From Verrucomicrobiota bacterium JB024 (lineage in GTDB: Bacteria > Verrucomicrobiota > Verrucomicrobiia > Opitutales > Cerasicoccaceae), in NCBI GenBank assembly GCA_030673825.1, contig JAUTCS010000150.1:1-35858 (forward strand): DNA of 35,858 nucleotides, written 5' to 3'. Below the pieces are notes generated by a model that worked only from the letters and a program-made list of their open reading frames with translations, was not told the origin of the DNA and did not search any database. This document shows positions 1 to 35,858 of the stretch, one piece after another. A program made the position numbers and the translations under genes. Position 1 is the first letter of the stretch, and each line of letters begins with the position of its first letter.

Positions 1-117
1 ATTGGGCGTGTGCCGGGCGATGCCCGCCAGGCCGTTCGAGAGCGGGCCGGCCTGATCCTCGGGCGTCAGCAGATCGACCGTGCCGGGGGTGCGGCGGACA
101 TCCTCGGTCCACTGGCG
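1..117 (-). other. Foreign-looking open frame at left edge, joined to cysW
   Basis: On the minus strand a frame different from cysW stays open from about position 117 to the window edge (39 codons). It reads R-Q-W-T-E-D-V-R-R-T-P-G and later L-S-N-G-L-A-G-I-A-R-H. It is hydrophilic and does not resemble the last membrane helix expected of CysW. I do not recognise the protein. It could be part of a different gene joined by an assembly error or a rearrangement, or it could be chance. No start codon is visible for it. Confidence 0.3.
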
Positions 118-884
118 AAGTTGTACTCGTTGTAAAGGATCTCGACGTAGAGCGGGATGGTGTTGGTCTCGCCCCGAATGTGCCCGGAGACGACGGAGAC
201 CGCGCCGAACTCGCCCATGGCTCGGGCGTTGCATAGGACCACGCCGTAAAAGAGCGCCCAGCGCACGTTGGGCAGGGTGACGCGGCGGAACGCCTGCCAG
301 CCCGAGGCTCCGAGGGTGAGCGCGGCCAGCTCTTCGTCGTTGCCCTGCGCTTGCATGACCGGGATCAGCTCGCGGGCGACGAAGGGGAAGGTCACAAAAA
401 CCGTCGCCAGCACGATGCCCGGCACGGCGAAGATAATCTGCACGTCGTGCTCAGACAGCCACGGTCCCAACCAGCCTTGAGCGCCGAAGATCAGCACGTA
501 GATCAGGCCGGAGATGACGGGCGAGACCGCGAAGGGCAGGTCGATGAGCGTGAGCAGCAGGCTTTTGCCGGGGAAGGTGTACTTCGCGATGGCCCACGAG
601 GCGCACAGACCAAAGACGGTGTTGAAGGGCACGGCGATCCCGGCCACGAGCAGGGTGAGCTTGATCGCGTGGCGGGCGTCCTCGTCGGCAAAGCTTGCCA
701 TGAACGCCTCGGCGCCACGTCGGAACGCCTCGAAGAATACCGCCGCCAGTGGAAGTAGCAGGGTTACGGTGAGGAAGGCGAGAGCCCCGCCGATGAGCAA
801 CGCGCGTAGCGGCCAGGACGGCTCCAGGCCGACGTGTATCGATTTTTGGATACGTCCGAGGCGGGATTGTGTGATGCCGGCCAT
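66..884 (-). CDS. cysW: Sulfate ABC transporter permease CysW, 3'-truncated or chimeric
   Basis: Inner-membrane permease that would pair with CysT to move sulfate/thiosulfate, driven by CysA ATPase (not in the window). The ATG at 884 gives M-A-G-I-T-Q-S-R and lies only four bases after the cysT stop. Several hydrophobic helices are visible, and the EAA-type permease loop (E-E-L-A-A-L-T-L-G-A-S) is near residue 190. Family identity is strong up to E-I-L-Y-N-E-Y-N-F (residues 248-256). After that, CysW proteins normally continue with a final hydrophobic helix of 20-30 residues. Here the frame reads 16 unrelated residues and stops at 66, giving 272 residues. The missing helix, so close to the window edge, suggests an assembly join, a frameshift or a real rearrangement. 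cysA would be expected next but is not seen. Confidence 0.85.
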   Translation of the reverse strand: MAGITQSRLGRIQKSIHVGLEPSWPLRALLIGGALAFLTVTLLLPLAAVFFEAFRRGAEAFMASFADEDARHAIKLTLLVAGIAVPFNTVFGLCASWAIAKYTFPGKSLLLTLIDLPFAVSPVISGLIYVLIFGAQGWLGPWLSEHDVQIIFAVPGIVLATVFVTFPFVARELIPVMQAQGNDEELAALTLGASGWQAFRRVTLPNVRWALFYGVVLCNARAMGEFGAVSVVSGHIRGETNTIPLYVEILYNEYNFASGPRMSAAPPARSIC

Positions 885-888
885 GGTC

Positions 889-1791
889 TTAAAGGTCGCC
901 GAGCCGCTTACGGCTCCAGCGTTGCAGGAGGTTGATGCCCAGGAGGAGGGCGAACGAGGTGACGAGCATGACGACCGCGATGGCGGTGGCCCCGGCAGTG
1001 TCGTACTGTTCGAGCTTGGTGACAATGAGGAGCGGGGCGATCTCGGTGCGCATGGGCATGTTTCCCGAGATGAAGACGACCGAGCCGTACTCGCCGATAC
1101 CGCGGGCGAAGGCCAGCGCGAAGCCAGTCAGCAGCGGCGGCAGAAGCAGCGGAAAGATCACCCGGCGAAAGGTTGTGAAGCGTCCGGCCCCGAGCGTGCG
1201 AGAGGCTTCCTCCAGCTCGCGGTCGAGGTCCTCGATCACGGGTTGGAGTGTGCGCACGACGAAGGGAAGCCCGATGAAGACCAGCGCCACGGCGATCCCC
1301 AGCGGGGTAAAGGCGACCTTGATGCCGAGCGTTTCCAGCCACGAACCCATCCATCCGTTGCGCGAGTAGATGGCCGTCAGCGCGATCCCGGCCACGGCAG
1401 TGGGCAGCGCGAAGGGCAGGTCCACCAGTGCGTCCACGAGCTTGCGGCCCGGAAAGCGAAAACGCACCAGCACCCAGGCTACGAGGAGACCGCAGGCGGC
1501 GTTGATCAGCGCGGCGGCCAGGGACACGCCGAAGGTCAGCCGGTACGAGGCGAGCACGCGCGGCGAGAACGCAGCCTCGGCGAACGCGCTCCAGCCCATG
1601 CCTCCTGCCATGAAGAACGCCGCAGAGAGGGGAAGTAACACCACGAGTGAGAGCGTCGTGAGGGTGACGCCCATCGTCAACGGCAGGCCGGGCAGCACCC
1701 GTCGCGGGCGCTGCCAGGCAGGCGTTCCGCCGGGTTGGAGCTGGCGGCGGCGCTTGCGGTTAAAGAAGCGGGGGCTGAGGACGAGACTCAT
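889..1791 (-). CDS. cysT: Sulfate ABC transporter permease CysT
   Basis: A 300-residue inner-membrane permease of the CysT/CysU family, partner of CysW in sulfate/thiosulfate import. The N-terminus is basic (R-K-R-R-R) and is followed by about six hydrophobic segments. The cytoplasmic coupling loop [12 protein letters not shown] is near residue 195, followed by F-R-R-V-I-F-P. The [12 protein letters not shown] motif near residue 235 is typical of CysT. Length is slightly above the usual ~277 because of the N-terminal extension. The stop lies four bases before cysW and the start 26 bases after the M14-like gene upstream, so all are likely on one transcript. Confidence 0.93.
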
Positions 1792-1817
1792 GGAGGACGA
1801 TTGGATGATGTGTGAGC

Positions 1818-2771
1818 CTAGCGTGCCGCGAGCCGGGCGAGGATGGCGCGGACAGCGGCGGTGGAGGCGCGGGCCTGGGTGTGGCGGTCGCAGCGACCGG
1901 GGAGCTCCAGAAGGATTTCCGTGAAGGTGCGCCCGGCGACAGTCGTCGGACGGGGAGAGCCGGGGAAGGCGCTGGCTGGATCGATGCGGGTGGCATGGTA
2001 GCCCTCGAAGGGAGAGCCCTCGGTGACCGGGTAAAGCGTTGCCGCGTCTTCGAGTGCGTGTATCAGAAAATTATGACGACGCTCGTCCTCACTGCCGTAG
2101 GCATAGAGACCGCGGGCGGAGGTGTCGGTGTGAAGGCTAATGATGGCATCGTAGCGCTGGTCGGTGAGTTCTTTTTCCAGTGAACTTATCTCAGCGGAAA
2201 CTGAACCGGTGCCGAAGCTTGCGGCAGGGTCGAGGCCGTCGGCGTTGGCGTGCTGCGCGAAGAGCAGGCCCCACGCGTTGCACGTCGGAATGAGGTGGAG
2301 CTCCAGCCCTGTGTAGGACGTCGGGTCTTGGAGGAAGTCGGCGTAGAGCCGCTCGCAGGCGAGCGGACCGCCCGGCTCGTCTCCGTGAAAGCCCGCGATC
2401 AGGGCGATTTTTAATGGCTGTTGACCGGGTGCAAGTGGGCCGCGCAGGACTGTCTTCTCTTGGGCAAAGGCGAGACAATCGGCCTCGAAGACGGTGAGCG
2501 TCTCGCGCGTAATGTCAGGGCGTGGCTCCTCGCCGGTGCGGCCGAGGCGTAGCGTAAAGACGCCGTCCTGCATGGTGAAGGAGACGCTCTGCTTCGTGGC
2601 TGACGCAGACCCCCCGCCGCCGACGTGGGCGGGGGGCTGCGGGGCCGCCGAGGCGGAGCCGTTCTGGGGTGAGAAGGGATCGCTCGGAGCCTCCTCGCGT
2701 TTTCTGACGACGGGGTGATTTCCGGCGGGCGGATCAGCGCGGAGGCTGGACATGGTCAGTGTGATGGGCAT
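1818..2771 (-). CDS. M14 / succinylglutamate desuccinylase-like zinc hydrolase
   Basis: Predicted zinc-dependent carboxypeptidase or deacylase of the M14/AstE-AspA fold. Visible motifs, numbered from the ATG at 2771: G-F-H-G-D-E (H129 and E132, first two zinc ligands), I-S-L-H-T-D (H214, third ligand) and E-I-L-L-E-L-P-G near residue 285, which supplies a candidate catalytic glutamate. The first ~65 residues are Pro/Ser/Gly-rich and low in complexity, so a later start at 2573 is possible. The longer frame to 2885 would overlap the upstream gene and is unlikely. The gene sits 14 bases after a paralogue lacking the ligands and just before cysT, inside the sulfate uptake operon. Substrate is unknown. 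A link to sulfur-containing peptides or amides is only inferred from location. Confidence 0.7.
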
Positions 2772-2785
2772 GACGGTGAGGTGAA

Positions 2786-3502
2786 TCAGTGGATGACGGG
2801 TTTGGTCAGCGAGAGTTCGCGCCAGCGGCGGAAGAAGCACAGCAGAAACTGGCTGGCCAGGAGGGTAGCCTCGGCGGGGCCCCAACTTGCGGGCAGGCCG
2901 AGGTAGAGGTGCCAGGGGCTGCGGGCGTTGTACGGTAGTTGCGTGGGCGGAAGCTCATCGCGGTCAGTTGCTCCGAACTCGTTGCGCAGACGACTCAGGT
3001 CATCGGCAGCAGTGAGCGCGGCTTGGCGTCCGCTCCAGTCTCCGCGCAGGCCAATGGTCAGCCGCCGGTGGCGTGTGGAGGCGACCTCGATCACGCCGTC
3101 CGGGCACTCGAGACTGAGGCGCTGGACGGCGGGTTCGTAGGCGGGCGCGAGGGACTCGGGGTCTTCGAGGCCGACCGGGTTGATGATGGGCAGGACACGC
3201 AGCCACAGCCCGGAGGCGAAGCCAGGCTGAAGCAGCAGGCGCTCGATGAGCTGCAGGGTGACCTCGCCGCTGAGGCCATCTCCGGCGCGTCGGCCCGCCA
3301 TCAGCCCGACGAAGCGCGTCTCGGTGTCGCGCTGCTGTGGCCCGTAGAACGTGAAGGCGGGGATGCCGTACCTGACGCCGTCGTGGTCAAAGGTGTGGGC
3401 GATCGTCCCGACGAGGTGGCGGGATATCTCGCAGTGCTCGACCGCGCCGAGCACGAGGCGGCGCAGGGCCGCGCGGTGGTGAGGATCGAGGGTTCTTTTC
3501 AT
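2786..3502 (-). CDS. M14-like pseudoenzyme, paralogue of the downstream gene
   Basis: About 238 residues. It aligns by eye with the next gene: F-V-G-L-M-A-G-R-R-A-G-D-G here corresponds to [13 protein letters not shown] there, and R-V-L-P-I-I-N-P-V-G-L to [11 protein letters not shown]. The zinc-binding His and Glu of the H-G-D-E motif are replaced (R-R-A-G-D), and no histidine lines up with the third ligand. The protein probably lacks zinc hydrolase activity and may be a partner or sensor for the active paralogue. It lies between the sulfate-binding protein and the active paralogue. Start chosen at 3502 (M-K-R-T-L-D-P). An ATG at 3541, just after the sbp stop, would add 13 residues. No clear Shine-Dalgarno supports either. 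Confidence 0.6.
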   Translation of the reverse strand: MKRTLDPHHRAALRRLVLGAVEHCEISRHLVGTIAHTFDHDGVRYGIPAFTFYGPQQRDTETRFVGLMAGRRAGDGLSGEVTLQLIERLLLQPGFASGLWLRVLPIINPVGLEDPESLAPAYEPAVQRLSLECPDGVIEVASTRHRRLTIGLRGDWSGRQAALTAADDLSRLRNEFGATDRDELPPTQLPYNARSPWHLYLGLPASWGPAEATLLASQFLLCFFRRWRELSLTKPVIH

Positions 3503-3543
3503 GGTGTGTAGTGGTTTTCTATGACAAAAGTTTGATTGCATGT

Positions 3544-4545
3544 TTAGCGGAGGTAGATCTGGTCAAAGACGCCTCCGTCGGCGAAGAAGCGCTGTTGCGC
3601 GGCCTGCCAGCCTCCGAAGGCCGTGTCGATGGTGACGAGCTTCACCTCGGGGAATCGGGCGAGGTCGGCCGGGTCGGCGTACTCGGGCTTGCTGGGGCGG
3701 TAGAAGTTTTTCGCGGCCAGACGCTGGCCCTCGGGCGAGTAGAGCTGCTCCAGGTAGGCGGTGGCGACTTCGAGGTTTCCATTTCTTTCGGCGTTGGCGC
3801 GCACGAGGGCGACGGGGGGCTGGGCAAGGATACTGACCGAGGGCACGACGATGTCGAACTCGCCCCGGCCCAGCTCCTCTAGCGCGAGGAAGGCCTCGTT
3901 TTCCCAGGCCAGGAGCACGTCGCCGATGCCGCGCTGGACAAAGGTCGTGGTGGACCCGCGCGCGCCGCTGTCGAGCACGGGCACATGTTGGAAAAGCCGG
4001 GTGACGTAGTCCTTCGCCTTGGCCTCGTCGCCGTCGTAGTGGTCGAGTGCCCAGGCCCAGGCAGCGAGGAAGTTCCAGCGCGCGCCGCCGGAGGTCTTCG
4101 GGTTGGGGGTGATGACCTCGATGCCGTTGTTGACGAGGTCGCCCCAGTCGCGAATGTGCTTCGGGTTGCCCTTGCGCACGAGGAAAACGATGGTCGAGGT
4201 GTACGGGGCGCTGTTGTCGGGCAGCAGGCTCTGCCAGTCGGCAGGGATTTTTCCTGTGTGCTTGGCAATGGCGTCGATGTCGTAGGCCAGGGCGAGGGTG
4301 ACGACATCGGCATTGAGCCCGTCGATGACGGCGCGGGCCTGCTTGCCGGAGCCGCCGTGGGACTGGCGGAGGGTGACCGCCTCGCCGGTTTTGTCCTCCC
4401 AGTACTTTTCGAAGTATTTGTTGTACTCGGTGTAAAACTCCCGCGTCGGGTCGTACGAGACGTTGAGGAGTTTCTTGGCAGCGTAGCCTGAGGTGGGTAC
4501 GGCGACCGCGAGCGCGGCCAGCAGGATGATATTGGAAATTTTCAT
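3544..4545 (-). CDS. sbp: Periplasmic sulfate-binding protein
   Basis: Captures sulfate (or thiosulfate) in the periplasm and delivers it to CysTW. It has 333 residues with a signal peptide at 1-22 (hydrophobic core [11 protein letters not shown], then G-Y-A-A). Family signatures are [13 protein letters not shown] near residue 26, S-H-G-G-S-G-K-Q near 62, [10 protein letters not shown] near 145 and D-V-L-L-A-W-E-N-E near 210, which together are diagnostic of the Sbp/CysP group. It follows the porin gene after about 40 bases and precedes the M14-like pair. The order porin, binding protein, permeases fits a complete anion uptake route. Confidence 0.95.
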
Positions 4546-4587
4546 GAGCGTAAATATGTAGTTATTTATGGATACGCATGTGGTGGC

Positions 4588-5952
4588 CTAGAAGGCGACC
4601 TGAACGCGGGTGACGAGGGCGTGCTCGGTGGGGCCGTAGCCGCCATCGGAGAAGGTGGTATTGTCGTAGTCGATCATGACCTTGAGGTTGGGGACGGGGT
4701 ACCAGTTCACGCTCAGCCCAAAGTCCTGCGCGGTGCGGGCGGTGTTGGCAGGATTGGCTAACTGGCTGGCGGCGACACCGGCGTAGGCGCTCTCTCCGAT
4801 GAGCATTCCGGCGTAGCGGGCGGAGATCATCCATGCGCCGATGCCGCCCTCGCTCAGGCTGGCGCCCTTTCCGAGGACGACGCCTTTGTAGGTGTTTTCT
4901 CCGCCGGTGAGCACATAGGACGGCGAGATGGTCCAGCCCCAGCTGTCCACGGTCTGCTCGATGCCGCCACGCGAGAAGGCCTGGCGGTCGTAGATGGCCT
5001 CGGCGATGAGACCGAAGGGACCGTAAAAGTAGGCGATCTGCGGGTTGATGCGGGTGTGCTCGCCGGTGGCGGTGGTGCCGGAGGCGTATTGGAAGAAGGT
5101 TTCCTGTCCCGGTGTTTTCTGGGTGGGGGTCGCCTGCCCGGCCTCGTCGCCGTAGCTGCCCGCGAGTCCGAAGCTGAGCCCCGTCAGCGCCGAGTCCGTG
5201 GCCGCGGCGAAGGGCGTCAGGAACAGCCGGGCCGAGACGGTTTTCGGCGAATTGAAGTCCGCGTTCGGGTTTTGGTTGTTACCCGCGCCGTTGAAGACCC
5301 CGAGCTGGTACTCCAGCACGCGGTCAAAGGCCTTGCCCTCGACCATCGCACCGATGTCACGCGTGGGGGTGAGGTTGCTGGCGAGGCCGCGCTCGGCCAG
5401 GAATAGGTCGGCGGGGGACTGGAGGCGCTCCAGGCCGACGGGCGTTTTCATCTTGCCGACCTTCAGGCGCAGGGCGGGCGAGTAGGTGTAGCGTGCCCAG
5501 GCGTCGAGGACGCTGACGGAGGAGCCTGCGAACTCCACCTGCCCGCGGAAGTCGAAGTCACGGTAGAGGGTGCCGCGCAGAGACGGACGCAGGCGGCGCA
5601 CGAGGAATGTGTCCGTGTCCTGCGGGTCGTCGAAGTAGAAACGTCCGTCGAGTTGGATGAGCCCGTCGAGCGTGAGCGAGTAATTTTTATCGGCGGAGGC
5701 GACGGTCAGGCCCTTGCGGTCGAGGGTGACCTGAGGGGCGTCGGCCATGGCGCTGGCCGCCTTGTCGGCGGTCTGCGCGGTCTGGGCCTGGCTGGCCTCA
5801 AGCTCGGTCAGGCGGGTGGTGAGCTCGGCCAACTGGCGACGGAGCTCCGCGATTTCTGGGTCAGTGGAGGGTGGCTGTGCCCCGAGTGCCGGCGGTAAAA
5901 TGGCCAGCAGGGACAACGCGCTGATCCGCGAGAGTATTCTCGGCGATGGCAT
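4588..5952 (-). CDS. Phosphate-selective porin O/P family outer-membrane channel
   Basis: A 454-residue OprP/OprO-type porin. It has a signal peptide (about 1-25, ending A-L-G-A-Q) and then a short coiled-coil region (I-A-E-L-R-R-Q-L-A-E-L-T-T-R-L-T-E-L-E, residues 33-52), a usual trimerisation element in this family. A long stretch of alternating beta strands follows, ending in an aromatic C-terminus (V-Q-V-A-F), the outer-membrane assembly signal. The segment V-G-K-M-K-T-P-V-G-L-E-R near residue 165 is characteristic. By context it probably carries sulfate across the outer membrane for the adjacent binding protein rather than phosphate. The start is supported by an AAGGAAAG-type ribosome site just upstream. 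A perfect palindrome lies 36 bases upstream. Confidence 0.88.
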   Translation of the reverse strand: MPSPRILSRISALSLLAILPPALGAQPPSTDPEIAELRRQLAELTTRLTELEASQAQTAQTADKAASAMADAPQVTLDRKGLTVASADKNYSLTLDGLIQLDGRFYFDDPQDTDTFLVRRLRPSLRGTLYRDFDFRGQVEFAGSSVSVLDAWARYTYSPALRLKVGKMKTPVGLERLQSPADLFLAERGLASNLTPTRDIGAMVEGKAFDRVLEYQLGVFNGAGNNQNPNADFNSPKTVSARLFLTPFAAATDSALTGLSFGLAGSYGDEAGQATPTQKTPGQETFFQYASGTTATGEHTRINPQIAYFYGPFGLIAEAIYDRQAFSRGGIEQTVDSWGWTISPSYVLTGGENTYKGVVLGKGASLSEGGIGAWMISARYAGMLIGESAYAGVAASQLANPANTARTAQDFGLSVNWYPVPNLKVMIDYDNTTFSDGGYGPTEHALVTRVQVAF

Positions 5953-5987
5953 GATGTTTCTTTCCTTGGAGGAACGAAACTTCCGGT

Positions 5988-5997
5988 TGACCGGTCA
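5988..5997. promoter_or_regulatory. Perfect 10-bp palindrome TGACCGGTCA upstream of the porin
   Basis: The sequence TGACCGGTCA is self-complementary and lies 36 bases before the porin ATG, within the 130-base gap between yezD and the porin gene. That gap is the largest inside the sulfur operon, so an internal promoter or operator is plausible. No matching second site or clear promoter hexamers were found, and the regulator is unknown. Confidence 0.25.
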
Positions 5998-6082
5998 GCC
6001 GCGTATGCGTGTGCATGATTATGGAGTGTGGAGGATGGCGTCCGTGGGTGCGGATGGCCCAAAAAGGAAAAGTGATCGCCGC

Positions 6083-6274
6083 TCAGCGGGAGCCGGGGGA
6101 GCCGCTGGACTCGTCCAGCCGGGTTTTTTCCGTGCACTCGATCTGAGTGACTTTGCCGTTGTGCACGACGATCTGGATCACCCCGAAGCGCAGCCCGGCG
6201 ACTTTCTCGCGCACGATGCGCTGCCAGGGCTGCGTCTCGGAGTGGGGGGCGGCGGCAGTGGCGGGGCGGCTCAT
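6083..6274 (-). CDS. yezD: YezD family small protein (DUF2292)
   Basis: A 63-residue protein whose core W-Q-R-I-V-R-E-K-V-A-G-L-R-F-G-V-I-Q-I-V-V-H-N-G-K-V matches the DUF2292/YezD family. Members are small cytosolic proteins often found beside sulfate uptake and cysteine genes, and their molecular role is not established. The ATG overlaps the stop of the Rrf2 regulator (ATGA, 6271-6274), implying translational coupling. The C-terminus after T-E-K-T-R-L-D-E is short and Ser/Gly/Pro-rich. The location at the head of the sulfate operon supports the family call. Confidence 0.85.
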   Translation of the reverse strand: MSRPATAAAPHSETQPWQRIVREKVAGLRFGVIQIVVHNGKVTQIECTEKTRLDESSGSPGSR

Positions 6275-6843
6275 GATTTGCCTCCCGTCTTGTTGGCCAG
6301 CTCGGCCATGATGCCGTCGCGGGGATCGACCGGGTTAAAGTCTTCGGGCAGGGTGACGGCGGGGGCGCTCTTGCCGTCTTTCTCAAAGGGCAGGGCCACG
6401 CCGTCGCGGCGGAGCTTGCGCATCGTCACCTCCACGATGTCGGACAGGGTGTAGCGGTCGAGGATGTTGGCGATGGCGTTGCGCACGTCGATCATGAGCA
6501 TACGCAGCCCGCAGTGCGTCTCGTCCGGGCAGGAGCATTTCTCGTAGGCGGTGAGGCTGGCGCAGGCGATGGGGGCGAGCTTGCCGTCGATCAGGCGCAC
6601 GATGTCGCCGATGCGGATCTGCACCATGGGCAGGGCCAGGTAGTACCCGCCGAACTTCCCCCGCTTGGTCTCGATGTACCCGGCGCCGCGCAGCTGATAG
6701 AGCACCTGCTCCAGGAACTTCAGCGGCAGCTTTTCGCTCTGCGCCAGTTCGGAGACCGACAGGTGCGACTTCCCCATCTCGTGGGCAATGCCCAGCTTGA
6801 TGAGGGAGCGCAGCGCGTATTCGCCTTTACGGGTTAAGTTCAT
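6271..6843 (-). CDS. Rrf2 family transcriptional regulator, likely sulfur or Fe-S responsive
   Basis: A 190-residue Rrf2-type regulator, somewhat longer than the usual 130-165. The N-terminal winged helix begins M-N-L-T-R-K-G-E-Y-A-L-R-S-L, followed by S-V-S-E-L-A-Q-S-E-K-L-P-L-K-F-L-E-Q-V-L (recognition helix region, about 29-48) and the wing K-R-G-K-F-G-G-Y-Y-L-A. Four cysteines occur in C-A-S-L-T-A-Y-E-K-C-S-C-P-D-E-T-H-C (residues ~94-111), a spacing compatible with Fe-S binding as in IscR/NsrR-like members. As first gene of the sulfate operon it probably controls the operon and itself, like CymR-type regulators. The tail of about 50 residues past the domain is of unknown use. Confidence 0.9.
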   Translation of the reverse strand: MNLTRKGEYALRSLIKLGIAHEMGKSHLSVSELAQSEKLPLKFLEQVLYQLRGAGYIETKRGKFGGYYLALPMVQIRIGDIVRLIDGKLAPIACASLTAYEKCSCPDETHCGLRMLMIDVRNAIANILDRYTLSDIVEVTMRKLRRDGVALPFEKDGKSAPAVTLPEDFNPVDPRDGIMAELANKTGGKS

Positions 6844-7123
6844 GAGTGATGATTTTTCTAATGTTGATAAAATTAATATAGATTACAAGCCTGTTTTTTA
6901 AAAAAGTGATGTTGTGCGGGGAAAAGCAGGGACGCGAGCGCGGCTGGAGGCAGGGCTGTGCGGGTACCAAAGGATTGACGCAGCGGCGGGGGCGGGCGAT
7001 ACTGGACCCGTTGTAGTGTCGCAAATCTGTCTATGGTTTTTGGCGAACACGGCCCGTCGCCTGGCTTGATTGCTGGGCGAAACTGCCGTAAAGCCATGAA
7101 AATGATCCCCAACGCGTCCGGTT
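6844..7123. promoter_or_regulatory. Divergent control region between Rrf2 operon and XRE regulator
   Basis: This 280-base gap separates two divergently transcribed regulator genes and contains no gene. Next to the Rrf2 start is the most AT-rich block of the area (about 6850-6905), with runs of A/T, a TATATT element on the minus strand and several ATTAAT/TTGATAA words. It is the likely promoter and operator of the sulfur operon. I could not fix a convincing -35/-10 pair. The right half is GC-rich and holds no recognisable element. Confidence 0.45.
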
Positions 7124-8182
7124 ATGGAAAATGTTGTCGTAAATAATTTTATACACAAATTTCGCAAAGAACTGGGATGGTCCCAGTCGGACCTGGCGCG
7201 GCAGGCGGGGCTTTCCCGGCAGTTGATCCACGCGGTGGAGAATGGGCGCTCGAAGCCCGGGATCGAGGTCGCCCTGCGGCTGGCGCGCGCACTCCAGTGC
7301 ACGGTGGAGGAGCTTTTTCCGCTGCCGGAGGAGTGGCCGGTGCAGGGCTGGCCGGACCTGCATGAGGGGCGCTGCCAGCTGGCGCGGGTGCGCGAGAAGT
7401 GGTACGCGATCCCCTGCGCGGATGCGGGCAGTTTTGACTTGGCGGACGCGGTGGTTGAGCGTAGCGGGGAGGGACTTCAGATCCAGCCGATGCAGCCGCT
7501 GGGGCGGCTGCCAGAATCGGTCGTGATCTGCGGGTGCGACCCGGGACTGGCCATCGCCGCGCGCATGGCCGAGCTGGAGAGTCAGGGCTCGGCCCGTACG
7601 ATCTGGCGGAATGTCTCCAGCACGGTCGGCCTGGAGCGGTTGGCGGCGGGGCAATGTCACCTGGCAGGCGTCCACTACTCGGACGAGAACGGTTCGCTCA
7701 ACGCGGAAAAGGTCAAGGCTTTCGGGCTGCCCTTTGAGTACGACCTCATCCCGTTTGCCTCGTGGGAACAGGGGATCATGGTCGCCGCCGGGAACCCCAA
7801 AGCCATCCGCAGCGTCGAGGATCTGCTGCGCAAGGACGTGCGCTTCGCCAACCGCGAGCCGGGCTCGGCGCACTACAGCATGATCGAAATGCTGCTGGCG
7901 AGTAAGGGCGTGCCGATGCCGAAGACTTTCCCCCTGTGCGTGAACAGCCACGCCGCCGGGGCGCAACTAGTGGCCGCCGGAGTGGCGGACGCCGCGCTGG
8001 GGCTGCGGGCGGTGGCGCGTTCGCTCGGGCTGGACTTTGTGCCGCTGCTGGAGGGGCACTTCGACCTCGTGCTGCCGCGCGATCTTCGCCAGGTGGGGCC
8101 GGTCGGGCAGTTCCTCGACACGCTGGCCTCGCTGCCGTGCCGCCGCCAGATCGCGCAGTTGCCGGGGTACGCGACGGCGTAG
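7124..8182 (+). CDS. XRE-type regulator with PBP-like ligand-binding domain
   Basis: A 352-residue one-component regulator. Residues ~8-65 form a classic helix-turn-helix: L-G-W-S-Q-S-D-L-A-R-Q-A-G-L-S-R-Q-L-I-H-A-V-E-N-G-R-S-K-P. From ~residue 100 onward it looks like the periplasmic-binding-protein-like domain (PBP_like, PF12727) seen in molybdate-type HTH regulators: V-V-I-C-G-C-D-P-G-L-A-I-A, then H-L-A-G-V-H-Y-S-D, R-F-A-N-R-E-P-G-S, A-D-A-A-L-G-L-R-A-V-A. There is no signal peptide, so it senses a ligand in the cytosol. It is transcribed away from the Rrf2/sulfate operon across a shared control region. Ligand is unknown; an oxyanion such as molybdate or sulfate is an inference from family and neighbours. 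Confidence 0.85.
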   Translation: MENVVVNNFIHKFRKELGWSQSDLARQAGLSRQLIHAVENGRSKPGIEVALRLARALQCTVEELFPLPEEWPVQGWPDLHEGRCQLARVREKWYAIPCADAGSFDLADAVVERSGEGLQIQPMQPLGRLPESVVICGCDPGLAIAARMAELESQGSARTIWRNVSSTVGLERLAAGQCHLAGVHYSDENGSLNAEKVKAFGLPFEYDLIPFASWEQGIMVAAGNPKAIRSVEDLLRKDVRFANREPGSAHYSMIEMLLASKGVPMPKTFPLCVNSHAAGAQLVAAGVADAALGLRAVARSLGLDFVPLLEGHFDLVLPRDLRQVGPVGQFLDTLASLPCRRQIAQLPGYATA

Positions 8183-8301
8183 GAGGGGAAGAATAGCGGC
8201 GGTTAGTACGAAAAGCACGCAGCTTTATTTACACCGCCGATGTTCAGAAAGGGATAACGAACCACGTTTGGATATTTAACGGCTACAGCACTCTTCTCTG
8301 T

Positions 8302-8769
8302 ATGATTACAAAATACTTCCTTGGACTGATTGTCCTCTTGGCCTTCGTGCACACCTTGACAGCCCGCGAAATCCAGTTCGAGTGGAAAGAGAAAACCTAC
8401 ACGATTGAATGCATTACCGGCTCGACGCTACCAGACGAGGATAAATTTATAGATGGCCTTGCCTGTAAACTTTTTGACGGGGAGTATAAAATTGTTCCTG
8501 AGGTGTGGGATAAAATTCGTGTTACTTTTCACCTGGATGCCAATCACCCCGTCATGCTTTCTGCAATCCTGCCTCAGCGATTTTCCATCTCTGTCGGTGG
8601 GGCTGTGCCAATCCTCATTGTGCTTTTTAGTCATGAGGGTAAATATTACAGGTTAATGTTTTTATGGGAGTCGGCGGATCAGTTGACGTTGGCCATGTTT
8701 GATGAGCTTAAACTCGTGGACAAAGATGGAAAACTGGTCTTCATCTCTGCCGAAACTCACGATGAATGA
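8302..8769 (+). CDS. Secreted hypothetical protein, AT-richer than its surroundings
   Basis: A 155-residue protein with a clear signal peptide (M-I-T-K-Y-F-L-G-L-I-V-L-L-A-F-V-H, cleavage likely after T-A at 20-21). The mature part has several beta-rich segments and two cysteines (near residues 37 and 54) that might form a disulfide. No domain is recognised. The base composition is visibly poorer in GC than all neighbouring genes, with codons such as AAA, TTT and ATT being common, which suggests recent acquisition or relaxed selection. It stands alone: XRE regulator upstream on the same strand after 119 bases, and metW downstream on the opposite strand. Confidence 0.6.
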   Translation: MITKYFLGLIVLLAFVHTLTAREIQFEWKEKTYTIECITGSTLPDEDKFIDGLACKLFDGEYKIVPEVWDKIRVTFHLDANHPVMLSAILPQRFSISVGGAVPILIVLFSHEGKYYRLMFLWESADQLTLAMFDELKLVDKDGKLVFISAETHDE

Positions 8770-8849
8770 GCGGCCGGGATAACCGTTTTTCTTCCGGTGC
8801 CTCTCGGTACAGATGGCGCTCTGCCTCGCTCAATCAGCGGCGTTGGGTC

Positions 8850-9455
8850 CTACCGCGAGACCTCGTAGAGGACGTAGCCGGCGAAGAGGCCGGGGAAGAG
8901 CTTGCAGGGGGTGTGCCAGTCGCCGCGCAGGTAGGCGCGGCGGGTGATGGTCAGGCCCTCGCGGGCGCAGAAGTCCTCAAAGTCGCCCACCGCGATGGGA
9001 TTGAGGCGGCGGCTCTCGCCCCAGCCTTCGGGGAAGACCTCGTTGATGATGCGGCGGCCGTGCCAGAGCAGATGCAGGCGGTTGCGCCAGTAGCCGTGGT
9101 TGACGAAGCCCACCGCGAAGCGTTTGCCTACGCGCAGGGACTCGCGGATGATGTCCTGCGGGCGGCTCAGCTCCTGGAGGGTGCGCGAGCACAGCACCCA
9201 GTCGAAGAACCCGTCTGGAAACTGCCGCAGGGCCTGCTCGATGTCGCCTTGGTAGACGCTGACGCCGCGCTTGACGCAGCCGGAGACCTTTTCGATCTGG
9301 TTGTCCACGCCGACGCCGTAGGTGCGCTTGTTCTGGCGCAGGTACTCCAGAAATATCCCGCGCCCGCAGCCCAGGTCGAGCACGCGCGCACCTTCGCTGA
9401 CCCAGTCACCCAGGATCTGCAAATCGACTTCGCGCTTGATCGCCGAACGTTTCAC
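8850..9455 (-). CDS. metW: Methionine biosynthesis protein MetW
   Basis: A 201-residue class I SAM-methyltransferase-like protein of the MetW family, which works with MetX in homoserine acylation. Motif I is V-L-D-L-G-C-G-R-G (residues 25-33), then V-G-V-D-N (47-51), Y-Q-G-D-I-E-Q-A-L and the family signature V-L-C-S-R-T-L-Q-E-L. The C-terminal Y-L-R-G-D-W-H-T-P-C-K-L-F-P-G-L-F-A-G-Y is typical of MetW. It belongs with metX 650 bases away but is separated from it by rlmH and a repeat-filled 200-base spacer. It therefore may or may not share their transcript. Confidence 0.93.
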   Translation of the reverse strand: MKRSAIKREVDLQILGDWVSEGARVLDLGCGRGIFLEYLRQNKRTYGVGVDNQIEKVSGCVKRGVSVYQGDIEQALRQFPDGFFDWVLCSRTLQELSRPQDIIRESLRVGKRFAVGFVNHGYWRNRLHLLWHGRRIINEVFPEGWGESRRLNPIAVGDFEDFCAREGLTITRRAYLRGDWHTPCKLFPGLFAGYVLYEVSR

Positions 9456-9469
9456 GGAATTAGAAAAAA

Positions 9470-9645
9470 GTTTGAGAGTTCGAGAGTTTGAAAGTTTGAG
9501 AGTTGGGAACTGGCCGGGACGCCGTTGTGGGGAGCGGATGTGTGAGGGGCGTCTCTCCCTTTGGGCGATGTCTGAAAGTTGAAAAGTTTAGGCGGCATGC
9601 GCGTGAAAACAACTTTCAAACGCTCAAACTTTCAAACTATCAAAC
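9470..9645. repeat. Octamer tandem repeat (GTTTGARA) arranged as an inverted pair, copy 1
   Basis: Between metW and rlmH. The left arm (9470-9505) is a run of GTTTGARA-like octamers ending GTTG. The right arm (9610-9645) is the reverse complement of the same kind of run, and the arms match at 30 of 36 positions. About 104 bases lie between them. A second pair occurs at 20626-20718 with perfect arms. The transcript could fold into a long hairpin. No transposase is linked to it. Confidence 0.8.
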
Positions 9646-9657
9646 CTCCCTCCTGAG

Positions 9658-10098
9658 CTAATGGTGGTAGCCGGTGCCGGCGAGGATGGTGAAGGCGCGG
9701 TAGAGCTGCTCAAGCAGGACGACGCGGGCCATCTCGTGGGTGAAGGTCATGGGGGAGAGGGAGAGCAGGGTGTCGGCGCGGGCCTTGACGGCGGGGCTGA
9801 GGCCGTAGGCGCCACCGATGATGAAGGTGGCGTCCTGGCTATGCTGGCGCAGCTCGTCGAGGGACTGGGCGAGGTCGGCGGAGGGGCGGCACTTGCCCTC
9901 CTCGGCCAGTGCGAAGACCCGACTGCGGTCCTTGGCGAGGGCCTTGAGGAGGCGTTCGCCCTCGCGCTCGGCGTCGGCGTCGCGGATCTCGGTGATGTCC
10001 AGCGTGGCGTAGGGCTTGAGGCGCTTGGCGTACTCCTCGGCGCGTTCGCGCCAGGAGGGTTCCTTGAGCTTGCCGACGGCGAGGAGGTGGAGGCGCAT
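9658..10098 (-). CDS. rlmH: 23S rRNA (pseudouridine-1915 N3) methyltransferase RlmH
   Basis: SPOUT-family enzyme that methylates pseudouridine 1915 in helix 69 of 23S rRNA, using SAM and acting on assembled ribosomes. At 146 residues it is close to the usual ~155. Start chosen at 10098 because M-R-L-H-L-L-A-V-G-K-L-K is the conserved N-terminus; the longer frame reaches into metX. Key motifs are F-I-I-G-G-A-Y-G-L-S (~residue 95) and the diagnostic C-terminus Q-L-Y-R-A-F-T-I-L-A-G-T-G-Y-H-H. It lies 13 bases after metX on the same strand, so co-transcription is likely. Confidence 0.95.
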   Translation of the reverse strand: MRLHLLAVGKLKEPSWRERAEEYAKRLKPYATLDITEIRDADAEREGERLLKALAKDRSRVFALAEEGKCRPSADLAQSLDELRQHSQDATFIIGGAYGLSPAVKARADTLLSLSPMTFTHEMARVVLLEQLYRAFTILAGTGYHH

Positions 10099-10111
10099 CG
10101 TTCCGGGCTTC

Positions 10112-11284
10112 TCAGGCGTGGGCGCGCGGCAGGTGCTCGTCGGCGGCGAGGAAGCCGCTGACCAGCTCGTAGAGCGCCGGGGCACGCACGAGGAAGGAGT
10201 CGTGCCCGAGGTCCATGTCGATCTCGGCGTAGCTGGCGTTCTTACCGGCGCGGATCATGGCGTGGACGATCTCACGGTTTTGGCGCGGAGGGAAAAGCCA
10301 GTCCGAGGTGAAGCCGACCACGAGGGCACGGGCCTGCATTTTGTCCACGACCTCCTCGATGGGGCCGCCCTGGCCGAGGTCGAAGCGGTCGAGCGCCTTG
10401 GAGATGTAGAGGTACGAGTTGGCGTCGAAGCGGTTGACGAAGCTCTTGCCCTGGTAGCGCAGGTAGCTCTCGACCTCGAACTCCACGTCGAAGTAGCCGC
10501 CCGCCCCGGCGGATTCGCGCTCGCGGCGGCGGACGCGGCCAAACTTGCGGTCGAGCCCTTCGTCGGAAAGGTAGGTGATGTGGGCCATCATACGGGCGAC
10601 GGCGAGGCCGAGGTTCGGCCCTTGGCCGGGCTCGTAGTCGCCCTCGTGCCAGCCGGGGTCCTGCACGATGGCGCAGCGGCCCACCTCGTTAAAGGCGATG
10701 GCCTGGGCGCTCTGGCGCGAGGTGGTGGCCATGGCGATGAGCGAGCGCACGCGATCGGGGTACTCGATGGCCCACTGGAGGGCCTGCATGCCGCCCATGG
10801 AGCCGCCGATGGCGCAGTGGAGCGTCTCGATGCCGAGGTGGTCGAGCAGGCGGCTCTGGGCCCGCACCATGTCGCGGACGCTGACCTGGGGGAAACTCAG
10901 GCCGAAGCGGCGTCCGGTGGCGGGATTGATCGAGGAGGGGCCGGTGGAGCCCTGGCAGCCGCCCAGGCAGTTGCTGCACAGCACGAAGTACTTGCTCGTG
11001 TCGATGGGCTTGCCGGGGCCGATCATGTTGTTCCACCAGCCGGGTTTGGCGTCCTGAAGGGAGTACACCCCGGCGCAGTGGTGGTCGCCGCTGAGGGCGT
11101 GAAAGATGAAGATGGCGTTGTCGCGGGCGGCGTTGAGCTTGCCGTAGGTCTCGTAGCGCAGCGTGAAGCCCGGCAGCTCGCCGCCCTCCTCGAAGGCAAA
11201 CGGCTCCTCGCTGACGAAGTCGTGGTACTCGACCAGCCCGACTTCGCCCTCTTCGAGCACGGGTGCTACTTCGGCATCATTCAT
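10112..11284 (-). CDS. metX: Homoserine O-acyltransferase MetX
   Basis: Cytosolic alpha/beta hydrolase-fold enzyme that acylates L-homoserine with acetyl- or succinyl-CoA, the first committed step to methionine. It has 390 residues. The nucleophile elbow is G-G-S-M-G-G-M-Q (Ser162), with Asp328 in F-T-S-D-W-L-F-P-P and His361 in L-G-H-D-S-F-L. The family signature N-C-L-G-G-C-Q-G-S-T-G-P-S-S is at 105-118. Acyl donor specificity cannot be settled by eye. It heads a probable metX-rlmH unit, with metW further downstream. Confidence 0.96.
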   Translation of the reverse strand: MNDAEVAPVLEEGEVGLVEYHDFVSEEPFAFEEGGELPGFTLRYETYGKLNAARDNAIFIFHALSGDHHCAGVYSLQDAKPGWWNNMIGPGKPIDTSKYFVLCSNCLGGCQGSTGPSSINPATGRRFGLSFPQVSVRDMVRAQSRLLDHLGIETLHCAIGGSMGGMQALQWAIEYPDRVRSLIAMATTSRQSAQAIAFNEVGRCAIVQDPGWHEGDYEPGQGPNLGLAVARMMAHITYLSDEGLDRKFGRVRRRERESAGAGGYFDVEFEVESYLRYQGKSFVNRFDANSYLYISKALDRFDLGQGGPIEEVVDKMQARALVVGFTSDWLFPPRQNREIVHAMIRAGKNASYAEIDMDLGHDSFLVRAPALYELVSGFLAADEHLPRAHA

Positions 11285-11301
11285 GGAGAGCTACTTAACC
11301 A

Positions 11302-11363
11302 CGGATCGCGCGGATGGCACGGATTTTTTTTACTCACGCGGAGGATGCGGAGAGCGCGGAGGA
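11302..11363. repeat. 9-base-period repeats (CGGAT and GCGGAG families)
   Basis: In the 204-base gap between metX and yebC, CGGAT recurs at 11302, 11311 and 11320, and GCGGAG recurs at 11338, 11347 and 11356, all nine bases apart. The spacing is exact although the bases between vary. Function unknown. Confidence 0.6.
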
Positions 11364-11430
11364 TTTTCATGCCGTGAACGATGACGCTGCCTGCGGGTGA
11401 CGATAGCTCCAAGCCCGTAAGGCAGAGTTT

Positions 11431-11449
11431 CTTCGCGTGGCTTCGCGGG
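11431..11449 (-). repeat. 10-base-period repeat GCGAAG, copy 1 (minus strand)
   Basis: The plus strand shows CTTCGC at 11431 and 11441, i.e. GCGAAG on the minus strand with a ten-base period. The same family occurs at 30892-30920 and 32222-32249. It lies in the yebC-metX gap, next to the nine-base family. Confidence 0.55.
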
Positions 11450-11488
11450 AAAATCCCCTTGTCGTGCGGGAGCGGTGGCTCCCGGACT

Positions 11489-12229
11489 TTAGCTCAACAG
11501 GGACTCGTCGATGTCGAAGTTGCTGTGGACGGCTTTGACGTCTTCGAGGTCTTCGAGGAGGTCCACGAGGCGGAGAATCTGCTTGGCGGTGTCCTTGTCG
11601 GTGATGCTGATCTCGTTGTTGGGCAGGTAGGCGATTTCGGAGGACTCGCAGGGGATGCCCTTGTCTTCGAGCGCCTTGGAAATGGCGTGGTACTCGCCGA
11701 TTTCGCAGGTGACCTCGAAGTGGTCCCCGGCGTTCTCGACGTCCTCGGCCCCGGCTTCGAGGGCGACTTCCATGAGGGTGTCCTCGTCGGTGGCGTCGCC
11801 CGCGATGATGAACTGGCCCTTTTTCTGGAAATTGAAAGCGAGCGCGCCAGCCCCGGCAAGGTTGCCGCCAGCCTTGGTGAAGGTGCTGCGGACCTCGGAG
11901 GCGCTCCGGTTCTTGTTGTCGGTGGTGACTTCGACGATGATGCCGACGCCGCCGGGGGCGTAACCCTCGTAAACCAGTTCCTCGTAGCTGACGCCGGGAA
12001 GTTCGCCGGTGCCCTTCTTGATGGCCTTGTCGATATTGTCGGAGGGCATGTTGGAGGCCTTGGCCTTCAACAGCACCGTGCGCAGGCGGGGGTTGAAGTT
12101 GGGGTCGCCGCCGCCTTCACGTGCCGCGATGGTCAGTTCCTTGGAAATGACGCTGAAAATTTTGCCGCGCTTGGCGTCAACCGCCGCCTTGGCGCGTTTG
12201 ATAGTGGCCCATTTGCTGTGTCCGGACAT
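11489..12229 (-). CDS. yebC: YebC/PmpR (TACO1) family protein
   Basis: A 246-residue cytosolic protein of the YebC family, described in different bacteria as a DNA-binding regulator and, more recently, as a translation factor helping ribosomes at proline stretches. N-terminal signature M-S-G-H-S-K-W-A-T-I-K-R-A-K-A, followed by the conserved N-M-P-S-D-N-I-D-K-A-I-K-K-G near residue 60 and Y-E-G-Y-A-P-G-G-V near 88. Length is normal. It stands between yidC's terminator and metX, all on the minus strand, and is probably its own transcription unit. Confidence 0.96.
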   Translation of the reverse strand: MSGHSKWATIKRAKAAVDAKRGKIFSVISKELTIAAREGGGDPNFNPRLRTVLLKAKASNMPSDNIDKAIKKGTGELPGVSYEELVYEGYAPGGVGIIVEVTTDNKNRSASEVRSTFTKAGGNLAGAGALAFNFQKKGQFIIAGDATDEDTLMEVALEAGAEDVENAGDHFEVTCEIGEYHAISKALEDKGIPCESSEIAYLPNNEISITDKDTAKQILRLVDLLEDLEDVKAVHSNFDIDESLLS

Positions 12230-12429
12230 GGCGAAAATCTCAATAAAGGGGTTTGTTCCTCGTCAAGGATGAAGAATGAGGGGAAAGAACGATTTTCGGC
12301 CCCAAACGGACCGTGTCGATAGAAAAAGGGGGCTTTTGAGCCGCAAACGGGCGGAATTTTGGAGATGCTGCGTTTAGCCGGGCGGGGAGCACGGACATGT
12401 CGGAGGGGGTGGTAGGGCGATCCGGGCAC

Positions 12430-12463
12430 AAAAAAAACGGGGGCGAAAGGCTCGCCCCCGTTT
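12430..12463 (-). terminator. Strong intrinsic terminator after yidC
   Basis: Reading leftwards, the stem AAACGGGGGCGA pairs with TCGCCCCCGTTT around a five-base loop, and the transcript ends in a run of eight or more U. It begins 14 bases after the yidC stop and ends the rpmH-yidC transcript. Confidence 0.9.
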
Positions 12464-12476
12464 CGGGAAAATCTGT

Positions 12477-14450
12477 CTAGCGCTTTTTCTTTTTCTGCTG
12501 GGGCAGGCCTTTGCCGGTGAGGCTGCGCTTGGCGGCACGCTGCTGCTCGCGGGCGTCCTTCACGCGGTCGGCGAAGGTGCTCTTCTTCGGGCCGGAGGGG
12601 CCGCCTTTGCCATCGACGGTGACGGTGTCTTCCTCGTCGTCCTTGCGGCGGTTGGTGATCCACTGCTGGCAGATGGTGAAGAGGTTCTGGCAGGTCCAGT
12701 ACAGGACGAGGCCGGAGGGGAAGTTATAGCAGAAGAACAGGAAGACCAGCGGCATGAACTTGAACAGCGTGCGCTGCATGTTGTCCGTGGTCGGCGTGGG
12801 GGTCATCTGCATCTGGAAGAACATCGAGATGCCCATGAGCAGCGCCATCGGGTGGATGGGGAAGCCCGCGATAGTGCCCACGGTATCAGGCAGGGAGAGG
12901 TCCTGAATCCAGAGGAAAGGCGCGAAGCGCAGCTCCGAAGCGGTGCGGAGCATGAAGTAGAAAGAGAAGAAGATCGGAATCTGCACGAGCAGCGGCAGGC
13001 AGCCGGCGGCGGGATTGACCCGGTGCTCCTTGAACAGCTCCAGCGTCTTGCGCTGCTGTTCCTGCGGGTTGTCCTTGTACTTCTCCTTGAGCTCGGCCAT
13101 CAGCGGCTGGAGCTTGGCCATGCGCTTGGCCGAGCGCACCTGCACCTGCGTGAGCGGGTAGAGCAGGCTCTTGATGATGATGGTGACGATGATGATGGTG
13201 AAGCCCCAGCCCCAGGTCGGAGCGACATGGGCGATGACACCGTGGATACCGATCATCACGTAGAGGAGAATCTTGCTGATCGCCCCGAAAAAGCCGAACT
13301 GCATGACCAGGTCCTGGCGGTCGCCGAGGTCGGCCAGGCGGGTGTACTCCTTCGGGCCCACATAGTACTGCATGTGGAAGAGCTGCTGTCCGCCGTCGGG
13401 CAGGGCGTCGAGCTGGAAGCGGATGGCGCCGGTCATGCCCTCCTCGAGGTCCGGGTCGTCGATGGCGGTGCCGAGGGCGGCGGGCTGGGCGTAGATGCCG
13501 ATGCCGGGCTCCTTCGGCGTGAGCACGCCGGTGAAGAACTGGTTCTTGATCGCGCCCCAGACGACGGGGTTGACGGGCTCTTCGACCACCGAGACACCGG
13601 TTTTCTGGCCCATGCCGAGGAAGCCCTTGCTGCCCTTGAAGGTCTTCATCTTGATGAACTCGGCGTCGTCGCCGTTGTAGTAGCCGAAGTTCAGGTACTC
13701 GTGCCAGACATCGCCCTCGGTGGGCGGGGCGGTGCCGACATTGACGAAAATATCCCGCTCGTTAAAGCCCGCGCCGGATTCGTTGATGAAGGCGATGGTG
13801 TGCTGGATGACGTACGGGTCCTTGTCTGTGCCGGAGCCCTGGAGCTGGTAGCCGCGCTTGACGCGCAGGCCGTAGTCGGTCACGAGCTCGAAGTTGACGC
13901 GGTCGTCCTCATCGGAGTGGTAGGTGACCTTGTAGTTGGGGGCGAATTCGTCGGGCGAGCCGTCGCCGTCCTTGTCAAAGCTGATGGCCAGGGCGGGCAG
14001 GACGCTGCCGGCGTTGAAGACGTAGGGCTCCTCGGAGCCGATGGTGGCCGGGTACTTGAGCTTGCCGGTGTGGTCGTGGGCGACGAACTCGACATGCTTG
14101 ATGGCACCGCCCCAGGAGGTGAAGGTGACGCGAAGGGCGTCGTTTTCGAGGGTGATGAGCTCCTCGGGCTTATCCGACTGGGTGGCCTGAAGGGCGGCAG
14201 CGGGTTTTTCCTCGGACTGGAGGAAGAAATCGCGGTCGCTTTGCGGAGCGGCGGATGAGTCTGCCTGAGCGGTCTTGGCCGCGGGGGTGTCTCCGGTGTC
14301 GGCCGTTTCGGCGGTTTGCTGGGCCTGGACGGCGGGCTGGTTCAGCTGCTCTTGCAGGGCGCGCTCCTGAGTCTGGCGTCCCTGCCAGTAAATCATGAAG
14401 AACGCGCCGCCGAGGAAGAGCAGCCCCAAGAAAACATTCTTTTTATCCAT
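12477..14450 (-). CDS. yidC: Membrane protein insertase YidC
   Basis: Inserts and folds inner-membrane proteins, alone or with SecYEG. It is a 657-residue Gram-negative-type YidC: N-terminal membrane segment (residues ~7-22), an acidic Ala/Gln/Thr-rich linker, a large periplasmic domain (~95-400) and the conserved C-terminal five-helix core. The core contains L-L-Y-P-L-T-Q-V-Q-V-R-S-A-K-R-M (cytoplasmic hairpin start), N-P-A-A-G-C-L-P-L-L-V-Q-I-P-I-F-F and L-V-L-Y-W-T-C-Q-N-L-F. The basic C-terminal tail ends Q-Q-K-K-K-K-R, consistent with ribosome contact. It is the last gene of rpmH-rnpA-yidD-yidC, one base after yidD. Confidence 0.98.
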   Translation of the reverse strand: MDKKNVFLGLLFLGGAFFMIYWQGRQTQERALQEQLNQPAVQAQQTAETADTGDTPAAKTAQADSSAAPQSDRDFFLQSEEKPAAALQATQSDKPEELITLENDALRVTFTSWGGAIKHVEFVAHDHTGKLKYPATIGSEEPYVFNAGSVLPALAISFDKDGDGSPDEFAPNYKVTYHSDEDDRVNFELVTDYGLRVKRGYQLQGSGTDKDPYVIQHTIAFINESGAGFNERDIFVNVGTAPPTEGDVWHEYLNFGYYNGDDAEFIKMKTFKGSKGFLGMGQKTGVSVVEEPVNPVVWGAIKNQFFTGVLTPKEPGIGIYAQPAALGTAIDDPDLEEGMTGAIRFQLDALPDGGQQLFHMQYYVGPKEYTRLADLGDRQDLVMQFGFFGAISKILLYVMIGIHGVIAHVAPTWGWGFTIIIVTIIIKSLLYPLTQVQVRSAKRMAKLQPLMAELKEKYKDNPQEQQRKTLELFKEHRVNPAAGCLPLLVQIPIFFSFYFMLRTASELRFAPFLWIQDLSLPDTVGTIAGFPIHPMALLMGISMFFQMQMTPTPTTDNMQRTLFKFMPLVFLFFCYNFPSGLVLYWTCQNLFTICQQWITNRRKDDEEDTVTVDGKGGPSGPKKSTFADRVKDAREQQRAAKRSLTGKGLPQQKKKKR

Positions 14451-14451
14451 G

Positions 14452-14760
14452 CTAACGTTTCATAGCTCCACTGCGCATCAGCAGGGTTGATCGGCCGGTT
14501 TTTTCCGGCACGGGGTCGTGGCCGCCGGGGTGGAACGGGTGACAGCGGAGAATCCGCAGCAGGGCCATCCAGCTTCCGCGCCACAGGCCGAAGCGCAGCA
14601 GGCTCAGGCGGGCGTACTCCGAACAGGTCGGATGGAAGCGGCAGCCCGCATTGGGCCCGAGCAGGATGCGTTTCATGGGAGAAAACACGACCTGATAGAC
14701 CACCACGAGGGCGGCCGCGGCACGGGCGGACAGGCTGGGAGGGTTCACGGGTGGCGGCAT
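14452..14760 (-). CDS. yidD: Membrane protein insertion efficiency factor YidD
   Basis: Small peripheral membrane protein that aids YidC-dependent insertion. It has 102 residues, with the diagnostic motif [12 protein letters not shown] (three conserved features: Cys, H-P-T-C and S-E-Y) at about 39-50, then [13 protein letters not shown]. An amphipathic N-terminal helix is present. It overlaps the end of rnpA by 16 bases and is followed at once by yidC, the standard order. Confidence 0.95.
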
Positions 14761-15095
14761 TTTTTCGCCGTGCGCAGGTATCGCTCCTGGAGCTCGGCGA
14801 AAGTCAGTTGGTCAAATTGGGATCGGATGATAATGAGGATGTCGCAGGCCGGGGGCAAGCACTCCTGATTCAACCGAAAAATCTCGCGCATGAGGCGTTT
14901 GGCCCGGTTGCGCTTGACGGCGTTGCCGACCTTGCGCGAGGCGATGACGCCGAGGCGTCGTTGCCCGGCGGGCGCGCCCTCGCGCGGCGGATAGATGCGC
15001 ATAATAAAAGCGCCGCAGTCGGCCCGGAAGCCTTCGCGGCGCGGCCGGTCGAAGTCAGCCCGCGTACGCAGGTGCTGAGCGGCCAGAAAGCGCAT
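14745..15095 (-). CDS. rnpA: Ribonuclease P protein component
   Basis: Protein subunit that binds the M1 RNA and the 5' leader of tRNA precursors. It has 116 residues, normal for RnpA. The RNR motif is seen in [17 protein letters not shown] (~residues 56-72), preceded by L-G-V-I-A-S-R-K-V. The N-terminus R-T-R-A-D-F-D matches the family's R-x-x-x-F pattern. It lies 13 bases after rpmH and overlaps yidD. Confidence 0.95.
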
Positions 15096-15108
15096 CGGCG
15101 GCGGAGGG

Positions 15109-15246
15109 TTAGACCTGGGTCAGACGCTTGCGGCCTTTGGCGCGGCGGGCGGCGAGGACCTGACGGCCTCCGCGGGTCTTCATGCGGGCACGGAAGCCGA
15201 ACTTGCGGACGCGCTTCACGCGGTGCGGACGATAGGTAGGTTGCAT
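15109..15246 (-). CDS. rpmH: 50S ribosomal protein L34
   Basis: A 45-residue basic ribosomal protein: [18 protein letters not shown], then [10 protein letters not shown], ending [11 protein letters not shown]. This matches L34 over its full length. It was read directly from the bases. It is the first gene of the rpmH-rnpA-yidD-yidC unit. Upstream on the same strand a TTGACT element (15311-15316) could be its -35 box, but no good -10 box was found at 17 bases. Confidence 0.97.
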
Positions 15247-15535
15247 GGTATGTGCTGGTTAAAAGGTTGGAAATTGCGAAACCGCCTGAGAAAAGCGTTT
15301 TTTTCGGCTGAGTCAAGCCTTGCCGCCGACGAATGTAAAATCGGCCCAAAGCAGGGTCCGGGGCAAAAGACAGGAATATTTGGCGCATACATTGCTCTAC
15401 CTTCTGCTTATAGGGTCTTTCTGTGGGCGCTTTTGGGTTTTACAATGTTTTGAGATTATAGTACAAAAAAACTAAGAAAAATGACTTAAGACGGTAAAAA
15501 TTGCACCGATAGGCCACTCTCGCACCATTTATACT
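15247..15535. other. Divergent intergenic region, rpmH and surface-protein gene
   Basis: This 289-base gap holds no gene. It becomes AT-rich to the right of 15400. I searched it for DnaA boxes (TTATNCACA and relatives), since rpmH often lies near oriC, and found none. The elements seen are a possible rpmH -35 box (TTGACT, minus strand, 15311-15316) and the promoter listed separately. Confidence 0.6.
15433..15462 (+). promoter_or_regulatory. Possible sigma-70 promoter for the VPFDP surface protein
   Basis: TTGGGT at 15433-15438 and TATAGT at 15457-15462 are separated by 18 bases, about 74 bases before the ATG at 15536. The -35 box is weak. This is a visual match only. Confidence 0.35.
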
Positions 15536-16435
15536 ATGCATACCACGAAGTTAACCATTCTTGCCGGCAGCCTGTCTCTGATCCTCGCTGCCCCCTTCGC
15601 GTCCGGCGTGACGTACGCCGTTGATGATTTTGAATCTTATTCCCTGGGCTCGATTAATGGCTACAATGGCGGTACCGGCTGGTCCGGCGCCTGGACGGCC
15701 ACTGCGGGCCAGTCTGTGGTCGATGTGTCGTCCAATCCGCTGACTTACACCGTCAACGGGGGCAATACGCTGACCGGCGGGGGCAAGTCTCTCCAGCTCA
15801 CCGGTACCTCTGAGTACGCCGCATACCGCGATCTGGCCAGCTCGCAGACCGGCGCTATCTATATCAGCTACCTGATGCGCGTAGATGGTACCGTGATCGA
15901 AAACAACGATTTCGCCAGCATGTGGCTGAACAACCCGGGCACCGCCGCGAGCAACCCCGGCCCCTCCACCGGCTTCAAGGCCAACAACGGAGACGGTGCG
16001 GGCACGGAAGACTTCTTCATCCGCCCCTACCATGACGGCACGAATGCCGGCTATGCTGGGGACGTGACTCTCGGGGAAACCTATCTGGTCGTGGCCAAGT
16101 TCGAGGCCAGCGGCGCCAATGGCAGCCTCTATGACACCTTTAGCCTTTGGATCAACCCGGACGCCTGGGATGAAGCCAACCCCGACACCGTGTACACCGG
16201 CGCGAGCTACATCGATGAGCTGAATCGTCTGGGCTTCCGTTCGGCCAACCTGAACAACGGCACCACGGTCCTGATCGACAACTTTACCACCACGGACTCC
16301 TTCGAGGAAGCCATCGGCGGGATCAACCCGACGGCGGTGCCCTTTGATCCGGGCGCAGGTCTGGGCATGGCATTCATCGGCTGGTTCGCCTGGCGCCGCT
16401 TCAAGCGTCGCCTGAGCGACAAGCAGGCTGCCTAA
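15536..16435 (+). CDS. Secreted surface protein with PFE/PEP-CTERM-like sorting tail
   Basis: A 299-residue exported protein: signal peptide 1-24 (L-S-L-I-L-A-A-P-F-A-S-G), then a beta-rich lectin-like body (D-D-F-E-S-Y-S-L-G near residue 30, G-W-S-G-A-W near 49, later F-S-L-W-I-N-P and V-L-I-D-N-F). This pattern is common in Verrucomicrobial and Planctomycete surface proteins of the laminin-G/concanavalin-like type. The C-terminus has A-V-P-F-D-P-G-A-G-L-G, a hydrophobic helix and an Arg/Lys cluster (W-R-R-F-K-R-R). That layout matches exosortase-sorted proteins with a P-F-E/D motif rather than the classic V-P-E-P. A HpsJ-like membrane gene follows 64 bases later. Sugar binding is not shown. 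Confidence 0.7.
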   Translation: MHTTKLTILAGSLSLILAAPFASGVTYAVDDFESYSLGSINGYNGGTGWSGAWTATAGQSVVDVSSNPLTYTVNGGNTLTGGGKSLQLTGTSEYAAYRDLASSQTGAIYISYLMRVDGTVIENNDFASMWLNNPGTAASNPGPSTGFKANNGDGAGTEDFFIRPYHDGTNAGYAGDVTLGETYLVVAKFEASGANGSLYDTFSLWINPDAWDEANPDTVYTGASYIDELNRLGFRSANLNNGTTVLIDNFTTTDSFEEAIGGINPTAVPFDPGAGLGMAFIGWFAWRRFKRRLSDKQAA

Positions 16436-16499
16436 GCTCCCCTGCTGGGCCTCTCGTTTTTCGCCGCTTCTCCAATTTTCGCCTCTCTGTTTTAAGTCT

Positions 16500-17228
16500 A
16501 TGGCCTCCAGTGTGTTGTCGCTTCCTCCGGACGACCGGACATCCAACCGTAGCTACATGCGGATCGTCGGTTGGGCCCTGCTTGCGCTGGGCCTGATAGA
16601 CATTTTCTATATCCTCATTGGAGCGGACTGGATGAACCCGGTCGCCGAACTGAGGGTAGGGGGCCGTCTGGCCGAGCACGCGCTTGCGCTGCTGCTGGGC
16701 TTGCTCCTCCTGCTGCTGCCTGCCGGGGATAAATTCACCCCGAAAGAAGCCCGCACGCTCTCGAAGCTGTCCAAGCTGGGCCTGGTGCTGGGGGCGCTGT
16801 ACTTGCTGCTGATCCCGTTTCTCCTGCTCAGTGCCTTCCGCATCCAGCGTGCACTGACCAAGCAGACGACGACGTGGGTGGAGCAGCAGGAGAAGCTGAC
16901 TCAGGGCGCGATCGACAAGCTCAATGACATCCGCACCCACGAGGACGTGGAAATTTTCGTCCAACCCCTCCAGTTTGACGAAAATATGTTCTACGAGCCT
17001 GATCTTCAGGTGCTTAAGGGTAATCTGGCTGACCGCTTCCACGAGATCAACGCTGGCAATATTGAGCGCTCGGAGGAAGTTCTCGGTGAGCGATTGGGCA
17101 AAGTCTGGACCGACACCGCCAAATGGGTGATCGCGTCCCTGATCACCGCCGCCGCTTTTGTCTTGATGGGCTTGAAGGGCCGACGCTACGGCCGGTTGGC
17201 CTCCGCTGCCAAGCAGCAGGGCAAGTAA
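16500..17228 (+). CDS. HpsJ-like membrane protein
   Basis: A 242-residue inner-membrane protein with four predicted helices: ~20-40 (R-I-V-G-W-A-L-L-A-L-G-L-I-D-I), ~58-75, ~92-111 and ~209-224. A loop of about 95 residues with a coiled-coil-like start lies between the third and fourth helices (E-Q-Q-E-K-L-T-Q-G-A-I-D-K-L). The order R-I-V-G-W-x-L-L-x-L-G-L-I-D, then N-P-V-x-E-L, resembles HpsJ-type proteins of cyanobacteria, linked there to polysaccharide secretion and found with exosortase systems. This assignment is from memory of the family pattern. Its pairing with a VPFDP-tailed protein supports it. It ends before a shared terminator. Confidence 0.5.
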   Translation: MASSVLSLPPDDRTSNRSYMRIVGWALLALGLIDIFYILIGADWMNPVAELRVGGRLAEHALALLLGLLLLLLPAGDKFTPKEARTLSKLSKLGLVLGALYLLLIPFLLLSAFRIQRALTKQTTTWVEQQEKLTQGAIDKLNDIRTHEDVEIFVQPLQFDENMFYEPDLQVLKGNLADRFHEINAGNIERSEEVLGERLGKVWTDTAKWVIASLITAAAFVLMGLKGRRYGRLASAAKQQGK

Positions 17229-17266
17229 GGTCGCCGCAGGGTATCAGACCTCGCAAACTATTTAAC

Positions 17267-17315
17267 AGGAAGGTCGGGAAGAGCGGAAAGCACTGTTTCC
17301 GGCCTTCCTTTTTTT
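17267..17315 (+). terminator. Intrinsic terminator between HpsJ-like gene and aroQ
   Basis: AGGAAGG (17267-17273) pairs with CCTTCCT (17303-17309), an inner stem CGGAAA/TTTCCG extends it, and a run of T follows to 17315. It ends the rightward transcript about 40 bases after the HpsJ-like stop. The T run touches the aroQ stop codon. Confidence 0.75.
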
Positions 17316-17748
17316 AGTCCGCCTGAAGCAGGAAACGCAGGGCCGCGCTGTAGCCCTCGAAGCCCAGGCCGGAGATGACGGCCTCGCAAACGGGGGCAGT
17401 CAGGCTCTTGTGGCGGAACTCTTCGCGCCGGTAGATGTTCGAGATGTGGACCTCGACGCAGCGCAGGCCAGTCCCGGCGATGCCGTCGCGCAGGGCCACG
17501 CTGGTGTGGGTGAAGGCGCCCGGGTTGATGACCGCGCCGACGAAGCCCGCATCCGCCCAGGCGGCGAGCTTGTCGATGAGCTCGCCCTCGTGGTTGGACT
17601 GGAAGCAGTCGAGCTCGGCCCCGGCAGCGGCGGCCTCTTCCTTCAGGCGGGCGGTGAGGTCGTCGAGCGTGGCATGGCCGTAGATATCGGGCTCGCGCTT
17701 GCCGAGCCGATTCAGGTTGGGGCCGTTGAGAATGCCGATCTGCTTCAT
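17314..17748 (-). CDS. aroQ: Type II 3-dehydroquinate dehydratase
   Basis: Third step of the shikimate pathway, dehydrating 3-dehydroquinate; a dodecameric cytosolic enzyme. It has 144 residues, normal for AroQ. Start set at 17748, where M-K-Q-I-G-I-L-N-G-P-N-L-N-R-L-G-K-R-E-P-D-I-Y-G begins (active-site Arg and Tyr included). Further motifs are S-N-H-E-G-E-L-I-D, N-P-G-A-F-T-H-T-S and V-E-V-H-I-S-N-I (catalytic His). The longer frame to 17817 adds an unconserved tail. nif3 lies upstream on the same strand with two hairpins in between. Confidence 0.96.
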   Translation of the reverse strand: MKQIGILNGPNLNRLGKREPDIYGHATLDDLTARLKEEAAAAGAELDCFQSNHEGELIDKLAAWADAGFVGAVINPGAFTHTSVALRDGIAGTGLRCVEVHISNIYRREEFRHKSLTAPVCEAVISGLGFEGYSAALRFLLQAD

Positions 17749-17819
17749 GGAACGGTGTATTACAGAAATTTTTCCGGAAAGGGGAGTCCGAAATTGCCAC
17801 CCGGCCAGGGTCGCCACTC

Positions 17820-17862
17820 ATGCCTGCGCCCCAAGCGCAGGCATCCCGATCCGGAAGGATCG
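17820..17862. repeat. Two adjacent perfect hairpins between nif3-like gene and aroQ
   Basis: The first stem pairs ATGCCTGCGC (17820-17829) with GCGCAGGCAT (17835-17844). The second pairs CGATCC (17847-17852) with GGATCG (17857-17862) around a GGAA tetraloop. They begin about 20 bases after the nif3-like stop on the minus strand. No U run follows, so they may be a processing or repeat element more than a simple terminator. The nearby GGGTCGCCAC (17808-17817) recurs inverted at 35776-35785. Confidence 0.65.
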
Positions 17863-17882
17863 AGGTTGTCGGCCCTGCCCTG

Positions 17883-18638
17883 CTAGAGCGGGCAGCCGGT
17901 GGGGAGGAATTCCCACTCAACGCCGAATTTTTGCGCGCACTCCTCGGCGAGGGCCATGACGCCGAAGACTTCGGTGTTGTAGTGGCCGCCGAGGTAGAGG
18001 TTGAGGCCCTCCTCCTGAGCGATGTTGAAGTGCTCCTGCTTGAGCTCGCCCGTGAGAAAGGTATCGATCCCAGAGGCCCGCAGCTGGGAAATGGCGGACT
18101 GGCCGCTGCCGGAGAGGAGGCCCATGCGCCTGGGCTGTTCGGGGCCGGCCTCGATACAGGTGAACGTTTGCGGGAAAAGCTCGTGGATGCGCTGGTGCAG
18201 GACGGTACGAAGGGGGACCTGCTCGACGATGGCGCCGATGCAATTGCCTTCGTAGGGGAGGAACCAGTCGGTGATCTCCAGGCCGAGGCGACGGGCGATA
18301 CAGGCGTTGTTGCCGATCTCGGGGTGCAGGTCCAGCGGCAGATGGCTGCTGTAGACGGCGATGTCAGCGTCGAACAACTGCTTGACCTTGCGGTAGTTGG
18401 CGCCGGTCAGGGGCATGGGGGCCTTCCAGTTCATGCCGTGGTGGACGATGAGGAAGTCGATCCCGGCGGCTGCGGCCATCTCGAAGGGCACGGCCCCGGC
18501 ATCCACGGCGGCCCCGATCTTGGTGACCTTGCCGGAATTGGCGGCCTGCAGGCCGTTCATGGCCGGGGGAAAGTCTGTGATCTGAGCGCGGTTGGTACGC
18601 TCGTCGCAAAAGGCTACCAGGTCTTCCAGTCGAGGCAT
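17883..18638 (-). CDS. Nif3-like dinuclear metal centre protein
   Basis: A 251-residue member of the NIF3/DUF34 (GTP cyclohydrolase I type 2-like) family, which forms a toroidal hexamer with a two-metal site. Metal-binding motifs visible: F-L-I-V-H-H-G-M-N-W (HH, ~residue 66), S-S-H-L-P-L-D near 98, and Y-L-G-G-H-Y-N-T-E-V-F near 218. Length is normal. The precise biochemical role of the family is unsettled. It is divergent from the HAD phosphatase and upstream of aroQ. Confidence 0.9.
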   Translation of the reverse strand: MPRLEDLVAFCDERTNRAQITDFPPAMNGLQAANSGKVTKIGAAVDAGAVPFEMAAAAGIDFLIVHHGMNWKAPMPLTGANYRKVKQLFDADIAVYSSHLPLDLHPEIGNNACIARRLGLEITDWFLPYEGNCIGAIVEQVPLRTVLHQRIHELFPQTFTCIEAGPEQPRRMGLLSGSGQSAISQLRASGIDTFLTGELKQEHFNIAQEEGLNLYLGGHYNTEVFGVMALAEECAQKFGVEWEFLPTGCPL

Positions 18639-18729
18639 GGCCTTGTTATTAGAGGTAATCCCGGGCCGGGGGCCATGAAAAAACGCCTTATAGTCATATT
18701 TCCCGAGGCATTCTCAGGGGCAAAAGGGA

Positions 18730-18758
18730 TTGCGCCTGCGGGCGATTCGGGAGATAAT
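18730..18758 (+). promoter_or_regulatory. Sigma-70-type promoter for the HAD phosphatase operon
   Basis: TTGCGC (18730-18735) and GATAAT (18753-18758) are separated by exactly 17 bases. The ATG at 18774 is only 15 bases after the -10 box, so the transcript would have a very short leader. Confidence 0.45.
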
Positions 18759-18773
18759 GCGCGTTATTTCCCC

Positions 18774-19463
18774 ATGGCAGATTTCAAGCACATTCGTGGA
18801 GTCATCTTCGACATGGACGGGCTCATGCTCGACACCGAGCGGCTTTTTCGCCGAGCCTACCAGCAGGCGGCGATGGAGGTCGGGGTGGACTTTCCCGACG
18901 AACTCTACGCCGAGATGATCGGGCACCGGGCCGACTCCAGCCAGCGCATCATGCGCGAGGGGCTCGGCCCCGACGCCCCGCACGAGGAGATTATCGAGGG
19001 TGCCCGGCGGCACTACTACACGCTGCTGGAAAAGGGTGGCGTGCCCATCCGCCCCGGCCTGCTGGAGACACTCGACTATCTGGACGAGATCGGAATGCCC
19101 CGCGCGGTGGCGACCTCGACCTTTGGCGGGTTGACCCAGAGCAAGCTGACCGCGGCGGGCCTGGTCAAGCGGCTGCCGATCGTTGTCAGCGGCGACCAGG
19201 TCGAGCATGGCAAGCCCGCACCGGACATCTACCTGCGCGCCGCCGAGCTGCTGGAGCTGTCGCCCGAGGAGTGCGTGGTACTGGAGGACTCACCCACCGG
19301 ATTAGAGGGCGCGTGGCGCGCGGGGACCATGCCAGTACTCATCCCCGATCTGCGGGAGCCGACGGACCGGATGCGTGAGCATGCGGCCTATGTCTTTCCC
19401 ACGCTGCGCGAGTTCGCTGCCGCCTTCCGCCAGGCGCGGGAGGCCGGAGCTGCCACCGTTTGA
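18774..19463 (+). CDS. HAD family phosphatase, beta-phosphoglucomutase-like
   Basis: A 229-residue haloacid-dehalogenase superfamily enzyme with a helical cap. Motif I is F-D-M-D-G-L-M-L-D-T-E (nucleophile Asp13, acid Asp15), motif II A-T-S-T-F, motif III Lys in H-G-K-P-A-P-D-I-Y (~145), motif IV L-E-D-S-P-T-G (~168). It probably acts on a small sugar phosphate; substrate not determinable. The start is the ATG at 18774; the frame is open far upstream but that part runs opposite the nif3-like gene. The stop overlaps the start of the papain-like gene (TTGA), so the two are translationally coupled. Confidence 0.9.
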   Translation: MADFKHIRGVIFDMDGLMLDTERLFRRAYQQAAMEVGVDFPDELYAEMIGHRADSSQRIMREGLGPDAPHEEIIEGARRHYYTLLEKGGVPIRPGLLETLDYLDEIGMPRAVATSTFGGLTQSKLTAAGLVKRLPIVVSGDQVEHGKPAPDIYLRAAELLELSPEECVVLEDSPTGLEGAWRAGTMPVLIPDLREPTDRMREHAAYVFPTLREFAAAFRQAREAGAATV

Positions 19464-20614
19464 ACTTTTTGAAAACCTGCCCCGTGTCCCGCCCCTGGTT
19501 TCGCAAGCTCTGGCCCCTTCTGCTGGGGTTGCTTATGCTGGCATCTCCTGTGGAGGCCGCCCGCCTGATCGGCAAGCTGGAAGCCGGGGATCAGGTCTAT
19601 TATAATGTGCGCGTGCAGGAGGTGCTGCCGGACGCGATTATTATCCGCCACAGCCGTGGCATTGCCAAGGTTCCGCTGGCGGACTTGTCCGAGGCCTGGC
19701 AAGCGCAGTTCAACTACGACCCGGAAAAGGCCGCTGCCTACCGTGCCTACCTGGAAAAACAGGAGCAGGACCGTCGCGCCGCCGCCGAAGCGCAGAGGCA
19801 GGCCACCGTCCAACGCAAAAAGGCTGCCCCGACGGGCCCCACGCTGGCGGACCAAGTGTTGCCGCTGTTCGGGACGGAGCCGGTTTTGCAGGAGCGGGTG
19901 GACCTGCGCCCGCAGTTCCGTGAGATGGGGTTTTACGCGAAAAACCAGGGCCGCCGCCCGAGCTGTGCGATTTTTTCCGTGGTCAGCGCGCTGGAGTACC
20001 AGCAGGGGCGCAACTCCGGGCAGCCGACCCGGCTCTCCGAGGAGTACCTGATCTGGGCCACGCGCAAGTCGCTCGGGCTGGCGCAGACGCCGGTGGGCGA
20101 GGACGAGCTCAGCGGCGACGCCGACCTGGGCTTTAACCTGATGGAGGTGGTGCAGGCCTTGCGGGCCTACGGGATCGCCGATGCCGAGGACCTGCCCAAC
20201 ACCTTTGGCTCCTCCACTGCCGAGATCGCCGAGCCCCCCGCCGAGACCATCGACAAGGCCCGCAACCGCCGTCAGGTCGAGGCTTACTGGGTCAGTGGAC
20301 GCACGCCCGAGGATCAGCTCAACGGCCTCTTCCACCTGCTCAACAGCGGCGTACCTGTGGTTATCGGGATGGGCTGGCCGAACTACGCCACGGTGATGCG
20401 TTCGCCGCTGATCGACCGCCAGAACCCGCGTCCCGGCGCGGGGCACGCCGTCACCCTCGTCGGCTACAAGTGCGAGACCGGCAAGCCCGAGGACGCGCTT
20501 TTCCAGTTTAAAAACTCCTGGGGGCCGCGCTGGGGCAACGGCGGCTACGGCTGGGTCAGCTGGGAGTATTTACGCAAAAACCTCCAGAGCGCGGTCTTCC
20601 TCGACTGCGAATAG
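19460..20614 (+). CDS. Exported papain-like (C1) cysteine protease
   Basis: A 384-residue exported protein that starts at a TTG overlapping the HAD stop. Signal peptide ~17-33 (L-W-P-L-L-L-G-L-L-M-L-A-S-P-V-E-A). Residues 35-100 form a small beta-rich module (Y-N-V-R-V-Q-E-V-L-P-D-A-I-I-I-R-H, G-I-A-K-V-P, Y-D-P-E-K-A-A-A-Y) often fused to Verrucomicrobial exported proteins, then a charged linker. The peptidase domain has the triad Cys169 (R-P-S-C-A-I-F-S), His329 (G-A-G-H-A-V-T-L-V-G-Y) and Asn352 (F-K-N-S-W-G-P-R-W-G). The usual Trp after the catalytic Cys is replaced by Ile. No inhibitory propeptide is recognised. An octamer repeat pair follows the stop. Confidence 0.85.
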   Translation: MNFLKTCPVSRPWFRKLWPLLLGLLMLASPVEAARLIGKLEAGDQVYYNVRVQEVLPDAIIIRHSRGIAKVPLADLSEAWQAQFNYDPEKAAAYRAYLEKQEQDRRAAAEAQRQATVQRKKAAPTGPTLADQVLPLFGTEPVLQERVDLRPQFREMGFYAKNQGRRPSCAIFSVVSALEYQQGRNSGQPTRLSEEYLIWATRKSLGLAQTPVGEDELSGDADLGFNLMEVVQALRAYGIADAEDLPNTFGSSTAEIAEPPAETIDKARNRRQVEAYWVSGRTPEDQLNGLFHLLNSGVPVVIGMGWPNYATVMRSPLIDRQNPRPGAGHAVTLVGYKCETGKPEDALFQFKNSWGPRWGNGGYGWVSWEYLRKNLQSAVFLDCE

Positions 20615-20625
20615 ACGCGAATGAA

Positions 20626-20718
20626 GTTTGAGAGTTTGAAAGTTTGAGAGTTGGGGGGGGGCAGACCCGGCAAGGCTGACTGCCGAAAAACAACTCTCAA
20701 ACTTTCAAACTCTCAAAC
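20626..20718. repeat. Octamer tandem repeat (GTTTGARA) inverted pair, copy 2
   Basis: Left arm 20626-20653 and right arm 20691-20718 are perfect reverse complements over 28 bases. Each arm is built from GTTTGAGA/GTTTGAAA octamers ending GTTG. The 37-base middle includes a run of nine G. It sits between the convergent papain-like gene and pilT. The arms match the pair at 9470-9645 in design. Confidence 0.9.
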
Positions 20719-20719
20719 G

Positions 20720-20740
20720 CCCGCGCGCGAAGCGCGCGGG
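20720..20740 (-). terminator. Very GC-rich hairpin directly after the pilT stop
   Basis: CCCGCGCGC (20720-20728) pairs perfectly with GCGCGCGGG (20732-20740) around a GAA loop, and abuts the pilT stop codon (20741-20743). No immediate U run follows on the minus strand, although a short T run comes after the adjacent octamer repeat. It could stall or terminate transcription together with that repeat. Confidence 0.6.
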
Positions 20741-21907
20741 TCACGCCGGAGGTAGGCGGCCGATGATGTCGTCGCGGTTGGCGTAAAAGATGGCGTTGTC
20801 GCGGGAAATGAGCCCCTCCTCGTGGAGCTCGAGCAGGCGGCGCTCCATCGTGAGCATGCCGTAGTCGCCGCCGGTTTCCATGGCGGAGTAAATCTGGTGC
20901 AGCTTGCGCGAGCGCATGAAGTTGCCCATCTGCGGGGTGTTGCGCAGGACTTCCATGGCGACGATGCGGCCGTTGCCGTCTGCGCGGGGGACGAGCTTTT
21001 GGCTCAGAACGTAGGCCAGGCTGAAACTGAGCTGCGTGGAGAGCTCGCGCTCGCGCTCGGCGGGGAACATGTCGATCAGGCGGGTGAGCGCGCCGATGGC
21101 GTCGCGGGTGTGCAGCGGGGCGAAGACGAGGTGCCCGGTCTCGGCGGCGGCCAGGGCGAGCGAGGCCGTCTCCAGATCGCGGATTTCCCCGACGAAGATG
21201 ATATCCGGGTCTTCGCGCAGGGCGCTGCGCAGCCCCTGGGCAAAGGTGGACACGTGCCGCCCGAGCTCACGCTGAGAGATGAGCGAACGCTTGCTCTTGA
21301 ACAGGTACTCGACCGGGTCCTCCAGCGTGATGACGCGTCGGGCGCTGCTCTGGTTGATCGCGTCGAGCATGCTGGCGATGGTGGTGGACTTGCCGCTGCC
21401 GGTCACGCCGGAGACGATGACGAGGCCCTGCTGCATGCCGCAGATGTGCTTCCAGACGCGGTCGCTGGGGAAGCCGCACTCCTCCAGCTTTGGGATAAAG
21501 GGCGGCAGCAGGCGGATGACGGCAGCCAGCCCGTCGTTTTCGTGGAAGGCGTTGATGCGGAAATTGTAGGATTTGTCCGCGATGGTGAGCGGGAAGCTGC
21601 TGTCCACGTCGGCCATGGGGTCGTCGCGCATCTGTTTCCAGTCAAACTCGGACAGGAGCGGGTAAACGAGATCTTCGCACAGCTCCTGGGTAAGCCGCTC
21701 TCCCTCGGGCACGCTGTAGAGCTCCTGGTCCATGCGGAAGCGCACGGGCTCACCCGTTTTGATGTGGAAGTCCGAGATGCGCGGCATGCCGTTGCGCATG
21801 TACTCGGGGTCAAAGGCACTGCTGAGCAGGTCGATGATACTGTAGCGGTGCTCGCCGGCCTTGTAGGCCTTCCGCTGGGGATCGTAGCTGTCAGGGGGAG
21901 TAGACAT
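20741..21907 (-). CDS. pilT: PilT/PilU-type twitching motility ATPase
   Basis: A 388-residue secretion ATPase of the type IV pilus retraction group, acting at the inner face of the cytoplasmic membrane. Walker A G-V-T-G-S-G-K-S at 167-174, the Asp box L-E-D-P-V-E-Y near 197, Walker B region D-I-I-F-V-G-E-I-R-D at 235-244, and His box A-E-T-G-H-L-V-F-A-P-L-H-T at ~255-267. The C-terminal M-E-T-G-G-D-Y-G-M-L-T-M matches PilT/PilU. The N-terminus is longer than in standard PilT, nearer to PilU. No other pilus machinery genes lie nearby, although a pseudopilin is encoded about 2.1 kb upstream on the same strand. Confidence 0.92.
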   Translation of the reverse strand: MSTPPDSYDPQRKAYKAGEHRYSIIDLLSSAFDPEYMRNGMPRISDFHIKTGEPVRFRMDQELYSVPEGERLTQELCEDLVYPLLSEFDWKQMRDDPMADVDSSFPLTIADKSYNFRINAFHENDGLAAVIRLLPPFIPKLEECGFPSDRVWKHICGMQQGLVIVSGVTGSGKSTTIASMLDAINQSSARRVITLEDPVEYLFKSKRSLISQRELGRHVSTFAQGLRSALREDPDIIFVGEIRDLETASLALAAAETGHLVFAPLHTRDAIGALTRLIDMFPAERERELSTQLSFSLAYVLSQKLVPRADGNGRIVAMEVLRNTPQMGNFMRSRKLHQIYSAMETGGDYGMLTMERRLLELHEEGLISRDNAIFYANRDDIIGRLPPA

Positions 21908-22054
21908 CGGGCAAGTAAACGCGCGGGAGCGGTCAAGGTTGCAGCGGGGCGGTCTTTTCGGTCCTGGCTGGACGGAGGGGACTCTTACCGTGAGAGCGGG
22001 GCATGAGGTTTAAATATCACTTGCCGCGGGCGTTTTTCCGCGACGGGGCACAGC

Positions 22055-22750
22055 TCAAGGCAGCAGGCCGCGCTGGCGTTTGCGGCGCAGGGCGTTGTCG
22101 AGGATCTGGCGGATGTGGGCGGCGTCGCCCTCGAAGCCCGGCATGTTGCACAGCCAGCCGTAAACAGCCTCGGCCTGGTCGGGCGTCATCTGCGATGGGG
22201 TTTCCAGCACGCGGTCGAAGGCGTCCACCACGGCCTGCGCGATGACGCGCACGAGGGTCTTGGCCACATCGGAGCTGCGGCGCTCGATCAGCATGTCGGA
22301 GGCCTCGGTCAGCGGGAACTCCTTGAAAATGTTCTGGTAGATGCTCATGGCGTCGATGACCTCGACCTCGGTGCGCGGGTAGAAGCACGCCATCAGGTTC
22401 CAGGGGAAGTCCTTGGCGTCGCCCACGCCGGTGCGAAAGTCGCTGCGGACGATGACCGAGGGGATGTCCGCGAACTTCGCCATCATGTACTCGACCACGG
22501 TGCCCGAGTCCAGTTCGGCCCCGTCGAAGCCGAAGAGCGCCAGGTCGCACTCCAGAAGGTTGAGCAGGTTATGGTCGCGCAGCTGCTGCGGGGTGCTGTC
22601 GGGGCGGGCGAGATTTTGCGGCAGGACGCTGCAGTAGCGCCTGTCGGAGAGATCGGAGATGGCCTCGGCCAGCAGGGCGTTGCCCGCCAGGTCCTTGTGC
22701 GTGAAAAGTTCTCCGGCGAAGTAGATATTCAGTGAGGGTACGTCGGCCAT
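22055..22750 (-). CDS. Nucleoside 2-deoxyribosyltransferase family protein
   Basis: A 231-residue cytosolic protein. I-Y-F-A-G-E-L-F-T-H-K-D-L-A-G-N-A near the start and D-L-A-L-F-G-F-D-G-A-E-L-D-S-G-T-V-V-E-Y near residue 70 match the nucleoside 2-deoxyribosyltransferase fold. The Glu in D-S-G-T-V-V-E is at the position of the catalytic glutamate. Members transfer deoxyribose between bases or hydrolyse nucleosides; the actual substrate is not visible. A helical C-terminus of about 90 residues extends past the core. It stands upstream of pilT on the same strand with a 147-base gap. Confidence 0.8.
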   Translation of the reverse strand: MADVPSLNIYFAGELFTHKDLAGNALLAEAISDLSDRRYCSVLPQNLARPDSTPQQLRDHNLLNLLECDLALFGFDGAELDSGTVVEYMMAKFADIPSVIVRSDFRTGVGDAKDFPWNLMACFYPRTEVEVIDAMSIYQNIFKEFPLTEASDMLIERRSSDVAKTLVRVIAQAVVDAFDRVLETPSQMTPDQAEAVYGWLCNMPGFEGDAAHIRQILDNALRRKRQRGLLP

Positions 22751-22876
22751 AGGCCCTTACGGATGGCAGGAGAGCGCCCCGAAAACAACAAAAAAGCGGC
22801 GGGCTGAGGGCGGTTGCTGCGGAGCGTATGTATCCATCCCGGTGCGTTGCGTTATCTCAGGACGCAGGTAGCGGTA

Positions 22877-24055
22877 CTAGTTTTGTGTAACCCGGAGCTG
22901 GTAAAAAAACGCCTCGCCGGAAGCCGGTGCGTCCTCCTCGCTCCAGAGGTAAAGTGTGCGGGAGCCGTCCGTGCCGACGGCCTGTACGGATGTGCTCCAG
23001 GTGGCGGTGCCGGTTTTGGTGGCGACCTGCGCCCAGTCGCCGGCGGCCAGATCCGTGGCGCGCCAGATGGCGTAGGTGATGTCCGGGCGCGCCGAGGAGG
23101 GCAGCCCGACGAGGAAGCCCGGCAGGTTGCCCTCTGATGTCGCGACGGGAAGCATGCCTTCAAGGGGTGCCCCCGCCGCTGCGTCGAGGCCGAGGGCGTA
23201 GCGGACGCCGTTGGGAAGGGCGGCGGCGGTGGCGTGCTCGGCGAACCCGTCCGTCCCCGCGCTGTCGAGCCCGGCAGTCCAGCGCCAGTTGTCATACTTT
23301 TCCACTACGAGAGTGGTCATGCGGAAGGTCAGCGCGTACACGCCGGGCTGGGTGAAGGTCCAGTTAACGTGGTCGTGGCTACCCGCAGTCAGGTAAAAAC
23401 AGTCATCCTCATCGATACCGTCGGACGTGGCCATGTACACGGAGGGGGCGGCACCGCCGCTGCCGAAGTCGAAGAGGGCGAATTCTCCCCCGGCGGGTCC
23501 TTCGATGCGCACGAGATCCAGCCGGATAAACTTGTCGGTGGTGTTGGCACCCCGGTCCGCGTCACCGGGGTTCCAGGCGACCAGTTCGTTATTATCATCA
23601 TCGGCGGTGGAAAGCCCCAGGAAGATCGAGTCGCCCGCGCCGACGCTGGACGAGATGTGCCAGAAGCTTTGCCCCGCTGTTGCCCCGATGAAGCCATAGC
23701 CCTGGTCGAGTGCGGCCTGGCCCATGGTGGTCTGGGTGTTGGCGTTGAGGTAGCAGTACGCCGCGTCCGGGGTGTAGTAGAGTTCGGACGCGGGATTGTC
23801 GGGTTCGGAGATATTGGCCGTAGCGAGGGTGGGGGTGCCTTCGCCGCCGAAGTACGAGACGCGCATGTCCACGTGCAGGCTGTCCAGCCGCGTGCGTCCG
23901 GCCACGTCGGTCACGACGCCAAAGTAAAACGTGTGCTCGGCGCTCGTGCTGACGATTCCGGCGGCGTGCGTGGCGCAGGGCCAGGTGAAAAAGGCCGCGG
24001 CGGCCAGGGCAGATATCCGGCACGCCTCGGCCGGGCGGGAGAAAGACGCGTTCAT
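22877..24055 (-). CDS. Choice-of-anchor M domain exported protein
   Basis: A 392-residue exported protein with a signal peptide (about 12-31, A-L-A-A-A-A-F-F-T-W-P-C-A-T-H-A). The core resembles the choice-of-anchor M / actinobacterial surface-anchored domain: S-V-Y-M-A-T-S-D-G-I near residue 207 and H-D-H-V-N-W-T-F-T-Q-P-G-V-Y-A-L-T-F near 229, whose H-x-H-x-N-W box is the family hallmark. The last ~100 residues look like a separate beta domain common in Verrucomicrobial proteins (T-Y-A-I-W-R-A-T-D-L-A-A-G-D-W). There is no sorting tail; it ends Q-L-R-V-T-Q-N. Related domains in actinobacteria lie beside zinc/manganese ABC transporters. Its start overlaps the pseudopilin stop (ATGA). Confidence 0.75.
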   Translation of the reverse strand: MNASFSRPAEACRISALAAAAFFTWPCATHAAGIVSTSAEHTFYFGVVTDVAGRTRLDSLHVDMRVSYFGGEGTPTLATANISEPDNPASELYYTPDAAYCYLNANTQTTMGQAALDQGYGFIGATAGQSFWHISSSVGAGDSIFLGLSTADDDNNELVAWNPGDADRGANTTDKFIRLDLVRIEGPAGGEFALFDFGSGGAAPSVYMATSDGIDEDDCFYLTAGSHDHVNWTFTQPGVYALTFRMTTLVVEKYDNWRWTAGLDSAGTDGFAEHATAAALPNGVRYALGLDAAAGAPLEGMLPVATSEGNLPGFLVGLPSSARPDITYAIWRATDLAAGDWAQVATKTGTATWSTSVQAVGTDGSRTLYLWSEEDAPASGEAFFYQLRVTQN

Positions 24056-24753
24056 GATTCGGGGGGCTTGGCGGGGTTGACACCGCTGGCAAATATCTCG
24101 CGCAGTTCAAGGGCAGTGATGAAGTCCACGTGCGCGTCGGCGTAGAGGTAGTTGGCCCCGCCGCGGTGGCGGTCGGGCTGGATGTCCTGCCGGGCGTAGG
24201 CGTAGGCGTTCGCGCCGACCCATGTGCGCGAGTGCGTATGGTCGCGGCTGATATTGACGCTCAGGTCGTCGGCCCCGGTGAAGACGGTAATCGTCTCGGC
24301 AGGCCGGGGGAGGCGCATGAGGTTGGTGTAGTCTTCCATCACTACAAACGAGCCGGTGGCGAAGTCGTAGTCCTGGTTCACGACGGCGACGTACTCGTTC
24401 ATCACATAGCTGGACAGGCCCGCCTCCAGGCGCTGGTCGGCCTTGGGGTCGCCGGGGCCGATGCGGATCGCGTCCACGTCGCCGGTGTAGGGGGCGAGGG
24501 TGTAGATCCACGACTCGCTGGCGGCGGCGTCGTGCCGGGTCTTCGGGAACTGGCCGTTGTGCGCCTGGCAGTAAAGCAGGAGCCCTGTGCCGATCTGGCG
24601 CAGGTTCGAGGCGCACTTGGTCTGCTGAGCCATTTCCCGCGAGGAGGTTAACCCCGCGTGAATTAAACAGCCGAGGACCGCCAGAATAACCATGGCGGCC
24701 AACAGCTCGACCAGACTGAACCCTGGCCGCCGTTTTTTCCCACCCCGTCTCAT
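24052..24753 (-). CDS. Type II pseudopilin-like protein with H-X9-D ending
   Basis: About 233 residues. Prepilin peptidase site in R-R-P-G-F-S-L-V-E-L-L-A-A-M (cleavage after Gly, Phe at +1, Glu at +5), then a hydrophobic helix and the DUF1559-like body (C-A-S-N-L-R-Q-I-G-T-G-L-L-L-Y). Near the C-terminus, H-R-G-G-A-N-Y-L-Y-A-D-A-H has the H-X9-D-G spacing of processing-associated pseudopilins, with Ala in place of Gly. Start chosen at 24753; the upstream part of the frame is Arg/Pro-rich and overlaps the previous gene. It is flanked by two choice-of-anchor M genes, four bases after one and overlapping the other by four, so the three are one operon. Confidence 0.85.
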   Translation of the reverse strand: MRRGGKKRRPGFSLVELLAAMVILAVLGCLIHAGLTSSREMAQQTKCASNLRQIGTGLLLYCQAHNGQFPKTRHDAAASESWIYTLAPYTGDVDAIRIGPGDPKADQRLEAGLSSYVMNEYVAVVNQDYDFATGSFVVMEDYTNLMRLPRPAETITVFTGADDLSVNISRDHTHSRTWVGANAYAYARQDIQPDRHRGGANYLYADAHVDFITALELREIFASGVNPAKPPES

Positions 24754-24757
24754 GGCG

Positions 24758-25516
24758 CTAGCGGTTGGGCGTCCGACGGCTGCGCGCCAAGCGACGACGC
24801 AGCAGGACGAGGGCAAGCGCGCCCGACCCGGCGAGCCCGGCGTAGGTGGCGGGCTCGGGCACGACCTGGAAGGTGTACGTCGCCGTGTCGCTCTGTTCGA
24901 TGCCCTCAATGGCCGCGGTCACAGTAAAGGTCAGCTCATAGGTTCCGGCCACGGTGAAGCCCCAGTTGGCATGGGCGTGATCGGATGAGTCGAGGTCGAG
25001 GACAAAGGCGTCGGCGGCACTGATCCCATCGACCGTACTCATGTAAAAAGTCGGGCTGAGCCCGTCGGTCCAGAGGGAGAAGTTCCCGCCCTCAGGCATG
25101 GAGGCGCCGGTCAGAGTGAGGGTAAAGGCGTTGTCGTCGAACACGCCGAGCGTGATCTCCTCGCCTCCGATGCCGAGGAAGGGCGCGCCCAGTGCCGCCG
25201 CCCCGCCCGCGCCGGAGTTCGACTGCGGGAGGAACCAGTAGTTCTCGCCCGCGGCGACGCCGATCCCGTCCCAAGCAGAGTCGGACGGGCGTCCGCCGTT
25301 GCCGGAAACAAAGTCGTAGGTGCTGGCGGGGACGCGGATGACGGCCTCGTCCGGCGCGATCTCTCCGGCATCATGCAGATGCAGGTGCAGTTCCAGTTCG
25401 CTGCCCTCGCCCAGGCCGATGTCACCGTGGCCGGTGGTGAAAGTGGTGATCTCCGCCTGCGCGACGGAAAGTGAGAAAAGGGCGCTCAGGCCCGCGATAA
25501 AGATGTGGCGTTGCAT
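24758..25516 (-). CDS. Choice-of-anchor M protein with PEP-CTERM sorting signal
   Basis: A 252-residue exported protein. Signal peptide 1-21 (I-A-G-L-S-A-L-F-S-L-S-V-A-Q-A). A His-rich strand E-L-E-L-H-L-H-L-H-D lies near residue 41-50, and the family box S-D-H-A-H-A-N-W-G-F-T-V-A-G-T-Y-E-L-T-F is near 178. The C-terminus V-V-P-E-P-A-T-Y-A-G-L-A-G, a hydrophobic helix and R-R-R-L-A-R-S-R-R form a classic PEP-CTERM signal recognised by an exosortase. It is the first gene of the three-gene operon and lies just after paired operator-like repeats. The His-rich strand and family context point to metal handling at the cell surface, but this is inferred. Confidence 0.85.
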   Translation of the reverse strand: MQRHIFIAGLSALFSLSVAQAEITTFTTGHGDIGLGEGSELELHLHLHDAGEIAPDEAVIRVPASTYDFVSGNGGRPSDSAWDGIGVAAGENYWFLPQSNSGAGGAAALGAPFLGIGGEEITLGVFDDNAFTLTLTGASMPEGGNFSLWTDGLSPTFYMSTVDGISAADAFVLDLDSSDHAHANWGFTVAGTYELTFTVTAAIEGIEQSDTATYTFQVVPEPATYAGLAGSGALALVLLRRRLARSRRTPNR

Positions 25517-25524
25517 GGGGCGAC

Positions 25525-25581
25525 TAATGCAACTAATATGCGATATCCGTCAAGGCTTTTAATGCAATTGATTTGCGATAA
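25525..25581. promoter_or_regulatory. Tandem near-identical 22-base operator-like repeats before the anchor-M operon
   Basis: Two copies, 25525-25546 and 25560-25581, share TAATGCAA and TGCGATA around a variable AT core (18 of 22 positions identical), 35 bases apart start to start. The second contains the inverted repeat GCAA-TTGAT-TTGC. Size and design resemble Fur/Zur/Mur-family boxes. A TTGACG that could be a -35 box lies between them on the minus strand (25548-25553), so a bound protein would probably block transcription. Confidence 0.55.
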
Positions 25582-25587
25582 TAAAAT

Positions 25588-25601
25588 CTAACTTGCGTTA
25601 G
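25588..25601. promoter_or_regulatory. Short palindrome CTAAC-TTGC-GTTAG
   Basis: A perfect five-base inverted repeat around TTGC, right beside the paired operator-like repeats and sharing their TTGCG word. It may be a third, weaker binding site. No other evidence. Confidence 0.3.
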
Positions 25602-25754
25602 GAGGCCAGCGTGTGGGCGCAATAATGGATGCCGCAGAACTTGGGGCGCGACGTTGAGTTCAGGTGGGAGCGAACCCTTTAGCGGCCGCTATTCGCCAAC
25701 TGGTGTGAAAAACGGATACGCCGATCCATGGCGTCTTTTCGCGGGGCCTGCCGT

Positions 25755-26780
25755 TCAGGGTTTGGCGCGGGCGGTAGCGGAAGCGACCTCGGCTTCGAGT
25801 TTCTGACGGGCTTCCTGCAGGGAGGGGCGCTCGATCGTGGCGAGGATTTTCCGGGCCTCGTCGGTTCGGCCCATCTGGATCAGGACGCGGGCTTGCTGCA
25901 GGTGTACGAGGTCGAGCTGGAGGGGGTCGGTGATGCCCTTGGAGAGGATGGTCCACTGGTTGAGCGCGTCCTGCCAATCGGGGTTATCCACCTCAAAGAA
26001 TGCCTCGGCGTAGCGGATGTGGTAGTCGCGGTTGGCGGGGTCCATCTGCGAGGCGTCATGAAAGGCTTCCAGCAGGTTGCGGTCGAGGGTGGCAGTGTCG
26101 AATTTGCCGCTGGCGATGAAGTTGCTGCGGTAGCGCGAGAGCAGCTCGCCCAGTTCGTAGCGGTACACGGGCACCTCGGGCTCAAGGTCGATGGCGGCGA
26201 GGTAGTAGGGCAGGGCCAGGCCGTACTCGCCCTCCTCGGTCAGGTAGTTGCCGATCTGCTGCTTGGCTACGGCGATGTTCGGGTCGAGCATGTTGGCCCG
26301 CATGAAGGCGTCGTTGGCGCGTTTGTTATCCCCGGCGCGGCGGAGGAATTTCCCGTAAAGCAGGTAGCCGTACACGTAGTCCGGGTTATCGAGCAGGAAG
26401 GAGTCGTACTCGGTGCCGATAGCCCGCAGGCGGCGCGCGTACTCGAGCTCGCCCCGGCGGGCGGAGTCCTGCTCCATCTCGGCGAAGAGAGCCTCCTGGC
26501 TCTCAAGGATGTCCGCCAGGCGTGCGTCGGAAAGGGTCTGGCTGTAGGGCTCGTGTTCGGCGTCGGAGCCGGAAGCGGTGGTGGCGGCCCCTTCGGCGGT
26601 GGGCATGTCGGGATGCGCGGGCGCGGCCTCCTCTTCGCTCGGGCCAAAGAGCCCGTCGTAAATGTCCTCGAAAAAATCCGCCCGCGCGGGCAGGACCGTC
26701 GCCAGCAGCAGGGCGAACGCCCCCGCGAGCAGGCGGCGGGCGGAGCAAAGGTCGGACGGGCGGCGGGCGGTGTGGTTCAT
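25755..26780 (-). CDS. Exported tetratricopeptide repeat protein
   Basis: A 341-residue protein with a signal peptide (about 17-34, A-G-A-F-A-L-L-L-A-T-V-L-P-A-R-A) and an acidic Ala/Glu/Pro-rich stretch to ~residue 85. Helical TPR units follow: Y-V-Y-G-Y-L-L-Y-G-K-F-L-R-R-A-G (~138), A-N-D-A-F-M-R-A-N-M-L-D-P-N (~158) and Y-G-L-A-L-P-Y-Y-L-A-A-I-D-L-E-P (~185), with further repeats at 230-330. It probably acts as a periplasmic protein-protein scaffold; partners are unknown. It lies downstream of the Smr gene on the same strand after 198 bases. Confidence 0.8.
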   Translation of the reverse strand: MNHTARRPSDLCSARRLLAGAFALLLATVLPARADFFEDIYDGLFGPSEEEAAPAHPDMPTAEGAATTASGSDAEHEPYSQTLSDARLADILESQEALFAEMEQDSARRGELEYARRLRAIGTEYDSFLLDNPDYVYGYLLYGKFLRRAGDNKRANDAFMRANMLDPNIAVAKQQIGNYLTEEGEYGLALPYYLAAIDLEPEVPVYRYELGELLSRYRSNFIASGKFDTATLDRNLLEAFHDASQMDPANRDYHIRYAEAFFEVDNPDWQDALNQWTILSKGITDPLQLDLVHLQQARVLIQMGRTDEARKILATIERPSLQEARQKLEAEVASATARAKP

Positions 26781-26978
26781 CGGGACGGGTGCGGTTGCGG
26801 GAGGGAAAAAGGCCTATCGAGCCCCACCGGCGGCCCGGCGGCAAGCGTAAACGCCGGGGCTTCCGGGCGGGGAACGGGCTGCTCCTTCACCGGGCACAGA
26901 CACGCCGACTGGGCGGATGATCCCGAAAAGGTGTTTGGAGAATCTCAGGGACAAAGGGGAGGCAAAACCACCGCAGCA

Positions 26979-27260
26979 TTATTTGTTCAGCGGGCGCAGC
27001 TCGACCCAGGTCGCGCCCCAGGAGCCGGCGGTCTCGTCGGCCAGGCGGAAGGCGGTGACGACCTCAAGCTTGCGCAGGCGGGCGTGGACGCTCTCGCGGA
27101 GGGTGCCGGTACCCTTGCCGTGGATGATGCGTACGCGCAGCAGGCCCTTTTCGCGGGCGGCTTCGAGGTAGGCGGGTAACAGTTCGCCCACGTCCTGCGG
27201 GCGGAAGGTGTGCAGGTCGAGCTGGTCGGTGATGGGGACTTCGACAGGGTCGTCTTCCAT
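26979..27260 (-). CDS. Small Smr-domain protein
   Basis: A 93-residue protein that is almost entirely a Smr domain: L-D-L-H-T-F-R-P-Q-D-V near residue 14 and the H-G-K-G-T-G-T-L-R motif near 46, both typical of the MutS2 C-terminal type. Smr domains nick DNA or cleave RNA in different families; stand-alone versions are poorly defined. Start chosen at the ATG 27260. A GTG at 27287 overlapping the rmuC stop would add nine residues. Likely co-transcribed with rmuC. Confidence 0.85.
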   Translation of the reverse strand: MEDDPVEVPITDQLDLHTFRPQDVGELLPAYLEAAREKGLLRVRIIHGKGTGTLRESVHARLRKLEVVTAFRLADETAGSWGATWVELRPLNK

Positions 27261-27283
27261 GAGAAAAGGGAAGGTGCGGGGCC

Positions 27284-28729
27284 TCACGCCTGCGGGGGCG
27301 GGGTGGGCTGGTCCGGGGCGGAGGGGGAGTCCTCGGGCTGGCGCAGCTCGTCGGCGAGGGGTTCGCGCAGGACCTGCTCGACGGGCTGGGAGTCGGGGAT
27401 GTCCTTGTCGGCGGCGACGTGGAGGTCTTTGAATTTGCGAGCGGTGACGAGGACGCGGGTCTCCATGGAGGCGACGGCCTTGTTGTAGGCGTCACCGGCG
27501 CGTTCGAGGCCTTTGCGCAGCTCTTCGAAGTACCCGGCGAGCGTGCCCAGGCGGCTGTAGAGGTCGCGGCCCAGTTCGCTGATGGCGCGGGCCTCGCGGG
27601 CGATTTCCTCCTGTTTCCAGCCGTAGGCGACGGCCTTGAGCAGGGCGATAAGGGTGGTTGGGGTGGCGAGGATGACGCGCTGCTCGGAGCCGTACTCGAT
27701 CAGGTCGCTGTCCTGCTCCAGCGCCGCGCTGAAAAACGACTCCGTGGGCAGGAACAGCACGACGAACTCCGGCGTGGGCTCGAACTGGCGCCAGTAGGCC
27801 TTTTCGCCGAGTTTCTTCAACTGGTCGCGCACCTGGCGGGCGTGCTTTTGCAACAGCTCGCGCTGGCGTTCGGGGTTGTCGGTGAGGATGGCCTCCCCGA
27901 AGGCGTCGAAGGTCATCTTGGCATCGACGACGATCTGGCGGCCGTTGGGCAGGCGCACGATCATGTCGGGGCGGAGCATGCGGCCCTCATCGGTGGTGAC
28001 GTTTTCCTGTTCGGCGAAGTCGCAGTGCGCCACCATTCCGGCGAACTCCACGCAGCGGCGCAGCTGCATTTCACCCCAGCGTCCGCGTACCTGTGGTGCG
28101 CGCAGGGCGCGCACGAGGTTGCCGGTTTCGGTGCCGAGGTGGCGCTGGGCTTCCAGCAGGCCCTGGACCTGCTGGGTGAGGCCCTCGTAGGCGGCGGCGC
28201 GGGCCTGTTCGAGTTGGCCGATCTGGGTGTTGAATTTCTCCAGCGACTCGCGCACGGGGCTGACGAGCTGGTTGATGGCGGCCTGGCGCTTCTCCAGGTC
28301 GCCCTGGGCCCCCTGTTGGAACTTCTCCAGCGACTCCTTGGCCAGCTTTAAAAAGCTCTCGTTGTTGCTGCGCAGGGCCTCGGCGGAGAGAGCCTGGAAG
28401 GCCTCGCGCAGTTGTTTCTCGGCGCGGTCGAGGACGGCGAGCTTTTCGGCGGCGGCGCGGGACTCATCCTCGCGGCGGGTCTCGCTCTCGCGCAGGCGCA
28501 GCGCGGCGTCGGCGGCCTCGGCGCCCTTGGTGGCGAGGTCCGCGCGGGCCTGGGTCAGCTCGGCCTGGGCGCGTTCGAGCGACTGGGAGAGGAGGGCCTT
28601 TTCCGTCTCGCCCTCGGCCCGGACGCGCGCCTGCGCGGCTCCGGCGGCCTTTTTAAAGAAAACAACGGCGATGCCGGTGCCGACAATCGCGCCAAAAAGA
28701 AACAACAAAACCGAAACGATGGGGTCCAT
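27284..28729 (-). CDS. rmuC: DNA recombination protein RmuC
   Basis: A 481-residue membrane-anchored protein: N-terminal helix (V-S-V-L-L-F-L-F-G-A-I-V-G-T-G-I-A-V, 4-22), then a long Ala/Glu/Arg coiled coil (~30-190) and the RmuC nuclease-like domain. The domain is marked by R-W-G-E-M-Q-L-R-R (~217), R-P-D-M-I-V-R-L-P-N-G-R and V-V-D-A-K (PD-(D/E)xK-type core, ~253-271) and A-Y-G-W-K-Q-E-E near 369. RmuC limits inversions and has been linked to anti-phage and genome-stability roles in other bacteria. The tail is Pro-rich. It is divergent from the sugar-binding-protein gene. Confidence 0.93.
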   Translation of the reverse strand: MDPIVSVLLFLFGAIVGTGIAVVFFKKAAGAAQARVRAEGETEKALLSQSLERAQAELTQARADLATKGAEAADAALRLRESETRREDESRAAAEKLAVLDRAEKQLREAFQALSAEALRSNNESFLKLAKESLEKFQQGAQGDLEKRQAAINQLVSPVRESLEKFNTQIGQLEQARAAAYEGLTQQVQGLLEAQRHLGTETGNLVRALRAPQVRGRWGEMQLRRCVEFAGMVAHCDFAEQENVTTDEGRMLRPDMIVRLPNGRQIVVDAKMTFDAFGEAILTDNPERQRELLQKHARQVRDQLKKLGEKAYWRQFEPTPEFVVLFLPTESFFSAALEQDSDLIEYGSEQRVILATPTTLIALLKAVAYGWKQEEIAREARAISELGRDLYSRLGTLAGYFEELRKGLERAGDAYNKAVASMETRVLVTARKFKDLHVAADKDIPDSQPVEQVLREPLADELRQPEDSPSAPDQPTPPPQA

Positions 28730-28782
28730 ACGTAAAAGTGTTGTTCATCCTGAGCGATCGCGCCTAGCCTGTCAAAGACCAG

Positions 28783-29781
28783 ATGCACCCCCGCCGACTT
28801 TCCGTACCCGCCCGCCGCTTGCGCCGCCTCCTGTGGCTGGCACTGGCATTGCTACCGCTTACGCTCGCGGCCAAACCCCGCGAGGTCTGGGAGACGTACA
28901 AGGTCGCCGTCATCGCCGGGAACGGTGAGGCCCCGGCGGCCAAGGCCATCGAGGCCGGTGCCGAAGCCGCCGCTCCTGTGCTGGAGGACGAGTACAATCT
29001 CGCCATCACGGTGGACAACCTCTCCCCGCTGAACAATACCGCCCAGAGTCGGCAGGCGGCGATTCACCGGGCGTTCCTCGACGGATACAACGCGGTCCTG
29101 CTGAATGTTGACAGCTCTTTGGAAGTGGCGGAGGAAATCGATTTTCTGAACCGTCACGGCATCCCGGTCGTTACGGTGGGTGGCGACATCGCCTCGCGAC
29201 GCCTGGCCGCCATCATGACCGACGAGGAGGCCTCGGGCCGGTTGGCCGCCGAGACACTGGTGAAGAACCTCCGCTACGCCCGGGACAAGATCGCCATCCT
29301 GGCGGGCACTTATGACGACCCCGTGTCGCAGCTCCGGCTGGCCGGGGCCGAGGCCGCGCTGGAAAAGGTGCCGGATCTGGAGATCGACGGGCCCTATCAC
29401 ACGCCGGAGACGTTCAGTGGCACCTTTCCCAAGCTGACGGAGGTAACCGAGACCGACTACGGGCGTAACCTGCGCGGCTGGCTCATCCTGGGGAATTGGC
29501 CCTTGCTCGGCGGTCGTCCGCTGCCGTGGAAGGCGGGTGAAAAAGTCTGCGTGGCCATGGATGCGGACCCGCACGTCATCCCTTTTGTTGCCAGCGGGCA
29601 GGTGCAGGCCGTTCTCGCGGAGGACAACTTCGCCATGGGCAAACTGGGGCTGACCCTGCTTATCGAGAAGGTCCACAACAAAAAGGACGCGGAGCAGTCC
29701 GTGTACACCGTCCCGCCGATGGTGCTCACCCAGGACAATCTGGCGGAGTTCCAGCGCAACTGGACGCAATGGCTCCAGTGA
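28783..29781 (+). CDS. Periplasmic binding protein, sugar (ribose/galactose) type
   Basis: A 332-residue exported protein: signal peptide ~10-30 (R-R-L-L-W-L-A-L-A-L-L-P-L-T-L-A-A). The mature part has the type I periplasmic-binding fold: Y-K-V-A-V-I-A-G-N-G at ~39, G-Y-N-A-V-L-L-N-V-D-S ~100, G-I-P-V-V-T-V-G-G-D ~125, A-I-L-A-G-T-Y-D-D-P ~171 and Q-A-V-L-A-E-D-N-F near 280. This matches the Peripla_BP_4 family that feeds sugar importers. No ATPase or permease gene lies beside it, so it may serve a distant transporter or a sensor. Next gene downstream on the same strand is DUF4886. Confidence 0.8.
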   Translation: MHPRRLSVPARRLRRLLWLALALLPLTLAAKPREVWETYKVAVIAGNGEAPAAKAIEAGAEAAAPVLEDEYNLAITVDNLSPLNNTAQSRQAAIHRAFLDGYNAVLLNVDSSLEVAEEIDFLNRHGIPVVTVGGDIASRRLAAIMTDEEASGRLAAETLVKNLRYARDKIAILAGTYDDPVSQLRLAGAEAALEKVPDLEIDGPYHTPETFSGTFPKLTEVTETDYGRNLRGWLILGNWPLLGGRPLPWKAGEKVCVAMDADPHVIPFVASGQVQAVLAEDNFAMGKLGLTLLIEKVHNKKDAEQSVYTVPPMVLTQDNLAEFQRNWTQWLQ

Positions 29782-29898
29782 AGCTGGTTCGTTTAGCCTC
29801 GGCGATCAGCGATTGTTCCTGATCGGAAACAGGAATACGGTTGCCATGCCGCCTTATCTTGATTCCGAAAGCATTTTTTACACACTACCCAACGTCAT

Positions 29899-30882
29899 AT
29901 GACCAAGCTCAGAACTGCCCTCATCCTTCCGTTATTCCTTCTCCTCGCGCACGCGCTCGGGGCCGAAACCGAGACCGTCAAGATACTCGGTATTGGTAAC
30001 AGCTTCACCAACAACGCGCACCACTACCTCAAGGACATCTGCGATTCCGTGGAGGGGGTGGACATTGACATCGGCACGGCCACCATTGGCGGTTGCTCGC
30101 TGGAGCGGCACGTCCGCCACGCCAAGGAGCAGGAGGCCAACCCGGAGACGGGCAAGGAATACACCTACCGCTACAACTGGAAAGTCGTCGCTAGCAAGAT
30201 GTCCCTGAAGGAGATCCTGCTGGCGCAGGACTGGGACGTGATTTCGATCCAGCAGGTCAGCACCCAGAGCTACAAACCCGAGAGCTTCGAGCCCTACGCC
30301 GATGAGTTGATCGCGTACATACGCCAGTACCGCCCGGAGGCGGAGATCGTCGTTCACGAAACCTGGTCGCATAGCGTTAACAGCCCCCGCGCCAAAAACA
30401 TGATCGATCCGGACGAGATGTACGCGAAGCTGCACGCCAATTACACGAAGCTGGCCGAGGAGAACGGCTTCCGGATGATCCCGGCGGGCACCGCCTTTCA
30501 GAATGCCCGCGCCACGGACATGTGGGATCTGCAGCCGAACGATTTCGACCCGAAAAACTCCGGGCTGACCTATCCCGAGGACAAGGACAACCTGCCCGAC
30601 ATGAGCAAGTCGCTCAACAACGACTATTTCTGGAAAAAGACGGACCAGGGCTGGATCGTGGCCACCGACGGCTTTCACGCTAACGCCGCGGGCGAGTACC
30701 TGGCCGGGCTGGTGTGGTTCGAGGTGCTCTCCGGTCGTCCGGCGACCGAGGTCACCTTCAAGCCCGAGACGCTCACGGACGAGCAGGCTGCCTCGCTGCG
30801 CGCGATCGCGATGGCGACGGTCAAGGCCTCGGGGTCGGCTTGCGGAACCAAGGCCAAGGCTGCCGCCTGTTGCGGGCAGTAG
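29899..30882 (+). CDS. DUF4886 exported SGNH-type hydrolase with Cys-rich tail
   Basis: A 327-residue exported protein; signal peptide 1-22 (I-L-P-L-F-L-L-L-A-H-A-L-G-A). G-I-G-N-S-F-T-N-N at 31-39 is the SGNH block I with nucleophile Ser35, and I-G-G-C-S-L-E near 64 is block II-like. T-D-G-F-H-A-N-A-A-G-E-Y near 256 supplies the Asp/His pair. The family is called DUF4886 and probably removes ester groups from carbohydrates. The C-terminus is odd: S-A-C-G-T-K-A-K-A-A-A-C-C-G-Q carries three cysteines in the last 14 residues. It follows the sugar-type binding protein after 117 bases. Confidence 0.85.
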   Translation: MTKLRTALILPLFLLLAHALGAETETVKILGIGNSFTNNAHHYLKDICDSVEGVDIDIGTATIGGCSLERHVRHAKEQEANPETGKEYTYRYNWKVVASKMSLKEILLAQDWDVISIQQVSTQSYKPESFEPYADELIAYIRQYRPEAEIVVHETWSHSVNSPRAKNMIDPDEMYAKLHANYTKLAEENGFRMIPAGTAFQNARATDMWDLQPNDFDPKNSGLTYPEDKDNLPDMSKSLNNDYFWKKTDQGWIVATDGFHANAAGEYLAGLVWFEVLSGRPATEVTFKPETLTDEQAASLRAIAMATVKASGSACGTKAKAAACCGQ

Positions 30883-30891
30883 GGATTTTTC

Positions 30892-30920
30892 CCCGCGAAG
30901 GCACGCGAAGAGGCGCGAAG
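30892..30920 (+). repeat. 10-base-period repeat GCGAAG, copy 2
   Basis: GCGAAG occurs at 30895, 30905 and 30915, exactly ten bases apart, just after the DUF4886 stop. Compare 11431-11449 and 32222-32249. Confidence 0.6.
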
Positions 30921-30953
30921 CGCCGACAGTAAAGTCTTTGGGGAAGAGCGCGA

Positions 30954-30981
30954 GAAACCCTTTTGTTCACAAATGGGTTTC
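30954..30981. terminator. Hairpin between convergent DUF4886 and MalY genes
   Basis: GAAACCC pairs with GGGTTTC and the stem continues TTTG/CAAA after one mismatch, around a TTCA loop. It sits 11 bases from the MalY-type stop in a convergent gap. No U run follows on either strand, so it is at best a weak bidirectional terminator. Confidence 0.5.
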
Positions 30982-30991
30982 ACGCCTCATT

Positions 30992-32155
30992 TTAAAGAGT
31001 TGCCTGGCGCAGGGAGGCGACGGCCTTTTCCATGCGCAGGAGGGCTTCCTCCAGCATGGCACGGGGGCAGCCGAAGTTCAGGCGCAGGTAGTTGGCGTCG
31101 CGGAAGTCCGCGCCCGGCGAGAGGCCCACGCCGTGTTCCTCGAAGAACGCGTGCGGGTTTTCGCAGCCTAGGGCGCGGATGCCCTCGATGTTGAGCCAGG
31201 CCAGGTAGGTGGCCTCCATCGGGCGCAGGGTGATCTCCGGCAGGTGCTCTTCGACGAAGCGGTAGAGGAAGTCGCGGTTGGCCGTCAGGTACTCCATGAG
31301 CTGGATGCGCCAGGGCTCACCTGCGTTGTAGGCGGCCTCGCAACCGGCATAGCCCAGGCAGTTGACCTCGGTGATGAGGCCGCGGGCGGCCTGTTGGAAT
31401 TTTAACCGCAGCACCGGGTCGGCGATGACGACGAAGGAGCAGCACAGGCCGGGCAGGTTGTAGGTCTTGCTCGGGGCCATCAGGGTGATGGTGCGCTTTT
31501 CGGCTTCGGGCGAGAGGGTGGCCGTGACGGTGTGCTTGTGTCCGCCGAAGATCAGGTCGCAATGGATCTCGTCCGAGCAGAGCACCAGGTCGTGCCGCTC
31601 GCAAAACGCGACCACGCGGGCCAGCTCCTCCGGGCGATAGACCCGGCCCACCGGGTTGTGCGGGTTGCACAGGATAAAGGCGCGGGTGCGGGGGGTGACC
31701 TTGGCCTCCAGATCGTCGAAGTCGAAGGTCCACGCGCCATCCTCGAGCTTGAGAGGGCTGGTCACGAGGGTCTTGCTCTGCCAGCCGGGGGCCGAGAGAA
31801 AGGGCGGGTAAACCGGCGTGCAGGTCAGGACCTCGTCCTCGGGCCCGCCAAAGGCGCGCGCCACGACGTTGAGCGCGGGGACCAGCCCGGGCAGCCACAG
31901 CAGCCACTCGCGCTTGGCTTCGTAGCCGTGGACGCGCTTGAGGTAGGCCAGCACGGCGTCCTGGGTGGAGGCGGGCGCCAGCGTGTAGCCGAAGACCCCG
32001 TGCGCGACCCGAGCCTGGAGCGCGTCCAGCACTTCGGGCGGCGAGGTGAAGTCCATGTCGGCCACCCACAGGGGGAGAATGTCGCGCCCGGCGTACTTGC
32101 CCCACTTGAGGCTGCCCGTGCCCGTCCGGTCAATAATCCGGTCAAAATCAAACAT
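30992..32155 (-). CDS. MalY/PatB family PLP-dependent C-S lyase or aminotransferase
   Basis: A 387-residue fold-type I PLP enzyme of the MalY/PatB group (cystathionine beta-lyase activity common). Start set at 32155, where M-F-D-F-D-R-I-I-D-R-T-G-T-G-S-L-K-W begins; this is the family N-terminus. Motifs are L-P-L-W-V-A-D-M-D-F, C-N-P-H-N-P-V-G-R-V (~165), C-S-D-E-I-H-C-D-L (~195) and the PLP lysine in M-A-P-S-K-T-Y-N-L-P-G-L (~230), with R-L-N-F-G-C-P near the end. Together with metX/metW in the window it could complete the route to homocysteine, but regulation or sugar functions are also known in this family. Confidence 0.92.
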   Translation of the reverse strand: MFDFDRIIDRTGTGSLKWGKYAGRDILPLWVADMDFTSPPEVLDALQARVAHGVFGYTLAPASTQDAVLAYLKRVHGYEAKREWLLWLPGLVPALNVVARAFGGPEDEVLTCTPVYPPFLSAPGWQSKTLVTSPLKLEDGAWTFDFDDLEAKVTPRTRAFILCNPHNPVGRVYRPEELARVVAFCERHDLVLCSDEIHCDLIFGGHKHTVTATLSPEAEKRTITLMAPSKTYNLPGLCCSFVVIADPVLRLKFQQAARGLITEVNCLGYAGCEAAYNAGEPWRIQLMEYLTANRDFLYRFVEEHLPEITLRPMEATYLAWLNIEGIRALGCENPHAFFEEHGVGLSPGADFRDANYLRLNFGCPRAMLEEALLRMEKAVASLRQATL

Positions 32156-32221
32156 GCCCCCTGCATTTGGCGTATTCGCGCCCCGCTGGCAAACCTCAAT
32201 CCGGGGCGGGGGAGAGGTTGC

Positions 32222-32249
32222 CAGCGAAGCCACGCGAAGGGGGGCGAAG
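32222..32249 (+). repeat. 10-base-period repeat GCGAAG, copy 3
   Basis: GCGAAG at 32224, 32234 and 32244, ten bases apart, within the 195-base divergent gap between the MalY-type and SRAP genes. Confidence 0.6.
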
Positions 32250-32350
32250 AGAATGCCGGATTGCCAGTGCTGGACGGAATCGACGCACGGCAGGAGACCA
32301 CCTTAAGGTTTTCGTTGCGCCGGGGGCGTCGCTGCGGACAATCGCCCTCC

Positions 32351-33073
32351 ATGTGCGGACGGTTTACCTTAACGGCGAAGATGCGGGAGCTGATTAAACA
32401 GTTCGTCCTGCGCCAAGCGCCGGAGTTTCGGGAGCGCACCAACATCGCACCCGGCCAACCCGTGGCCGCCATCCGTGAGGACCGCAACCTGGGCGGGCGC
32501 GAGTGTGCGGTGTTGACCTGGGGGCTCGTTCCCTTCTGGGCCAAGGACCCGGGCATCGCCTTTCAGCTTATCAATGCCCGCTCCGAGACCGCCGCCGGTA
32601 AGCCCGCCTTCAAGGGGCCCATGCGGCACAAGCGCTGCCTTATTCCGGCGAACGGTTTTTACGAGTGGAAGGACCTCGGGAGCGGGCGCAAGCAGCCCTA
32701 CTACGTGCGTCCGGCGAACGGGGGACTGCTCGCGCTGGCCGGGCTCTGGGAGCACTGGGGCAGCCCGGACGGCTCCGAGATCGAGTCCTGCGCGATTCTC
32801 ACCACTGCGGCGAATGACTGGATGCAGCCGCTGCACCACCGCATGCCCGTGCTCATCCAGCCGGAGGACTACGCCCGCTGGCTCGATACGGGGCTCGAAC
32901 GCGCTTCGGACGTGGCCGATTTGTTAAAAGCCCCGCCGGAGGACGCCCTTGTGCGTTACCCCGTATCCGAGGCGGTCAACAACGCCCGCAATGAGGGGCC
33001 CGAATTGATCGCGGAGGCTGCTCCGCCCCCGTCCGCCCCGCAGCAGGGGTCGCTTTTCGGGGATTTGTTTTAG
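32351..33073 (+). CDS. SRAP domain protein (HMCES/YedK family)
   Basis: A 240-residue protein that forms a covalent thiazolidine link with abasic sites in single-stranded DNA, shielding them at replication forks. The start M-C-G-R-F-T-L places the catalytic Cys at position 2, exposed after Met removal. Other active-site motifs are I-N-A-R-S-E-T (~77), N-G-F-Y-E-W-K (Glu, ~104) and H-H-R-M-P-V (His, ~160). The C-terminal tail ends in P-Q-Q-G-S-L-F-G-D-L-F, which resembles a beta-clamp-binding peptide; that reading is an inference. The long open frame upstream of the ATG runs opposite the MalY gene and is not coding. Confidence 0.95.
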   Translation: MCGRFTLTAKMRELIKQFVLRQAPEFRERTNIAPGQPVAAIREDRNLGGRECAVLTWGLVPFWAKDPGIAFQLINARSETAAGKPAFKGPMRHKRCLIPANGFYEWKDLGSGRKQPYYVRPANGGLLALAGLWEHWGSPDGSEIESCAILTTAANDWMQPLHHRMPVLIQPEDYARWLDTGLERASDVADLLKAPPEDALVRYPVSEAVNNARNEGPELIAEAAPPPSAPQQGSLFGDLF

Positions 33074-33165
33074 GCAATTTAAGAAATACCGAGCCAGCCA
33101 GGACGATGACTTCTCTCAGCTCTCTTTTCGTCCTTCCCGGTCTTCCTGTTAAATCAAAGCCTCTT

Positions 33166-33864
33166 TTAAAACAGCTTGCCGCGCTTGGGCTTGAGGGGGA
33201 GGCGCTCCAGCCAGTACATGATCAGGATAAAGCCGAAGATCATGCCCCCGAGGTGGGCGAAGTGGGCGACGTTGGGCATGGTGCCGGTCAGGCCCATGAT
33301 CAGCTCGACCGCGCCGTAGCCCAGCACGAACCACCGCGCCTCCACCGGAAAGGCGATGACGAACAGCTTCTGGTGCGGGAACATCATCCCGTAGGCCAGC
33401 AGGAGCCCGAAGACCCCGCCGGAGGCCCCGATCGTCGGGTAGTGCTTGCCATAGGAGACGATGATCTGGGCGATGGCCGCCCCGAAGACGCACACGAAGT
33501 AATAAAAGGCGAAACGCTTCGAGCCCCAGACCCGCTCGATCACTGAGCCGAACATCCAGAACGCGAACATGTTGAAAAAAATGTGCCCGAAGTTGCCTAC
33601 GCTGTGCAGAAAGCTGTACGTGAGCATCTGCCACGGCGAGAAGGCGGGTCCGTGGTAGGTGAAGGTCTGGAGGCCGTTGGTGAAGATGAGCTTGTTCGTG
33701 ATCGGCCAGAGCGCGAAGTACTTCATCAGGAACGCGTTGACGGACGGAATCATCTGGAGCCCGTAGATGGCGACATTGGCGATCAGCAGGGCCTTCACGA
33801 CCGGCGGGAACCGGGAGAAGGTCTTCGGGCGGGCTTCGTAATGGTAAGTCGTCTGGGTCATCAA
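33166..33864 (-). CDS. Rhomboid family intramembrane serine protease
   Basis: A 232-residue inner-membrane protein with about six helices. Catalytic Ser148 in T-I-G-A-S-G-G-V-F-G and His204 in A-H-F-A-H-L-G-G-M. The conserved H-I-F-F-N-M-F (H94, N98) precedes helix 3, and W-Q-M-L-T-Y-S-F-L-H is the family's typical segment before it. All catalytic residues are present, so it should be an active protease cleaving membrane-bound substrates. ATG at 33864 chosen; a second ATG follows directly. Convergent with the SRAP gene. Confidence 0.93.
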   Translation of the reverse strand: MMTQTTYHYEARPKTFSRFPPVVKALLIANVAIYGLQMIPSVNAFLMKYFALWPITNKLIFTNGLQTFTYHGPAFSPWQMLTYSFLHSVGNFGHIFFNMFAFWMFGSVIERVWGSKRFAFYYFVCVFGAAIAQIIVSYGKHYPTIGASGGVFGLLLAYGMMFPHQKLFVIAFPVEARWFVLGYGAVELIMGLTGTMPNVAHFAHLGGMIFGFILIMYWLERLPLKPKRGKLF

Positions 33865-33941
33865 AAGTGTCTGTCTGAGCTATGTGGCCTCGGGGACACG
33901 AAGGTTCCGCGCTGCGTCCGGCATAGTCCGGACGAACAGAC

Positions 33942-33977
33942 AAAAGCGCGGGAACCGTTCCGGTCGGCCCGCGTTTT
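33942..33977. terminator. Bidirectional hairpin terminator between slyX and the rhomboid gene
   Basis: CGCGGG (33947-33952) pairs with CCCGCG (33968-33973), with ACCG/CGGT inside. AAAAG precedes and TTTT follows, giving U tracts on both strands. On the minus strand it would end the slyX transcript about 110 bases after its stop. Confidence 0.6.
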
Positions 33978-34086
33978 CACTCCCCAAAGGCACCTTTCGT
34001 ACCGCAGCAGGCCGAAAGAGCAAACACAATGGTGGAAATTACCACGGTAAATGTGGTCTGCTGGACCGCTCCTGGGCGGGCCGTAT

Positions 34087-34290
34087 TCAGTAATGGGGCG
34101 GCTTTTCCTGCGCGGGCAGGCCGCCCTCACCGATGTTGTCGAAGCGGCCCTTGAGCGCGGTCAGCTCCCGGGTGAGCAGGGTCAGGCGCTCGGACTGCTT
34201 GAGCATTTCGCGGTCCTGCTGCTCCAGGTGGCGCTCCAGGTGGGCGATGCGGGATTCCAGGTCGGTGAACCGTTCGTGGTCGGTCGGCAT
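34087..34290 (-). CDS. slyX: SlyX family protein
   Basis: A 67-residue, almost wholly coiled-coil protein: L-E-S-R-I-A-H-L-E-R-H-L-E-Q-Q-D near residue 11 and L-T-R-E-L-T-A-L-K-G-R near 38, then a Pro-rich tail ending E-K-P-P-H-Y, the SlyX signature. The family's function is unknown. It appears monocistronic. Confidence 0.9.
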   Translation of the reverse strand: MPTDHERFTDLESRIAHLERHLEQQDREMLKQSERLTLLTRELTALKGRFDNIGEGGLPAQEKPPHY

Positions 34291-34450
34291 GATCCACGCA
34301 AGTTAGCGTCCCTTGTCCCCTTCTGGCAATGCCAAGCATGGGAATCTGGCATAGGTGTGACATTTTTGCTCGTTAGTGGTTGCTGGTGTGAACGCTTGTT
34401 TTATGTGTGTGTCAAAAAGTCTCGCGCTGGGCTTTGCTGTGAATTCCACA

Positions 34451-34476
34451 AATGACTAATGGCCAATGACAAATGG
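34451..34476. repeat. 7-base-period repeat AATGNNN
   Basis: AATG begins at 34451, 34458, 34465 and 34472, exactly seven bases apart, with variants GACT, GGCC, GACA and GG after AAT. It lies just upstream of the sigma-54-like promoter. Confidence 0.6.
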
Positions 34477-34488
34477 AAAAACACTCCC

Positions 34489-34506
34489 TTGGCATCCGGT
34501 ATGCAA
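34489..34506 (+). promoter_or_regulatory. Sigma-54-type (-24/-12) promoter before hsp20
   Basis: TTGGCATCCGGTATGCAA has the invariant GG (34491-34492) and GC (34503-34504) with exactly ten bases between, and TTGGCA/TGCA context as in RpoN promoters. Start of transcription would be near 34516, leaving a leader of about 39 bases that includes AGGAGG. Upstream enhancer sites were not identified. Confidence 0.5.
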
Positions 34507-34554
34507 TAGAAGGAGCGTTCAACCACTTTAACCCGAAAAGGAGGAATACATACC

Positions 34555-34974
34555 ATGAACTTCATCACTCGATACAATCCCTTCAACGAAGCGTTCCGCG
34601 AACTCGACCGCCTGTTCGACCTGAGCCTGCCGCGCAGTGGCCAGTGGGGTCGGGCGCTCGAAAGCGGCCCGTTCAGCAACGCCCCGGCGTCGGACTTCTA
34701 TGAAGACACGGAGCACTACTACGTGCAGGCGGAGCTGCCGGGCGTGAAAAAGGCCGACGTGCAGCTTGAGTTCGAAAATAACACGCTGACCCTCTCGGCC
34801 ACCCGCAAGCATAAGCAGGGCGATACCGAGGAGAGCTTCAGCTTCAATCGGACCGTGCGCGTGCCCGACGGAGTCGTCGGCGACAAGATCAAGGCCGCCT
34901 TCGAGGACGGTATCCTGACCGTCACCCTGCCCAAGACCGAACAGGTCAAGCCGCGCCAGATCGATGTGCACTAA
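34555..34974 (+). CDS. Small heat shock protein, Hsp20 family (first copy)
   Basis: A 139-residue alpha-crystallin-type holdase chaperone of the cytosol. N-terminus M-N-F-I-T-R-Y-N-P-F-N-E, alpha-crystallin domain from about residue 42 (A-S-D-F-Y-E-D-T-E-H-Y-Y-V-Q-A-E-L-P-G-V) to 130, with A-F-E-D-G-I-L-T-V-T-L-P-K (A-x-x-x-G-x-L box, ~119-130). It ends Q-I-D-V-H, close to the I-x-I/V tail motif for oligomer assembly. A strong AGGAGG ribosome site precedes the ATG. A second, diverged copy follows after 92 bases, so the two are probably co-transcribed. Confidence 0.95.
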   Translation: MNFITRYNPFNEAFRELDRLFDLSLPRSGQWGRALESGPFSNAPASDFYEDTEHYYVQAELPGVKKADVQLEFENNTLTLSATRKHKQGDTEESFSFNRTVRVPDGVVGDKIKAAFEDGILTVTLPKTEQVKPRQIDVH

Positions 34975-35066
34975 TGTTTCCGGGCTGGGTTCGCTCTCAG
35001 GCGTGCCCGCCCGTCACCCGAGAAAATTTTAACCACACACAACCACTTAATAAGGAGAATCTTACC

Positions 35067-35453
35067 ATGAAATGCGAAGTTGAAAAACGCGAAGAACAGA
35101 CGCCCGTGCAGACCGCCCAACGTCAGGTCTACCGCAAGCCCTGGTTTACCTCTTCAGAATCCGAAGACGGTTATCTGGTCGAGGTCTACGTGCCCGGCGT
35201 GAACAAGAGCGGCGTTGAAATCGCCTTCGAGGAAGACACGCTCGACATCACCGCCCGCCGCACCGCTTCCAAGGGCCCGGACGGCTGGAAGGCCCTGCGC
35301 CGAGAAATCCCGCACGAGGACTACCGCCTGCGCCTGCACCTGAATGTGCCGGTGGCCGCGGACAAGATCAGCGCCCGCGTCGAGGACGGCGTGCTCACCC
35401 TCGAGCTCCCCAAGGCCGAGGAAGCCAAGCCCCGCAAGATCGCGGTCAGCTGA
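35067..35453 (+). CDS. Small heat shock protein, Hsp20 family (second copy)
   Basis: A 128-residue paralogue of the upstream gene. The start at 35067 has a good AAGGAGAA ribosome site. The alpha-crystallin domain runs from about residue 30 (S-E-S-E-D-G-Y-L-V-E-V-Y-V-P-G-V) to 120, with R-V-E-D-G-V-L-T-L-E-L-P-K; the tail is K-I-A-V-S. The N-terminus is very different: M-K-C-E-V-E-K-R-E-E-Q-T is short, charged and has a Cys. The pair may form mixed oligomers, as double Hsp20 systems do elsewhere (inference). Confidence 0.93.
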   Translation: MKCEVEKREEQTPVQTAQRQVYRKPWFTSSESEDGYLVEVYVPGVNKSGVEIAFEEDTLDITARRTASKGPDGWKALRREIPHEDYRLRLHLNVPVAADKISARVEDGVLTLELPKAEEAKPRKIAVS

Positions 35454-35581
35454 GCGCCCGCATCCGGTTTGTTTGAAAAAAAGTGAGTTTAGGCAAAAGC
35501 GAACGGAATAAGCAGAACCGTGCCGCCTCTTACCTGTGTAGCAGACAATCCTAGCAGTAAGTAAGTAGCAGCACATCAGCA

Positions 35582-35613
35582 GCCGGGCTCCCGCAAGGGG
35601 GCCCGGCCATTTT
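35582..35613 (+). terminator. Intrinsic terminator after the second hsp20
   Basis: GCCGGGCTCCC pairs with GGGGGCCCGGC around a GCAA tetraloop (one G-T pair), followed by CATTTTG. It is 130 bases after the hsp20 stop. The U tract is short, so termination could be partial. Confidence 0.6.
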
Positions 35614-35621
35614 GCAGGGTC

Positions 35622-35743
35622 CGGCTGGACCAGCAATGATGGGGCTCTGCCCCATCGGCGCCAGACAGGGTGGGTGACCGCACTGGACATTGCGGGGGGG
35701 CGGCTGGACCAGCAATCAGCCCCTACGCCGCCAGACAGGCGGC
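35622..35743. repeat. Two copies of a bipartite repeat with hairpins
   Basis: Each unit begins with CGGCTGGACCAGCAAT (35622 and 35701; identical 16 bases, containing the palindrome GCTGG-A-CCAGC) and ends with CGCCAGACAGG (35659 and 35729). The middle differs: 21 bases with the hairpin GATGGGGC-TCT-GCCCCATC in the first, 12 bases in the second. In the second, the end box forms GCCGCC-AGACA-GGCGGC (35727-35743). Identity of the element is unknown. Confidence 0.7.
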
Positions 35744-35858
35744 ACCCCCAAGAAACGGCCCATTCATTTCCATGGGTGGCGACCCAGTGTTGATGTTGGG
35801 CCTCGGGGGGTTGGGGTTAGACGAAAAAAGGGTGAAAACAAAACCCCAAAACAAGGCC

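Follow-up and report, generated by a model that had tools for sequence, protein, structure and literature searches.

Three leftward genes (A, B and C) in the window, the 35,858-nucleotide stretch of DNA analysed here, form a single operon behind two 22-bp operators, coupling two choice-of-anchor M proteins with a pseudopilin. We consider it likely that this is a zinc-starvation operon under Zur-type repression, in which A and C would capture zinc and B would act as their dedicated pseudopilin partner. The operators resemble sites that lie before predicted zinc-uptake genes elsewhere in the genome, and the pilin and anchor-M genes keep company across related genomes.

Two anchor-M proteins and a pseudopilin in one operon

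A and B are separated by a 4-bp gap, and B and C overlap by 4 bp in an ATGA (Table 1), bearing out the three tightly spaced leftward genes that an earlier note had read from the letters. The interval 24052-25601, to which that note assigned the operon, spans A, B and the operators, with C falling outside it. A promoter scan gave 0 sites.

Table 1. Positions of the operators and genes in the window
Feature	Position	Strand	Description
distal operator TATCGCAAATCAATTGCATTAA	25559..25580	(-)	Zur-box-like dyad; 1 mismatch to AWTGCAANNNNNTTGCAWT
proximal operator TATCGCATATTAGTTGCATTAG	25524..25545	(-)	7 bases before A start codon; 2 mismatches to AWTGCAANNNNNTTGCAWT
gene A	24758..25516	(-)	252 aa; probable signal peptide, choice-of-anchor M domain, PEP-CTERM tail
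gene B	24052..24753	(-)	233 aa; dedicated pseudopilin of H-X9-DG/DUF1559 type, DHxH...W signature
gene C	22877..24055	(-)	392 aa; probable signal peptide, choice-of-anchor M domain, C-terminal domain without PEP-CTERM

Both A (97.2 bits) and C (80.7 bits) are members of the choice-of-anchor M family NF038134 (cut-off 55). A ends in a PEP-CTERM tail recognized by TIGR02595 (21.1 bits, cut-off 16) and PF07589 (21.6, cut-off 20.7), and the window's genome holds three exosortase genes, so that A qualifies as PEP-CTERM/exosortase cargo. C matches no PEP-CTERM profile, as expected of the second anchor-M protein without a sorting tail that had been proposed; the solubility proposed for this partner is uncertain: C has no PEP-CTERM tail, yet 28 of the 45 anchor-M proteins without a recognized one finish in a [FY]x[RQ][LVWA]-type stretch, a possible alternative domain for attachment or assembly. 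Residues H30, D32, H180 and H182 of A are invariant in an alignment of 23, and H46 is conserved at 90% or more. The AlphaFold2 model of A (pLDDT 82.6) returned nothing at E <= 0.001 in a Foldseek fold search, its best VIA-align match (Z 6.6, rmsd 3.8 over 135) was tied with unrelated sandwiches, and a PDB sequence search with query A1 gave 0 matches at E <= 0.1. Judged from their sequences, A and C are probable zinc-capture surface proteins.

The profiles likewise agree with the reading of B as a type II pseudopilin: it matches N_methyl PF07963 (27.2 bits, cut-off 21.2) and DUF1559 PF07596 (32.8, cut-off 23.3), and it belongs to the H-X9-DG pseudopilins by TIGR04294 (25.2, cut-off 19). It is not the major T2SS pseudopilin GspG (TIGR01710, 25.6 bits against a cut-off of 88.85). 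The folds nearest to its AlphaFold2 model (pLDDT 92.4) are pilins, PilA4 (Z 5.6, rmsd 3.8 over 120) and PulG (Z 4.8, rmsd 2.9 over 87), matches that show a common arrangement only, because Z lies under 8. With the other H-X9-DG/DUF1559 pseudopilins of planctomycetes and verrucomicrobia B has in common the N-methylation motif and the H-X9-DG end; it differs from them in that B-type pilins form their own group in the tree, are tied to anchor-M genes and carry a DHxH...W signature, present in 33 of the 37 BLAST-cluster pilins and absent from all 25 paralogues in the window's genome (drawn from 30 of its 48 PF07596 matches). Eight residues (D171, H172, H174, W178, D190, R195, D206 and H208) are invariant in an alignment of 16 B-type pilins. 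Among the 25 other H-X9-DG-type pilins of the genome, eight adjoin a same-strand PEP-CTERM open frame, as defined by a pattern of our own.

The earlier note had staked its idea on the families being neighbours in relatives, and they are: same-strand pilin/anchor-M neighbours (n=36) occur at 34 of 58 loci, in 31 of 44 genomes and in 5 families. Chance neighbourhood of the two is ruled out by this recurrence and by their genome-wide co-occurrence. For the BLAST-cluster counts, G102 and G200 were dropped from the 46 anchor-M genomes, leaving 44; 8 of 35 named loci (L168, L171-L173, L178, L181, L182, L186) are duplicate records of genomes already used, and genes in relatives were called by our own script, which missed the anchor-M gene in L165 and L166.

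An operator in common with predicted zinc-uptake genes

The paired operators anticipated upstream of A are present as two operator-like repeats 35 bp apart, centre to centre. A pattern merged from both matches only these two places, matches that exist by construction, and 0 in 100 shuffles. The next-best match to them in the window's genome has 1 mismatch and is flanked by a FUR-like gene on one side and, on the other, by an operon of ZnuA-ZnuC-ZnuB type whose ZnuA has a His-rich stretch. A dyad with 0 mismatches stands ~0.1 kb ahead of a CobW-family gene whose match to the ZigA zinc metallochaperone (611.4 bits) exceeds the cut-off of 600; the paralogue of that gene has a weaker dyad (2 mismatches) in front of it, and a FUR-family gene lies between the two. 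One of the genome's four best dyads (C143:2031, 1 mismatch) has no zinc gene beside it as judged by eye, the manner in which the sites on C143, C6 and further sites in the genome were assessed.

The dyad recurs in the relatives. As AATGCAA-N5-TTGCATT, a consensus picked with the window's sites already known and identical to the ZigA-gene site, it reaches >=11/14 matches upstream of 45 of the 73 anchor-M/pilin operon heads, compared with 8 of 294 control heads (p = 4e-30). Its spacer of 5 accounts for these 45 heads, spacers of 2-4 and 6-9 giving 0 to 9, and 200 scrambled dyads reached a mean of 1.4 heads and a maximum of 18. It falls below 11/14 matches in 14 of the 53 loci having such a head, and in relatives it also precedes MerC-type and ZnuD-type genes. 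The operon and predicted zinc-uptake genes thus have an operator in common, in the window's genome and in its relatives; from its likeness to the znuABC-type and ZigA-type sites, together with the enrichment of the dyad in relatives, the operon is very probably Zur-controlled.

Gene neighbourhoods point the same way. The fetched stretches of 58 anchor-M loci include FUR genes in 11, a ZnuD-type receptor in 9, MerC in 5 and CobW in 3, and in one operon (G368) a pilin gene is followed by an anchor-M gene and then by a ZepA-family gene (NF040463, 243.4 bits against a cut-off of 75), with no dyad at 10 or more matches. These neighbours and the operator support the metal-capture reading of the earlier note, and support narrowing the predicted metal to zinc.

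The pseudopilin and the outer-membrane step

Under zinc-replete conditions a Zur-type FUR repressor would occupy both operators and keep the operon off; in zinc shortage the operon would be expressed along with the genes of the znuABC-type importer and of the ZigA-type chaperone. Both anchor-M proteins would then be exported, and their conserved His, Asp and Glu residues would bind zinc on the far side of the cytoplasmic membrane, A being processed by exosortase and C being without that tail. B, dedicated to the anchor-M proteins, would be built into a T2SS/type-IV-pilus-like pseudopilus that either moves them through or onto the outer membrane or keeps them in place at it, and captured zinc would thereby reach the periplasm and the ABC importer. 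For B in particular, we put the chance that it is the export or assembly partner of the anchor-M proteins at about even.

The distribution of B bears on its role. Of the order's 372 genomes, 46 have anchor-M genes, and among the matches listed (down to 84 bits, at most 7 candidates per genome being scored), B-type pilins occur in 32 of these 46 and in 0 of the 326 others; the profile used includes members from four searched genomes besides the window. ZnuD-family receptors adjoin anchor-M genes in some relatives, where they would do the outer-membrane step, and the ZnuD type linked to anchor-M genes, which scores over 600 bits, is found in 9 of the 14 anchor-M genomes without B and in 0 of the 32 with it. 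At E <= 1e-40 no ZnuD-like gene was found in 21 of the 32 B genomes, nor in the window's genome (163 contigs, 95% complete), which has a single TonB plug-domain match; against the receptor profile, the ZnuD of the PDB scores 362.5 bits and the next match 122.2. Genus g35 is itself divided, two genomes (G033, G049) having ZnuD without B and three (G215, G294, G301) having B.

This alternation, with the eight invariant residues and the absence of DHxH...W from the 25 paralogues, speaks for a reading in which B itself handles zinc: the conserved DHxH...W, R and DxH residues would make up a metal site, and the pseudopilus bearing it, short and retractable or else spanning the periplasm, would take zinc from A and C across the envelope and so replace ZnuD. 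We regard it as unlikely. Exclusion was complete in the neighbourhoods (ZnuD at 0 of 31 with pilin versus 9 of 13 without), but an absolute exclusion fails genome-wide, as 11 of the 32 B genomes, G215 and G301 of genus g35 among them, keep a more distant ZnuD-like gene; moreover, kinship among the genomes inflates the counts, H-X9-DG pilins are numerous with a C-terminal H and D not known as zinc-specific, and porins could let zinc pass. A direct zinc relay by B is a doubtful proposal, and the broader idea of a receptor-independent outer-membrane route, with a Zur-controlled metal-binding pseudopilus in place of TonB-dependent ZnuD in a large part of Verrucomicrobiota, is to us similarly improbable.

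Somewhat less probable again is that the operon is a general surface-display cassette, the pseudopilins of B's family pairing with many PEP-CTERM cargoes and the metal control being incidental. The eight pilins adjoining PEP-CTERM frames speak for it, and the confinement of B to anchor-M genomes, among the matches listed, speaks against it; it would also leave a zinc role possible and is compatible with, not opposed to, the zinc-starvation explanation.

Least probable is that the operon belongs to another FUR-family regulon, for manganese or iron, and its proteins capture that metal: FUR-family subtype is not readable from sequence alone, the genome has 7 FUR-family genes, the one beside the CobW genes scores higher for Fur (62.4) and PerR (56.2) than for Zur (49.6, cut-off 167), none of which reaches its cut-off, and for the ZnuA-type protein a manganese model comes out on top (208.7 bits, ahead of zinc AztC with 200.7, both again below cut-off). 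Against it, the best matches of the importer's permease and ATPase are the zinc models AztB and AztA (under cut-off), the dyad precedes the ZigA gene, which is over its cut-off, and in relatives MerC-type and ZnuD-type genes, and one operon includes a ZepA-family gene.

Known zinc systems and the place of the pseudopilin

ZepA (All3515) of Anabaena binds zinc, is Zur-repressed and mediates uptake; it is an exported PEP-CTERM protein, reported in the PVC superphylum, whose neighbours include COG0523, TonB receptor and FUR genes, and its manner of zinc delivery is stated as unknown (PMC10957091). The word 'pilin' has 0 occurrences in that paper (PMC10957091). A resembles ZepA in being a PEP-CTERM protein with Zur-type control, which for A is predicted. 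Neither A nor C is a ZepA/all3515 homologue, NF040463 giving no match at E <= 0.1, and none of 44 PEP-CTERM anchor-M proteins, against 1 of 45 other anchor-M proteins, carries the ZepA motif H-X2-9-H-[FY]-H.

A (48.9 bits) and C (35.7) both match the Corynebacterium anchored-repeat family TIGR03769 (cut-off 30.9), a type of domain that CmrA itself presumably carries, and neither is the actinobacterial transporter-associated surface protein TIGR03773 (57.1 and 43.2 bits against 190.3). The corynebacterial comparison set, anchored-repeat proteins TIGR03769/03770/03772/03773 and CmrA (PMC6711530, PMC2823685), differs in being Gram-positive and sortase-anchored. As described in the available portions of PMC6711530, Zur of C. 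diphtheriae represses anchored-repeat genes and cmrA, and an anchored-repeat ABC importer and surface-anchored proteins are under its control; in the available portions of both corynebacterial papers we found no pseudopilin partner.

The earlier note knew of no described system of this make-up, and that stands in part. Zur-regulated surface zinc proteins have already been described, in ZepA (PMC10957091) and in corynebacteria (PMC6711530), which leaves the pseudopilin partnership as the one new element; we found no description of such a partner, or of its partial alternation with ZnuD, in the literature searched.

To our knowledge, how zinc passes through the outer membrane in Gram-negative bacteria without a ZnuD-type receptor is an open question. 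Among the matches listed for the 372 genomes, B occurs only with anchor-M genes and never with the anchor-M-linked ZnuD type, which makes it a testable candidate for that step. The operon is a hint that zinc may reach the cell by a route not yet described, in a genome that yielded no outer-membrane zinc receptor of the usual kind, and, more generally, that the H-X9-DG pilins of Verrucomicrobiota may be partners for particular cargoes.

A pseudopilin that travels with anchor-M proteins

Three leftward genes follow one another: an anchor-M gene with a PEP-CTERM tail (A), a pseudopilin gene (B) and a second anchor-M gene (C); 4 bp separate A from B, and B and C overlap by 4 bp. Two anchor-M domains were found in the 4.6-Mb genome, one in A and the other in C. 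Anchor-M (NF038134) occurs at E <= 0.001 in 46 of 372 genomes of the order (41 over the cut-off), and we compared 62 stretches around such matches, calling genes with our own script and clustering proteins with BLAST. Pilin and anchor-M genes are same-strand neighbours 36 times; these pairs fall in 34 of the 58 loci, come from 31 of the 44 genomes and span five families. The pilin is upstream in 30 of the 36 pairs; 22 of the 30 anchor-M proteins downstream of a pilin lack PEP-CTERM. The order A-B-C recurs in one locus of the window's genus (L058) and in two from Roseibacillus, of another class (L192, L193), and named records widen the range to Spartobacteria, Geminisphaera and Planctomycetota (L170, L199), the B-family gene of L199 lying one gene apart from its anchor-M gene.

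B has the N-methylation motif and the H-X9-DG end that mark it as a pseudopilin. Its profile is two-peaked over the 372 genomes: 37 matches, in 32 genomes, reach at least 178 bits, and the best of the rest scores 116 bits. Every one of these 32 genomes is among the 46 with anchor-M, and none of the 326 genomes of the order without anchor-M gave a match of that strength in this search. Of the 37 pilins that make up the BLAST cluster, 33 have a DHxH motif followed by W, versus none of the window genome's 25 H-X9-DG-type paralogues, one of which has DHxH without the W. A tree of these 37 and 25 proteins, whose bootstrap had not settled, places 34 cluster pilins in one group (support 88/72) free of paralogues; outside it lie the diverged pilins of L092 and L109, beside weak anchor-M matches, and L108_14, which has no adjoining anchor-M gene. 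Judged from sequence, pseudopilin B appears to be a dedicated partner of the anchor-M proteins.

The L092 and L109 pilins share neighbouring gene families (c81-c90) in their genomes, G102 and G219, and these loci may hold a second form of the system. Elsewhere in the window's genome, a same-strand PEP-CTERM open frame adjoins 8 of the 25 other H-X9-DG-type pilins, as if such pilins were paired with cargoes. A DsbH/DUF255 thioredoxin-like gene adjoins the pilin in four loci of one family, f24, and genes related to the window's PilT/PilU-family ATPase gene are also nearby in G020, of the window's genus.

The model of A (pLDDT 82.6) is predominantly of beta strands, and fold comparison gave it no significant match; that of B (pLDDT 92.4) is pilin-like (best Z 5.6). 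In A, an alignment of 23 shows four invariant residues (H30, D32, H180, H182) and at least 90% conservation of H46; in B, D171, H172, H174, W178, D190, R195, D206 and H208 are all invariant in an alignment of 16. We infer that particular residues among these may bind metal.

Features noted in the window, in other contigs (C) of its genome (G000) and in compared locus stretches (L)
Feature	Location	Remark
PilT/PilU-family ATPase gene	window 20741-21907	same strand as C, two genes downstream of it; TIGR01420 371.8 bits, cut-off 319.1
Short FUR-like protein, 124 aa	G000:C19:23591-23965 (L025:5592-5966)	directly before znuABC-type operon
Weak dyad, 2 mismatches	G000:C6:5758-5776 (L126)	near start of His-rich gene
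Diverged pilins	L092:7241-7858; L109:6057-6674	each adjoining a weak anchor-M match
Spermidine-synthase-domain membrane protein, ~850 aa	L066:6890-9427; L074:7089-9659; L098:7499-10036; 10 more loci	present in 13 of the 58 anchor-M stretches
DsbH/DUF255 gene	L074:12032-14320; L077; L090; L096	
H-X9-DG-type pilins with PEP-CTERM neighbour	L138, L140, L144, L147, L148, L151, L152, L163	G000

Probable zinc-type operators

Two 22-bp repeats lie upstream of A, and a pattern drawn from them matches the whole genome 13 times at up to two mismatches versus twice for a reversed control; its best match outside the window's own sites (one mismatch) has a FUR-like gene on one side and a ZnuA-ZnuC-ZnuB-type operon on the other. 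The genome's sole perfect copy of the dyad AATGCAA-N5-TTGCATT is upstream of a CobW-family gene scoring as a ZigA zinc chaperone (611.4, cut-off 600), whose paralogue has a weaker dyad (two mismatches) upstream, and a FUR-family gene sits between these paralogues. Beside one of the four best dyads (zero or one mismatch), at C143:2031, no zinc gene was recognised by eye. Weak sites alone mean little, because at up to two mismatches the genome holds 24 dyads versus 13 for the reversed pattern. The FUR-like protein of contig C19 lacks a CxxC pair, the FUR protein of contig C4 differing, and the His-rich gene of contig C6 resembles a cation-diffusion transporter on visual inspection.

Across relatives, the dyad (identical to the ZigA-gene site, and picked with the window's sites already known) matches at 11 or more of 14 positions in 45 of 73 anchor-M/pilin operon heads versus 8 of 294 controls, which are heads with upstream regions that overlap none of those of zinc-type genes; spacers other than N5 gave 0-9 anchor-M/pilin heads. 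Counted by locus, 39 of the 53 with such a head have it and 14 do not. At the same threshold it precedes c4-cluster TonB receptors (6 of 9 heads), FUR genes (5 of 9), CobW genes (3 of 4, two being the window genome's own), MerC-type genes (2 of 2) and a membrane spermidine-synthase-like gene (5 of 9). In L074 the last encodes a PF01564 protein matching NF037959 (fused MFS/spermidine synthase; 70 bits, cut-off 40), possibly part of a zinc-binding small-molecule pathway. The operators upstream of A are very probably of the zinc type.

Alternation with ZnuD and the link to ZepA

The c4 receptor belongs to the ZnuD family (PDB 4rdr, 362.5 bits; next 122.2). Members above 600 bits occur in 9 of the 14 anchor-M genomes without B versus none of the 32 with it (p = 2e-6, relatedness ignored), and any ZnuD-like gene (E <= 1e-40) in 12 of 14 versus 11 of 32 (p = 0.003, relatedness again ignored). 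Among 27 further named loci, those absent from the earlier counts, 12 have a B-family gene, 8 a c4-type receptor gene and none both. The switch is also seen within the window's own family (in G094) and within a single genus, g35 (G033 and G049 versus G215, G294 and G301), in which G215 and G301 retain a ZnuD-like gene scoring about 468 bits. A single TonB plug-domain match was seen in the window's whole genome.

The family of ZepA, a known Zur-repressed zinc-binding PEP-CTERM protein (PMC10957091), is found by NF040463 in two of the 372 genomes, G287 and G368, both of which also have anchor-M and B. In G368 the pilin and anchor-M genes are followed by the ZepA-family gene (243.4 bits, cut-off 75), and no dyad of at least 10 of 14 matches lies near this operon; in G287 the gene is on a contig without anchor-M and B.

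Among the matches listed from the open-licence literature, judged by title and abstract opening, none dealt with a pseudopilin that takes part in zinc acquisition. The argument that the operon serves zinc under Zur control, drawn from sequence comparison, is strong but indirect, and the system is of a kind already known and of a new make-up.
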